Source of the DNA: Spiroplasma mirum ATCC 29335
GTDB taxonomy: Bacteria > Bacillota_I > Bacilli_A > Mycoplasmatales > Mycoplasmataceae
Direction of reading: 5' to 3'
Length of the DNA: 64,000 nt
Assembly: GCF_000565195.1 (NCBI RefSeq)
Contig: NZ_CP006720.1
Location: 62,001 to 126,000, forward strand
Within the stretch, counting starts at the first letter, position 1; every line of letters begins with the position of its first letter. The notes below the pieces were generated by a model that saw only the letters and a list, made by a program, of their open reading frames with translations, made no database searches and was not told where the DNA came from. Both the position numbers and the translations under genes were made by a program. Below, in pieces: positions 1 to 64,000 of this stretch.

Positions 1-2827
1 ATTCAAATTAATTCAAAAATTATCAGTTGAAAACCGAATCTATAATAAGGTTTTAGCAGAAGACATTAAAGATGTTAATGGTAAAGTAATTTTTAGTGAG
101 GGAACTTTATTTGATAAAGAAAGTGTTAATAAATTAAAAGAGGTTTTAAAAGCTGGTGCTTGTTTAGAAGAAGTCTACTTTAATACTGAAATTCCCGGTA
201 ATAATAAAATCCAAAAAATTAAAGTATACGTTGATAACGAATTAAGAAATCAAGTTGAAAATATTATTGGAATTGATCCGAACGCAACGGATGAATTTGT
301 TACAGCGCCAGATATTTTAGCAACTTTTTCATATTTATTAAACTTAAAACATGATATTGGAGAAGTTGATGATATTGATCACTTAGGAAACCGTCGTGTT
401 CGTACAATTGGAGAATTGCTACAAAACCAATTTCGAATTGGACTTTTAAGAATTGAAAAAAATGTTAAAGAAAAAATGTCAACTTCAAATATTTTCAAGA
501 TGAAGCCATCAAATATTATTAATAATAAACCTTTATCAGCGATTATTGGTGAGTTCTTTAACTTGTCACAGTTGTCACAGTTTATGGACCAAACTAACCC
601 CTTAGCAGAGTTAACAAACAAACGTCGGTTAACAGCCTTAGGGCCGGGTGGATTATCACGTGAACGCGCTGGTTTAGAAGTACGGGATGTTCACTACTCA
701 CACTACGGAAGAATTTGTCCAATTGAAACACCAGAAGGGCCTAACATTGGGTTAATTAATAGCTTAGCAACTTACGCAAAAATTAATTCATTTGGCTTTA
801 TTGAAACACCATACCGCAAAGTAATTGATAATAAAGTTACTAGTCAAAATGATTATCTAACCGCTGATGAAGAAAAAAATTATGTGGTGGCACATGCTAA
901 CATTCGTTTAAGCGATAAGGGTAAAATTTTAGACGACCAAGTAATTGCTCGGTTCCAAGGTGAAAACATTATTGCATCACGAACTGAAGTTGATTATGTT
1001 GATGTGTCACCAAAACAAATTGTTTCAATTGCTACAAGTTGTATTCCGTTCTTAGAAAATGATGATGCGAACCGGGCATTGATGGGAGCCAACATGCAAC
1101 GACAAGCCATCCCACTAATTAATCCCCAATCACCATATGTTGGAACAGGAGTTGAATATGCCGCAGCGAAAGACTCGGGATTAGCAATTGTTTCCCAATA
1201 TGATGGAGTAATTGATTTTGTTGATGCTACAAAAATTATTTTAAAAACCAAAGAAGGGTTAAAAACATATAACCTAGATACTTTTGTGCGTAGTAATCAG
1301 GGGACTTCTTTAACGCATGTTCCGTTAGTTAAACAAGGGCAAAAAGTTGTGAAAGGTCAAATTCTAGCTGATGGTCCTTCAATTGATAAAGGGGAATTAG
1401 CCTTAGGACAAAATGTAGTGGTTGCCTTTACAACTTGAAATGGTTATAACTATGAAGATGCCATTATTGTTTCTGAACGTTTAGTTGCGGATGATGTTTT
1501 TACTTCGATTCATATTGAAGAATATACAATTGAAAGACGCCAAACAAAACAAGGAGCAGAAGAAATTACGAGAGAAATTCCTAATATTTCTGAAAACGCG
1601 CGGAAATTCTTAGATGATGACGGGTTAGTTATTATTGGAACCGAAGTTAAACCAGGTGATATTTTAGTGGGGAAAGTTACCCCAAAAGGGCAAACCCAAC
1701 TTTCACCAGAAGATAAACTATTACAAGCAATTTTTGGTGAAAAATCAAAAAATGTTAAAGATAATTCTTTACGAGTACCAAATGGGGGGGAAGGAATTGT
1801 GCAAGCAATTAAACGATTCCCTCGTGAAAAATATGAATTAGCAGCTGATGTGTTAGAAGTTGTTAAAGTTTATATTGTCCAAAAACGTAAGATCCAAGAA
1901 GGAGATAAAATGGCTGGTCGTCATGGTAACAAAGGGGTTATTTCAAAAATCTTACCAATTGAAGATATGCCACACTTAGAAGATGGAACCCCAGTTGATA
2001 TTATGTTAAACCCATTAGGGGTGCCATCACGGATGAATATTGGACAGGTGCTAGAAATTCATTTAGGAATGGCGGCTAAAAAATTAGGGCAAAAAGTTTC
2101 AACACCAGTTTTTGATGGAATGACAAATGATGAATTAATTGAGCTAATGGATAAAGCAGGAATGAAAAACTTCGGGAAAGAAATTTTAGTTGATGGTCGT
2201 ACTGGTGAAAAATTTGATAACCCAGTTTCAGTGGGAGTAATGTATATGTTAAAACTATCTCACATGGTTGATGACAAATTACATGCTCGGAATGTCGGAC
2301 CATACTCATTAATTACCCAACAACCGTTAGGAGGAAAAGCTCAAAATGGGGGGCAACGTTTTGGAGAAATGGAAGTTTGGGCGTTAGAAGCTTACGGAGC
2401 AGCGCATACCTTACGAGAAATTTTAACAATCAAATCCGATGATATTAAAGGAAGAACCCGCGCTTACGAAGCAATTGTTAAAGATAAGAAAATTCCTGAA
2501 CCAGGAATTCCCGAATCATTTAATGTTTTAACTCGTGAAATTCAAGGGTTAGGATTTAATATTCAAATGATTGATGAAGATGGAAACATCAAAAATATCA
2601 ATAGTTATGATAATGAAGATAGTTATGTAATTGAAGAATTAACTAATACAACAATTGATGAATTTGAAGATGAGTTTGATATTTCAAAATTTATTCTAAA
2701 TAACGATAATATTGAAAATGCTGAATTCGAATTGAATATTGAAGAAGATCCAAATGCAGATGAGGATAGTTATGATGATGGTGATCATAACCCAATTAAA
2801 CCAGATTATCAAAGTGATGAAGAATAG
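1..2827 (+). CDS. rpoB: DNA-directed RNA polymerase beta subunit, 5'-truncated by the window
   Basis: Catalytic beta subunit of RNA polymerase. The reading frame is open from base 2 to the TAG at 2825-2827 once TGA is read as Trp (for example 1436-1438 in [11 protein letters not shown]). The rifampicin-pocket block (QLSQFMDQ...[12 protein letters not shown]) lies near 570-660, followed by the [18 protein letters not shown] and [11 protein letters not shown] motifs, and the [12 protein letters not shown] motif near 1900-1945. At 617-619 the codon is AAC (Asn) where E. coli has His526, and the next pocket position (E. coli Ser531) is Thr. The protein ends in an acidic tail. The N-terminus lies before the window. 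rpoC follows 15 nt downstream, so the two are co-transcribed. Identification is certain. Confidence 0.98.
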
Positions 2828-2842
2828 GGAGGCAAAGTAAAA

Positions 2843-6599
<3,757 letters not shown>

Positions 6600-6603
6600 G
6601 AAT

Positions 6604-6637
6604 AAAAGTTTACAATAACTTGTAAACTTTTTATTTT
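6604..6637 (+). terminator. Intrinsic terminator of rpoBC
   Basis: A 12-bp perfect stem (6604-6615 with 6620-6631) closes the tetraloop TAAC and runs into a T-rich tail right after the rpoC stop. A second, weaker 9-bp stem (6653-6661 with 6671-6679, one G-T pair) follows without a T-tract; I see nothing else before the rpsL promoter. Confidence 0.9.
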
Positions 6638-6716
6638 ATTAAGATACTTAGCATCATTGAGATTTAGTTACTCGATGATTTAAAAAATAAAATTTTAATA
6701 AATAATGATAATAATA

Positions 6717-6745
6717 TTGACTATTAATTAAAAAATCGCTATTAT
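6717..6745 (+). promoter_or_regulatory. Probable promoter of the str operon
   Basis: TTGACT (6717-6722) and TATTAT (6740-6745) are separated by 17 bp, each one mismatch from the sigma-A consensus. They lie 56 bp before the rpsL start and after the rpoC terminator, so the str genes have their own promoter. Confidence 0.7.
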
Positions 6746-6800
6746 TATATGTGGATTGTATTGTTTGATACACTCGGATATGTGAAAGGAGAACAAGAGG

Positions 6801-7220
6801 ATGCCAACAATTAACCAATTAGTTAGAAAACCACGTAAAGATAAAGTTTGAAAAACAAAAGCGCCGGCTTTAAACCGTGGGCTGAACTCTTTACAAAAAA
6901 AAGTAACTAATACGACATCTCCTCAAAAAAGAGGGGTTTGTACTCGTGTTGCAACAATGACACCAAAAAAACCCAACTCAGCGTTAAGAAAATATGCTCG
7001 TGTTCGTTTAACAAACGGAATGGAAGTTACCGCTTACATTCCTGGTGAAGGGCATAACTTACAAGAACACAGCGTTGTGTTAATTCGTGGTGGTAGGGTT
7101 AAAGACTTACCTGGGGTAAGATACCATATCATTCGGGGAACATTGGATACTGCTGGTGTTAATAACCGTCAGCAAGGAAGATCACTTTATGGAGCAAAAA
7201 AACCTAAAACAAAATCTTAG
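6801..7220 (+). CDS. rpsL: 30S ribosomal protein S12
   Basis: Decoding-centre protein of the small subunit, 139 residues, a normal length. It starts at ATG 6801 behind AGGAGAACAAGAGG with the usual [11 protein letters not shown]-terminus. [11 protein letters not shown] and [13 protein letters not shown] carry the lysines that are mutated in streptomycin-resistant strains, and both are wild type here. One TGA codon encodes Trp near residue 17. First gene of the str cluster rpsL-rpsG-fusA-tuf. Confidence 0.98.
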
Positions 7221-7264
7221 AATTTAATAGTAAGGAATGATTATTAGTGGAAGGAGGAAGAAAA

Positions 7265-7732
<468 letters not shown>

Positions 7733-7766
7733 AAAAAGTTATTTATAGGTAGAAAGGAAAATAAAA

Positions 7767-9851
7767 ATGGCAAGAGAATATTCTCTAGAAAATACGAGAA
7801 ATATTGGAATTATGGCGCACATTGATGCTGGTAAAACAACAACAACAGAGCGGATTTTATTCCATACGGGAAAAATTCATAAAATTGGTGAAACCCATGA
7901 TGGGGCCAGCCAAATGGACTGAATGGCCCAAGAACAAGAAAGAGGTATTACAATTACTTCAGCGGCCACAACTGCTTTTTGAAAGCATATGCGTATTAAT
8001 ATTATTGATACTCCTGGTCACGTTGACTTTACAGTCGAAGTTGAAAGATCACTACGGGTATTAGATGGTGCTGTTGCGGTGTTAGATGCGCAGTCAGGAG
8101 TTGAGCCCCAAACAGAAACTGTTTGACGTCAGGCTACTACATATAAAGTACCGCGCATTGTGTTTGTTAACAAAATGGATAAAATTGGAGCTGATTTCCT
8201 ATATTCAGTAAAAACAATTCATGAACGTTTACAAGGTAATGGACACCCAGTGCAATTACCAATTGGAGCCGAAGACCAGTTTAGTGGTATTATTGATATT
8301 ATTGAAAGAAAAGCATACCACTATGATGGCCAACCAAATGAAGAAGCGCAAGAAATTGCAATTCCAGATGACATGAAAGATTTAGTTGAAGAATACCGCA
8401 CAAAATTAATTGAAGCGGCTGCTAACTTTGATGAAGACCTAATGATGAAATATTTAGATGGTCAAGATGTTAGTGTTGCAGATATTAAAGCAGCAGTGCG
8501 TAAAGCAACTTTAACTAGTGAATTTTTCCCAGTCTTTTGTGGAAGTGCCTTTAAAAATAAAGGGGTTAAAGCAATGTTGGATGGAGTAATTGACTACTTA
8601 CCGTCACCAGTGGATATTCCTGCTATTAAGGGAATATTTTCAGATGGTACTGAAGTGGAAAGACATGCTTCAGATGATGAACCATTCTCAGCATTAGCCT
8701 TTAAAATTATGACTGACCCGTTTGTTGGAAAACTAACTTTTTTCCGGGTTTATTCAGGAGTCTTGAAAAAAGGAAGCAGTGTTTTAAACTCAACAAAAGA
8801 TAAATCAGAACGAATTGGACGAATTTTACAGATGCATGCTAATAACCGTAATGAAATTGAAGAAGTTTATGCGGGAGATATTGCTGCTGCAGTTGGATTA
8901 AAATTAACAACAACGGGAGATACTTTATGTGATGAAAAAAATGAAGTAATCTTAGAATCAATGGTCTTCCCAGAACCAGTTATTAACTTAGCATTAGAAC
9001 CAAAAACAAAAGCTGACCAAGAAAAAATGAGTTTAGCTTTAGCAAAATTAGCAGAAGAAGATCCAACTTTTAGAACATGAACCGATGAAGAAACTGGACA
9101 AACTATTATTGCCGGGATGGGTGAATTACACCTTGACATCATTGTTGATCGTTTAAAACGTGAGTTTAAAGTTGAAGCAAATATTGGAGCACCCCAAGTT
9201 TCATACCGTGAAACTTTCAAAGAAACCGCCGAAGTTGAAGGAAAATACATCAAACAATCTGGAGGTCGTGGACAATATGGTCATGTTTGAATTAAATTTG
9301 AACCAAACCATGACAAAGGATTTGAATTTGTGGATGCAATTGTCGGAGGAAAAATTCCGCGTGAATTTATTGGGTCTGTTAAAAAAGGACTTGAAGATTC
9401 AATGCAAACTGGGAAGTTAGCTGGTTATCCAATGATTGATATTAAAGCAACTTTATTTGATGGATCATACCATGATGTCGATTCATCACAAATGGCTTAT
9501 GAATTTGCTGCTAGTTTAGCGTTACGGGAAGCTGCTAAAAAAGCAAAACCAGTTATCTTAGAACCAATTATGGCTGTGGAAGTTATTGTTCCTGAAGAAT
9601 ACTATGGGGATGTAATGGGTAACTTGTCTTCACGTCGGGGACAAATTGAAGGAAATGAACAACGGGGAAATGCCCAAGTTGTTAAAGCAAAAGTACCATT
9701 ATCAGAAATGTTTGGTTATGCGACTGACCTTCGTAGTTTTACCCAAGGGAGAGGAACCTACACAATGATCTTCTCACACTACCAAGAAGCACCAAAATCA
9801 GTTACCGAAGAAATTGTTAAAAAATCAGGAAAAGCCGCACCGACTGCTTAA
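7767..9851 (+). CDS. fusA: Elongation factor G
   Basis: GTPase that drives ribosomal translocation and, with RRF, recycling; 694 residues, full length. Starts at ATG 7767 behind AGAAAGGAAA. G1 is [12 protein letters not shown] at residues 17-28, switch-I/II motifs RGITI and DTPGHVDF follow, and NKMD is G4 near 8169-8180. Several TGA codons encode Trp. Domain IV/V sequences near 9240-9800 (for example [10 protein letters not shown] and RGTYTM) are intact. A weak hairpin at about 9858-9875 follows, and tuf has its own promoter. Confidence 0.98.
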
Positions 9852-9888
9852 AAAATACATGGTTAGTCTACCATTTTAAAAAAAAGGA

Positions 9889-9917
9889 TTGAAAATATAA
9901 ATAAATTCTATTAAAAT
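9889..9917 (+). promoter_or_regulatory. Promoter of tuf
   Basis: TTGAAA (9889-9894) and TAAAAT (9912-9917) are spaced 17 bp apart, 41 bp before the tuf ATG, in the fusA-tuf gap. It gives tuf transcription independent of the str operon. Confidence 0.75.
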
Positions 9918-9957
9918 AGTTATGACATTTGTCAATTAATTAGGGAGGAAAAATAAA

Positions 9958-11142
9958 ATGGCAAAACAAAAATTTGACAGAAGTTTACCACACGTAAATG
10001 TAGGTACAATTGGACACGTTGACCATGGTAAAACAACTTTAACAGCTGCGATTACCACAGTATTAGCTAAAAAAGGATTGGCAGAAGCTAAAGGTTATGA
10101 TGGAATTGACAACGCCCCAGAAGAAAAAGAACGTGGAATTACAATTAACACTTCGCACGTTGAATACCGTACAGAAAAAAGACACTACGCTCACGTTGAC
10201 TGTCCAGGTCACGCGGACTATGTTAAAAACATGATTACCGGAGCTGCCCAAATGGATGGCGCAATTTTAGTTGTTGCTGCAACAGATGGACCAATGCCTC
10301 AAACAAGAGAGCATATCTTATTATCAAAACAAGTTGGAGTTCCAAAAATCGTTGTTTTCTTAAACAAATGTGATATGGTTGATGACGCTGACTTATTAGA
10401 CTTAGTTGATATGGAAGTTAGAGACTTATTAAGTCAATATGACTTTGATGGTGATAATGCCCCTGTTGTTAAAGGATCAGCATTAGGAGCATTAAACGGT
10501 GAACCACAATGAGAAGAAAAAGTAATGGAATTAATGGATGCGGTTGATAATTATATCCCAACTCCAGAAAGAGATAAAGATAAACCATTCTTAATGCCGG
10601 TCGAAGACGTTTTCACAATTACAGGTCGTGGAACAGTTGCCACTGGACGAGTTGAACGTGGAGAATTAAAATTAAACGATGAAGTTGAAATTATTGGAAT
10701 TAAACCAACTCACAAAACAGTTGTTACTGGAATCGAAATGTTCAGAAAATTATTAGATTACGCGGAAGCGGGAGATAACATTGGAGCATTATTACGTGGT
10801 GTTAACCGTGATGATATTCAACGTGGACAAGTTTTAGCAAAACCAGGGACTGTTAAACCACACCAAGAATTCAAAGCGCAAGTTTATGCATTAACAAAAG
10901 AAGAAGGAGGGCGTCATACACCATTTTTCGGTCACTACCGTCCACAATTCTACTTCCGGACAACTGATGTTACGGGAAGCATTGAATTACCAGCAGGAAC
11001 AGAAATGGTAATGCCAGGAGACAACGTTGAATTAACAGTTAAATTAATTAGTCCAATTGCTGTTGAACAAGGAACTAAATTCTCAATTCGTGAAGGTGGA
11101 AGAACAATCGGCGCTGGATCAGTTGTGGAAATTATTAAATAA
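9958..11142 (+). CDS. tuf: Elongation factor Tu
   Basis: GTPase that delivers aminoacyl-tRNA to the ribosome; 394 residues, typical length. ATG 9958 sits 7 nt after a strong AGGGAGG site. G1 is GHVDHGKTT, the switch regions include RGITI and DCPGHADY, and NKCD is G4. TGA 10510-10512 encodes Trp. The C-terminal domain includes the GGRHTPFF block. Codon use is the most biased in the window, as expected for a very highly expressed gene. A strong terminator follows. Confidence 0.98.
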
Positions 11143-11159
11143 TTGTAAAGACACAATCA

Positions 11160-11195
11160 AATAATAACTTATTCGTAAGTTATTATTTTTTTATT
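11160..11195 (+). terminator. Intrinsic terminator of tuf
   Basis: A 12-bp stem (11160-11171 with 11176-11187) with a TTCG tetraloop, followed by a run of T, 17 nt after the tuf stop. Confidence 0.92.
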
Positions 11196-11248
11196 TTAAA
11201 TATTTAAATTGTCTAAAATTAATATTAATTCACACCCCTAAAATATGT

Positions 11249-11335
11249 TATATTGTAAATGTAAATTAGATATTAATGTTAACAGAGTATGCAAAGGACC
11301 TAATAATCAAGGATTATTTGTTAGGTATTTTTTAT
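11249..11335 (+). ncRNA. Candidate small transcript of about 70 nt, promoter plus terminator without an ORF
   Basis: Between the tuf terminator and the lemA promoter lies a -10-like TATATT (11249-11254), about 40 nt of unassigned sequence, and a two-part hairpin: outer ACCTAA/TTAGGT (11298-11303 with 11321-11326), inner TAATC/GATTA, then TTTTTT at 11328-11333. No ORF fits inside and lemA has a separate downstream promoter. The -35 element is unclear. A similarly organised module occurs at 21559-21632. I recognise no known RNA family, so this is an inference from signals only. Together with flanking signals it accounts for the 304-nt gap after tuf. Confidence 0.35.
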
Positions 11336-11386
11336 GATTATTTATTCTAATTTATCTTCATAACGAGAAGATTTACTTAAAAACGC

Positions 11387-11414
11387 TTGTTTTTAATGGA
11401 TTTTTAGTTATAAT
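11387..11414 (+). promoter_or_regulatory. Promoter of lemA
   Basis: TTGTTT (11387-11392) and a perfect TATAAT (11409-11414) with a 16-bp spacer, 33 bp before the lemA ATG. Confidence 0.7.
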
Positions 11415-11446
11415 TCTAATTAAGTCATTTAAAGGAGGTTAACAAG

Positions 11447-12058
11447 ATGGCATATAACCCAACAGTCAATAATGTTGAAGAACCAGCAAAAGCAATTGCT
11501 TTTGGGAAGTTTTTTGTATATATTTCATTTATTTTAATCATTCCAATTTTTATTTTTATTGGAACAAGAAATAGTTTAATTCGTCAAAAACAACGAATTG
11601 AAGAGACAGCATCGGATATTGATGTGCAATTAAAACGAAGAATGGACATGTTAACTAAATTAGTTGATGCTACAAAGCAATATATGCAATATGAAAAATC
11701 AACATTATCAACAATTACTGAATTGAGAAGTCAAACAAGTCCTTTTAAAATAAAAGATGTTGATCGCATTAACAAAGCTATTAGTGACCAAATGGGACGC
11801 ATTAACATGTTAATGGAAAATTACCCTGATTTGAAAGCTAATAATAGTGTAATTGAATTACAAACAGGGATTAAAGATTGTGAGGACAACATTGCTGCTG
11901 CTCGTAGATTTTATAACTCAGAAGTTCGTGATTTTAACGGAAGAATTAAAACCTGACCAACAAATGTAGCGGCCGGAACTATTCATGCGCAAACATATTT
12001 ATATTTTGAAGCAGCTCCTGCTGATCGCCAAGATGTTAAAATTGATCTAGGACAATAA
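11447..12058 (+). CDS. lemA: LemA family protein
   Basis: Membrane-anchored LemA-family protein, 203 residues, of unknown biochemical function. ATG 11447 follows AAAGGAGG. One transmembrane helix lies at about residues 20-42 (short N-tail, N-out predicted), followed by the long helical LemA domain with the family signature of a polar helix hairpin and the YNSEVRDFN segment near residue 160. TGA 11954-11956 is Trp. It is followed after 10 nt by a DUF3137 gene, a pairing known in other Mollicutes and Firmicutes, so the two probably work at the same membrane site. Family assignment is secure; role is unknown. Confidence 0.9.
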
Positions 12059-12068
12059 TTAATAGCTG

Positions 12069-13124
12069 ATGACAAATAATTTAAATTCGACAGTAACTCC
12101 GCAGTCAAAACGCTGAATCACCACAATTACGAATGATGTTAATGATAAATTACAACAATTTAGTAACCATAAAATAAGTTTTAAGTATTCTTCAAAAAAT
12201 TTACGAGTATTTGCCGCAATTATGTTGAGTGCGGGATTACTTTTTCTTGTCTTTACAATTTATTTTCTTGCGGCTAGTAAGTCATTGCACGGTGTTTTTT
12301 TGATTGTTGACATTGTTTTTTTAGTAATTGGGGCGTTGTTATTTTTGATTGGGATTATTTTTTATGTAAAATGATATATATCCGATAATTATGAACAAAA
12401 GATTTTAAAAGTTTTAGATTTTCAAAAATATTATCAACTTGCTTTTTTAGATGAATTCGCTGGAAAAATCGAGTTAGATGATATTTCGACGAATTTTAAA
12501 ATTGCACCTAATGCTTTTGTTCCCTGTGAAGGTAAAATTAGAGTGGACCGCGTTCTTAATTTACATCATCGTAATTTTCGTTGTTCATTTGGAACCCTAA
12601 CCCAGGAAATTCGCCGTAGTTATGTTGATAGCCAGGGTCGCCGCCGCACAACATATTATTGAAACCGGTTCCCCTTTTTAAATAGTATTATTTTAAATAA
12701 AAATATTGAAGTCAATGCTGTTATTAAACCAGCAAAGTCATTTTTAAAAATTTTTAAAACTAAGGACAATACTAATTTAGAATCAAGTGAATTTGAAAAA
12801 ATGTATGCGGTTGATGCTGATGATCAAATTATGATTCGGAAGTTATTAGTCCCAAAAGTTATTGCTAATTTAATCAACTTGGGCAATACTGTTAATAATA
12901 TTCCACAGATGAATTTCACCGAAAATTACTTAACCTATGGTTTTGAAAAATTCAGTGTGGGGGGTTGGCAAGATCCAACTGGAGCCTTAGCCGGAATTGA
13001 TTTAAAAGGTAGTTGAGAAGACATTCCCAATGATATTTGCAACAAAATTATTGCTGATCTCCAGTATTTTCGTCGTGTATTTGAATGAGTAGCTGCTTAC
13101 GATTTAATTGGGGAAGATTTATAA
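12069..13124 (+). CDS. DUF3137 domain-containing membrane protein
   Basis: 351 residues starting at ATG 12069, 10 nt after lemA, with several TGA-Trp codons that hide it from standard-code gene calling. Two hydrophobic segments lie at about residues 50-72 and 80-103, followed by a soluble C-terminal domain. The segment FEKMYAVDADDQIMIRKLL near 12795-12850 is the hallmark of DUF3137, a family often found beside lemA. Function is unknown. It ends before a terminator shared with the convergent gene at 13135-13614. Confidence 0.8.
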
Positions 13125-13125
13125 G

Positions 13126-13155
13126 AATAAAATACTAATTGTATTTTATTTTTTT
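13126..13155. terminator. Bidirectional terminator
   Basis: Stem AATAAAATAC (13126-13135) pairs perfectly with 13141-13150 around TAATT and is flanked by A-runs and T-runs, so it can end both the DUF3137 gene (+) and the convergent membrane-protein gene (-). Confidence 0.8.
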
Positions 13156-13614
13156 ATTTAAAATTATTAAGCTAAAATAACTAAAACCTAGAATAATAGC
13201 AATTGTTCAGAGCATATAACTGATACCAGCATACCACTGGTTATGAAGAACTTGCGAATATGGTTGTTTAGTCGCCATACTAACAGATAATAATGAAATA
13301 AAGAAGATTACCAAGGCGATAAAACAGGTGAAAATATAAATAAAAATTTTAATGTTAAAATGTTCTTCTTTTTCGTCATAAACATATGTTTTGACAAAAA
13401 TAAAAGGGTTTTTAATTAATAAGAAATTAATGAACAATAAAATAAGGTTTAAAAAAATGAATATTATTGAATAAGTTAGTTTATCAGTGGGGTTAATTTT
13501 ACTAAAAATAAAAGCTAATAACACAATAATTGAACTAAGAGCTAAAAAAATAAATAATCATAACAGATTAAATTTTATTTTTTTAATAATTAATTTAATG
13601 TCCGCAACTTTCAT
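13135..13614 (-). CDS. Hypothetical four-helix membrane protein
   Basis: 159 residues read on the minus strand from ATG 13614 (preceded by AGTTAGGTG) to TAG 13135-13137, with TGA-Trp at 13558-13560 and 13207-13209. I see four strongly hydrophobic segments (roughly residues 17-36, 46-66, 90-112 and 132-152) with a charged loop DEKEEHFN between the second and third. I do not recognise a family. It stands alone, convergent with DUF3137 and divergent from manA. Confidence 0.75.
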
Positions 13615-13789
13615 ATTACACCTAACTTTTTTTATTAAGTAAATCATAACAAATTTATGCTAATTATAAAATATTATTAAAATAATAAATCAATACTTTT
13701 TTTCAGTTGATAAAAAAATAAAATTTTCATTGCTTAATTAAAAAATATGATTTAAGATATGTATGTAAGAATGAAAGGATGAAATAAAT

Positions 13790-14698
13790 ATGTATAAAAT
13801 GATAAAAATAACGCCTTTTTTTTCAGAGCGTTTATGAGGGGGAAGAAAATTAGAAGAGTATGGGTTTAAGTTACCAGCTAATCAACTTATTGGGGAAGCG
13901 TGAGTAGTTAGTGCGCTTGATAATGGCATGGGATATGTACAAAACGGAGAATACCAGGGATTATCACTAAAAGAATTATATGAAAAACATCATGATCTTT
14001 TTAATGATAATAATTCGCAATTTCCTTTATTATCTAAAATTATTACTGCTAATGATTATTTATCAGTTCAAGTTCATCCTGATGATAAATATAGTTTAGC
14101 ACACGACGGGATGTTAGGAAAACCAGAATGTTGGTATATCATTAACTGTCCAGAAGATGCGGAATTAATTTATGGACACCATGCAAAAACAAAATCAGAA
14201 TTAATTGATTTTGTTAAGAATAAGCAGTGAATTGAATTATTTGTAAAAGTAAAAATTAAAAAAGGGGATTTCTTATATGTTCCTCCGGGTAAGATTCATG
14301 CCATTACGCCCGGAGTAACTGTTTTTGAATTGCAAAGATCATCGGATGTCACCTATCGATTTTATGATTTTGATCGGAAAGATCAGGATGGAAACTTACG
14401 CCCGTTGCATATTCAAGAATGTTTGGATGTTACCACTGTTCCTGATCCTCAATTACCAGTTATTCATAAAAAACAGGGACTTCTAATTGATAATGAATAT
14501 TTTACATTATATTTAATTAAGTCTGATCAACATTTAGAATTACCAAATGTTAATTGAGCTCAAGTTACTCTACTAAAAGGAACAGCAGTGATTAATGGTG
14601 AACAATTACTTGCTGGTGAATCAGCGATTCTAGTAGACTTTAATAACAATTTAACAATTAAAACGGCGGGTGAATTATTATTAAGTTATAAAAAATAA
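13790..14698 (+). CDS. manA: Mannose-6-phosphate isomerase, class I
   Basis: Zinc enzyme interconverting mannose-6-phosphate and fructose-6-phosphate; 302 residues, the length of the short Firmicute type. ATG 13790 follows GAAAGGATG. LSVQVHPDD near residue 100 supplies the metal-binding Gln-His, LGKPECWY carries the metal-binding Glu, and PPGKIHAI is the second conserved block with a metal-binding His. Trp codons are TGA at several sites. It lies just upstream of a fructose-type PTS permease but has its own terminator, so the two are likely separate units feeding fructose-6-phosphate/fructose-1-phosphate into glycolysis. Confidence 0.94.
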
Positions 14699-14723
14699 GT
14701 TAACACTTATTTTTTATTTTTTT
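14694..14723 (+). terminator. Intrinsic terminator of manA
   Basis: Stem AATAAGT/ACTTATT (14694-14700 with 14705-14711), loop TAAC, overlapping the manA stop codon and followed by a long T-rich tail. Confidence 0.85.
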
Positions 14724-14753
14724 CTGAATATTTTTTTTGTTTAGAAAAAACTA

Positions 14754-14779
14754 TTTACAAAAAAAAAAAAAAATATAAT
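14754..14779 (+). promoter_or_regulatory. fruA promoter with a homopolymeric A spacer (possible phase-variable switch)
   Basis: TTTACA (14754-14759) and a perfect TATAAT (14774-14779) are separated by exactly 14 A residues; with the last A of the -35 box the run is 15 A. It sits 23 bp before the fruA ATG. A 14-bp spacer is shorter than the 16-18 bp sigma-A optimum, so slippage of the A-tract would change promoter strength. Confidence 0.6.
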
Positions 14780-14802
14780 AAGAACAGGAGGTATATATTC
14801 AA

Positions 14803-16986
14803 ATGAAATCTAATGATTTGTTCGATCAAGAGCATATAATTCTTAATTCACAAGCAAAAACACAACAAGAAGCGTTTGTTGAATTAGCAGAATTAGCTAA
14901 AAAACTAGGTTGTGTTAATGAAGCAAGTGACTTAGTAGCTGGCTTTAAAGCTCGTGAAGCAGAATCATCAACTGGTTTTGAAGATGGTTTTGCCATTCCC
15001 CATGCGAGAATCAAAGCAGTTAAAAAACCAGCAGTATTATTTGTTAGATATCAAAATCCATTGGATTGAAATGCCATGGATGGTAAACCAACTAATATTG
15101 CCATTGCGTTAGTCATTCCAGAAGACAAATCAGCTGATATTCACTTGGGGCTGTTAAGTGATATTGCCAGAAAATTAATGGATGCTGATTTTAAAAAAGC
15201 AATGAAAACTGAAACTGATAAAGCCAAAATTCAAAAAGCATTAATGGGTGAAAGTAAGAAAGAAGAACCAGTTACGACAACTAGTGGTTCAAAATTAATT
15301 TTAGGAATTTCAGCGTGTCCAACTGGAATTGCACATACATTCTTAGCAGCTGATAAGTTAACACAAGTTGGGCCAAAATTAGGGTATACAGTCAAAGTTG
15401 AAACCCATGGATCAGAAGGAATTCGAAATAACTTTACTGATGATGAGATTCAACGTTCTGAAGTAATTGTTGTTGCTGTTGATATTGCGGTTGATATGTC
15501 AAGATTTGGTGGTAAAAGAGTTTATACCACAAGTACATCAAAAGCAATTAAAGATCCCGAAGGGGTTATCAATACTGCTTTAAAAGAAGCCAAAGTTCAA
15601 ACAGTAGGTGAGTTTAATACTAGCGGTGATAAAAATAGTGGCCAAAGAACAGGAATTATGAAACATTTAATGTCTGGTGTTTCTTATATGGTTCCAATTG
15701 TTATTTTGGGGGGTATTTTTATTGCTCTTGCCTTAGGATTATCAAAAGCTATTTATGGAGCTAGTTATCAACGCTACCATGGATCATTTAAGGATATGGA
15801 ATGAGTCTTAAATTCAGGTCAAGCAACTCCAACCTTACAAGCGGTTTACTATACCGATCCCACTGCTGATCCCCAAAACTTTTTCTATTATTTATTAAAA
15901 CTAGGGAGTGCAGCCTTCACCCTAATGATTCCAATTTTAGCAGCCTTCATTGCTAATTCAATTGCCGGAAGAGCGGCGATTGCCCCAGCGTTAGTAGTCT
16001 CATTTATTGGAAATGATGCGAGTGCTTTCTTCCCAATTGATGGAATCGGCGCTGTTGATACGCCAACCGGATTTGTGGGGGCTATCTTAGCTGGGTTAGC
16101 TGTTGGTTATACAGTTAAATGGATTAATAGTTGAAAAGTGCCAAAATCCTTACGCCCGGTAATGCCAATTTTTGTAATTCCGGTTCTAGTTGGATTTGTG
16201 TACGGAATGATTATGATGTTTGTGATTGGATTAGTAGTCGGTTATGTAATGCACCAATTCAAATGATGAATTTCATCAACATGAGGAAATCCAAATAATG
16301 CCGCTGGATTAGGAATCGGATTTGGATTCGGATTACTAATTGGAGCGATGGCTGGATTCGATATGGGTGGACCAATTAATAAAGTAGCGTTCTTAGCTTG
16401 TACAGGATTAATTGGTTCAAAAGTCTATACCCCAATGGGGGCAATGGCTTGTGCCATCCCAGTTGCACCATTAGGAATGGGAATGGCAACATGAATTTTC
16501 CGTCCATTATATAATGATGAACAAAAATCAATGGGATCATCAGCCTTCTTTATGGGATGTATCGGAATTTCGGAAGGGGCTATTCCATTTGCTATTAATG
16601 ACCCAAAAAGAGCGATTGTATGTAATGTTGTTTCTTCAGCAATTGCCGGTGCTGTTGCTGGATTATTAGGAATTGCTGATGCTGCAGCGCATGGTGGTCC
16701 AATTGTTGCCTTAGTCGGAGCGATTGGTCGTGGAAACGATGGCCAATTATTAGGATGAGGAACTGCTTGAGGTTGAACATTATTATCATTAGTTATTATG
16801 TTTGGTGGGGCAACAATTAATACCTTTATGTATGGAATATGAATGATTATTGATAAAAAACGAACAGGTGAAACAATTTCAATGAAAGAATTTGTTTTAA
16901 AAACAAGAGCGGACAAAGTAGTTGCTAAAAAAGCAAATAAACAAGTAAAACTTAATAAAGTAGCAAAAAATAATATCAAAGGATAG
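14803..16986 (+). CDS. fruA: PTS fructose-type EIIABC permease
   Basis: 727-residue fusion that imports and phosphorylates a hexose, most likely fructose to fructose-1-phosphate. ATG 14803 follows ACAGGAGG. Order: EIIA (residues 1-150, phospho-His 67 in GFAIPHARI), EIIB (about 165-265, phospho-Cys 172 in ISACPTGIAHTF), EIIC (about 285-700, many membrane helices). Ten or more TGA codons encode Trp. It ends with a Lys-rich cytoplasmic tail. No fruK or fruR is adjacent; manA is upstream, so mannose or another fructose-type hexose cannot be excluded as substrate. Its promoter carries the A-tract described at 14754-14779. Confidence 0.93.
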
Positions 16987-16998
16987 TAGATAACTTAT

Positions 16999-17026
16999 AA
17001 AATGGGTAATTACTACCCATTTTATT
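16999..17026 (+). terminator. Hairpin after fruA
   Basis: Perfect 10-bp stem AAAATGGGTA/TACCCATTTT (16999-17008 with 17014-17023). The trailing T-tract is short, so termination may be partial and allow read-through into the small gene at 17059. Confidence 0.7.
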
Positions 17027-17058
17027 GTTTATCATATTTGTAAGGAGTTAATAAAATT

Positions 17059-17382
17059 ATGCTTAATTTAAATGTTACTTTTAATTTATTTGAAGTTTTA
17101 CCTTGATGAGCAGCTTTATTAATTTGTATTGCAATTATTATAATAGTTACTATTTTAGTCTGATATTTTAAAAAGAAAACCAATAATATTAAAAATAAAG
17201 CTGAGGAAGTTGAATTAAAAAGTTTATGAACAAGAATGCGAGAATTACGACAAAAACAAAAAAATAAGAAGAAAGCGACTTCCATCCCAGAAAAAACGAT
17301 TACTAACCAAGAAAAAATTAAAAAATTAGAAGCAGAATTAGAAGAATTAAAAAATAAAAATAATAATGAAAATGATAATTAA
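17059..17382 (+). CDS. Small hypothetical membrane protein with C-terminal coiled coil
   Basis: 107 residues from ATG 17059 (behind AAGGAG) to TAA 17380-17382. It contains four TGA-Trp codons, including a WW pair, which is why it is easily missed. One transmembrane helix spans about residues 15-38, followed by a basic Lys/Gln-rich stretch and a short heptad-like helix rich in Lys, Leu and Glu near the end. No family recognised. Start, ribosome site, length and the terminator placed exactly at its stop codon support a real gene. Confidence 0.75.
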
Positions 17383-17396
17383 TTATCATTTTTTTG
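17371..17396 (+). terminator. Intrinsic terminator overlapping a stop codon
   Basis: Stem AATGATAA/TTATCATT (17371-17378 with 17383-17390); the loop TTAA contains most of the stop codon of the 17059 gene; a T-run follows. Confidence 0.85.
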
Positions 17397-17552
17397 ATAT
17401 TTTTTATTTTTTTGTGTATAATATTATTTTGTTTTATTTTTTTAAAATTTAAACTTTTATGATATAATTAACATATAACAAATGGTTGAACATGGTTAGT
17501 AATAGTATGGTTATCAAAATTTTAATATTTAGAATTTGTGGGGGGCATATTA

Positions 17553-20552
17553 ATGGAAAAAATCAAAATATCGAATTTAAAGACAAAGGGTATGCTTGAG
17601 CGCTTTTTATATAGTAGTGATATTGTTAATGCTGGTGATGATATTGCGGTAGTTAAAACAAATAATGATGAAATAATTATTAAAACCCCTTATAATGGTA
17701 AAATCATCAAGCCGCTAAAAACTGGTGCAACTGTTAAGAAAGGTTCAACCATTGCTTACTTATTAACCGATGAGAAAGAAATTGCTAAATATAATAATAA
17801 ACATGGTTATCAAGATGAATTTAGTTATTTAGATAAAAATGGCGTACGATTTAATCCTGGTAAAAATGGGCAGTTTGGGACAAAATGGAAAGATGTTGAT
17901 GAAGAAGATTATTCAGGAGCTGCTTTTGTTAGTGATGCTGATACTAAAACCCCACCGCAACTACTTAATATTACCCAAATTCCTAACAGAAATAAACAGT
18001 ATGCAAATCGAATTGCTAATTTAAAAACTACTGTTGAACCACCAGAAATGCCAATCACCAAACAATCAGAGACTATTCTCCTTGAACCAGATGATTTAAC
18101 TGAGTCATCAGCTGTCCCTGTCAAAAATAACCAGCCAATTATTAATACTGATAGCCTTATTAAAGAAAATGCAGATAATTTAATTAAAAAAGAAGAACCA
18201 GTGGTTAATTTAAATTCAGAAAAAATAAGTGAAAAACATTTAACATTTGGTCCCCAAAAGTCACATCGACTATCATTTAAAAATTTACATTACAATGTTG
18301 GACCTCAAGAACGTGCGCATATTCCTTTAATTGATACAATTAAAGATGTTAATGTGGAAAATTATGGTGCAAAAGATCGAGACGATGATGTTAAAAACAA
18401 TCATTCACTAAATAATTCATTTATGCGAATGCATAATGATATTGCTAATGCAGTTAAGGAAAGTGATAATATGTTAAAAGACAAAACTAATGCAAAAATT
18501 TATGCGAAATATCTTGTTGAAGAAACAAAAAAACAAGATCAAGCACCCCAAAATAACTTAACAGCTAATCTTTTTGCTGCTAATGAAGAAGGAAATTCTT
18601 CTTTTCGTGATTTAGTAAAAGCTCGCCGTAATCAATTACACCAACAAAATAATTTTCACGAAATTATTGATGAACCTGAAAATAATAAGAACGTAATGGA
18701 TTTCTTAGATGAATATGGTCGCCCTAAAATTATGCGAAATATTATTCAAGGACGAATGAATAATTTAATGAAAAACAATGGTCAATTAGAGTCAGTTAAT
18801 GAGGTTAATCCAGCAAGAAGTACAAGCAGTGATAGTAGCGTGTCGAAACAACCTAAAATTTCGGTTGAAGAAGAACCAGTGGACTATATTACAGCGGATG
18901 GCTATGAAATTAAAGTTGGTGAGGATCAAAATACGCCGCCTAAAGATTTAGGTTATTATTCACCATTAAAAACCTATCGTGATCGTTTATATGAAAAATT
19001 AAATAATAACGATCAACGTGAAAAAATTCTTAAAACGCGAAACCAGCGAGAATTAATTAAAAAAAGAATGGAACAATTAGCACGTGGTGATATTGAAGTT
19101 ACCGATAACGTTTTAGGGGCAATTAATAATTACAAGCGCCCTTCTTATGAAGAAATTGAAGCCCAATATGATCTTTTAAATGATAATTATAATAAACAAA
19201 AATTATCATCACCAACGCATGCCACAAATAATAGTGAGGAAATCATTAACCCCTACCGGGAAATCATTCCCGATAGTCTTAAGAGTTCTGCCCAACCAAC
19301 GCCATCCTTAAACCCCCAACCAGTTGTTAATAACCAACCATTTGTGACTAACCCTGGATCTCAATCTCAACCAGTAATTGTTAACCAACCACCAGTTGTT
19401 AATAATAATAACCAGGAAGTATTGGTTGAACTAGCAATTTTAAAAGAAAAATTAGCGCAACAAGAACAACAAAATAAACACCAGGAGTTATTACAAGAAA
19501 TTAAAACATTAAAAGAAAATAATCTTCGTAATAATGTTAATAATAATGATCATAATAATTTTGATAAAATGATGCAGTATATGTTAATGCAACAGATGAT
19601 TAAAAGTATGAATCAAACACCCAATCCTTTTTTAGCACAATTATTACAAGAATCAATGCCTAATCAGCAACCAACTAATTTTAACCAACTACCTCCAGAA
19701 CCACAGAGCCAACCAGGTACCCACAATAACGAAGGGATTATGGTTAAAAAATTTGATGAACAATCTAATAGTAACGCGGGAAATTTTATTCAACCATTAA
19801 ATAACAAACTTAATATTTTACATACAAATACCAATCCCGTGGAACCACAAGGATTAGAAACGAGAGAAGAAATTAAACGAACTAAATATCCAGTAATTCG
19901 GTCAGTTATTTTATCACAAAGTCAAGTGCCACCGCTAACAATTAGTACGGAAATTGATATGTCAGCAGTCATTGAACAACAACGAAAATTAAAGAATGCT
20001 AACGCCGAAACGGGTGTAAAATTTTCAACAATGAGTTTTATCTTAAAAGCTGTTTCGTTAGCATTAAGTAAATATCCAAAACTAAATTCATACTACGACC
20101 AATCAGCTAACCAAATTGTAATTAAAAATTCTCACCATATTGGATTAGCAACGGAAACAAGTGAAGGGTTAGTTATTCCAGTGATTAAGTTTGCAGAACG
20201 CTTAAGCTTAAAACAAATTGCCATTAATATTCAAGAAACTCTTGATCGTTTACGTCAAGGTGAGTTATATGATTATGAATTGCAAGGAAGTACAATTACA
20301 ATTGCTAACTATGGAACAGTTGGCGCAACGCAAGCCACCCCAACAATTTTCTATCCTAACTCTGCTGTAATTGGGGTTGGAAGAATTGTTCGCAAACCAA
20401 TTGTAATTAAAGGCGACAAGTTGGTAATTCGTTCAATGATGAGTATTTCACTAACCATTGATCAAAGAATTATTGATGCAGCGGAAGCGGGAATTTTTAT
20501 GACTAGATTAAAAGAAATTCTTGAACAACCAGAATTAATTACTTTATCATAA
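17553..20552 (+). CDS. Giant dihydrolipoamide acyltransferase (E2)-like protein, probable pseudoenzyme
   Basis: 999 residues from ATG 17553 (preferred over the in-frame GTG 17538, which overlaps the GGGGGGC ribosome site). Residues about 20-75 form a lipoyl-like domain, but where E2 has the ETDKA lipoyl lysine this protein reads KTNND. Residues 100-750 are low-complexity, rich in Asn, Gln and Pro, with a coiled coil around LKEKLAQQEQ (near 19440). The last 230 residues match the E2 catalytic fold (GSTITIANYG, PNSAVIGVG), yet the catalytic DHRxxDG is DQRIIDA. Both active groups are therefore absent. No PDH genes are adjacent. A TATAAT lies at 17463-17468. A structural or scaffold role, like mammalian E3-binding protein, is inference. 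Confidence 0.8.
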   Translation: MEKIKISNLKTKGMLERFLYSSDIVNAGDDIAVVKTNNDEIIIKTPYNGKIIKPLKTGATVKKGSTIAYLLTDEKEIAKYNNKHGYQDEFSYLDKNGVRFNPGKNGQFGTKWKDVDEEDYSGAAFVSDADTKTPPQLLNITQIPNRNKQYANRIANLKTTVEPPEMPITKQSETILLEPDDLTESSAVPVKNNQPIINTDSLIKENADNLIKKEEPVVNLNSEKISEKHLTFGPQKSHRLSFKNLHYNVGPQERAHIPLIDTIKDVNVENYGAKDRDDDVKNNHSLNNSFMRMHNDIANAVKESDNMLKDKTNAKIYAKYLVEETKKQDQAPQNNLTANLFAANEEGNSSFRDLVKARRNQLHQQNNFHEIIDEPENNKNVMDFLDEYGRPKIMRNIIQGRMNNLMKNNGQLESVNEVNPARSTSSDSSVSKQPKISVEEEPVDYITADGYEIKVGEDQNTPPKDLGYYSPLKTYRDRLYEKLNNNDQREKILKTRNQRELIKKRMEQLARGDIEVTDNVLGAINNYKRPSYEEIEAQYDLLNDNYNKQKLSSPTHATNNSEEIINPYREIIPDSLKSSAQPTPSLNPQPVVNNQPFVTNPGSQSQPVIVNQPPVVNNNNQEVLVELAILKEKLAQQEQQNKHQELLQEIKTLKENNLRNNVNNNDHNNFDKMMQYMLMQQMIKSMNQTPNPFLAQLLQESMPNQQPTNFNQLPPEPQSQPGTHNNEGIMVKKFDEQSNSNAGNFIQPLNNKLNILHTNTNPVEPQGLETREEIKRTKYPVIRSVILSQSQVPPLTISTEIDMSAVIEQQRKLKNANAETGVKFSTMSFILKAVSLALSKYPKLNSYYDQSANQIVIKNSHHIGLATETSEGLVIPVIKFAERLSLKQIAINIQETLDRLRQGELYDYELQGSTITIANYGTVGATQATPTIFYPNSAVIGVGRIVRKPIVIKGDKLVIRSMMSISLTIDQRIIDAAEAGIFMTRLKEILEQPELITLS

Positions 20553-20555
20553 AAA

Positions 20556-20585
20556 AACATTATCTTGCAGATAATGTTTTTTTTA
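20556..20585 (+). terminator. Intrinsic terminator of the E2-like gene
   Basis: Stem AACATTATCT/AGATAATGTT (20556-20565 with 20569-20578), loop TGC, then a T-run; the convergent gene's stop lies at the end of it. Confidence 0.9.
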
Positions 20586-21110
20586 ACGTAAAATTTTATA
20601 ACTATATATTGTACCTTTCACAATTAATGCGTCTAGTTCATGGGTTCAATTACTAGTTTTATTAACGATGATGGTATATAATAAATTCTTGCGATAAAAA
20701 TTGCGCCGCGTAATTTTAATATTGTATTTAAATAATAGTTCTTTTACAAAAATCTCATTTAACGGTAGAAATAAAATTCCTACTTTGATATATTCACTAA
20801 TTTTAGTTAATGGTGCTAAGTCAATAAATTTGCGCGTAATTGTGCCATAAATAGTTTGTAAAGAATCAAAGCCCAAAGCAATAGAGCCAGCATACTTAAT
20901 AACTAAGACAATAATATTAGTTAACTCTTTGTTAAGAATATTATTCAGAATTGCTCGCCCAGCGCTGTTTCTAATTTTACCATTATCAGTTTTATAAATA
21001 TTTTTTCGACGTTTACCAATAATATAAGCATAGCAGTTACAAGTTGCTGATTTATCTTTATACTTTGCTAAGAAATTAATAATATCTTGTTGAGTTTCAA
21101 CATAACTCAT
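20583..21110 (-). CDS. YigZ/IMPACT family protein
   Basis: 175 residues on the minus strand from ATG 21110 to TAA 20583-20585, with TGA-Trp just after the NKTSN segment. The family core is visible: CNCYAYIIG, NSAGRAILN and VIKYAGSIALG, which correspond to the AH.CWAY, G.AG.PIL and RYFGG.KLG motifs of UPF0029/IMPACT proteins. The family is linked to ribosome or translation regulation but the bacterial role is unclear. The ribosome site is weak. It is convergent with the E2-like gene. Confidence 0.85.
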
Positions 21111-21347
21111 AAAACAAATAAATTTAGAGTTCTGAAAAACTAGTTCACTATTAAATATTTCATTTTTGTTGATAATATAACATTTTAATAAATACTTAAT
21201 ACCTCCCTACGCTCCACAAAATAGTTTCACATAAAATATTATATAAAAGGAAGGTATTAATTGCTAATGATTCCAGAAATTTAATTGTTTTGTATTTACA
21301 AATATTTTAGATTAGATATAATGATTAAGGTTATACCAATATATCAT

Positions 21348-21424
21348 GGCGGTTGTGGCGAAGAGGTTAACGCCCCGGATTGTGGCTCCGGTACTCGTGG
21401 GTTCAAGTCCCATCAGCCGCCCCA
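21348..21424 (+). tRNA. trnH: tRNA-His (anticodon GTG)
   Basis: Cloverleaf with anticodon loop TTGTGGC between CCGGA and TCCGG, giving GTG for His. Acceptor stem is 21349-21355 paired with 21414-21420; G at 21348 is the tRNA-His-specific G-1 opposite C73 (21421), and CCA is encoded at 21422-21424. The T-arm GTGGGTTCAAGTCCCAT is canonical. A TATAAT at 21317-21322 lies 26 bp upstream. Confidence 0.95.
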
Positions 21425-21558
21425 TTAATTTTAAATAACCACAAAGTGTTAATCATTCCAGTTGGTGTGATTTTTTATTTTTATGGTTAATATTTTTAGT
21501 TAAAGAAATAATTTAAAATTGTTAATTAAAAACTCCACAATCTTAAAACTAATTGTGC

Positions 21559-21632
21559 TATATTAGAAGTGTAAATTTGACTACTTGAGTACTTAAAGTA
21601 CCTAACAAAATAAACTTGTTAGTTTTTTGTTT
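21559..21632 (+). ncRNA. Second promoter-leader-terminator module without an ORF
   Basis: TATATT (21559-21564), about 45 nt of leader, then CTAACAA/TTGTTAG (stem near 21602-21622) and TTTTTT. An inverted repeat CACAAT...ATTGTG (21536-21541 with 21552-21557) lies just before the -10. Layout and the CTAA-type terminator resemble the module at 11249-11335. It occupies the otherwise empty stretch between tRNA-His and the first PQ-loop pseudogene. It may be a small RNA or a leader of the decayed transporter; low confidence. Confidence 0.3.
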
Positions 21633-21719
21633 AATCACAATTTATACTAATACCGCTTTATTAATTAAAGGTTTAAAAAAATAATAATATTTAAAAACCA
21701 GGGAAGCGAGGGAAACAAT

Positions 21720-22115
21720 ATGTCCTGCTTAATAATGTTCCACTATCTTTAATTGTAGAACAAGCAATTGGTTATTTTGCTGCATTATTTAGTAGGAATT
21801 ATTACGTGTTTACCACAACTCATCAAAACATTAAAAACAAGAAATACAACTAATATTTCCTTAGCAACATATTGTATATTTAATTTGGCTAATTTATTAT
21901 GGCTCATTTTTGGAGCACTATCCATTAGTTGCCCACAACTAAATCCTAACCAATCAGAAGTTACAAAAATTATGTGGAGTTTAACTTTAATCGTACCATA
22001 TTTTGTAACTTTTACCAGAGTCAGTATCATTTTAGGCATTAAAATTTATAATATTAAAAAACATGGGGAATTATTAACTACCGCTAATAAAAAAACTGAT
22101 GGTTGAAAAAATTAA
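21720..22115 (+). pseudogene. PQ-loop (SemiSWEET-like) transporter, frameshifted
   Basis: The C-terminal part, open from about 21768 to TAA 22115, has a PQ-loop: GIITCLPQLIKTLKTRNT followed by NISLATYCIFNLANLLW and two further hydrophobic helices. The matching N-terminus (IVEQAIGYFAAL) is in another frame; one extra T near 21786-21789 breaks the join. PQ-loop proteins of this size transport sugars or amino acids. Read TGA as Trp at 22104-22106. Confidence 0.65.
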
Positions 22116-22133
22116 CGAAAGTAGAGAACAATT

Positions 22134-22483
22134 ATGCTCTTAACTAGTTTTAGTGATGATCCACTCTTTTTAACGGTCCATATTATTGGATAATTAGCTG
22201 CATTAATATCAATGTTGGTTTTTATTCCCCAAGCTATTAAAACGATTAAAACAAAGCAAATCGCGTGGGAATTTTATTAGGAATGTACTTAATATATAAC
22301 CTTGCTAATTTTGCTTGAATAATTTGAGTAATTATTGACTGAGATAGCGAACCAAATAATATGCTATCTGATTTAACTGTGATTATTCCAAAGCTTGTTT
22401 GTATTATAATAACAAGTATAATTATTAGAATGAAGGTTATTAATACCAAAAAAGTTCACCATTACATTAGAAAGGAAGTTTAG
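22134..22483 (+). pseudogene. Second PQ-loop transporter copy, broken
   Basis: Tandem relative of the preceding gene. Starts at ATG 22134; an in-frame TAA interrupts after HIIG (near 22191); FIPQAIKTIKTKQ is the PQ-loop; a frameshift near 22262 separates it from LLGMYLIYNLANFAWIIW and the rest, ending at TAG 22481-22483. At least two disabling lesions, so not a functional transporter. Confidence 0.6.
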
Positions 22484-22489
22484 AATAAA

Positions 22490-23651
22490 AAAATTAGTTT
22501 CAAATCATGAGTTTTTATGTAAACATCATACCAGTGGTCGTTATGAAGGAATGAAACACTCTTATGATTTAATGTTAACTTGTGCGGATAGTGATTTTAA
22601 AATTCTGCTGGTAATTCAATAAGATTTAATCAAAGTTATCAAAGAAGGAGATGTTAGTTATTCGTTCTTAGATAATCAATTATTAGAAGCAATTAATACT
22701 TGGTATACTAAATAATATAATTTATCTTTTGCTCGCGAAGAGTTAATTATTGTGAGTGGGGGTTATTCATTTAATGCAAATTGCCTTGAAAGTTTTAACA
22801 AAATCGGGCGATGGAGTTATTGCTCAACCACCAGTTTATGATCCTTTTTATGAAATTATTAAAAATAAAGACCGTAAAATAATTATGAACCATTTATTAT
22901 ATGATGAAGAGTAACAATACTACACAATGAACTTTCTGGAATTAGAAGAATTAATGCAACAACATAAAGCAATGATTTTATGCAGTCCTCATAATCCGGT
23001 GGGAAGAATTTGAAAAGAAGCAGAGTTAGCACAGTTATTATTCTTAGCTGCAAAATATAATGTTTTCATTATTAGTGATGAAATTTGACAAGATATTGTT
23101 TCTAGTAATGTTCAACATCATCCACTTTTTAGTTTTAATTCACCAGCAATTAATCAAGTATTAGTATTATCTTCCCAAACAAAAACTTATAACCTGGCAG
23201 GAGCCCAAATTGGTTATGGGTTATCTTATAACCGTGATTTTATTGTAAAAATGCACCATGAATTAACAAAATCAATTCATTATGCTTCAACTAATTATTT
23301 ATCAGCTAAAATGATTATTAGTGGTTATTTGAACCATGATAATTATGATTGGCTAGCAGCATATAAAACAACGTTAGAAGAAAACTACCATTATTTGGTA
23401 AATGAACTTTTGAAAGGTCAACTAATATCAAATTCACCAGAATTGAAGGAACTTATTTAGGATAGTTAAATATGAGTAAGGTTGTTAAAACATGCCCCCA
23501 GTTAGAGCAAAAATTAGATAGTGTGCATATCCAAGCCATTAATGGTAGTATTTTTTCACCAACTTCCGAACTATTTATCCGGGTTGATTTTGCGCTAGAT
23601 AAAAAAACAATTGCCGAAGTAGCACACCGATTAATTGACTTATTTAAATAA
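22490..23651 (+). pseudogene. PatB/MalY-type C-S lyase (aminotransferase fold), broken
   Basis: Reassembled across several frames it follows PLP-dependent cystathionine beta-lyase/MalY proteins: DVSYSFLDNQLLEAINTW, EELIIVSG, VIAQPPVYDPFYEII, SPHNPVGRIW, IISDEIWQDI and the PLP-lysine region TKTYNLAG. Lesions include stops near 22622 and 22714, a frameshift near 22760, a stop near 22914 and a frameshift near 23450. The start cannot be placed. It probably once supplied sulfur amino acid or beta-cystathionase activity. Confidence 0.7.
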
Positions 23652-23670
23652 TAAAAGTGTTCTTATATGT

Positions 23671-23698
23671 TTACTAACCTCCATTTGCTTGTTATAAT
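23671..23698 (+). promoter_or_regulatory. Promoter of the DUF402 gene, with long leader
   Basis: TTACTA (23671-23676) and TATAAT (23693-23698) with a 16-bp spacer. The start codon is at 23895, so the leader is about 190 nt and contains a 10-bp hairpin, TTAATAATAA with TTATTATTAA (23714-23723 with 23735-23744). The rest of the leader is featureless A/T. Confidence 0.55.
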
Positions 23699-23894
23699 GT
23701 ATATGTTGGCATATTAATAATAAAATAAGAAATCTTATTATTAATTTAATGTAATATATGTGATATTTATTTTTTTAATTTTTACCGAATAATTTAATTT
23801 TAAAGCGACATAGTTATTAAAATTAAGATATTTTAGTGTATTTAATAAAATTAAATAATTAAGTATTAACTATTGACGAAGTGGAGGTGCAATA

Positions 23895-24437
23895 ATGATC
23901 GATGCCTTAAAAGTTGGGGATAGTCTTGTTGTTCACGCCTATAAACATAACGGATCAATTTATCGCTCATGAGAAGAAGCAATTGTGTTAACGATTGAAG
24001 CGGATTATATTGTATTAGTTAATGAAGATGTAACAGTAACTGAAGTTAACGGGCGGAAATGACGAACAAATGAACCAGCAATTTGAATATTTAATAAAAA
24101 AAATTGAAGCAATATTATTTGTATGTTTAAAGATAGTGGCTTAAATTATTATTGTAATATTGCCTCACCATTTATTTTGGATGATAAAACAATTAAGTAT
24201 GTTGACTATGATTTAGATATTAAAGTTTTTACCGACGGTAGTTATAAAATTTTAGATTTAAAAGAATTTAATCGTAATCGCATTGCTTGAAAATACCCTC
24301 GGGAAATTGTTAACATTGTTTGAGCAGAAATTGATAACTTAAAAAAACAAATTAAAAATCGTGAATTTGTTTTTGCTCATGAAGAAGCGCGTAGATTATG
24401 ACATAAATATGTTGATTTCAAAGCTAAACAACGCTAA
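23895..24437 (+). CDS. DUF402 protein (YgaC-like nucleoside di/triphosphatase family)
   Basis: 180 residues from ATG 23895 (AGTGGAGGTG upstream) to TAA 24435-24437, with many TGA-Trp codons. The DUF402 core is visible: RKWRTNEPAIWIF, YYCNIASPF, VDYDLDIKVFTDG and the DLKEF block. Family members hydrolyse nucleoside tri/diphosphates using acidic residues in the DYDLD/DG region. It is one of only two intact protein genes in the decayed 21.7-30.4 kb stretch, so it is likely under selection. Confidence 0.85.
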
Positions 24438-24453
24438 TCTTAGCGTTTTTTTT
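24430..24453 (+). terminator. Intrinsic terminator of DUF402 gene
   Basis: ACGCTA/TAGCGT stem (24431-24436 with 24441-24446), loop ATCT, overlapping the stop codon, then T8. Confidence 0.85.
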
Positions 24454-24537
24454 GTTGTTTTTAATAAAAAAAGTTATTAAAAATTATTTTCGATATATGA
24501 TAAAAATATATGATTTTTTAGTGAAAGAAGTAGTATT

Positions 24538-25180
24538 ATGGCAAAATATAAGTTTCCAGACCAATTTTTATGAGGAAGTGCTTTTTCAGAACCACAAACC
24601 GAAGGAGCTAGTTTAGAAGATGGTAAAGCAGCATCAAATTGAGATCATTGATTCCAAATTGAAAAATATCGGTTTTTTTAACCAAACTCCGTGTTTAAAT
24701 GATTTTTATCATCGTTATCCAGAAGATATTAAAAAATTGCCCGGGGTTTGAATTTTAATTCCCTACGGACATATCAATTCAGTGAACAAGATTAATTCCC
24801 GATGGCAAAAATATCAACCCCAAAGGTGTTAAATTCTATAATAATGTTATTAATGAAATGCTAAAAATAAGATTAAACCAATTATTAATTTATTTCATTT
24901 TGATATGCCTTTTTGAGCCCAAGAAAAAGGTGGCTGGGTTTCGCGTGAAGATGCGGCTGCTTTAAAAGGAATTTATATTCATGTTGAAGTAAAAGCACTT
25001 GCGGAAGCACAATCAGTATTAAATGACTGAGATGTCATTTTACTTGGCCCACAAGTAAAGTTTATGGAAAGAAACATTAAATCAATGACTACAAAACCAT
25101 TATCGGTGATTCCTTCTAATATATATGCCTTAGGGAAAGGGTCTGAAGCATTAGACTTAGCATTAAAAATGTTAGGATAA
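24538..25180 (+). pseudogene. GH1 6-phospho-beta-glucosidase N-terminus fused to PTS EIIB (cellobiose type) C-terminus
   Basis: From ATG 24538 the sequence is GH1: FPDQFLWGSAFSEPQTEGAS, then NDFYHRYPEDIKKL, SIQWTRLIPDGK, LFHFDMPFWAQEKGGW, with a frameshift in a T-run near 24675 and further lesions near 24745 and 24835. Soon after GGWVSRE (about 24940-24970) it passes in frame into the C-terminal two thirds of a lactose/cellobiose-family EIIB: VLNDWDVILLGPQVKF ... ALDLALKMLG, ending at TAA 25180. EIIB's N-terminal phospho-Cys segment and the rest of GH1 are missing, so a deletion joined the two genes. Not functional as either. Confidence 0.75.
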
Positions 25181-25219
25181 CTCCTCCCTATTTAAAATAG
25201 AAGAGAAGGATTTCTATTT

Positions 25220-26665
25220 ATGGGTGAAAATAATAATGATACACAAAAATTTAGACCCGATAAGAAAATAAATTTTCAGGTTCAAAATTTTAAGAATTGA
25301 TGAAATAGTAAAACCCTACCAACTATTTTAAAAATTGGGAATCAACGTCATTTTTCAGCAATTTGGTATTCATTTGGAACAATGACCTCTTGATTATTGC
25401 TCGATCAATTGGGATTTTAATTATTACCATTATCTTTTTTTTGGGGGGGTCAAATAAGATTTCTTTATTAGCCTTATTTACCAAAGCAGGTAATCCTAAT
25501 TGGGATTGAAATGCTAGTTCATTTGAATGACCAACCAAAGCTTGAGCGGATGCTTCCCAAAATGGGGAGTTAGCATTTGGATATATTAATATTGCCATAA
25601 TTGGTGCAATGCCATTATACTTTTCATTTTTATTAGGGTACTTTATTACCTTATCAAGAAACTTTAAACAACCAGTAATGGCTGGATTAGCTTCATTTAC
25701 TGCTTTTATTGTAGCATTTATGGGGCAAGTTTTTTCTTTATGAGTGCCCAAGGATTGATTATGGCATTAATTGTGGCATTATTTACATCTGAACTATTTA
25801 TATGGTTTGGAAATATGAAAAAGTTAGAGGTTAAACTACCCTCGGGAGTACCCCACTGTTGGGAAGTTCTTTGCGGTCTTTTTACCAATGACCTTTACTT
25901 TAGCGAGTGTAGCGTTAGTTAACATTTGTTTCTTAGCACCGGTAATTGCTACAACAGGATGAAGTGTTGACACTTGGCAAAACCTTGTTATTAGTAGTTA
26001 TAAAGGTGGTTCAATTTGACAACCAGCATTTAAAGACTTTACAATTAGTGGTAATGATTTTTTAGAATGAGTTACTAAAACTGGACCATATAAAGATGCT
26101 AATATTGATACCAATTCATTATTTATCAATGGTGCTACTGCGAATATTATTAATGGTTATGGGAATGCTACTGATGTAGTGGGAATTAATAATTATTTTG
26201 ATACAATCCGAAACGGAATGACAAAAGATGGTTATAACTTGTTTGGCCAATATTTAGTTTCGAGATTTGGTGGAGAGATTAAAGGAATTACTAGTTTACA
26301 AGATAGTGTCATTGATATTAAAGCTTCTATGGGAACAACTGGTATTGTTGTAATTTTAGCGGAACGCTGAAACCAAATCCAAGTTCCGACAAACGCCTTT
26401 GGATTCGGAGCAGCAATTTATAAATTCTTTACTTGATAATTCATTGGTTTTGCAACTGGTGATGATGGATTAGGATTAGCAATCTTATATGTCTTTATGA
26501 TTTCATTCTTCTGGTTCTTTGGAGTTCACGGGTCAAATATTATGGCTGCTATCTTCGAACCAATTTGATGGATGATTTTAGGAATTAACACCGCGTTAGT
26601 ATCAACAGGAATGCCAAAAACTGTGAATGAAAATTCTGAGTTAGGAATTTTTGCTAAACCTATCA
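25220..26665 (+). pseudogene. PTS cellobiose-type EIIC permease, frameshifted and 3'-truncated
   Basis: EIIC of the lactose/cellobiose/chitobiose family. Membrane segments and the signature GVHGSNIM (near 26526) with a preceding FMISFFWF segment are recognisable. Lesions include a frameshift near 25390, a G-run shift near 25440, a disruption near 25735-25860 and a TAA near 26440. After SELGIFAKP (about 26660) homology stops abruptly where a minus-strand gene fragment begins, a rearrangement breakpoint. Once the membrane partner of the EIIB at 25180 and EIIA at 28901. Confidence 0.75.
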
Positions 26666-26889
26666 CTGGTTCCAATATAAGCTAAATCATAATTGGCATA
26701 ATCATCAATTAACTCTTCCAAACTATTGTAGACTTTTGCCATTTGATATTTTGCTTGATACTCTTTTTCTTGCTCAATTGTTAAATTATAAATCCCATAG
26801 GGAATAATATCGTTATGATATTTAGTGTTTTTAATATCATCTAAAAATCATCTGGTAATTCTTCCCGCTCCAATAAATACAATTTTCAT
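26666..26889 (-). pseudogene. Gfo/Idh/MocA oxidoreductase, N-terminal fragment
   Basis: Minus strand from ATG 26889 behind AATAGGAGG. MKIVFIGAGRITRWFLDDI is the NAD(P)-binding Rossmann start, and YDLAYIGTSD is the end of the nucleotide-binding strand that normally continues into NSLH. It is cut at about 26666, against the truncated EIIC, leaving about 75 of some 320 residues. Confidence 0.7.
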
Positions 26890-26899
26890 CTTTATCCTC

Positions 26900-27898
26900 C
26901 TATTGATACCAAATATTTCATGTTGATAATTCTGTGGTTAATAATTTTTTAAGGTTGTTCAAATCATCATAGACTAAATTTTCCCCACCACTCGTAATTA
27001 CGCGTTGATATCACACATAAGATAATTTTGGTTTACGCGTTTTGGTTTTACTATTAAAATTAGCCGCTACTAAACCATAATCTTTCCAATAACTACCACT
27101 TGGTGAATAAATATAACAATAAGTTCATAATGAATAACCAATAAAATTAATTCCTTGGGCAACTGCTTTTTAACTTCATTAATATACAATTCTAAATATT
27201 CAATCCGTTCTTCATAAATAATTAATTCGTGAGTCTTATCATCAAAAGCCTCCATTCGATTTTCAATAATCATTAATGGCTTGTGTTACTCCTCAGCTAA
27301 AACTTTAGCCCCCGTTACTAACATTGATGGGTCAATGATCCAGTTTCATTTTGTATAGCGAACATTTTTTTTTGGAAAAACTTGTTTAAAGTCTTTAACA
27401 AAAAAAGTTGCACTTTCAATTTGCATTTTACCAGGTTACTTTTGGTAATCACCTTTGGTAATATAACAAGGCCGATAGTAATTTCATCCAATTAAATCTA
27501 ACGGATATTTTTTTAAAAATTCTAAATCAGCTGGTAAAATTTGATAGTCAATTTTATTTTCATCCATTCATGTCAAGAATTCGGGGGGGGGTATGTTCCT
27601 TTTAAGTTAGGATTCAAGAAAAATTCTTAAATTATTTATCATATTTTTTAGCTGCCGAGTTATCATCTCTCTGATAAGGAATTGCTGGTGACCAGTCATG
27701 GTCAATTCATAACATTGCATCGTGGGGAACATATCCCGCTTTTTTGCTAATTTAAACTCTTCTTTGACAATTGCTCCGGTCAAATGTAAATGATGGAGAG
27801 CTTTCATAAAGCTAGCTTTATTTTTTTCGCTCGCGGGTAAATAATCATCAAGATAACCTAATAAGGTAAAAGTTGAATTTTCATCATTAACAAATCAA
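26900..27898 (-). pseudogene. GH1 6-phospho-beta-glucosidase, C-terminal two thirds, broken
   Basis: Minus strand, ending at TAG 26900-26902 (WYQ). From the upper end: a degenerate acid/base region (FVNDENSTF in place of the usual FNEPN), ALHHLHLTGAIV, LNPNLKGTYPP, KYPLDLIGWNYY, then the nucleophile motif as IIENR with the usual ENG altered, and ERIEYLELYINEV plus an aromatic C-terminus. Several frameshifts (near 27175, 27290, 27440 and a G9 run near 27580). It lacks exactly the N-terminal third that is present as a separate fragment at 24538. Confidence 0.7.
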
Positions 27899-27917
27899 AT
27901 TTTGCTATACTTTATAG

Positions 27918-28869
27918 AAAAATATCTTAGTTATTGATTTAGGGGGAACAATTGATAAATGTGCAGTTTTTCCCAACAAAAAGACATTATCTTAGAATTT
28001 TTAATTCCAACTAATTTAAATAATATTTTACTTAATATTAAACATGGAATTGATAAGCAATTTATCAAACATCAAATTGACTAATCTTTAATTAAAGCAA
28101 TTGGTTTTGCAATCCGGGGGTTTTTAGATGATAAAGCTGGGGTAATTACTTTAGCAGGAAACTTAGGATAAAAAAATTTTAATATTCGTTCAGAAGTCGC
28201 GGCAATCTTTAATAAAGAAATTTATATTATTAATGATACTAATGCAGCAGCGTTAGGAGAATATTGATGTGGGGACCATGGTGATACCGCAACCCTTGCT
28301 TTATACACTTTAGGAACCGGAATTGGTGGAGGATTAATCCTGAATGGCAATCTTTGAACAGGAACAACTGGTTATGCGGGCGAATTTAGTCATGGCGGGT
28401 CATTTTCAAGATAAATATTTGTGTACTTGTGGACTCCAACATTGTATTGAACCAGTGTCTTCTGCAAACAGGGTTAACTAAATTATTAAATGAGCAAGCT
28501 AACCAAAACCCAGAAAGTAGTTTAGGCAAATTAAAAGCAAAGTTAGGCGATCATTTAAAATTATTAGACATCAAAGAATTATTTGAACAAAAAGATTTGT
28601 TGACAACAACTACCATTTTCGAAGGATTAATTCCCTTAGCCAATCATATTGCTATTTTGTTATATATTCTTAATCCGCAAGCTATTATTTTAGCGGGGGT
28701 GTCACTAATTTAGGGGGTAATTTAGCAGAAATTATTAATGAGTTAGTAAAGAAACGGATGGGGGATTTTAATCCTCCCAACCTTTAAAATTGAAATTTCC
28801 AAATTACAAGCCAAAGTGGGGGTATGCTGAACTGCTTATTATGCTTTTAAAAATAGTGGATTACTATAA
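27918..28869 (+). pseudogene. ROK-family sugar kinase, broken
   Basis: ILVIDLGGT (near 27924) is the phosphate-1 motif, IINDTNAAALGEYW and TLGTGIGGGLI are ROK signatures, GEFSH and CTCGLQHCIE give the zinc-binding motif, and AIILAGG the adenosine motif. Stops near 28083 and 28168 and frameshifts near 28410, 28475 and 28700. No start codon precedes ILVID; the 5' end abuts the equally truncated GH1 gene. Final TAA 28867-28869. Formerly phosphorylated glucose or an amino sugar. Confidence 0.75.
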
Positions 28870-28900
28870 AATATAAATATAAATAAAGGAGAACAATAAA

Positions 28901-29233
28901 ATGAAACAAATAAATTTTGAAGAAATCTCATTTGGAATTATTACTTTTGCAGGAATGGCCAAATCAATTGGAATTATGGCAATCAAATCAGCGAAAGAAG
29001 GAAAAATTAGTGAAGCGTGGGGATTAATTACCGAAGCTGAACAAAATCTTGTGGAAGCTGAAAAAACACATATAGATGTTATCAAACAAGAAGCCCAAGG
29101 GGTCAAACACCAAATCTCCGTCTTATTTATGCATGCCGAAGACCAGATGATGACTAGTCAAATGGTTGTTGAATTAGCCAAAGAATTTATTAACTTATAC
29201 GAAAAATTATTAGCAAAAAAAGTTATTGATTAA
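28901..29233 (+). CDS. PTS lactose/cellobiose-family EIIA
   Basis: 110-residue all-helical EIIA, normal length. ATG 28901 follows AAAGGAGAAC. The phosphorylated His lies in LFMHAEDQMMTSQ near residue 78, and the Ala-Glu-rich helices typical of the family are intact with no TGA or frameshift. Its EIIB and EIIC partners (24538-26665) are both pseudogenes, so it either serves a PTS elsewhere in the genome or has not yet accumulated lesions. Confidence 0.9.
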   Translation: MKQINFEEISFGIITFAGMAKSIGIMAIKSAKEGKISEAWGLITEAEQNLVEAEKTHIDVIKQEAQGVKHQISVLFMHAEDQMMTSQMVVELAKEFINLYEKLLAKKVID

Positions 29234-29252
29234 ATAAAAGGAGCTTATAATA

Positions 29253-30382
29253 ATGAATGTTAGAATTGGAACAAGTATTTTTATTCATTTGTTGGCAGAT
29301 GACTTTAATATTGAAAAATACTTAACAACTTGTGCGGAGCATAAGATTAGTTTTATTTTTACAACTTTAATTGGTTTTCAAAAAAAAAAAAAATAACCAA
29401 AAATTATTTACTAAAATGAAAGCATTTACAAAAAAAGCGCAGGAATTAAAGATTGCGGTCTACAGTGATTTAGACCAGCATCTGTTTAATAAGTTTAACA
29501 TTGATAAAAATAATCGCGAAGAAATGATGGCTTTTTTTGTTCAACAATTAGGGCTAAGTGGAGTACTATTTGACGATAGGGTGACTGGCCCTCTGGCATT
29601 ACAAAATTATCCAATAATGACAAAAATATTAAAGTAATTTTAAATGGTACTGATTCGGGCAGAGAACTTGAATATATTATTTCTGCAAATGCTAACAAAG
29701 AAAATTTAATTAGTTGTTGAAATTTTTATTCGCAACGTTACACGGCGAGTTTGATTGCTTTTTACTGAACGGTTGGCATATGCCCATGAGTGTGGAATTA
29801 AAATGCAATCTTTTGTTACTCTCCAACGAATAGATACTGTCGGGACCTGAACTTATAATGATAAATTACCCAGTTTAGAATTTTACCGTGATTTACCATT
29901 AGATTTTCAGATTCGTCATTTAATGGCAATGGGGTTTGAAGATATTGTGATTTCAACCCAGTTTATCAATGAGGAAAAATTTGCAATTGTCAAAAATATC
30001 AATTTGAATAAGATTAGTTTAGCAATTGATGTTAATCCTGAACTATCACCAGTTGAGCGAGCAATTTTATTTGACCAAGAGATTCATTTTGTGCGCCAAG
30101 ATCTAGCCGAATATATTATTCGTAGTACCTGGTCACGAATAAAATACCGAGAACAAGATATCCCAATCCCGGAGCAAGTAAAAGAATACCAACCGGGGGA
30201 TGTTTTTTATTTTTAATAAATAAGGCAAAAAATTATGCGGGAGAGTTACATATTATTTTGAAACCAATGCAATGCCTAATGATGGAATCCACAATTTGGT
30301 TGGTCATTTAGATGAAAATGAACAAGAAATTTTTAAATATTTACAACCAAACACCGAGTTTGTGTTTAATCAGAAAAGATAA
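29253..30382 (+). pseudogene. DUF871/MupG-like 6-phospho-glycosidase, frameshifted
   Basis: Starts at ATG 29253 behind AAAAGGAG, 19 nt after EIIA. MNVRIGTSIFIHL, GVLFDDRVTG, ILNGTDSGRELEYII, FVTLQRIDTVGTW and the C-terminal KNYAGELHII domain match DUF871 (MupG, which hydrolyses 6-phospho-muramyl disaccharides). Frameshifts occur in an A13 run near 29380-29393, near 29610, 29760, 30217 and 30255. Together with EIIA/B/C, GH1, Gfo and ROK it marks a lost disaccharide-PTS operon. Final TAA 30380-30382. Confidence 0.7.
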
Positions 30383-30398
30383 GAGCACTATCTTTTTT
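30375..30398 (+). terminator. Terminator of the decayed PTS operon
   Basis: AAAGATA/TATCTTT stem (30375-30381 with 30389-30395) across the stop codon, then T-run. It is still intact although the operon is not. Confidence 0.75.
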
Positions 30399-30517
30399 AG
30401 TTTGAAATAAATTTAATTATTCCATAATAATATTTAAAACTCCTTTATAATAATATTAATAATATTATTTAAAATAATATTACACTAATCAATTACAAGA
30501 AGGGAGAAATTAATAAC

Positions 30518-31141
30518 ATGAGTTTTACCGTAATTAAACATCCATTAATTTTAGATAAGTTAACAAGAATGCGAAAAAAAGACAGTAATTCCAAAGTTTT
30601 TAAAGAAAACCTTGATGAGATTGCCCAGTTAATGGCGTATGAAATTTTTCGTGATTTAGAGTTAAATGAATTTGAAATTGAAACGCCCGTTGCTAGAACT
30701 CAAGGATATAAAATTGCCCGGGATATTGTGTTATTTCCAATTTTACGAGCCGGATTAGGAATGGTTGATGGCATTATTAAATTAGTGCCTAATGCTAAAA
30801 TTGGGCATATTGGGATGTATCGCGATGAAAAAACAATGCAACCGCATGAATATTTTGCCAAAAAACCAAGTAGTATTGAAAACGCCAATGTCCTAATATT
30901 AGACCCAATGTTAGCAACCGGGGGTAGTGCTTGTTTAACAATTGAAAAGGTAAAAGAATGGGGAGCACAGGGAATCAAATTAGTTTGTTTAGTAGCAGCA
31001 CCTGAAGGGCGCGATTTTGTGGCCAAAGAACATCCCGATGTGGCAATTTATGTTGCGGCATTAGATGAAAAATTAAACGAAAAAGGTTATATTGTTCCGG
31101 GACTTGGTGATGCAGGAGATCGGATTTTTGGAACCAAATAA
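30518..31141 (+). CDS. upp: Uracil phosphoribosyltransferase
   Basis: Salvage of uracil with PRPP to UMP; 207 residues, full length. ATG 30518 follows [17 protein letters not shown] is the PRPP/uracil region and [11 protein letters not shown] the PRPP loop; [12 protein letters not shown] near the end binds uracil. It lies immediately upstream of the atp operon, 49 nt before atpI. Confidence 0.97.
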
Positions 31142-31190
31142 AAAAAATAAATTAATTTGAAAAAATAAGTTTAAAGGTGTAGAATATAAA

Positions 31191-31556
31191 ATGTCAATGA
31201 TAAGTGTTATCGCTCTTTTTGGGATATTGATTATCGTAACAATTTTATATTTGACACTAAAGTGAAGCTGAACTTTATACTCAGGATTAATGCTAGGGTA
31301 TTTGTTTTCTCTTATAGGTTTCTTAATCATTTTATTTTCCGGGTGATTGTTAAGTATAAGTTTAAATAAGTATTTTTTTGTCTTAATGTATCTTGTTCGC
31401 TTGATGATTTATGCTATTTCAATAATTATCTATGCTTATTGAGATAAATATTTTAATATATTTACCATTATTATTGGTCTTAGCATTTTCTCATTTTCTG
31501 CATTGTTTTTAAATATCAAACTCCCAAAAAGAAAAAAGAGAGGAAGTGATGGATAA
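31191..31556 (+). CDS. atpI: ATP synthase protein I-like membrane protein
   Basis: 121 residues, four hydrophobic helices and a basic KLPKRKKRGSDG tail; three TGA-Trp codons hide it from standard-code calling. Start ATG 31191 with AAAGGTG upstream; its TAA touches the atpB start codon. Position before atpB and topology fit AtpI, the c-ring assembly/ion factor, though sequence similarity is low, as usual in Mollicutes. A TTGAAA-17-TAGAAT pair at 31157-31185 could be a promoter but would give an almost leaderless mRNA. Confidence 0.7.
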
Positions 31557-32372
31557 GTGTTAAAGAACAACTTGAATCTTCTAACAATCAATATTATTCC
31601 AGATCCTGATAAAAGTGGGATGGATGCCTGAAGTTCTACCATCTTGCTTCCGCAGTTACTGACGTTAGTAATTACTACTTTTATTATTATGATGTTATGT
31701 ATTGGTTATTATAAACGACTTAAAAAACTAGGGCCAATGGATGATCCCGGTGGGTTAGTGCTCTTTGCCGAAATGGCAATTAAGTGAGTTGAACGGCAAG
31801 TAATTGATTTAATGGGTCCAAAATATAAATTCTTAACAGTATATGTAATTTATTTATTATTATATATTGGGATTGGGAACTTATTAAGTATTGTTGGTTT
31901 TGAATCAACAGTAACCGCTTATACAGTGCCTTTATCATTAGGATTAGTAACGTTCTTTGGAATTTACTATTTTGGGATTAAATATCAAAAACTAGCTTAT
32001 TTCAAAAAATTCTTAATTAACCCCTTAGAATTATTCACACAGTTTGTTCCTTTAATTTCTATTTCATTCCGTTTATTTGGGAATATCTTAGGGGGAACTG
32101 TTATTGTTACATTATTGACAACCTTATTGGCCTTCATATGAGGACATATTACTTATATTGGACCAGTGGACTTATTAGCAGGAATTATCTTACCATGGTT
32201 AAGTATCTACTTTGACCTATTTGATGGATTAATTCAAGCGTATATTTTTGCAATATTAACCATTGCTTATTGAGCGATGGAAATGCAGTATGGCGGTGGC
32301 GAAAAACACAAGGAAAAAAGTATCAAGTTAAAAAAAGTTAAAAATGAACAAAAAGTTCATTTAAATGTTTAA
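31557..32372 (+). CDS. atpB: F1Fo ATP synthase subunit a
   Basis: 271 residues, membrane half of the proton channel. I choose GTG 31557, directly abutting the atpI stop and 11 nt after GAGAGGAAG. FRLFGNILGG carries the essential stator Arg; FIWGHITYIG and the C-terminal helix pair follow. Several TGA-Trp codons. A long Lys-rich cytoplasmic tail ends the protein. Confidence 0.93.
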
Positions 32373-32438
32373 AAAAAGAGTTAAAATATTAATTATATAG
32401 ATTTATATTGTTAAAAAAGAAAGTAGGAGATTAAAATT

Positions 32439-32726
32439 ATGTTAGATCTATTATCGAATTTTGTAGGAGTTTGATTAATGTCAATTGATGGGTCATTCTC
32501 AAAAGGAATGAGTCTAGTTGGTGCTGGTTTAGCAGCGATTGGATGTTGTGGTTCAGGAGTTGGACAAGGTTATACTGGAGGGAAAGCGGTTGAAGCGATT
32601 GGGCGTAATCCCGAAGTTGAAGGGAAAGTTCGTACTCAATATATTATTGCTGCGGCGATTACTGAATCAGGATCAATTTACGCATTAGTTATTGCAATTA
32701 TTTTGGCATTCGTTACTGCTAGCTAA
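32439..32726 (+). CDS. atpE: F1Fo ATP synthase subunit c
   Basis: 95 residues, two membrane helices joined by the polar loop GRNPEVEGKVR. The ion-binding carboxylate is Glu76 in AAITESGSIY; GSGVGQGYTGGKAVEAIGRN forms helix 1. ATG 32439 follows AGTAGGAGA. An N-terminal extension precedes helix 1, as in other Mollicutes. It comes 66 nt after atpB. Confidence 0.95.
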
Positions 32727-32807
32727 TAATTTGAATAACAGACTAAATTACGGAAAATTTGAGAACATTACAAGAATTTATATATCAGAAAGGTGGGGGA
32801 CACAATA

Positions 32808-33335
32808 ATGATGTGGTTAATGTCAAGACCAATTGAACCAGCGGAAATTATTAATCAGTTATTCCCTAACTTATGAGTCTTCATCGCGCACGTAATTGCG
32901 ACAATTGTGTTATTAACATTGTTAACAAAATGAGTTTATAACCCATTCCGAAAAGCAATGCGTGCTCGTCGAAACAAAATAAGAGAAATTCTACAAGATG
33001 CTGCTGATAAACAAGCAAAAGCTAACTATGTTCAAAAGGAAGCAACAAGTTTGTTAACAACAGCGAAAGTTGAAGCAAATACAATTGTGGCAACTGCGCG
33101 TAGTGAAGCGGAAAATAGAAAGCATCAAATTATCGATGCGGCAAAAAAAGAAGCGGTTCATTTAAACGAACAAATGAAAAAAGAAATTGAAAAAGAAAAA
33201 GAACAATACAAAGATGATATTCGAAAATCAATTATTGAAGTTGCGTTTGATGCAGCAGGTCAACTATTAAGTAAAGAGATCAGCAAAGATGAGCACAAAA
33301 AAATTGTTGAAAACTTTATTGATAATTTAGAATAA
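32808..33335 (+). CDS. atpF: F1Fo ATP synthase subunit b
   Basis: 175 residues: a short N-tail, one membrane helix (about 22-42), then a long charged coiled coil forming the peripheral stalk. ATG 32808 follows AAGGTGGGGG. Two TGA-Trp codons in the N-terminal region (LWVF, KWVY). The stop at 33335 is one base before the atpH start. No lipobox Cys is visible, unlike some mollicute AtpF proteins. Confidence 0.93.
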
Positions 33336-33336
33336 T

Positions 33337-33882
33337 ATGATAGTTAGTCAAAAATTTATTGAAAACTATGCTGTTGCTTTATTAGAACTTGCTGTTGAAA
33401 AGAAAAAAATTGATGAATATTTAAAAACAGCAAACGTCATTATTGATTTGTTCAAAGAATATCCCTATTATATTAAAATGCTTTCTAATACTTATGAATC
33501 AAAAGAAGAACGGAAAGTATTATTGAGCAAGGTTTTTAAAGGTAAAATTGAAGCAGATATTTTGCATGCCTTATATTTATTAATCGACAGAGAATCTTTT
33601 TATGCTGTTAGATTAATTTTTAAGCATTTACGAAAACTTATTAATGAACGTAATGATGTCCAGTATGGAAATGTTTATTCAGTTGAACCATTAACGCAAG
33701 ATCAAATTAAAAGAATTCAAGATAAATTAATTAAAAAATTTGGTTATAACATTGAATTGGTTAATAAGATTGATCCCAATTTAATTGGTGGTGTAAAAGT
33801 TAAAATTAAACATGAAATTATTGATGGAACATTAGCTGGTCAATTAAAAACAATGAAAGAAAAAGCATTAGGAAATAAATAA
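33337..33882 (+). CDS. atpH: F1Fo ATP synthase subunit delta
   Basis: 181 residues linking the stalk to F1. ATG 33337 lies one base after atpF, suggesting translational coupling. The N-terminal helical domain ([11 protein letters not shown]) and the C-terminal conserved [10 protein letters not shown]...DGTLAGQL block are intact. Confidence 0.93.
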
Positions 33883-33899
33883 GATGTGAGGTGAATAAA

Positions 33900-35471
33900 G
33901 TGGCTTTAAATATAAATGAGATTTCAGAAGTTATTAAAAAGCAAATAAAAGATTATGGTAAAAAAATTGAAATTCACGAAGAAGGAACTGTCGTAACAGT
34001 TGGGGATGGAATTTCATTAATTGATGGTTTAGATAATGCAATGATGGGTGAGTTATTAATTTTTCCCCATGATATTTATGGAATGGTTTTAAACTTAGAA
34101 GAAGCTGTTGTCGGAACAGTTTTAATGGGAGATGATTCTTTAATTAAAGAAGGAGACCAAGTTCGTCGTTCGAACCGGATTGTCGAAACTCCAGTTGGAG
34201 ATCCTCTTTTAGGAAGAGTTGTTAACGCTTTAGGACAACCAATTGATGGGAAAGGGCCGTTAAAAACAACCAAAACAAGACCAGTTGAAAGAATTGCCCC
34301 CGGAGTTATGACCAGAAAATCAGTTGACCAACCAATGGAAACCGGAATTATGACAATTGACTCAATGATTCCAATTGGAAAAGGACAACGGGAATTAATT
34401 ATTGGTGATCGTCAAACGGGGAAAACAGCGATTGCGATTGATACCATTCTTAACCAAAAGGGTAAAAATGTTAAATGTATTTATGTGGCGATTGGTCAAA
34501 AAGCATCAACAGTTGCTCAAATTGTGGAAAGATTACGCACCGCTAGAGCAATGGATTATACAACAATTGTTTCTGCGACAGCGAGTGAACTAGCACCATT
34601 GCAGTATTTAGCACCATATACCGGGGTTACCATCGGCGAAGAATGAATGGAATCAGGAGAAGATGTTTTAATTATCTATGATGATTTATCAAAACATGCG
34701 GTTGCCTACCGGACAATGGCGTTGTTATTACACCGTCCACCTGGTCGGGAAGCTTACCCAGGGGATGTTTTCTATTTACACAGTAGATTATTAGAACGTG
34801 CTTGTCGGTTAAATAAAGAATATGGAGGGGGAAGTATTACTGCCTTACCTATTATTGAAACGCAAGCGGGTGATATTTCTGCTTATATTCCAACCAATGT
34901 TATTTCAATTACTGATGGACAAATTTTCTTAAATTCTGACCAATTTAACGCCGGGGTTCGTCCAGCGGTTGATGCTGGATTATCTGTGTCACGGGTAGGA
35001 TCATCAGCCCAAATTAAAGCGATGAAACAAGTTTCTGGTTCATTAAAACTTGAACTAGCGCAATACCGTGAATTACAAGCTTTTGCCCAATTTGGATCAG
35101 ACTTAGATGATGCAACAAAATCAATCTTAGAACATGGGAAACGTGTTGTGGAAATTTTAAAACAAAAACAATATTCACCATTATCACAAATTGACCAAGC
35201 AATCGTGTTGTTATCAGTTAATAAAAAACGAACAAAATGAATTCCAATTGAACAAATTAAAGAATTTAAAGATGAAATTATTGAACATTTCCATACATCA
35301 GCAAAAGTCTTGCGTGATGAATTAGAAACTAAAAAAGCATTTAATGATGAGTTAATGCAAAAAATTGACCACGAAATTATTAAAGTTGTCAAAAAAGTTG
35401 TTGACAAAATTGCCAATTACAAACCAGAAACTTATGGGTTAGCTTCGGAATGAGAAAAGCTAGGAAAGTAA
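33900..35471 (+). CDS. atpA: F1Fo ATP synthase subunit alpha
   Basis: 523 residues from GTG 33900 (MALNINEIS), with AGGTG at 33889-33893 as ribosome site; an in-frame GTG at 33891 would overlap that site. The P-loop is GDRQTGKT, the arginine-finger region [12 protein letters not shown] is near 34980, and [21 protein letters not shown] is the family signature (cut here at 20 residues or fewer: [19 protein letters not shown]). Read TGA as Trp at 34645-34647 and later. Confidence 0.96.
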
Positions 35472-35484
35472 TGAGGGTTTAAAA

Positions 35485-37753
<2,269 letters not shown>

Positions 37754-37758
37754 TTGTT

Positions 37759-38034
37759 ATGATTAATAAAACAAACTTAAAAATTATTACTCCAAAGGGA
37801 GTCATGGTTGAAGAACCTGTTGACATTGTAACGGTGAAAACAATTACTGGTTATATGGGAGTTCTCCATGGTCATATACCCTTAGTATCAACAATTGTTC
37901 CTTCGGAAATGTATTATCGTGTTGATAATAAACAATATAAACTAAGTATTAACGGTGGAATTTTACAAGTTGATCAGGAATTTGTTAAAATCTTAGCTGA
38001 TGAAGTTAACTTTATTGATAAACAAGGTTCATAA
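37759..38034 (+). CDS. atpC: F1Fo ATP synthase subunit epsilon, short form
   Basis: 91 residues, five nt after atpD. It contains only the N-terminal beta-sandwich (KIITPKGVMVEEPVDIV, GYMGVLHGHIPLV, INGGILQVD) and stops after DEVNFIDKQGS, where typical epsilon subunits of about 130-140 residues continue into a two-helix domain that can brake ATP hydrolysis. I see no continuation of that domain in any frame downstream, so it is a short protein rather than an obvious frameshift. Last gene of atpI-B-E-F-H-A-G-D-C. Confidence 0.92.
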   Translation: MINKTNLKIITPKGVMVEEPVDIVTVKTITGYMGVLHGHIPLVSTIVPSEMYYRVDNKQYKLSINGGILQVDQEFVKILADEVNFIDKQGS

Positions 38035-38105
38035 AAAAGATTTTATGAAAAATAACATTTTTTATTTAGCCTATATTTTTCAAGTCTTTTTAGGGCCATA
38101 AAAAG

Positions 38106-38133
38106 TTGTTTTTTATTTTAATTGAGTTATAAT
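38106..38133 (+). promoter_or_regulatory. Promoter of lipoprotein gene 1
   Basis: TTGTTT (38106-38111) and a perfect TATAAT (38128-38133) with a 16-bp spacer, 78 bp before the ATG. Confidence 0.65.
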
Positions 38134-38210
38134 TAATAAATTAAACTATAAAAAAACAATAAAAGGATAGAGAAAAAGTAGTGATTATTAATTAAGGAGG
38201 TCATCTTATT

Positions 38211-39716
38211 ATGAAAAAACTTTTATCAATTTTAGGAGCAGTAGGATTAACAGTATCAGGAACATCAAGTGTGATTGCTTGTAATGCGCATAAAAGTGAT
38301 ACGCCTAATCCCGAACCTTCAAAAGACAAACGTATTATTACAAAACTAAGTTCATGAACAAATTTAAGACCATTATTATTTGATTCAAAAGATTATAAAA
38401 GCTTAACCGCTGATAATTTAGTGAACACCATTGCTAACCAATTACCATTAGATAAAACTAACAAAGTAGTTGTGAAAGATGGTACTTTTACAAATATTAA
38501 CATTACCGATGGAAAAGTAACGAATGGTACTGTAACGGTGTCAGTTTTACGAAATGATAAACCAATTGTGGATACTACTTCAGGGAAAACTGAATTTAAA
38601 GTTTATTTCCAAACTAACCAAGTTAAGAATGCTAGAGAGTTAGCAACTGAAATTAACCAAAAAGCACCTAACTCATTGACAAAATTATCCGAAGTTAAAA
38701 TTAATTTTAACGGAACCCAATTACCACTAGGAATGATTCTTAACTTAATCCCTACTTTTGTTAAGTTATCGGATTTACCAACTAAAATTCCAGCCTCGTT
38801 TGATGCTAATAGTGATCCTGACCAAAAGAAATGAAATGATTTTGTTAATAAAATCAAAATATTAGCTGGAGAAATTTGAGAAAAACCTTTTAATACAAGT
38901 GTTAAATTAACAGATTGAATTAACCTTACGGTTACTGGCAAACTTGGTGAAATTGTAAATGCCATTGCTCCTGACTTAATTCATTTCCACAACTTTTTAG
39001 TTGAGCAAAAGGCAAAAAATCATGATAATTTAGCATTATTATTAGTTCAATATTTATTTGAAGCACCACGAGACATTAATGGAGATGGCTTCTTAAAAAT
39101 TAATAAAGATAAAAAAGATATTAAATCTAATTTAGATAATTTACTATGTAATCTTTTACAACCTTGACAAAATGCTAATAATGAAAAATACAGTGTTGCA
39201 AATCCTTTACAATTAAAAATCTTAGTTTTCCTAAGTGTTAAGTGGGACACGGGAACAGTTAAATTAAAAGATTTAAATGTTGATGATGTTTTAAAAACAT
39301 TAATTACTGATTTAATGAATCATGACGTCGCCCAGCCAATTAAAGTCACTATCCATAATGTTCCAATCAAAGGAGATATTACTTTTGATTTAAACCTTAA
39401 TAGTATAATTGGTGATAGTATTATGCCTACAATGTTAAAAAATAGTGGTTATGGTAGTACAATAGTTGATAGTAATAATTTGCAAATGTTAGCGGGGAAC
39501 CTTATTTTTGAAATTCAAAAAGATGGTAGTGACACATGAACAGCATCAACATCAATTAATGACATTTTAATTAGTGATGTTAAAAATATTAGAATGAAAG
39601 TGACGGGAATGCAATTTAAAGTAATTGCCAAAGATGACGTCAATGCTAATTTTACTACCGATTATAACTTAAATACCGAATTTGATATTGACCTGTCAAC
39701 AACAAACTTGTTATAA
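38211..39716 (+). CDS. Spiroplasma lipoprotein, paralogue 1
   Basis: 501 residues. ATG 38211 follows TAAGGAGG. A type II signal peptide, MKKLLSILGAVGLTVSG, ends in SSVIAC with the lipidated Cys24, so the mature protein is a surface lipoprotein. Seven or so TGA-Trp codons. The body shares an alignable architecture with the next gene: SWTNLRPLL, IANQLPLD, LPTKIPASFD, NAIAPDLIHFHNFL and the C-terminal FDIDLSTTNLL. Function unknown; the HFHNFL block is strictly shared. Confidence 0.85.
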
Positions 39717-39723
39717 AACCATA

Positions 39724-39754
39724 AAATTCTTAATTTACCATTAAGAATTTTTTA
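39724..39754 (+). terminator. Terminator of lipoprotein 1
   Basis: 11-bp stem AAATTCTTAAT/ATTAAGAATTT (39724-39734 with 39740-39750), loop TTACC, then T-run. Confidence 0.88.
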
Positions 39755-39909
39755 TATTTATTAAATTTAAGATATAATAAGGAAGTAAGACTTAGAAAAA
39801 ATATGGAATTAATTTTAAACAACATAGTAAACCTATTATTTTCTGTTAGCAACTATAATTATTAAAACTACAAAGATGAAAAAAACATAAAAGAAAGAAG
39901 GCCATGTGC

Positions 39910-41421
39910 ATGAAAAAACTTTTATCAATTTTAGGAGCTCTTGGTTTAACAACAACTGGAGTTTCATCAGTTGTGGGTTGTCATCTTCACAAGGTTGCAC
40001 CCCAACCAAATCCTGCTCCATCAACAAAAGATGACAAAATTATTAATAAAGTAGAATCTTGGTCACAAGCTGCACCATTATTAGTAAATTCAAAAAACTT
40101 TCGTAATTTAACAGCCCATGATGTTGAAAAAACAATTAGTAATCAATTACCAATTGATCAAACTTACCAAATAAAAATTAAAGATAGTAGTTTTTATGAT
40201 GTTAAAGTTGATAACAACCAATTAACAGATGGAACAATTATTATTTCAATTTTGCATAATAATAAAATTCTAGTTGATAAACAAAAACAACTATCAGAAT
40301 TTAATATTAAATTTACAACCCAGGAAATTAGCTATACCGAAAAATTAGTGAATGATTTAAATCAAAAAACTTCCGGTTCGGTTGAGAATATTTCTGATTT
40401 TCAAATTAATTTTGGGGAAACAAGTTTACCATTAAAATTAATTATGAATTTATTGCCTAGTTTAGTGAAATTTAATAATTTGCCAACAAAAATTCCAACA
40501 ACTTTTAATCAGAATGACCCCGTTCAAAGACAATGAACAGCATTTGTACAACAATTTGCTAATTTAGCAATGGTTGGTGATATTTTAAAAATTAATTTTA
40601 ACCAAACATTTGATAGCTCAGGGGTAAAAATTAACATTAGTGGGAATGTTGGTAATATTATTAATGCAATTACTCCTGATTTAATTCATTTCCATAATTT
40701 TTTAATTAAGCAAAAAGATGATAAACATAGAAATTTATTATTGTTATTAATTCAATATTTATTTGCAACTCCCCAAGATATTAATAATGATGGCTTTACA
40801 AAAGTTGACAGTGGAACCACAAAAATTACTTCTAATCTTGATTATTTAATATGTGACTTATTACAACCATGAAAAACCGAGCAGGGAGAAAAATTTGGTG
40901 TTAATCGTCCAATTGCGATTGATATTGTTAAATATGTAACGATGCCAGTATATTGAGATAAATGAGAATTGACTGATATTGAATTAGCAAAAGTGGGGAT
41001 TACCAATGTCTTTAAAAACACTTTAAACCAATTATTTAATCATGATATTAATAAAGATATCACAGTTGATTTTAGTGTTTCAGTTTTAAAAGAAGATATC
41101 CATTTGCAACTAAAACCACTAATTGAAACATCTTTACCAACATTTTTATTACAACAAGGCTATGATGAAAATGAAGTTAATAATAACATTAGTATTTTAT
41201 CAGGAACCATTAAATTTGAATCATCAACAGATGGGCAAACTTGATTAGCAGCCAATAACTTGGATGATATTTTAAAAGCTAATGTTAAAGATTTTCAGGT
41301 AAAACTTGATAATTTACAATTTAAAGTTACTTCAAAAGCGGATCCTACAATTTCATTTCTTACAAATAAAGATTTAGCAATCAAAATTAATCTTGATCTT
41401 ACAACAGATCCCTTATTATAA
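39910..41421 (+). CDS. Spiroplasma lipoprotein, paralogue 2
   Basis: 503 residues. I choose ATG 39910, which gives the same MKKLLSILGALGL signal start as paralogue 1; an ATG two codons upstream is closer to AGAAGG. The lipobox is SSVVGC with Cys24. NQLPIDQTYQ, LPTKIPTTF and NAITPDLIHFHNFL match paralogue 1. A TATAAT at 39773-39778 lies far upstream. Codon use is similar to the neighbour, indicating tandem duplication within this lineage. Confidence 0.85.
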
Positions 41422-41427
41422 AGAAGG

Positions 41428-41460
41428 AATTCTTAATTTTATAAATTAAGAATTTTTCTT
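41428..41460 (+). terminator. Terminator of lipoprotein 2
   Basis: 12-bp stem (41428-41439 with 41443-41454), loop TAT, followed by TTT and a T-rich tail. Confidence 0.85.
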
Positions 41461-41489
41461 TCTAATTTAAGAAGTTAATAGGAGGCGTA

Positions 41490-42143
41490 ATGACAAAATT
41501 TGATGAATTATTAAGTTCGATTAAAAAAGAATATCACAATTTTTTAAATCATCCTTTTATCATTGGCATTGTTAAGAATGAAGTTACTCGCCAAGGATTT
41601 GATTATTTTATTAATCAAAATTATTATATTTTAGTGGAAGTAATTAGGATTTGGGGGAGTTTACTAGTCAAAGCTCATAATGAAAAACAAATGGTTTTTT
41701 TAATTAGAGGGCTAAATATTATGATTAAATATATAACGCAAATTAACCAAAATTATCAATGTCAGGAATTAAAAAATATTAAACCAAGCCAAATTACAAT
41801 TGATTTTATTAATTACTTGTGAGAGCTATCCTTGGAAGGAACCTACCAAGATTTAATTGTTGCCTTTAGTATTTGTAGTTTTGGTCATTATAATTTTCGA
41901 CAACTAATTTTAGATACTTATCTTGATTTAAATGAACTGCACCCATATTATTGATGACTACTATTATACATTAATGATAATCAGGATTTAGAGTTGCAAC
42001 AAAAATGAGTAGAATATTTAAACCAAGAATTAACAGACACCACCGCCGAAGAAATGGAAAAATTTAAAGTAATATTTTACAAGGTCCAACAATTTGAAAA
42101 TAATTTTTTAAATGATTGTTTAAAATTTAATTCTTATAAATAA
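41490..42143 (+). CDS. TenA-like protein (heme oxygenase fold)
   Basis: 217 residues from ATG 41490 behind AATAGGAGG. HPFIIGIVKNEVTRQGFDYF followed by INQNYYILVEVIR matches the start of TenA/thiaminase II (HPF...F..Y..QDY.YL). The late conserved region is LDLNELHPYYWW. Several TGA-Trp. The catalytic Cys of TenA near mid-protein (usually in a YC/AxLPCxWxY context) is not clear; ICSFGHYNF occupies that area. So the fold is likely, thiaminase activity uncertain. Confidence 0.75.
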
Positions 42144-42170
42144 AGGTAAGATTTTTCTTACTTTTTCTTT
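42142..42170 (+). terminator. Terminator of tenA-like gene
   Basis: GTAAGA/TCTTAC (42146-42151 with 42156-42161), extended by AAA/TTT around a bulged G, then T-rich. Confidence 0.7.
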
Positions 42171-42228
42171 ATTTTTTGGATTTATTGAGAGATAATAAAC
42201 ATATTGAGAATAGAGTAAGGGGTATAAA

Positions 42229-43071
42229 ATGGCAGTTAAATTGATAGTTTGTGATATTGATGGGACCTTAGTAACTGATAAAACAAAAACGATTCCTCCG
42301 GAAAATAAAACCGCCTTATTAAGAGTCCAAGACCAAGGAATTTTAGTAACAATTGCTTCGGGAAGAGTTCCAAGTGGGTTAGCGGAATTTGCCGATGAAT
42401 TAGGAATCACAAAAAACTGTAAGTATGTTATTGGTAGTAATGGGGGCGCGGTGATGAATTTACAAACTGGGGAGTATGTTTATGACGAAATGGTTTCTTA
42501 TGAAGATACATTATGAGCAATGGCAGTTGTTAAAGAAATGGGGAATGATTTTTATTTGGCGCCATTAAACGAAAAAATGGCATATGTTTCAAGTGAACGT
42601 GTTATTACAAAAGATATTTTTTTATTTCGCCATACTAAAAACATTCCAGTAATTTTAGATTGAAACGCGATTCCACAAATGCGTAAAGTTGTGATTTCAT
42701 GTAGTGAACAAGCAGGCCAAGAATGATTACGCCGTAAGATTGCTAAAAATCATAACCTCCGTGTAGAAGTAACCGGATATGGTTATATTGAGATTATGCC
42801 CAAGAATGTCAATAAATGAAATGGGATTTTAAAACTAATTGACGCTTTAAAAGTTAATGAAGGTATTAAAATTAATAAAGATGAAATTATGTGTTTTGGC
42901 GACCAAATGAATGATTATGAAATGATTAAAAATGCTAAATATGGAATTGCATTAGCAAATGCAACAAGTGAGTTAAAAACAGTTGCGAATGATATTACGA
43001 AAAAAGATAATAACCATGCTGGGATAGCCGATTATTTATACGACCATTTATTAACTAGAAAAGAGGGTTAA
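42229..43071 (+). CDS. Cof-type HAD-IIB phosphatase
   Basis: 280 residues from ATG 42229. DIDGTLV is motif I (nucleophile Asp), TIASGRV motif II, the catalytic Lys lies in PKNVNKWNG, and FGDQMNDYEM is motif IV; a type IIB cap occupies the middle. Four TGA-Trp codons. These enzymes dephosphorylate sugar phosphates or FMN; the substrate cannot be told from sequence. A decayed paralogue follows after 2 nt. Confidence 0.88.
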
Positions 43072-43073
43072 AA

Positions 43074-43933
43074 ATGTTGAAAATTAATAATGATGAAATT
43101 AAATTGATAGTTTGTGATATTGATGGAACTTTAATTACCAATAATAAAGAATTATTGCCAGAAGTTAAAGCAACATTACTTGATCTGTAAGCAGTGAGGC
43201 TATTTGTTTCAATTGTTTCAGGACGGATGCCCCTTGGTTTTATTGAATATGCAGATGATTTAAAAATTAAAGATTATGGTAATTATGTAATTGGTGACAA
43301 TGGGGCTGTGGTGATGAATTTAACAACAAGAAAAAAAATGAATATTCTAACCAAATCAAAGTTCCGGTTGTGCAAAAGATTACTTCAATTTTATTAAATA
43401 ATAATTGTCCTTTTGCGTTATCATATGCTCAAGATAAGGTTTTACATGTTGCTGGTAAACACTTATTAGCTGAAAAATTAACTCCTGGTGCCTTTTTGGA
43501 CGGAATGGAAATGGTAGCAGAATTTGATTTTAACAATTTACAAGAAACTAATAAAATTGTGGTGAGAGCCAATAGTGTTGCGGAATTTGAAGAAGCTTAC
43601 CAAGGTTTGCAAAGAATAACAGCAATTAATATTGAACGATTATCACCAACAATTTGTGATATTGTAAACGCTGATTGTAACAAGGGAACTGGAATTGCCC
43701 ACTTAATTAAATTATTAAATGCTCACTATCATTTAGCAATCAAACCACAAAATGTGTTTGTTATATTTTGGTGATAATAATAATGACATTGCTGCATTAA
43801 AATATGTTAAATATGGAATTGAATGAGCCATACTCAAAGTAGTGTGTTAGCAGTTGCTTATGACACCACAATTAGTAACAACCAAGCCTGAGTTAGCTGG
43901 TATTTAAATAAGTTGAAACAACAAAATTATTAA
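43074..43933 (+). pseudogene. Second Cof-type HAD phosphatase, broken
   Basis: ATG 43074. LIVCDIDGTLI is intact, then TAA 43187-43189 interrupts, SIVSGRM continues in the same frame, a frameshift near 43350 moves the cap domain, and another near 43765 precedes FGDNNNDIAALKYV. Ends at TAA 43931-43933. A tandem duplicate of the preceding gene now lost. Confidence 0.8.
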
Positions 43934-44004
43934 TTTATAGTATAAGATTTTAAAAAATATAGTATTATTAATATGATACAAAAGTAATAAAGGAGTCGAT
44001 TTAA

Positions 44005-44301
44005 ATGAGTGTACCTACCATGGTGCTGTTAGCCCTTGATCGCGAGACAAGTAATACAATTATATATGCCTTTGAAATAGTTGCTTTAATTTTATCAGTT
44101 ATTATGATTATTATTGGCCTATTGCAAAACAAAAAATCTCAAACTGGTTTAAGTGCTTTAAATGGGGGAAACGATGAACTATTTGCCAATAGTAAAGAGC
44201 GTGGTTTGGATTGTACCTTGTCAATTGCCATGTTGAGTTTTGGGAGTGGACTTCTAATTATTACTTTAATCATTTGTTTATTAACTAATGTTTTACTATA
44301 A
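44005..44301 (+). CDS. secG: Preprotein translocase subunit SecG
   Basis: 98 residues from ATG 44005 behind AAAGGAG. Two membrane helices flank the conserved cytoplasmic loop LLQNKKSQTGLSALNGG and LFANSKERGLD. Starts the secG-rnr-smpB cluster common in Firmicutes and Mollicutes, linking secretion, RNA decay and ribosome rescue. Confidence 0.93.
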   Translation: MSVPTMVLLALDRETSNTIIYAFEIVALILSVIMIIIGLLQNKKSQTGLSALNGGNDELFANSKERGLDCTLSIAMLSFGSGLLIITLIICLLTNVLL

Positions 44302-44365
44302 AAGATAGCATAATTATGGGGAGGTTTATTAATATCTCTTTTTTATTTAGAATTTGAGGAATCGT

Positions 44366-46480
44366 ATGCAAAATAAAATCATTGAAATTTTAAGAGCAAA
44401 AAATAAGCCATTAGATACAATTGAATTAACAACTTTGTTAAAAATTGATAATCTAGAAGATAATAAACAAATGTTAAAAATATTAGTTGAGTTAGAAAAT
44501 CAAAATATTATTGCCGTTAATAGTAATCATAAGTTTTACTATTTAAATCCTAAAATTTATTTGCAAGGCGTTATTAGTATTAATAAAAAAGGGTTTGGAT
44601 TTGTTAAAATCAATAATAGCAAAGAAGAGTATTATGTTCACCAGAAGGATTTAAATAATGCCTTAGATGGTGACCAGGTTATTTTTGTTTTGAAAAGCAA
44701 GTCACCCAATAATGGCAAAAAAGTAGAAGCCCGAATTGTGAAAATTATTAAACGAAATTTAGAATATATTATGGGCGTTGTTAAAAAAAATAAAAACAAC
44801 AAGAAATATTTAGAAGTTTTAAACAACAAACTCCAACAATATAAAGCTGAAATTTTAAATTTAAAAGCTGCGGTAGAAAACACGGTTGTTAAAGCTGCAA
44901 TTATTAAAGCTAATAGTAATAGTAATACTATGCAAGTTAAAATCTTAGAAGTGATTGGTAATGTTAAGCAACCAGGGGTTGATATTTTAACAATTCTGCA
45001 TGAATTTAATATTAAAGTAAAATTTGATAATGAAACTTTGCAAGAAGCTAATCAAATTGCTCCCAGCGTTTCTTTAAATGATCCACTCCTTTTTACAACG
45101 CGTAAGGATTTACGAGATGAATTATTAGTAACGATTGATGGTAATGATTCAAAAGATTTTGATGATGCCATTTGTGTTACTGAAAATCAGGATGGGACCT
45201 ACCGCTTATTAGTGGCAATTGCGGATGTAGCCCACTATGTCACAGCGAACTCTTTTTTAGACAAAGAGGCTTTTGCCCGGGGGTGTTCGGTTTATTTAAT
45301 TGACAGGGTAGTACCAATGCTACCAGAACGGTTAAGTAATGGGATTTGTTCATTAAATCCCCATGAAATTCGACTAGTAATGTGTTGTGAAATAATTATT
45401 GATAAAAAAGGGGAAGTTATCAGTTCAAGTATTTTTGAAGGAGTAATGGAATCGAAAGCTCGGTTAACATATGAAAATGTTAATAAGTTATTTAAAGGTG
45501 AAACAACCACAATTGTCCCCGAAATTAGTAACATGTTATATCAAGCAAGAAGATTATATAAAATTTTGTTAACCAAAAAAAACCATGATGGGGTAATTGA
45601 TTTTAATTTAGATGAACCAAAATTTATTACTAATAAAGCAGGCAAAATTATTGATATTGTTAATCGTCCACGCGATGAAGCAGAGAAATTAATTGAACAA
45701 TTCATGATTAGGGCCAATGAAACAGTAGCGGAAACTGTTTTCTGAATGGACTTACCTTTTATTTACCGGGTACATGATCAACCAAAAGAAAAGAAATTGC
45801 GTGAACTATACACCCAATTATCTTTAATGGGGTTAAATATTAAAGGAAAATTAGAAAACATTCATTCCAAGGATATTCAACAAGTTTTAGATAAATTACG
45901 AGATCAAGAAAATTTTAAGGTTATCTCTGCCTTATTTTTAAGAAGTATGGAAAAAGCAAAATATAGTGCAGTGAATGATGGCCACTTTGGGTTAGCCTCA
46001 AAATGTTATACCCATTTTACTTCGCCAATTCGGCGCTACCCCGATTTAATTGTGCACCGTTTATTAAAAGAATACTTAATTAATAATAAAATTAATGCAA
46101 AAGTTATTGAAAAAAATCGTGAGTTTACATTATTAGCGAGTGAGCAATCTTCTAATTGCGAAGTTAAAGCAATGGAGTGTGAACGCGAAGTTGATCAAAT
46201 GAAAGAAGCTGAATATATGGAGGATAAGGTAGGAATGACTTTCCCCGGGATTATTTTGGGGATCACTGCTTTTGGTATTTTTGTCCAATTAGAAAACACC
46301 ATTGAAGGTTTAGTTCATATTAGTGATTTAAGCGATGATTTTTATATTTTTGATGAAAAAACATTAACATTAATTGGTAAGCGCAAAAAACAACGTTTAA
46401 CATTAGGAAAAAGAGTTAAAATTAAGGTAAAGAAAGCAAACAAACAACTACGCCAAATTGATTTTACTTTAATAAATTAA
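44366..46480 (+). CDS. rnr: Ribonuclease R
   Basis: 704-residue 3'-5' exoribonuclease. ATG 44366 follows TTTGAGGA; an in-frame start at 44354 would sit on that site. Cold-shock domains in the N-terminal third; the RNB catalytic domain has [15 protein letters not shown] (metal-binding Asp cluster, near 45130), [20 protein letters not shown] and [18 protein letters not shown]; the S1 domain ([20 protein letters not shown], shortened) near 46230. TGA 45743-45745 is Trp. Confidence 0.96.
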
Positions 46481-46493
46481 AGGAGGGGTTCGG

Positions 46494-46922
46494 ATGAAAG
46501 TTATTAGTGTTAATAAAAAAGCCCGGTTTAATTATGAAATTTTAGATACCTATGAAGCTGGTCTTAGTTTAACAGGTAGTGAAATTAAATCAATTCGCAA
46601 TAATGATGTTTCAATTAATGAGGCCTTTGTTGTCATTCGTAAAAACGAAGCTTTTGTTATTAATATGCATATTGCCAACTATAAATTTACTGCATCTTAT
46701 AAACCTGATCCGGACCGCACTCGTAAATTATTACTGCATAAACGAGAAATTAAAAAAATCTTGCAACGAATTAAATTAGAAAAATTAACGGTAGTTGTCT
46801 TGCGGGTTTATTTAAAAGGAAACTATGCCAAATTAGAAATTGGGTTAGGAAAAGGGAAAAAACTTCATGATAAAAGAGAAGCGATTAAGAAAAGAGATAG
46901 TGAGCGATTAAGAAACCGTTAA
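46494..46922 (+). CDS. smpB: SsrA-binding protein SmpB
   Basis: 142 residues; partner of tmRNA in trans-translation. ATG 46494 follows AAAGGAGGGG, 13 nt after rnr. Family motifs: [36 protein letters not shown] and the basic tail [10 protein letters not shown], which enters the decoding site. No TGA. Confidence 0.97.
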
Positions 46923-47024
46923 TTTGCAAAATTTTTAAGATATTTTTGAAAAATTATTAAAATAAACTAGCAATTTATTATTAATTTGATATATTTAAAG
47001 CATGAAAATAAATTAGCAATCTGT

Positions 47025-47151
47025 ATAACCTGTATGTGTTAGTAATATGGTCTAACGTCTCTACAACTATCCATTGTAATTAGGTACTATAGGTTAATGT
47101 TTTTCCTTTTAAGAGCATTAACTTTTTAAATTTCACAGGTTAATGTTTTTT
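47025..47151 (+). promoter_or_regulatory. Guanine-type purine riboswitch with antiterminator/terminator pair
   Basis: P1 is AACCTGT/ATAGGTT (47027-47033 with 47089-47095); P2 GTTAG/CTAAC (47038-47042 with 47052-47056) with loop TAATATGGT; J2/3 GTCTCTAC; L3 carries the CC that can pair with loop-2 GG; J3/1 is ACT, whose C is the guanine-specifying base (C74). Downstream, CATTAAC (47116-47122) can pair with GTTAATG at 47093-47099, which overlaps P1, or with GTTAATG at 47139-47145, which is followed by T6. That fits ligand-induced termination. J1/2 (ATGT) and one P3 mismatch depart from consensus. It precedes a purine permease. Confidence 0.78.
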
Positions 47152-47176
47152 ATTTTTATTAGAAGGAGAAACAGAA

Positions 47177-48617
47177 GTTAATATTTATTACACGAAAGAT
47201 TAGTCATTTTTTTTAATTTGATACTTTTCAAACAACATTTCGGAAAGAAATTATCGGTGGAGTTTCAACATTTTTAGCAATGTTATATATTTTATCTGTC
47301 CAACCGCAAATGTTGTCTTCTGTCCCGGATGTTAATCATCTTAATGATGCTAGTTATAACATGTCATTTTTTTGGGTTTATTTCAATTGCAATTGCTGCA
47401 TTTGTGGCAACCTTTATTATGGGATTATCAGCAAATAGACCGGTGGGGTTAGGACCCGGAATGGGGTTAAATGCTATTTTTACTTTTAATGTCGCTAAAA
47501 ATGGCATTGGTTATCAAGGAGCTCTAATTGCTGTTATGATTTCTTCGCTTATTTTTTGTGTTATCTCTTCAACTAAACTACGAACTTTAATTATTGGAGC
47601 AATTCCACAATTAATTAAGTTGGCGATTGGTTCTGGAATTGGTTTTTTTATTGCTTACCTAGGTTTGTATAATATTGGTTTAGTTGGTGCTAACGCTGTC
47701 AGTAACGGTGGTGTTATTTATAATGGGGTCATTCCTGTTGTTGAATTAGGAAATCTGAAAATAAATTGACCCGTTATTTTAATGGGATTAGGTGTTTTAA
47801 TTTTAATCTTTATTTTACATTTTAAAAAAATTCCGGGAGCAATTGCGATTGCCATTATTGTTGTGTTAGGCGTTTCCCTAATTGTTGGGAATGTTGTTAA
47901 ATAATGATTTTATTAAAGCAAGCTTTTCGCACTGAACACGGTGAAGTTACCATGATTTTGCTGGCTTTAGTAGTAATATTAAGTCGACTTTTACTGCTTT
48001 TGGCAATAGTAAAATTTAAACTTCTCCCGTATTATATGTTTTAATTTTTGTATTTCTATTTGTTGAGTTTTTTGACTCAACCGGAACATTATATTTTGTG
48101 ACAAAACAAATCTCTGATCAAAGTGGTGTGAAGTATGAATTACAACCACGCTTATTAATTGCTGATTCCGTCGGTGCTATTGTGGGGGAGGGGTCTTAGA
48201 AACTTCTCTTGTTACAACTTACGTGGAATCAACAACCGGAGTTTCTCAGGGAGCACGGAGAGGATTTTCATCATTAGTAATTGGAACATTATTTTTAATT
48301 TCAATTGTATTATTTCCAATTTTTAGGTTAATTACTCCTGCCATTGCGTGGGCAGCCACAATTTTTGTGGGGACACTAATGATTGTTCAAATTAAAGATA
48401 TTGAATAATTACAACCAGAGTTAGGAATTGGGGCGTTCTTTACAATTATTATGATGATTGTAACATTCTCAATCACTAACGGAATTGCAATCGGCTTTAT
48501 TAGTTATACAATTGTTGGTCTAATTAATAAAAAATACCGGGACACATTCATATTGTTACTTATATTATTGACATTCTCTTTATTGGCTATTTTGTTGATT
48601 ATACATTTGTCCAATAA
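47177..48617 (+). pseudogene. NCS2/AzgA-type purine (guanine/hypoxanthine) permease, frameshifted
   Basis: Start region follows AAGGAG at 47163 but the exact codon is lost. FRKEIIGGVSTFLAMLYIL, GLGPGMGLNAIFTF, AIPQLIKLAIGSGIGFFIA, FDSTGTLYFVTKQ, VSQGARRGFSSLVIG and ITNGIAIGFISY are PbuG/AzgA family motifs. Lesions: near 47210, 47370, a stop region at 47902-48020, near 48190 and 48545, plus a TAA at 48406-48408. With the guanine riboswitch upstream the substrate was almost certainly guanine or hypoxanthine. Corrected end is TAA 48615-48617. Confidence 0.8.
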
Positions 48618-48625
48618 CATCTTAC

Positions 48626-48658
48626 AAGAAACCACTGTTATGAGGTTTCTTTTTTTTA
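48626..48658 (+). terminator. Terminator of the permease
   Basis: AAGAAACC/GGTTTCTT stem (48626-48633 with 48644-48651), 10-nt loop, then T7. Confidence 0.85.
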
Positions 48659-48912
48659 GAAAAAAAATTTTAAAATCTTTGCTTTTATATTAAGATAATA
48701 GCAAGGATTAAAAACTAGTGGGATAAATAATTATGACCGGAAGATGTGTAAAGATTTATTGCAAAATTTTAATAGTATTTTTCATCTTATTTATATAGTA
48801 GGGCTTTAATAAATCAGTTTTATTTGTTAGATTTTCACTGAGTATTTTTTTGGAAAATTCTATTTCTCTTATATTATTTTCTGTGCGGCACTAATTTTTT
48901 ATCTAACTCTAT

Positions 48913-49176
48913 ATGAATTTTTTATTCTTATTTAAAAATTTACACCGTTTTGTTAAAGCAAGTAACAAAGTAGCTCTCCATCATTTACACAAAAGAATAT
49001 GCAAAATAATTGCTTTAATTATCCGAATTAAACTTATTATTTTACGTATTTTAGAAATCCTAGTTGCTCTCATTTCAAAATTTCGTCAACTAGCATTAAT
49101 TTATCAAATTCGAAAAACAAAACTATTAAACCAGTTTAAAAAAGAACATTTCCCGCCCCTAGACCTTCGGAATTAG
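48913..49176 (+). CDS. Doubtful 87-residue ORF in a gene-poor 1-kb stretch
   Basis: Between the permease terminator and cas9 (48660-49597) this is the only ORF of note. It has no convincing ribosome site (the ATG 48913 is preceded by CTCTATATG) and no recognised family. The protein is basic and hydrophobic (many Ile, Leu, Lys, Arg; segments such as IIALIIRIKLIILRILEIL). The rest of the stretch is A/T-rich with scattered TATAAT boxes (49334-49339, 49450-49455) and shows no CRISPR repeats, tRNA or clear gene. It may be a remnant. Confidence 0.25.
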   Translation: MNFLFLFKNLHRFVKASNKVALHHLHKRICKIIALIIRIKLIILRILEILVALISKFRQLALIYQIRKTKLLNQFKKEHFPPLDLRN

Positions 49177-49597
49177 AACCTATGAAAAAACTAAATATTT
49201 CAATTAAGAAAACAATTTATAATACCCAAAATAATATTTTAATAAATAATATCTATTTTTTCCTTAATTACTTAATATCCTTAATTTATTCTTAATTAAC
49301 TATGTTGTTACCGATATGATTTATCTATGATAGTATAATGAACCAATCTAAAAATTTGTTTTAAATAAACATATTTTTATTTTGTTAAATATTAAGTAAT
49401 ATTATTCTATTTTTTATGAAAAATTTTTATTATTTATCTGAAAATGATATATAATGAATTTGATTATTGCTATGTTTTATCTAATACTTTATAACATTAA
49501 AGGCCGCTTAATAAAATATTGTATTTTATTTTTAATTATTAAAAGTTTTGAACGTAATGATTTATTTTATTTGTAATAAATAAGAGGAAAAACAAAA

Positions 49598-50838
49598 ATG
49601 GAATATAAAAAATTAATTTTAGTTTTAGATTTAGGAATTTCATCATGTGGTTGAGCAATTACAAATCAAACGCAAGAGGGCAAATGAATTTTAGAAGACT
49701 TTGGAGTAAGGTTATTTCAGATACCTGAAGATTCAAAAGATGGTATTACAAATGCTGAAGCAAGAAGATTGAAACGTAGTGCGAAAAGATTAATTAGACG
49801 AAGAAAAAATTCTAAAGAAGATTTAATAAAATTATTTGAACGTATTGATTTTCTTAATAAAGAAGATTTAAAAAACTATATTAATAGTCATAGTGCAACT
49901 AACTTAGTTGATGATTTTAATCGTAAGGAATTATATAATCCTTACTACTTACGATACATTGGTTTAGATAATTAACTTACAAAAGAAGAATTAGTTTGAT
50001 CTTTAATTTATATTGCAAATAGAAGAGGATATAGTAATAAATTTTCTTTTGGTGATAAATTACCGAAAGGATTAGAAGAAGCAATCAAAAGTGCTACTCT
50101 TAATAAAAATTATCGTACATTATCGGAAGAAATTATTAAAAATTCAAAATATCGTGATCCTAATAATTTAAAAGCAATTCTTGTTAGAAATAAGGGTGTT
50201 AAGGAAGGAGAAGAAAATTTTCAGTATCTTTTTTCACGAACTGATTATATAAATGAAGTTCAATTGTTATTACAAAATTAATCTACATATTATCCTATTT
50301 TAACAGAAACCAATATTAAAAATATTATTGGTATTATTTTTCGTCAACAGGATTTTGAAGATGGGCCAGGACCTAAAAATGAAAAATTAAGAAAATTGTA
50401 TAAAGAAAAAAATAAACAGTTTTCTAAAAATTTTACGCAATTAGAAGGCCGATGTTCATTTTATCGTAATGAAAAAGTTGATTTTAAATCATCAATTTTA
50501 TTTGATATTTTTCATGTGGCATCTGAAATTTTAAAAATTAGTAAATATATTAAAGGTAAGGAAATTTTAGCTAAGAAAATTATTGATAATTTTTTCTATA
50601 ATGACCAAAATAAAAAAAGCAAAACACTACTAAAAAAAATTCTAAAATAACATATTGATGAAAATATTTTTGATAGCCCTGCTTATAAAAATATAGAATT
50701 TAAAACTAAATATTTAAATCTTTTAAAAAAAAGAAGTTTTTGGTTTTGATGTATTAAAAGATGTTGATATCAATAATTTAAATAAGAACATCTATTATGA
50801 ATTAGAAGAAATTATTCATACAAAAAATAATGAGTGTT
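49598..50838 (+). pseudogene. cas9: Cas9 N-terminal fragment with three in-frame TAA stops
   Basis: ATG 49598 behind AAGAGGAAAA. LILVLDLGISSCGWAI is RuvC-I with the catalytic Asp; EARRLKRSAKRLIRRRKNS is the Arg-rich bridge helix; KEELVWSLIYIANRRGY, FRQQDFEDGPGPKNEK and LEGRCSFYRNEK are REC/Cas9 blocks of the mollicute type II family. TAA at 49973-49975, 50279-50281 and 50648-50650 interrupt one continuous frame; a frameshift follows in an A8 run near 50735. Homology-like sequence fades near 50838. HNH, RuvC-II/III and the PAM-interacting domain are absent from the window, so no nuclease can be made. Confidence 0.85.
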
Positions 50839-50980
50839 AATAATGCAATTAATTATATGAAAAAGTTTTATTACTTGTTTAAAAGAATCAAATCCAGAGT
50901 TACTTAAATTACCAACATTATTATTAAATGATTATGAAGAAGATGAAGAGGAATATGAAATCAATGAAGAGGGAGAGTAG
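50839..50980 (+). pseudogene. Probable Cas1 C-terminal remnant
   Basis: A frame between the cas9 and cas2 remnants reads IIWKSFITCLKESNPELLKL with PTLLLNDYEEDEEEYEI and stops at TAG 50978-50980, ten nt before the cas2 start. Position and the KSF..CL....LLKLP pattern resemble the C-terminus of type II Cas1, which precedes cas2. The catalytic part is missing. Assignment rests mainly on gene order. Confidence 0.45.
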
Positions 50981-50990
50981 ATAACGATAA

Positions 50991-51291
50991 ATGCGAATGT
51001 TTGTATTTTTATGACTTACCTAATACGGCAAAAATGGATACTAAGAATTATACTAAATTTCATAAATTTTTAATTAAAAACGGTTATTATATGATTCAGT
51101 ATTCTATTTATTGTAAGTTATGTTTAAATTATGATGAAGTTAATAATAATAATAATAATAATATGATTAATTTACATAAGCCGCCAAAAGGTAATGTAAG
51201 AATTTTAATAGTTACAGAAAAGCAATATGAATCAATAATACCACAGTTCGAATTATGAATTTTAATTTATATGAAGATTTTACCTCAGTAA
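50991..51291 (+). pseudogene. cas2: Cas2, frameshifted
   Basis: ATG 50991. The N-terminal strand MRMFVF is in one frame and YDLPNTAKMDTKNYTKFHKF in the next: one extra T in the run at 51006-51010 separates them. IKNGYYMIQYSIYCKLCLN and KPPKGNVRILIVTEKQYESI match type II Cas2. An (AAT)7 microsatellite at 51142-51162 inserts seven Asn, and the C-terminus departs from the family after KQYES. Cas2 forms the spacer-integration complex with Cas1. Confidence 0.8.
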
Positions 51292-51638
51292 AAGAAGTTA
51301 AAATTGGGGTGGGGATTGCAAATGATTTGAAGAAAAGTTGAATTGAAGGAGTTGATAAGGATGAGTATTTTACTGTTTCTATTGAAGAAGTAACCAAGGA
51401 TTGTGTGGAAACAGCGGAATATTATGCCGCCGAAACAGTAATATTTAATAATTTACCAGTTTGTACTGATGCTTGAGTATATTATAATCTTAGTAAAGAA
51501 AGTCAGGAATTCATCCGTAAAAATATGCGCCAATATTTTAATTCACGAATGGTTCACCAAAGATTATTTACTAATTTAATTGATAATGACATTAAAAAAC
51601 AAATTGAACAAGGAAATTTACAAATTGATGATGAATAG
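51255..51638 (+). CDS. Hypothetical protein beside the decayed CRISPR locus
   Basis: 127 residues from ATG 51255 to TAG 51636-51638 with TGA-Trp at KKSWIEG and TDAWVYY. Acidic, predicted soluble, mainly helical C-terminal half (FIRKNMRQYFNSRM). I do not recognise a family. The start overlaps the end of cas2 and lacks a ribosome site, so the true N-terminus may be elsewhere or lost in the deletion. Intact frame and its own strong terminator argue that it was or is expressed. Confidence 0.55.
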
Positions 51639-51639
51639 G

Positions 51640-51671
51640 ATTACTAATTTCTAAGATTAGTAATTTTTTTA
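51640..51671 (+). terminator. Intrinsic terminator
   Basis: ATTACTAAT/ATTAGTAAT stem (51640-51648 with 51656-51664), loop TTCTAAG, then T7, two bases after the 51255 gene. Confidence 0.88.
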
Positions 51672-51723
51672 TTTTAAGGTTTTATTAGAGTATAATTTAA
51701 TATATATAGAAAGAGGGAACTTG

Positions 51724-52734
51724 ATGAAAGGTTTAGTTTTTAAATATAAGGAATTAATTGATTGAAGTGAAGTACCAGCACCAAAAATTATTGATAATGA
51801 ATATATTATTGTAAAAATTGAGGTATTTACTTTTTCACACTCTGATTATCGTCCTTATTTAGGAATGGACGACACGGTTGCCAAAAATACAATTATGGGC
51901 CATGAAGGGGTTGGAATTGTTAGCACAATTGGTAGAAAAGTAACATTTTTAAAAGTTAGGGACCGGGTTGTTATTAGTTGTATTATCCATTGTAACCAAT
52001 GTAAGTTTTGTCAACAAGGTTTATATGCTAATTGTTTAAATGCTGGTTTTATTTTGGGAACTAAGATTAACGGAACCTATGCTGAATATGTCCGAGTTCC
52101 ATATGGCGAATCTAGTGTTTATAAATTACCATCCGAAATTAGTACTGAACAGGGATTAATGTTATCAGATGTTTTATTAACAGCTTATGAAAATGTTATT
52201 TTAAAAGTTGATTTTAATAAAATTAATAATGTTGCATTAATTAGCGATGGGCCAATTGCCTTAGCAATCTTGTTATTTTTAAATTCTTATTATAAAAAAG
52301 TAACAGTTTTTGGCCATCACCGTATTAAGTTAGAGGTTTTTAAAGCTAATGGTGCTGAACAAATCATTAATAGTAAAAATAATGAGTTTGGAGATGAACA
52401 ATATGATTTAGTAGTGGAATGTGTTGGAAATGATCGTGATACATTTACTTTAGCCCAACAATTAGTTGGTTTTAACAGTATTATTATTTCAATTAGGCTC
52501 TTTAAAAAACCAGTCATTTTTAACCTTAATGAACTATGATATAAAAATATTACCATCAAAACCGGGATTTTAAATAATGGGGCGACTCTTGAAGTAATTG
52601 ATGAAATTTTAGCAAAAAAACTAGATCCAAATGTTTTAGTTTCCCAAGTGTATAATAAAGATGAAGTAATGGAAGCTTTCAACCAATTTGAAAATAAAGA
52701 CTATTTTAAAAAAGTTGTTAATTTATGATTGTAG
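51724..52734 (+). CDS. Medium-chain (zinc) alcohol dehydrogenase-like protein
   Basis: 336 residues from ATG 51724 behind AGAGGGAAC; TATAAT at 51691-51696. GHEGVGIV is the GHE zinc motif, and [16 protein letters not shown] gives the four structural-zinc Cys. The expected catalytic-zinc Cys (family CHSD/CGTD) is replaced: the segment reads [12 protein letters not shown]. The Rossmann glycine motif is also degenerate ([11 protein letters not shown]). TGA-Trp codons at three sites. The frame is intact, so the protein is made, but dehydrogenase activity is doubtful. ftsY starts 22 nt downstream. Confidence 0.85.
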
Positions 52735-52756
52735 CATAGAAGGAGTAATAATTAAG

Positions 52757-53743
52757 ATGGGTTTTTTTCAAAAACTAAAAGCAAACCGGGAAGAAAAAAA
52801 ACAAATTAAGCTAGAAAAAGCTTTAAAAAAAACACGACTTTCATTTTCAACGGACATTAAAAAACTAGCTAGTAAATATAAAGAATATGATGATAATTAT
52901 TTAGAAGAATTAGAGAATATTTTAATTGCTAGTGATATGGGAATGAACATGGTTTTACGAATTACCGATGAAATTCGTAAAAAAGTTAAAAAAGGATGGT
53001 CAATTGAAGAAACCAATAATTATTTAGTAGAAGTAATTATGGATTTATACAACGACCCAAAGTTGTGTCAAAACAAGTTAAATATTGAAGAGGAAAGATT
53101 AAATGTAATTTTAATGGTTGGTGTTAATGGTAGTGGTAAAACAACAACAATTGCTAAATTAACTAAAAATTTTTTAGACCAGGGCAAAAGGGTTTTATTA
53201 GTAGCGGGTGATACTTTCCGGGCAGGGGCTGTTGAGCAACTAAACCAATGAGCAGTCCGGTTACATACTGAAATTGTGAAACCAGCTAAAGAAGGACAAG
53301 ATCCAGCTAGTGTTATTTATGATGGAATTGCCAAAGCAAAAGCAGGGAAGTATGACTTTTTAATAATTGATACTGCAGGAAGACTTCAAAATAAAGTTAA
53401 CTTGATGAATGAACTAAATAAAATTACCCGAATTATTAAAAGAGAAATTCCAAGTGCCCCCCACGAAACTTTATTAGTTATTGATGGAGTAACTGGTCAA
53501 AATGGTATTTCCCAAGCCAAAAAGTTTTCCGAGGTAACAGATGTTAGTGGGATTGTATTAACAAAAATGGATGGTACAGCCAAGGGGGGCGTAGTCTTAG
53601 CAATCAAGGATCAACTAAATATTCCTGTAAAATTAATTGGCCTTGGTGAACAACCAGAAGATTTACAAGAATTTGATATTGAACAATATATTTATAATTT
53701 AACAAAAGATTTATTTGAAAGTGAAACCACCCCAGTAGGATAA
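52757..53743 (+). CDS. ftsY: Signal recognition particle receptor FtsY
   Basis: 328-residue SRP-family GTPase. ATG 52757 follows AGAAGGAG; upstream in-frame starts overlap the ADH gene. N-domain helices from residue 20, then G1 [35 protein letters not shown] and [10 protein letters not shown]. It lacks the Met-rich M domain of Ffh, which decides FtsY. TGA 53249-53251 is Trp. Stop overlaps the ylxM start (TAATG). Confidence 0.95.
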
Positions 53744-54063
53744 TGAAAGATCTTGAACGAACAAATTATCTAATCGATTTATATGAAATATATAGTTCAT
53801 TATTAACCCCAAAACAAATTACCTACTTTAAATTGTATTTCTTTGAAGATTATTCATTAAGTGAAATTTCCGAAATGCAAGTTGTTTCGCGGAATGCTGT
53901 TTATGATTCGCTTTTAAAGATTAGCAAGACATTAATAAAATTTGAAAATAGTTTAAAAATATGTTATAAACAAACACAACGCGAAAATTTATACCAAAAA
54001 TATTATGATACTAAAGAATGCCAGGAACTAATTAACAAATTAAAAAAAATTGAAGAAGATTAG
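53743..54063 (+). CDS. ylxM: YlxM-like helix-turn-helix protein
   Basis: 106 residues, start codon overlapping the ftsY stop by one base. LTPKQITYFKLYFFEDYSLS and EISEMQVVSRNAVYDSL form the sigma70-region-4-like HTH of YlxM/UPF0122. In most Firmicutes ylxM is coupled to ffh; here it is coupled to ftsY, still pointing to the SRP pathway. Confidence 0.88.
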   Translation: MKDLERTNYLIDLYEIYSSLLTPKQITYFKLYFFEDYSLSEISEMQVVSRNAVYDSLLKISKTLIKFENSLKICYKQTQRENLYQKYYDTKECQELINKLKKIEED

Positions 54064-54073
54064 GAGATTAAGG

Positions 54074-54871
54074 ATGAAAATTTTAATGATTGGTGATATT
54101 TATGCAAAGGCAGGAAGAAAAGCGCTTGAAGAGTATTTACCTTTCATTATGAAAAAATATCAAATTCAATTTGTGGTCGCGAATGGTGAAAATACTAGTC
54201 ATGGTAAATCAATCTTACGAAAGCATTATGAAGAATTAAAAGCATTGCAGGTTGATGTTATTACTTCCGGAAACCATATTTTTAAAAATCCCGAAGTCCC
54301 AAAATATATTGAAGAGGTTGATGATTTATTAAAACCACTAAATATGAATCCCTATACTCCTGGTTCAGGAACCGTTGTAAAAAAAGTTGGCAATAAAACC
54401 ATCCGTGTTACTAATTTAATTGGTCGTAGTTTTATGGATCCTGCTGATAATCCACATTATGCATTGGAAAAAATTGTGGCTGAAGATAATAGTGATTTGC
54501 ATTTAGTTGATTTTCATGCGGAAGCAAGCGCTGAGAAATTAGCCTTAGCTTGAAATTTTGATGGCAAAATTACTTGTTTAGTGGGAACGCATACACATGT
54601 TCAAACAACAGATAATCGTATTTTACCAAATGGTACTGCATATATTACTGATTTAGGAATGTGTGGTAGTTATAATTCAATTATTGGGGCTAATCCCGAA
54701 GAAGTTATTTTAAAAGAAAAAACTGGCTTACCAAGTCGTTTTCAACCCGCGGAAGATTTAGATAATTTAATTTTTTCAGGAATTATTTTGGAAACTGATA
54801 ATGTTGATAATTCCGTGATTAAAATTGACCGAATTTTAATTACCCCTGATAATCAAGATAAATATAGATAG
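54074..54871 (+). CDS. ymdB: YmdB-family metallophosphoesterase
   Basis: 265 residues from ATG 54074 behind TTAGGAGATTAAGG. Two-metal phosphoesterase motifs: MIGDIYAKAGR, VANGENTSHG, SGNHIF, DFHAEASAEK and GTHTHVQTTD. B. subtilis YmdB hydrolyses 2',3'-cyclic nucleotides and affects biofilm and motility gene expression. One TGA-Trp at 54551-54553. Likely in one transcript with ftsY-ylxM. Confidence 0.9.
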
Positions 54872-54882
54872 GAGCAAGGTTA

Positions 54883-55821
54883 ATGAGTCAATTAATTACA
54901 ATTAAAATGACAATTGGAATTGTGTTTGGAATTTTAGGATTTGCTCTATTATGTTATTTTATTAGTCGCTTTTATAAATTATTTTCCAAACGGGTGAGGG
55001 TAAATGAAGTACAGTTACCGGAACTAATTGATAATAAATATTTCATTAGTGCTGATCAATATCAATTCTCTGTGTTAGGGGAAATTAATAAAAATGACTG
55101 GGAAATTATCTTAGGAATCCATGACATTTATGGTAACAAAAATGATTTTGCTAGCTTAGTTAATAATAAGAATTTAAATTCTGAAATTTCATTTCTTAGT
55201 TTTAACCAGCGAAATATTGGCGATAATGATTACTACCAAACAAAGAATATCGGAATTTTAATAAATGATGTTTTAATGGCAATTGAAGTTATTAAAAATA
55301 AATATGAAAACCAAACAATTACCTTATTATTAGAAGGTTATAGTTGTGGTTTAGTTAATTACCTTTTACGAAAAACAAAACATATTACCAAAATAATTTT
55401 AGTTAATCCAATTACCAATAAAAAAACGATGCGCTTTTCTTTTTTTAGTAAAATTAGTATTTTCTTTAGTTTTTTATTTTATTTAAACAAAACTTTAAAT
55501 ATTAATATTGATTATCATTATTTTACTAATAACCAAGAGTATATTGTGAAGATGAAAGCCAACCCCCAACAATATTTTTTAAACCAAATTTTGCAAGTTA
55601 AACAAATTAATAAAAGAATTATCAAGAAAATAAATAACTTACAGGTTAAAACCTTATTATTGCAAAGTAATGGTAATAAATTTTATTTTCCCAAACGGTT
55701 GGCGAAAATTACCAACCCCTATGTTGAAATAACTAACCTTGATAATGATAACCATTTTATTTTTATTGATAATCTTGATGAGAAAATAATTAATTCAATG
55801 AATGACTTTGTGCAAAATTAA
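54883..55821 (+). CDS. Membrane-anchored alpha/beta-hydrolase-like protein
   Basis: 312 residues from ATG 54883 behind AGGAGCAAGG. One N-terminal membrane helix (residues 9-30). LGIHDIYGNKNDF resembles the oxyanion strand, LLEGYSCGLVNYLL holds a GXSXG nucleophile elbow (GYSCG), and NDNHFIF near the end could carry the catalytic His; the acid is unclear. The pattern suits a lysophospholipase/esterase-like enzyme. Last gene of the ftsY run, followed by a bidirectional terminator. Confidence 0.65.
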   Translation: MSQLITIKMTIGIVFGILGFALLCYFISRFYKLFSKRVRVNEVQLPELIDNKYFISADQYQFSVLGEINKNDWEIILGIHDIYGNKNDFASLVNNKNLNSEISFLSFNQRNIGDNDYYQTKNIGILINDVLMAIEVIKNKYENQTITLLLEGYSCGLVNYLLRKTKHITKIILVNPITNKKTMRFSFFSKISIFFSFLFYLNKTLNINIDYHYFTNNQEYIVKMKANPQQYFLNQILQVKQINKRIIKKINNLQVKTLLLQSNGNKFYFPKRLAKITNPYVEITNLDNDNHFIFIDNLDEKIINSMNDFVQN

Positions 55822-55850
55822 AAAGTTTGGAAGTTAACTTCCAAACTTTT
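55821..55850. terminator. Bidirectional terminator
   Basis: Perfect 13-bp stem (55821-55833 with 55838-55850), loop TTAA, with A/T runs on both sides, between the hydrolase-like gene (+) and marR remnant (-). Confidence 0.93.
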
Positions 55851-56262
55851 ATTTTTTACTTAATTCGTTTGATAAAAAGGTTAGGATTTCTAATAAATCA
55901 TTTTGTTTTTGGTCGGTAATTAACGCTAATAATTGCTTATTAAGAGCTGATGAAATTTCCATAAATTTTTCAGCAATCATTCTCCCCCTTTGGTGTTAAT
56001 TCCAACCAACTAATTCTTTTATCTTTTTGACAACGTTGTCAAACGATTAATTTTTCGACTCATTCCGGGCTTTTGTTTGATTAGAAATTTTTGATAATTT
56101 TGTCATTTTGGTTGTTGGATTGTTTTGCATATACAACAAGATTGGTCCGTCTGTTGGTTCAATATCAAAATATTTTGCGTGGGTTAAAAACTCACTAACT
56201 AGCGCATCAATTTCCTTATTAATTTTTCTCAGAACAAACATTAATTCATTAAATAACATCAT
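55849..56262 (-). pseudogene. MarR-family regulator, frameshifted
   Basis: Minus strand from ATG 56262 (AGGTGAT upstream). An N-terminal helix, LYMQNNPTTKMTKLSKIS (start of the winged helix) and QTKAR run into a frameshift near 56075; the C-terminal EKFMEISSALNKQLLALI and LEILTFLSNELSKK are in other frames, ending at 55849-55851. The DNA-recognition helix is hit. It faces away from the nitroreductase pseudogene, a typical regulator/target neighbourhood. Confidence 0.65.
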
Positions 56263-56320
56263 TATCACCTACTTAAATTCTACCAAAAATTATCGGAAAA
56301 AGGGAATAACAACTTTGAAC

Positions 56321-56961
56321 TTAGATTTCTTGGGCAAAGTCATCATGTGAAATTCTAGTTCTTGGGAAGGCTACCATTGGGTCAATCTTAAGATCATAAT
56401 ATCCTACCTAAACTAATTAAAAGAGTTGGATGATAGCGATTTTTATCTAAAACATCATATTTAGCTAAGATTTTTTCTAACGCTTGTGGATCAAGCCCGG
56501 TTATTACATTTGACCCAGTTTGTAAATCAGCTGCTTGTAAGGTAATAAATTTTGCTGCAATGTATGTCCTGTGGTCAGAAAATGAGTTAGCATCAACTGC
56601 CCCATTAATAACACCTTGCATGGCTTGTGAACATAACCATTTACCATTTCTGCTGGTAATTAACGGCTAAAACGTTCTGTTAAGAACTCAGTATCACTAG
56701 CATGTCCCTATTTGCTGCTAATAACACTAAAGTAACAGGTACATTATTGATTTTTTTTAGGATTTCCTTCTAATACTGCTGGTAAAATTGCTTTTTAGCA
56801 TCTTCACTTTTAATAGCTACGACTTTAAAAGGTTCAACACCATAGGCATTTGGTACTAATCTTCCTGCTTCAATAATAGCATTTAAATCTTATTCTGATA
56901 TTGATTTGTTAATATATGATTTAACTGCTTTTCTTCAATTTATTGCATCTTTTACTGACAT
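56321..56961 (-). pseudogene. Nitroreductase-family protein, broken
   Basis: Minus strand from ATG 56961 behind AAGGAGAGG. SVKDAINWRKAVKSY, IIEAGRLVPNAYGVEPFKVV, NVPVTLVLLAANRDM, QGVINGAVDANSF and the C-terminal YYDLKIDPMVAFPRTRIS are nitroreductase-like (FMN-dependent). Stop near 56893 and frameshifts near 56795, 56755, 56700, 56640 and 56400. Ends at TAA 56321-56323. Confidence 0.7.
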
Positions 56962-57123
56962 TGTAATTTTCCTCTCCTTAATTTGTTGATGCGTTAACCA
57001 TTATTATTTTAGTATTATTAGTTAACATGTTAACTAATTTTTAAAAGAATTTTAAAAAAATAAATTGATTTTTGTTTAAAAAATATCAGATTTTACGGTA
57101 TAATTTTTTTGTTGTTAATACAA

Positions 57124-57241
57124 CTAAAACTTATTCAGAAGTGGTTAGCATGCTAAGCAGTAATCCACTAGCAACCCTATATAGAAATTATAGAAGGTGC
57201 TTTTAGCAGGGCATATGATAGCTATCAATAAGGTTTATTAG
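57124..57241 (+). promoter_or_regulatory. SAM-I (S-box) riboswitch of metK
   Basis: ACTTATTCAGAAGTGG opens P1/P2, CCACTAGCAACC contains the GCAACC signature, then AAGGTGCTTTTAGCAGG carries the AAGGTGC...GCAG core and AATAAGGTTT closes P1 (57227-57236 region with 57127-57134). TATAAT at 57099-57104 is the likely -10. CTTATTAATTTTTTT at 57260-57274 can pair with the P1 3' strand, suggesting a terminator alternative. metK begins 116 nt downstream. Confidence 0.85.
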
Positions 57242-57357
57242 TTATTTAAAAATCTTAAACTTATTAATTTTTTTGATAATCATATTTCTGATAAAGTAAA
57301 CTAATTAGCCATTAACTAATTATTTTTTTAGTTAACTTATTTGGGAGAGGATTTATT

Positions 57358-58512
57358 ATGGTATTACAAGAAAAGATATTATTTACATCAGAGTCGGTTT
57401 CGGAAGGCCATCCGGATAAAATTTGTGATCAAATTTCGGATGCAATTTTGGATGCTTGTTTAACTCAAGATCCAAATTCACGGGTAGCTTGTGAGTGTTT
57501 TATTACAACAAATCGTTTAATCATTGGAGGAGAAATTACGACCAAAGCAATTGTTAATTATGAACAAATTGCTCGTAACGTTTTAAAAGCAATTGGTTAT
57601 GATGATGAAGAATGGGGAATTAACTGAGAAACTTGTCAAATTGAAATTTTAATTAATACGCAATCACCAGATATTGCAATGGGAGTTAATAAAAATGGGG
57701 CTGGTGACCAAGGAATTATGTTTGGTTATGCTACAAATGAATCAGATAATTACATGCCCTTAGCAATTTCAATTGCTCATGACTTGGTCAAAAGAGCTAG
57801 CTCATTACGCAAACAAGGTTTATTTTCCCAAGCTCGTCCGGATATGAAATCACAAGTCACGTTAGATCTTACTAATCAAAAAAAAATTTTAGTTGATACA
57901 GTTCTAATGTCGATTCAACATCATCATAATATTGATGAAAATGCGTTTAAAAAATATATTAAAAATGAAATTATGATTCCGGTTATTAAAAAATATAGCT
58001 TAAATGATGATTTTAAAATTTTAATTAACCCAACCGGTCGTTTTGTAATTGGAGGGCCAAAGTGTGATACGGGACTAACAGGACGAAAAATTATTGTTGA
58101 TACTTATGGGGGTTATGCCCGTCATGGTGGTGGTGCTTTTTCAGGGAAAGATGGTACTAAAGTTGATCGCAGTGGGGCCTATATGGCACGCTATGTTGCC
58201 AAGAACGTTGTTGGGGCTGGATTAGCTGACCGCTGTGAAATTCAGTTATCTTATGCAATTGGAATTGCAGAACCAATTTCAATTTATATTGATACATTTG
58301 GTACTAATCGCATTCCTAATAATGTTATTTTAAAAGCAGTTGAGGAAGTGTTTGACTTTTCTCCAACGGCAATGATTAAAAATCTTGAACTACAAAAACC
58401 AATCTTTCAGCAGACAGCTACTTATGGTCATTTTGGACGTCCTAGTCATGAGTTACCATGGGAAAGATTAGACAAAATTTATTTATTAACAAAATATATT
58501 ATTTTGCCCTAG
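57358..58512 (+). CDS. metK: S-adenosylmethionine synthetase
   Basis: 384 residues; makes SAM from ATP and methionine. ATG 57358 follows [27 protein letters not shown] holds the metal/ATP His-Pro-Asp, [12 protein letters not shown] and [19 protein letters not shown] are family signatures. Two TGA-Trp codons early on. SAM is sensed by the riboswitch upstream. Confidence 0.97.
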
Positions 58513-58560
58513 TTTATTGATATAATTAACATAGAATTAACAATTAATGGGAGAAATATT

Positions 58561-59388
58561 ATGGCATATAAATTAATTGCACTGGATTTAGATGGCACAA
58601 CTGTCAAACGAAAAAATAAAATTTCAAAGCAAAATGTTAAAACAATTAAATGGGCATTACAAAATGATATTAAGATTATTATTGCAACTGGTAGAAGTAT
58701 TAAAGCAATTAAAACAGTAGCTGATAAATTAGGAGTAATCAATTATGACTTGCCAGTAATTGGTTTTAATGGTGGAGTTATTTATGATTTTTTAAATAAT
58801 CGAATAATAAAACAAAATTCTTTTTTAACTGCTGAAGTTCAGGATGTTTTTAGAATTGCTAATAAAAATAAGGTACAACTATGAGCATATTCAGTTAAAG
58901 ATGATGATTTAGCATATGTCAACACTAACCGGGGATTAATGGTTAAATGAATGAGTTGGCATACAAAACGTAAGCGCGTGTTATATAATAAAGTAGCAAA
59001 TTTTAATGATGAAGTCTTTAAATTCGTTGTAAGTGGTAACCGACCAAATGTTCTTGCTTTTAAAGAAGAAATTTTAGCAAAGTATCAATTTAATATTTTT
59101 GACTGGTCTTATGTCTCTAAATCAAAATTAAATCTTGAAGTTTCCCCTTTAAATACCGATAAAAAAGATGCGGTGGAATATATTGCAAAAATGTATGATA
59201 TTAAGCAGGAAGAAGTTATTGCAATGGGGGACGGTTCAAATGATCGCGAAATGTTAAAATGAGCAGGGTTAGGAATTGCCATGGGGAATGCTAAACAAGA
59301 TATTAAAAATATTGCCAATGAAGTTACTCATCATCATAAAAAATCCGGAGTAGCAAAAGCAATTAAAAAACACCTTAATAATAAATAA
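58561..59388 (+). CDS. Cof-type HAD-IIB phosphatase
   Basis: 275 residues from ATG 58561 behind TGGGAGAAA, 48 nt after metK. ALDLDGTTV is motif I, IIATGRS motif II, NTDKKDAVEYIAK the Lys region, MGDGSNDREML motif IV. Third member of this family in the window, distinct from the pair at 42229. Substrate unknown. Confidence 0.88.
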
Positions 59389-59390
59389 AA

Positions 59391-59415
59391 AAATTACTTA
59401 AGTAGTGATTTTTTT
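59391..59415. terminator. Terminator between HAD gene and tauE
   Basis: AAATTACT/AGTGATTT (59391-59398 with 59404-59411, one G-T pair), loop TAAGT, then T-run; the minus-strand gene stops at its far edge. Confidence 0.75.
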
Positions 59416-60475
59416 ATGTTTGTTCTTGTTTACTTGCTTGCTTTTTATTTTTAACATATTCATAAATCATCATTCCTGCGGTGTATCAAATTACCACAAT
59501 GATTAACCAAGTTAGAATATTCACAAAGTTATCTTTATTAAGACCTAACCCTTTTTGAATACCAATAAAAACAATTAAATATGCACAAATAACTCCAAAT
59601 GAACCACCAATTGTAAAAGCTAATGATGGTTTAATTTCATAATTTTGATCTTTAATAAAACGTAAGGCCCCGATTGGCATTAGAAAGGCAGCTGAACCCA
59701 TCATAATAGGAAATGCACAAATAGCGCTTAATCCTAATAAGTAAGTAACAGCCATTGCAGGAGCATAAATCCCAACTCCTAAGGACATTAAGGCTCCTAA
59801 GATGAAGAACACAACCGCTCCCACCAAATATTTCCATCATATTTGTAAGGAATCAGCATTCCCAGAACTTGGCATGACACCAACTTGTTTTTGACCTAAT
59901 AAAATAATAATTGAGATAATAATCAATACAATACTAATAAAAATTTGGGCCCAACCTAATTTTATTTTATTAGCAAACATTGCCCCTAAGTATGATCCAA
60001 TTGAAGCTGCCGCAATTAAAAAAACTAGGGTTAGTCACTCAACTTTTATCAGGGAAATAAAAATAATTGCTTCTAAACAAGTGGGAACCGCGTGACCAAT
60101 ATTTAAAGTCCCTAAGATTTTTTTATCATTTTTTATTTGTTTAGTTAATTTTAATAAAACAATACTAATTGCAAATGAACCAATACCAATAGTATCAAAG
60201 AAATCAGCAATGAACCCAATAATCCCTAATTTTCATATTCGCTGCTTAATATTATTATCAAACTCGCCAACGTTTTTTTCTGCCTGGCCGTAGCACCGAT
60301 AACTTTTCGTAATTAAATAATATACAAAAATTCCGACAAAACATAATAATACTAAACATATTATAGTAGATGTTAATGTTGGTTGTCAGATGTTTGTAAA
60401 ATATAGCGTGATTAAAAAAATAATCAAAATAATCGGAATGCTTAGTAAACTTCAATAAAGGATTTTTTTCTGCAT
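59414..60475 (-). CDS. TauE/SafE-family anion permease
   Basis: 353 residues on the minus strand from ATG 60475 to TAA 59414-59416, with six TGA-Trp codons. About eight to nine membrane helices in two repeats: GFIADFFDTIGIGSFAIS and GALMSLGVGIYAPAM are the paired TauE signatures (G..aGf.D...G.G). Two N-terminal helices precede the first repeat. The family exports sulfite/sulfonates or imports sulfur and organic anions; substrate unknown. Confidence 0.88.
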
Positions 60476-60606
60476 ATTATGTTTCTTTCTGCTAAATATA
60501 ATCATAATTATTATATTATTAATGGAATAATTCTACCATATTTAAATTTGACATTAAAATAATATGAAATTTTAAAATATTTTTTATAAAAAAGACTACT
60601 TAATTA

Positions 60607-60634
60607 TTGATATTTTTACATTTTTCCCTATAAT
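60607..60634 (+). promoter_or_regulatory. Promoter of the pot operon
   Basis: TTGATA (60607-60612) and perfect TATAAT (60629-60634), 16-bp spacer, in the divergent gap between tauE and xre. The remaining gap (60476-60606) is A/T-rich with no other signal I can support. Confidence 0.7.
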
Positions 60635-60699
60635 TAACTTAAATGAAAATTAAAAAACAAAAAGTTTAGTATAACTAAACAAGATAAGGAGGAAAACTA

Positions 60700-61233
60700 A
60701 TGAAAATTGGTGAAAAAATTAAATTATTACGTCAAAAAAATAATTTAACCATTGAAGAGTTAGCTAATCGTTGTGAGTTAACAAAAGGGTTTATTAGCCA
60801 AATTGAACGGAATATTTCCTCCCCAAGTATTGAAACTTTAGAAAGTATTTTAGAGGTTTTAGGCACCAATTTAGGCGATTTTTTTAAGCAGGAAAAGAAT
60901 CGAAAGTTTGTGTATGGTGTCGAAGACCGCTATGAAGTTGAGCAAGATAATTATCGTATTGAATGGTTAATTCCAAATGCGCAAGCAAATGAGTTAGAAC
61001 CAATTTTAATTCAAATTAAACCGTATAGTGAATCCCAGAAGTTATTACCCTTTGAAGGTGAGATCTTTGGTTATGTCTTGTCCGGGGAAGTTAGTGTCTA
61101 TAGTGGAACAAAATTTCAAAAAGCTTATGAAAAAGATAGTTTTTATTTGTATGGTAATAATCAACATTATTTAAAAAATAATAGTAATAAAATTGCGGAA
61201 GTGCTGTGAATTTCAACTCCGCCCGTATTTTAA
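60700..61233 (+). CDS. XRE-cupin transcriptional regulator
   Basis: 177 residues from ATG 60700 behind TAAGGAGG. N-terminal HTH (LRQKNNLTIEELANRCELT, then KGFISQIERNISSPSIETL) and C-terminal cupin (SGEVSVYSG, DSFYLYGNNQHYL). TGA-Trp near the end. This PuuR-like architecture binds a small ligand; leading the pot genes it probably senses polyamines. Confidence 0.9.
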
Positions 61234-61263
61234 TAAGAAAATGAGAGAAAGGAAAAAACAAAA

Positions 61264-62316
61264 TTGGAAAAAAATATTTTAGAATTACGTAATATTTCTA
61301 AACAATATGATGGAAAGGTTATTTTAAAAGGAATTAGTGTCAATATTAAAGAAGGTGAGTTTGTAACTTTATTAGGACCTTCTGGGTGTGGTAAAACAAC
61401 AACTTTACGCTTAATTGGTGGTTTTGAAAAACCAGATAGTGGCGAAATGCTCTTTGAAGGGAAAAACTGATTAAAAGTTGCTGCAAACAAGCGGGAAGTT
61501 AATACTGTTTTTCAAAATTATGCGTTATTTCCCCATATGAATGTCTTTGATAATATTGCGTATGGTTTAAAAATTAAAAAGAAAAAATTTGATTTTATTA
61601 AGCGGGAAGTTTGTCGCTTTTTGCGTTTAGTGGGTTTAGATGGCTTTGCAGATGCCCGGATTGAATCATTATCTGGGGGACAAAAACAACGAGTAGCACT
61701 AGCCCGCGCTTTAATTAATCGTCCCCGAATTTTATTGCTAGATGAACCAATGTCAGCGTTAGATGTTAAACTTCGGAAAAAAATGCAAAGTGAATTAAAA
61801 GCTTTGCAAGAAGAAATTGGGATTACTTTTATTTTAGTAACCCATGATCAAGAAGAGGCCTTAACATTATCTGACCGGATTATTGTAATGAATAAGGGGG
61901 CAATTCAACAAGTAGGAACTCCGAGTAAAATTTATAATGAACCGGAAAACTTGTGAACAGCGCAATTTATTGGTGATTCCAATATTATTTCAGATGCCAT
62001 TTTTGTTAAGGATTATTTAGTTAAAATTGATGGCAAAAATTTTTCGTGTTTAGACCGGGGATTTGGGGAAAATGAAGATCGGATTGATATTATTATTCGC
62101 CCCGAAGATATTGATATTGTGGCAAAGGGGGACGGTTATTTTAATGGGACAGTGGAGTCGTTAAATTTTAAGGGAGTCCATTGAGAAATTGTGGTGGCAA
62201 CTAAACATCGAAAATATTTAATTCATACTACCGACCATGTTGAAGAAGAAAGCGAAGTTGCGGTAAAGTGAAATCCCGAAGATATTCATGTCATGTGAAA
62301 AGAAATTGATGATTAG
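61264..62316 (+). CDS. potA: Spermidine/putrescine ABC transporter ATP-binding protein
   Basis: 350 residues from TTG 61264 (GAAAGGAAAA upstream; no ATG in a better position). Walker [11 protein letters not shown]-loop [12 protein letters not shown], signature [15 protein letters not shown], Walker [14 protein letters not shown]-loop [13 protein letters not shown] domain follows from about residue 240. Several TGA-Trp. Confidence 0.95.
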
Positions 62317-62324
62317 GTTTCGTA

Positions 62325-63308
62325 ATGAAAAAAAATCTAGATAAAAAAGAATTCAAATTCTGAATTAAAACTAAAAAATGATTTAAAAAAACTAAATCAA
62401 AACTTCGTTCTTTCTTTCAAACATTATCCGCGTGATGTAAAACTCGCTACCATAACATTATTTATAATACCCAAAAAACTAAGTGATTCCAACGAGGAAT
62501 TAACCTATTAATCTGACCATACATTATTTTAATGATTTTATTAATTGTAGTTCCACTGTTAATTATTTTATTGTATTCGTTTATTCAACCAACAGGAAAC
62601 AGCTTAGTTTTTGAATTTAATTTTGCTAACTTTGCGGCCTTCTTTTCCCAACAAGCCTTTGTGGTGTCCTTATTTTTATCATTAGGTTATGCTTTAATTG
62701 CCGCAATTATTGCAATTATTATTGCTTATCCAGTTGCCTATGTCATGGCTTTTTGTAAATCAAAATTATTATCTAAAAATATTTGAATTTTAGTAACTTT
62801 ACCAATTTGAATTAACATGTTACTAAAAATTATTGGGTTGAAAACATTATTCCATATGATTGCCCCGGGGCTGTTAGGAACTCCGGTTTCCATTGTTATT
62901 GGGATGGTCTATGCTTTTATTCCCTTTGTGATCTTACCGATTTATAATAGTTTGGATAAAATTGATCATTCCTTAATTGAAGCATCACGTGATTTAGGAG
63001 CAAATGGTTTTACGACCTTTTGAAAAGTCATTTTTCGCCAGTCAATTCCGGGAGTTATTACTGGGGGAACTTTATTATTAGTGCAAGCAGCAACTTCGCT
63101 GTTAATCGTAAAATTTATGGGAAATGGTCAAATTAGTATGATTGTTGAAGTTATTAAATCCTACTTTTTTAAAGGAGGTAACTTTGGGTTAGGGGCTGCC
63201 ATCTCGGTAGTATTAGCTGTGATTGTCTTTATCATTATTATTGTTTCAAATTGAATGTCAAAAGTATTTGAAACTAAAAGGGGGAAACGAAATGAGAAAC
63301 TTTCTTAA
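62325..63308 (+). CDS. potB: Spermidine/putrescine ABC transporter permease
   Basis: 327 residues from ATG 62325, 8 nt after potA. A basic 65-residue N-terminal extension precedes six membrane helices; the EAA loop is [19 protein letters not shown], which docks on PotA. Many TGA-Trp. It overlaps potC by 17 nt in another frame. Confidence 0.93.
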
Positions 63309-64000
63309 ATGTTCTTACATGGGAATTATCTTATTATTTATCTATGTTCCCATTGTAATTTTAATTTTATTTTCTTTTAATAATAGTGATAGTATGGGAA
63401 TTTTCACTGGCTTTTCTGATCGCTGATACCATGAATTATCCCAACAACAATCATTTTTACAAAGTATTATTATTTCGGTCTTTACCGCGGTGATTGCCAC
63501 ATTAGTGTCAACTATTTTGGGAACCTTAGCTGCAATTGGCTTAAGTCGCGCTCGTAAAGTTACCCAAAAAATAACATTATCAATTACTAACATCCCCTTA
63601 ATTAATGCTGATATTATTACTGCGGTTTCATTAATAATGTTATTTATTGCACTAGGAGCAAAATTTGGGTTCTTAACTTTAGTGCTAGCCCATATTTCGT
63701 TTGATGTTCCTTATGTTATTATCACAGTGTTACCTCGTTTACGAAAAATTGATCCGCGTTTAATTGAGGCATCTTTAGACTTAGGTGCGAAGCCATCGCA
63801 AACACTATGAAAAATTATTTTACCAATTTTAAAACCAGCAATTATTTCAGCCGCCGCGATTGCTTTTGCGATGAGTTTTGATGACTTTATTATTTCTTAT
63901 TTTACAGGGGGTGATGATGTTAATGTGGCAACTTTCATTTATACAATGAAGAGAATTAAACCCTTTGTGAATGCTTTTGGAACAATTTGTATTGCAATTA
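63292..64000 (+). CDS. potC: Spermidine/putrescine ABC transporter permease, 3' end outside the window
   Basis: At least 236 residues from ATG 63292 behind AAAGGGGGAAAC, overlapping the end of potB. Helices begin at residue 8; the EAA motif is EASLDLGAKPSQTLWKIIL, and SFDDFIISYFTGG is typical of PotC. A substrate-binding subunit (potD) would be expected next. Confidence 0.93.

Follow-up and report, generated by a model that had tools for sequence, protein, structure and literature searches.

A giant E2-derived protein of Spiroplasma that has lost the lipoyl lysine and the catalytic histidine and follows MreB in its distribution

Why would a genome keep, in full length, a very long protein that is built like the E2 subunit of the PDH complex and lacks the residues on which E2 depends? 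The question is raised by the window analysed here, a stretch of 64,000 nucleotides of Spiroplasma mirum ATCC 29335 (contig NZ_CP006720.1, positions 62,001 to 126,000, forward strand), in which positions 17553-20552 of the plus strand encode an E2-like protein, denoted the giant below. The gene and its two folded ends are laid out as follows (window coordinates):

17540-17545, plus strand: probable ribosome-binding site, GGGGGG; a G-rich run precedes the gene in every orthologue shown
17553-20552, plus strand: giant coding sequence, 999 aa plus stop; open frame, with orthologue starts in agreement
17553-17789, plus strand: N-terminal domain of lipoyl-like type (residues 1-79); PF00364 matched weakly, fold modelled with confidence
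17664-17666, plus strand: Asn38 in the place of the lipoylated lysine, within KTNND; aligned with PdhC ETDKVNAEIPSPVDG through the conserved Gly49
19848-20549, plus strand: E2 core domain, residues 766-999; PF00198 match, predicted fold and E2p similarity

The frame starts at ATG 17553, the same start point as in the orthologues, and contains no in-frame TAA, TAG or TGA, so it is stop-free under both the standard and the mycoplasma codes. In base shuffles of the gene (n=500), the longest open run averaged 89 codons and reached at most 188, which puts exact figures on the observation of an earlier note, made from the sequence alone, that the frame is open across 3 kb.

The lipoyl-like domain and the E2 core are separated by a linker of about 685 residues. 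The core matches PF00198 over residues 769-997 (E=4.5e-66, 223 bits against a curated cut-off of 23) and E2p of G. stearothermophilus with E=3e-44. Modelled alone and as a single chain (pLDDT 80.5, pTM 0.83), it aligns to most solved E2 cores with Z of 24-28 and an rmsd of about 2 over about 205 residues, and also to the core of human E3BP (6h60; Z 25.7). The match of the N-terminus to PF00364 is below the profile cut-off (E=0.0079), and the predicted fold of residues 1-79 (pLDDT 82-86) resembles lipoyl/biotinyl domains with Z of about 10. Structure prediction thus bears out the earlier claim that both folded ends of E2 are kept. No lipoyl lysine in register was present in any of the giant rows read, no peripheral subunit-binding domain (PF02817, PSBD, the E3-binding domain) was matched in the giant at E up to 1, and no stretch of the protein is hydrophobic enough for a transmembrane segment.

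Alignment of the core with PdhC, the E2 subunit proper, shows where the active site has changed:

20304-20306, plus strand: Ala918 at the place of Thr/Ser in PdhC; A in 38/44 giants, T or S in 22/22 PdhC
20463-20465, plus strand: Gln971 in place of the catalytic His of DHRxxDG; Q in 43/44, R in 1/44 and H in 0/44 giants

The catalytic His is retained in all 22 PdhC and in none of the 44 giants, and DQRIIDA (residues 970-976) stands where PdhC has DHRxxDG; together with KTNND around Asn38, both substitutions named in the earlier note are confirmed. Position 918 corresponds, in our alignment, to Ser558 of A. vinelandii E2p. Consistent class changes between the giants and PdhC are H971Q, G976A, N933F, E936N and F915I. 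Judged at the level of sequence, this is an inactive E2-type core. In the genomes from which PDH itself is absent, with the carrier lysine and the E3-binding domain missing as well, what is established about the PDH complex makes its reaction impossible for the giant. Loss of the His alone would be no proof of inactivity, given that His375 variants of E. coli E2o retain 0.5-60% activity and a change of Thr323 is mild (PMC5986005). Acyl transfer by way of another carrier may be conceivable; the acetyltransferase label that the giant bears in genome annotations is likely misleading.

Between the folded ends, three segments of the linker (residues 81-765) stand out:

18585-18782, plus strand: conserved linker block 1, residues ~345-410 (FRDLVKARR..FLDEYGRPKIMRNIIQGRM); dN/dS 0.03-0.06
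18963-19157, plus strand: conserved linker block 2, residues 471-535; dN/dS 0-0.08
19410-19613, plus strand: predicted helix/coiled coil followed by a Met/Gln-rich helix (KMMQYMLMQQM), residues ~620-687; dN/dS 0.07-0.11

The description of the middle as rich in Asn, Gln and Pro with a coiled coil holds in part: these three residues make up 28% of the linker, and a helix predicted at 620-659, with low confidence, is consistent with a coiled coil. The linker is not merely low-complexity sequence, however, because residues ~345-410 and 471-535 form conserved blocks. Residues of block 1 are invariant across genera, and the block is present in the reduced forms of genus g10 as well; the segment at ~620-687 is invariant in part, and pLDDT of its helix prediction is low. 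Full-length predictions for five sequences had a mean pLDDT of 36 and were poor beyond the N-terminal domain, for which reason we make no claim on the fold of the blocks.

The giant is present in all Spiroplasma lineages sampled, 44 genomes altogether. Full-length orthologues were found in 14/14 genomes of the genus, the other 13 being 50-90% identical to the S. mirum protein. The other Spiroplasma-type genera of the family encode the giant too (20/20 in g3, 3/3 in g4, and one each in g8, g9 and g12). Two small genomes of g10 encode a shortened giant that lacks the lipoyl-like domain and has linker block 1; the active-site motif varies there (DRR in one of the two). The gene also occurs outside this family, in the Ixodetis-like genomes G022 and G035, and in G158 a frameshift splits the lipoyl-like domain off the rest of the giant. 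The family profile, searched more widely against named genomes, recovered just four giants and one ordinary E2; no relatives were detected in viral contigs, and a literature search, which ran outside subscription journals, yielded no paper on a giant E2-like protein.

In the tree of E2 cores, all 44 giants, the Ixodetis-like ones included, fall into a single clade (support 98/99) that excludes the 22 PdhC; long-branch warnings attach to the rows of g10 and of the third paralogue. This separation, obtained by the very comparison with true PdhC that the earlier note had proposed, places the duplication before the split of the Spiroplasma clades; no orthologue with an intact His was found among the 44 relatives. 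Across four pairs with dS >0.2, which are not fully independent as two share one genome (G009), core dN/dS (NG86) is 0.017-0.023 for the giant and 0.022-0.062 for PdhC, the opposite of neutral drift, and 0.1-0.6 for the remainder of the linker. The giant core is under strong purifying selection, evolving as slowly as PdhC, and both linker blocks are nearly as constrained. Pairs with dS <0.07 (G004/G006, G002/G005, G006/G007) gave dN/dS of 0.4-0.9 overall and were set aside, because they hold too few changes to be relied upon; they may also reflect a constraint that is weaker in the strains concerned.

A third gene with a PF00198 domain, besides pdhC and the giant, encodes a 621-aa protein elsewhere in the S. 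mirum genome:

locus L003, 1498-3363, minus strand: third E2-like protein, 621 aa (G000:C1:912799, ~912.8-914.7 kb)

Like the giant, it lacks an in-register lipoyl lysine and the catalytic His (YDESVIN) and has a long linker, here acidic. It differs from the giant in sequence (26-28% core identity), in its separate long branch and in its gene neighbourhood. All 14 genomes of the genus encode it, even where PDH is missing, and in G011 it is shortened; by its sequence, it is a second family of dead E2.

As to INDEPENDENCE from PDH, five genomes either lack PdhC (G004, G006, G007, G011) or have a broken pdhC (G012), and each of them has an open giant. Conversely, the non-helical genera g2, g5, g6 and g7 keep PDH and have no giant, and g11 has neither. 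With the His gone from all 44 giants, the core under the constraint described above and the gene outliving PDH, the earlier proposal of selection for a role beyond PDH catalysis is borne out, and there is a strong case that E2 has given rise to a new family of pseudoenzymes that spans Spiroplasma.

Three accounts can be measured against this record. The presence of decayed genes nearby in the genome, which the earlier note had stressed, might suggest a relic that is open by chance, for which we see next to no likelihood: core dN/dS of about 0.02 and full length in 13/13 other genomes of the genus refute it. The same note had considered an E3-binding-type subunit. Such an E3BP-like or regulatory subunit, co-assembling with PdhC, would suit the E2 fold of the core, the proximity of pta-ackA to the giant gene in many Apis-type genomes, and the precedent of mammalian E3BP, an E2 variant devoid of catalytic activity (PMC7494870). 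However, the giant has neither PSBD nor lipoyl lysine, it is kept where PDH is missing or broken, and the relatives that retain PDH in the non-helical genera do without it; we therefore reject E3BP identity and consider any PDH subunit role highly improbable. The adjacency of pta-ackA, which extends to many g3 and g4 genomes, could also suggest that the giant organises the acetate node (Pta/AckA), but the distribution of AckA leaves this account scarcely credible, and it was rejected: AckA is missing from four genomes with an intact giant (G007, G011, G012, G204) and is encoded in 16/18 non-helical genomes that have none, and in g1 the giant gene is located elsewhere.

The neighbours of the giant differ from clade to clade. 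The relevant genes are:

window 17059-17382, plus strand: gene immediately preceding the giant; its 107-aa product has a single membrane span and a charged helix
L125, 3200-4468, plus strand: 423-aa membrane protein, example g3 locus
L101, 8078-9349, minus strand: 423-aa membrane protein, example g3 locus
window 22927-23460, plus strand: 177-aa frame resembling a piece of an aminotransferase

Relatives of the 107-aa protein lie 3 kb from the giant in some genomes of the genus and are not kept in others; as this protein is not consistently adjacent and the neighbours vary between clades, the idea of an operon was dropped. In the two g10 genomes and most of those of g3, the gene just before the giant encodes the 423-aa multispanning membrane protein; Pfam gives no match for this protein, whose membrane half is a member of a larger, multi-copy family of Spiroplasma membrane proteins. 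In some Apis-type genomes, pta-ackA and the membrane protein adjoining the giant are perhaps a trace of an ancestral neighbourhood, which is not general. The 177-aa frame is probably a decayed gene, since the matching frame in G003, a close relative, is about 400 aa long. The giant gene is not located near mreB or fibril.

The distribution of the giant coincides with that of MreB. Among 65 genomes of two families, PF06723 is matched at MreB strength (E <1e-100) in 44, and it is these same genomes that carry the giant. In the remaining 21, where an intact giant is lacking, all matches are weaker (E 1e-15 to 1e-61). The Ixodetis-like family shows what appears to be a stepwise loss of both: four MreB genes are open in G035, and its giant is intact; in G022 every MreB gene is broken or stop-bearing and the giant is open; G047 retains a single MreB fragment and a freshly broken giant, the core of which is 94% identical to that of G035; G029 and G041 have neither. 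The MreB genes of these genomes (L159 and L162 in G022, L160 in G047) stand at successive stages of decay and form a natural series for the study of cytoskeleton loss. Outside the two families, G023 and likewise G072 (75% complete) have an MreB match and no giant. Members of f5, another family of the order (G017, G032, G054 and others), have four to six PF06723 matches of about 1e-60, weaker than those of Spiroplasma MreB and possibly due to DnaK and other actin-like proteins. Fibril was considered as a better correlate and rejected, because in Ixodetis-like genomes the giant occurs and fibril does not. Helical morphology has been lost in the Mycoides-Entomoplasmataceae group (PMC8025503), in agreement with the absence of the giant there. 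The link between the giant and MreB is correlative and reflects perhaps two or three independent losses; because these are so few, it is a lead rather than proof. The open giant of G022, the MreB match of G023 and the distance of the giant gene from mreB and fibril count against it.

Strong selection wherever MreB is kept, even in genomes without the PDH complex, suggests a structural part of the cell. We tentatively favour, at somewhat short of even odds, the reading that the giant is an old E2 duplicate which gave up catalysis and now serves the MreB-based cell architecture as an oligomeric scaffold; judging from sequence comparisons, a cytoskeletal role is plausible. Long ago, the E2 subunit of PDH would have been duplicated, and one copy would have lost its catalytic parts and acquired a long flexible arm. 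E2 cores range from trimers to 60-mers. If the giant core still assembles as trimers at least, several long flexible arms would emanate from one hub, with the linker blocks and the lipoyl-like domain as putative docking sites for partners. Because the presence and decay of the giant follow MreB, these partners would most likely belong to the MreB-based system of cell shape and swimming or to its polar anchoring. A more specific version, in which the E2 core became a multivalent hub of the helical swimming machinery and arms of about 700 residues bind MreB filaments or the dumbbell at the cell pole as docking partners, is, taken by itself, rather unlikely. The published lists for S. eriocheiris name 16 proteins of up to 85.8 kDa in the Triton-insoluble fraction and six in the purified ribbon; no E2 and no E2-domain protein of about 113 kDa is among them (PMC5289999, PMC9582952), which makes a filament subunit less likely than a factor that is soluble, scarce or polar. 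The scaffold or cytoskeletal role that the earlier note had suggested finds correlative support in the distribution of MreB.

Two other roles would account for much of the same evidence. The giant might be a scaffold for a different process, such as division or the organisation of the chromosome or of membrane proteins, lost together with MreB when the cell plan is lost. Conservation and PDH independence fit this equally, the adjoining 423-aa membrane protein, the absence of the giant from the insoluble fractions and the giant that stayed open in G022 after the MreB genes broke all speak for it, and the stepwise co-decay in the Ixodetis-like family, a single family, points at MreB instead; such a role is possible, if on the unlikely side. 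A repurposed acyltransferase, with Gln in place of His and working with another acyl carrier or on a protein, would explain why the old active-site residues Asp970, Arg972 and, mostly, Asp975 are conserved among the giants and why Asn936, Gln971 and their neighbours are, like Asp970 and Arg972, nearly invariant, and the residual activity of the E2o His375 variants is in its favour. We regard it as improbable, because the lipoyl lysine and the E3-binding domain are gone, position 918 is mostly Ala, PDH is often absent, and the reduced g10 forms dispense with the lipoyl-like domain and vary the active-site motif while keeping linker block 1.

Beside MreB and fibril, the giant is a concrete candidate gene for the building and anchoring of the ribbon and for the polar dumbbell, because the loss of this universally conserved protein follows the loss of MreB. 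If the more specific version of the scaffold reading is correct, the hub would be a conserved and previously unrecognised component of the helical swimming machinery of Spiroplasma.

Comparison with known systems sets the giant apart from each of them. PdhC of the same genome, encoded between pdhB and pdhD, shares with it the fold of the E2 core, 38% core identity and an N-terminal lipoyl-type domain; unlike PdhC, which has DHRLIDG, the lipoyl lysine and a PSBD (PF02817, 6.2e-14), the giant lacks the carrier lysine, the PSBD and the catalytic His, has the linker of about 685 residues and falls in a separate clade. E3BP (mammalian PDHX, fungal PX) is likewise an inactive derivative of E2, retained for assembly; however, E3BP is a PDH subunit with a functional lipoyl domain and a PSBD, both of which the giant lacks, and the giant is also kept where PDH is gone. 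The Spiroplasma ribbon (MreB1-5 and fibril) resembles the giant in its distribution over lineages; the giant is unrelated in sequence to MreB1-5 and fibril and is unreported in the isolated ribbon. Fibril is itself a structural protein of enzyme origin, with a nucleosidase fold, and engineers already use the E2 multienzyme core as a nanoparticle. If the giant is indeed a scaffold, a metabolic multienzyme core would have evolved into a structural hub beside the nucleosidase-derived fibril.

What the first reader, a model, noticed from the sequence alone, without database searches (positions are those of the whole stretch)
49598..51291. Decayed type II CRISPR-Cas locus: cas9 N-third, cas1 tail, cas2, no array
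RuvC-I, the bridge helix and part of REC of Cas9 remain, then a deletion leads to a probable Cas1 tail and a frameshifted Cas2. No repeats are visible within several kb. Cas9 decay here is by three in-frame TAA codons (49973, 50279, 50648) in an otherwise open 1.1-kb frame, unlike the indel decay elsewhere, so homopolymer sequencing error cannot explain it. Loss of CRISPR fits known Spiroplasma exposure to plectroviruses.
Basis: partly seen in the sequence, partly recalled or inferred. Interest (0 to 1): 0.66.

Follow-up and report, generated by a model that had tools for sequence, protein, structure and literature searches.

The report
Dead CRISPR-Cas9 remnant in a spiroplasma
This is the wreck of a bacterial antiviral (CRISPR-Cas9) locus, broken beyond function by two deletions and several stop and frameshift mutations; that this species has a degraded system was already published, but relatives turn out to carry matching fossils, some still holding readable memories of mobile elements.

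Summary
Confirmed and ordinary. Window 49598-51236 is a dead type II-A CRISPR-Cas locus: Cas9 residues 1-407 of 1,097, the last ~50 residues of Cas1, and Cas2 to about residue 80. Against the closest relative (G003, 89% identical Cas9) two deletions explain the structure: ~3,036 bp (rest of Cas9, tracrRNA, most of Cas1) and ~1,857 bp (Cas2 end, Csn2, leader, repeat, half of the next gene). All three TAA codons are CAA (Gln) in G003. No second Cas9 or Cas1, no Csn2 and no related repeat was found elsewhere in the genome. Degradation and lack of an array in S. mirum (the likely source) are in print, as is decay in Mirum-clade relatives. The plectrovirus explanation fails here: plectrovirus ORF1 is absent from this genome.

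By-product, not found in the papers searched: several relatives without cas9 keep one-repeat fossils of the same locus. One is cut at cas2 by plectrovirus DNA; two share a spacer matching phage-like copies in another genome; one has a spacer exactly matching its own genome. Csn2 is present where the literature says II-C.

The parts
49598..50710 (+). cas9 remnant, residues 1-371, first frame (RuvC-I, bridge helix, part of REC; domain names by recall and by alignment)
   Evidence: PADLOC Cas9 E 2.7e-41; 89% identity to G003 Cas9; alignment of G003 residues 6-254 to a solved Cas9
49973..49975 (+). in-frame TAA; CAA (Gln) in G003, AAG (Lys) in G010 and G013
50279..50281 (+). in-frame TAA; CAA (Gln) in G003, G010 and G013
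50648..50650 (+). in-frame TAA; CAA (Gln) in G003, AAA (Lys) in G010 and G013
50725..50728 (+). +4 A insertion against G003, frameshift
50730..50822 (+). cas9 remnant continued, residues 377-407, shifted frame
   Evidence: tblastn 90% to G003
50821..50825 (.). deletion junction 1: 3,036 bases of G003 (rest of cas9, tracrRNA, most of cas1) are missing here
   Evidence: breakpoint scan, 57 of 60 matches
50825..50980 (+). cas1 tail, with a -2 frameshift at 50860/50861
   Evidence: stop codon read
50991..51236 (+). cas2 remnant to about residue 80, +1 T frameshift at 51006, C-terminal end missing
51236..51237 (.). deletion junction 2: 1,857 bases of G003 (end of cas2, csn2, leader, repeat, first half of next gene) are missing here
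   Evidence: breakpoint scan, 86 of 90 matches
51237..51638 (+). C-terminal half (residues 124-256) of the downstream gene of unknown function, truncated by junction 2; not a cas gene

Best explanation
The locus is a non-functional remnant (pseudogene cluster) of a type II-A CRISPR-Cas system of the order cas9 - tracrRNA - cas1 - cas2 - csn2 - leader - array, still seen in relatives. In the window lineage two deletions removed the Cas9 nuclease parts and C-terminal region, tracrRNA, most of Cas1, the end of Cas2, Csn2 and whatever was left of leader and array (shown by alignment). Nonsense and frameshift mutations broke what remained (shown). Neither interference nor spacer acquisition is possible from it (inferred). 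The loss is part of wider gene decay in this region under relaxed selection or drift (inferred), and was recent relative to the split from G003 (inferred). The source is most likely Spiroplasma mirum (inferred).
For: Two clean junctions against G003, with G010 and G013 also having the missing parts, so the window lost them. Three stops and three frameshifting indels. 19 amino-acid changes on the window branch against 4 on the G003 branch (p = 0.0026). No replacement Cas9 or Cas1, no Csn2, no related repeat elsewhere in the genome. In the syntenic region 36 of 56 G003 ORFs are intact, 16 broken, 4 absent.
Against: dN/dS of the remnant against G003 is still only 0.235, so it was under constraint for most of the time since the split; this fits late death but is not neutral over the whole branch. 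Reads were not available. An array with an unrelated repeat elsewhere was not excluded.
Confidence: 0.97

Rival explanations
1. The lesions are sequencing or assembly artefacts of an intact locus.
For: The +4 A and +1 T lie in homopolymer runs; reads could not be seen.
Against: Three substitutions to TAA and an excess of amino-acid changes on this branch at residues invariant in relatives are not homopolymer errors. Two deletions with single junctions in a one-contig genome, and no missing piece elsewhere in it. PMC6882279 and PMC4607517 report decay in the same species or clade.
Confidence: 0.02
2. Plectrovirus pressure caused or followed the loss in this genome.
For: Across the genus most plectrovirus-rich genomes lack cas9; in G004 plectrovirus DNA abuts the cas2 remnant.
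Against: 0 matches of SpV1 ORF1 in this genome and in G003; G010 has cas9, 25 repeats and 6 plectrovirus matches. Neighbouring non-defence genes decay as well. Only one plectrovirus protein was used as query.
Confidence: 0.05
3. A shortened Cas9 or Cas2 piece is kept for another role.
For: The first cas9 frame (49598-49975) keeps its start codon, and a 96-residue Cas2-like frame is open from TTG 51001.
Against: The Cas9 piece lacks all later nuclease parts and carries changes at residues invariant in relatives, e.g. G9V, R63K, R72S. The Cas2 frame lacks its first residues and its last ~22 and ends in unrelated sequence.
Confidence: 0.02

Closest known systems
Degraded type II CRISPR-Cas of Spiroplasma mirum ATCC29335 (Ipoutcha et al. 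2019, PMC6882279)
   Same: Named there as a more or less degraded form, and as lacking an array (section 10 and passages read). Very likely this very locus.
   Different: Breakpoints, origin of the stops and the Csn2 question are not in the parts read; species identity of the window is inferred.
Decayed CRISPR of S. atrichopogonis and S. eriocheiris (Lo et al. 2015, PMC4607517)
   Same: Same clade; S. atrichopogonis has cas9 truncated and cas1 absent; S. eriocheiris has cas9 and cas2 intact, cas1 truncated (passages), which fits G003.
   Different: They report cas2 intact in S. atrichopogonis; here cas2 is frameshifted and truncated. That genome is 1,160,484 bases, this one 1,132,608.
Type II-A locus of G003 / G010 / G013 (unnamed genus genomes)
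   Same: Homologous cas9, cas1, cas2; G003 syntenic on both sides.
   Different: Csn2, tracrRNA and repeat are deleted in the window; present in those genomes, though each of them has a lesion of its own.

Membership tests
Type II CRISPR-Cas (as ancestry) | Cas9 | tested here: met
   Remnant matches PADLOC Cas9, E 2.7e-41
Type II CRISPR-Cas (as ancestry) | cas1 and cas2 beside cas9 | tested here: met
   Remnants of both
Type II CRISPR-Cas (as a working system) | complete Cas9 with RuvC-I/II/III and HNH | tested here: not met
   Residues 408-1097 deleted and absent from the genome
Type II CRISPR-Cas (as a working system) | tracrRNA | tested here: not met
   Lies inside deletion 1; G003 tracrRNA gives no match in the window. 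The genome outside the window was not searched for it.
Type II CRISPR-Cas (as a working system) | CRISPR array | tested here: not met
   No array in the window; 0 related repeats in the genome within 3 mismatches. An unrelated repeat was not excluded.
Subtype II-A | csn2 | tested here: inconclusive
   Absent here, but the syntenic G003 locus and G013 carry a Csn2 ORF, PADLOC E 1.1e-122 and 1.2e-120, so II-A ancestry is inferred.

The most novel reading that the evidence does not exclude
The window is one of several deaths of one ancestral type II-A system across Spiroplasma. Of 14 genus genomes examined, none holds an undamaged copy. Genomes without cas9 keep one-repeat fossils of it, with spacers that still match mobile elements, one of them an exact match in the same genome, and one fossil cut by a plectrovirus. 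The dead loci would record which elements were resisted before the defence was lost, and would show that lineages said to have lacked CRISPR had it and lost it.
Probability: 0.6. Interest if true: 0.5.

Novelty: already known. Interest (0 to 1): 0.28.

Why it matters
For the window itself little: it adds breakpoints and substitution-level causes to a loss already reported. It also removes one argument: this genome lost CRISPR yet shows no plectrovirus ORF1, so loss did not lead to plectrovirus build-up here. The fossils in relatives matter more. [quoted passage not shown] citri, S. kunkelii and S. melliferum. One-repeat relics with csn2 and cas2 remnants in plectrovirus-rich genomes point to ancestral presence and loss, and their spacers make the question of which elements were once kept out testable.

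Tried and rejected
Scans of genome contigs with the remnant and with a three-sequence Cas9 alignment gave no relative; near relatives may be left out of that collection, so this is not evidence of absence. Pfam RuvC_III in the own genome gave 0, but its control rang nowhere, so that result was not used. Array regions of G010 and G013 against phage records: 7 weak, chance-like matches and none. The 30-mer before the G001 repeat matched nothing else in 14 genomes. Exact scans of viral contigs for two relic spacers (one of them cut to 27 bases): none. The spacer shared by G004 and G006 is not in the three pieces of phage MaM-2019a fetched, although the surrounding G007 DNA resembles that phage. 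The G005 protospacer region is not clearly viral: no PHROG and no phage protein match for its main ORF, only a 146-base match to plectrovirus DNA at its edge. A common 3' flank (CAC) beside both kinds of protospacer was noted, but two cases are too few for a PAM.

Full report
What is there. The window is G000:C1:62001-126000 of a single-contig genome of 1,132,608 bases. Its closest Cas9 relative among 14 genus genomes is G003, whose contig length of 1,365,714 equals that given for S. eriocheiris in PMC4607517 (passages read). The genome is therefore close to the Mirum clade; its size differs from that of S. atrichopogonis (1,160,484), and by recall it fits S. mirum. Species identity is thus inferred.

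Anatomy. PADLOC identifies window 49598-50710 as Cas9 (E = 2.7e-41) and 51001-51291 as Cas2 (E = 8.2e-30). Pfam gives no match for the Cas9 remnant but gives Cas2 at 2.4e-12. The relative G003 (L005) has cas9 of 1,097 residues, tracrRNA, cas1 in two frames, cas2, a 391-residue Csn2 and one repeat. Against it the window keeps Cas9 residues 1-377, then 377-407 in a shifted frame, then jumps to the cas1 tail and cas2. Junction 1 (break near 50821-50825) lacks 3,036 bases of G003; junction 2 (break at 51236) lacks 1,857. The lost Cas9 part includes G003 residues 496-786, which align with solved Cas9 structures and hold, by recall of the motifs, RuvC-II, HNH and RuvC-III. G010 and G013 also have the missing parts, so the difference is a loss in the window, not a gain in G003.

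Point lesions. All three TAA codons are CAA in G003; at the second, G010 and G013 also have CAA, at the other two they have lysine codons. Small indels against G003 in the locus are +4 A (50725-50728), -2 (50860/50861), +1 T (51006) and +6 in frame (51141-51146). Polarised with G010 and G013, 19 amino-acid changes fall on the window branch and 4 on the G003 branch, with 12 unresolved and the stops not counted (binomial p = 0.0026). dN/dS between window and G003 is 0.235 for the remnant, against 0.033, 0.161, 0.06, 0.054 and 0.134 for five neighbours with open frames. If the gene had been neutral since the split, roughly 90 nonsynonymous changes would be expected on the window branch (my estimate from dS); 19 to 31 are seen. 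Death was therefore probably recent relative to that split. This is inference.

Rest of the genome. The missing Cas9 part: 0 in own, present in 3 of 14. Cas1: only the 39-residue tail in own, matches in 4 of 14; the Pfam Cas1 model gives 0 in own and rings in 9 of 14 controls. PADLOC Cas9 model: this place only. Csn2: 0 in own, 5 of 14. Repeat within 3 mismatches: 0 in own, 7 of 14 genomes, reversed-pattern control 0 throughout.

Context. In the syntenic region 56 ORFs of 150 residues or more in G003 were compared: 36 intact in the window, 16 broken, 4 absent. Of these last two groups, two ORFs lie at or past the window end, and one 'broken' ORF is covered almost full length without stops. The broken ones include the permease and membrane protein just upstream and the gene just downstream. 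The CRISPR locus decays along with its neighbourhood.

The plectrovirus claim. SpV1 ORF1 as query gives 0 in own and also 0 in G001, G003, G009 and G013; 9 of 14 genomes match. G010 has 6 matches and still has open cas9, cas1 and cas2 frames and 25 repeats. PMC8208695 (passages) says prophages are few or absent in strains with CRISPR or remnants; PMC12453411 (passages) reports exceptions in both directions.

Literature. PMC6882279 (passages and section 10) lists S. mirum ATCC29335 as degraded and without an array. PMC4607517 (passages) reports degradation in two Mirum-clade species. So the finding is known in outline; breakpoints and stop-level causes were not in the parts I read.

By-product 1, subtype. 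PMC6882279 places S. eriocheiris and S. syrphidicola in II-C; for S. syrphidicola it says that csn2 remained undetected. G003 and G013 (1,107,344 bases; S. syrphidicola by recall) carry a Csn2 ORF between cas2 and the repeat or array, matching PADLOC Csn2 at 1.1e-122 and 1.2e-120. They would be II-A.

By-product 2, no undamaged copy in 14 genomes. G010 has a broken csn2; G013 has cas9 in two pieces; G003 has a frameshifted cas1 and one repeat without a spacer; the other 11 have no match to the rest of cas9. In G003 the single repeat and the tracrRNA anti-repeat carry matching changes relative to G010, and each of the three tracrRNAs pairs best with the repeat of its own genome. The system was therefore probably functional after those lineages separated (inferred).

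By-product 3, fossils. G001, G003, G004, G005 and G006 have a single repeat within 3 mismatches. G004 has plectrovirus ORF1 fragments up to L035:9624 and cas2 from codon 59 at 9626, then a csn2 pseudogene, leader, and repeat-spacer-degenerate repeat. G006 has a csn2 remnant from residue 60 and the identical spacer; DNA next to it partly resembles phage MaM-2019a. That spacer matches 13 places in G007 with 2 or 3 mismatches, reversed control 0; a 3-kb stretch around one of them is 65% covered by a MaM-2019a record at 89%, although the phage pieces fetched lack the protospacer. The 30 bases before the G005 repeat match its own genome exactly elsewhere and G012 with 1 mismatch; the similarity is confined to exactly those 30 bases, and 30 is the usual spacer length of the G010 and G013 arrays. 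In G001 the flank of the repeat equals the flank upstream of cas9 in G013, as if the whole locus but one repeat had been deleted. The listings showed no paper describing these relics; five papers were opened in part (PMC6882279, PMC4607517, PMC12453411, PMC8208695 and PMC11176537). The number of independent losses needs a species tree, which I did not build.

Verdict.

Noticed in passing
L035 8275-11080 (G004): Plectrovirus ORF1 fragments end at 9624 and cas2 resumes at codon 59 at 9626, followed by a csn2 pseudogene, leader, and repeat-spacer-degenerate repeat: a CRISPR fossil cut by a plectrovirus.
   Followed up: partly
L037 8520-9664, minus strand (G006); protospacers in G007, e.g. L046 1501-1530: csn2 remnant plus a one-spacer array with the same spacer as G004; the spacer matches 13 phage-like places in G007 with 2 or 3 mismatches.
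   Followed up: partly
L036 9414-9471 (G005); protospacer L050 1501-1530: Single fossil repeat whose adjoining 30 bases match exactly another place in the same genome, with no similarity beyond those 30 bases.
   Followed up: partly
L034 9592-9660 (G001): One repeat, preceded by a spacer-like 30-mer, joined to the flank that lies upstream of cas9 in G013, as after deletion of the whole locus.
   Followed up: partly
L005 12145-13320 (G003), L007 6812-7981 (G013): Clear Csn2 ORFs (PADLOC E 1.1e-122 and 1.2e-120) in systems that PMC6882279 calls II-C.
   Followed up: yes
L005 7407-13400 (G003): Intact cas9 and tracrRNA kept beside a frameshifted cas1 and a single repeat without a spacer; repeat and tracrRNA show matching changes. 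Only 4 amino-acid changes on this branch in the N-terminal third. Whether this Cas9 still has a role is open.
   Followed up: partly
window 22485-30216: A run of genes that are open in G003 and broken in the window (eight broken, one absent among those compared), two of them on the opposite strand relative to G003.
   Followed up: no
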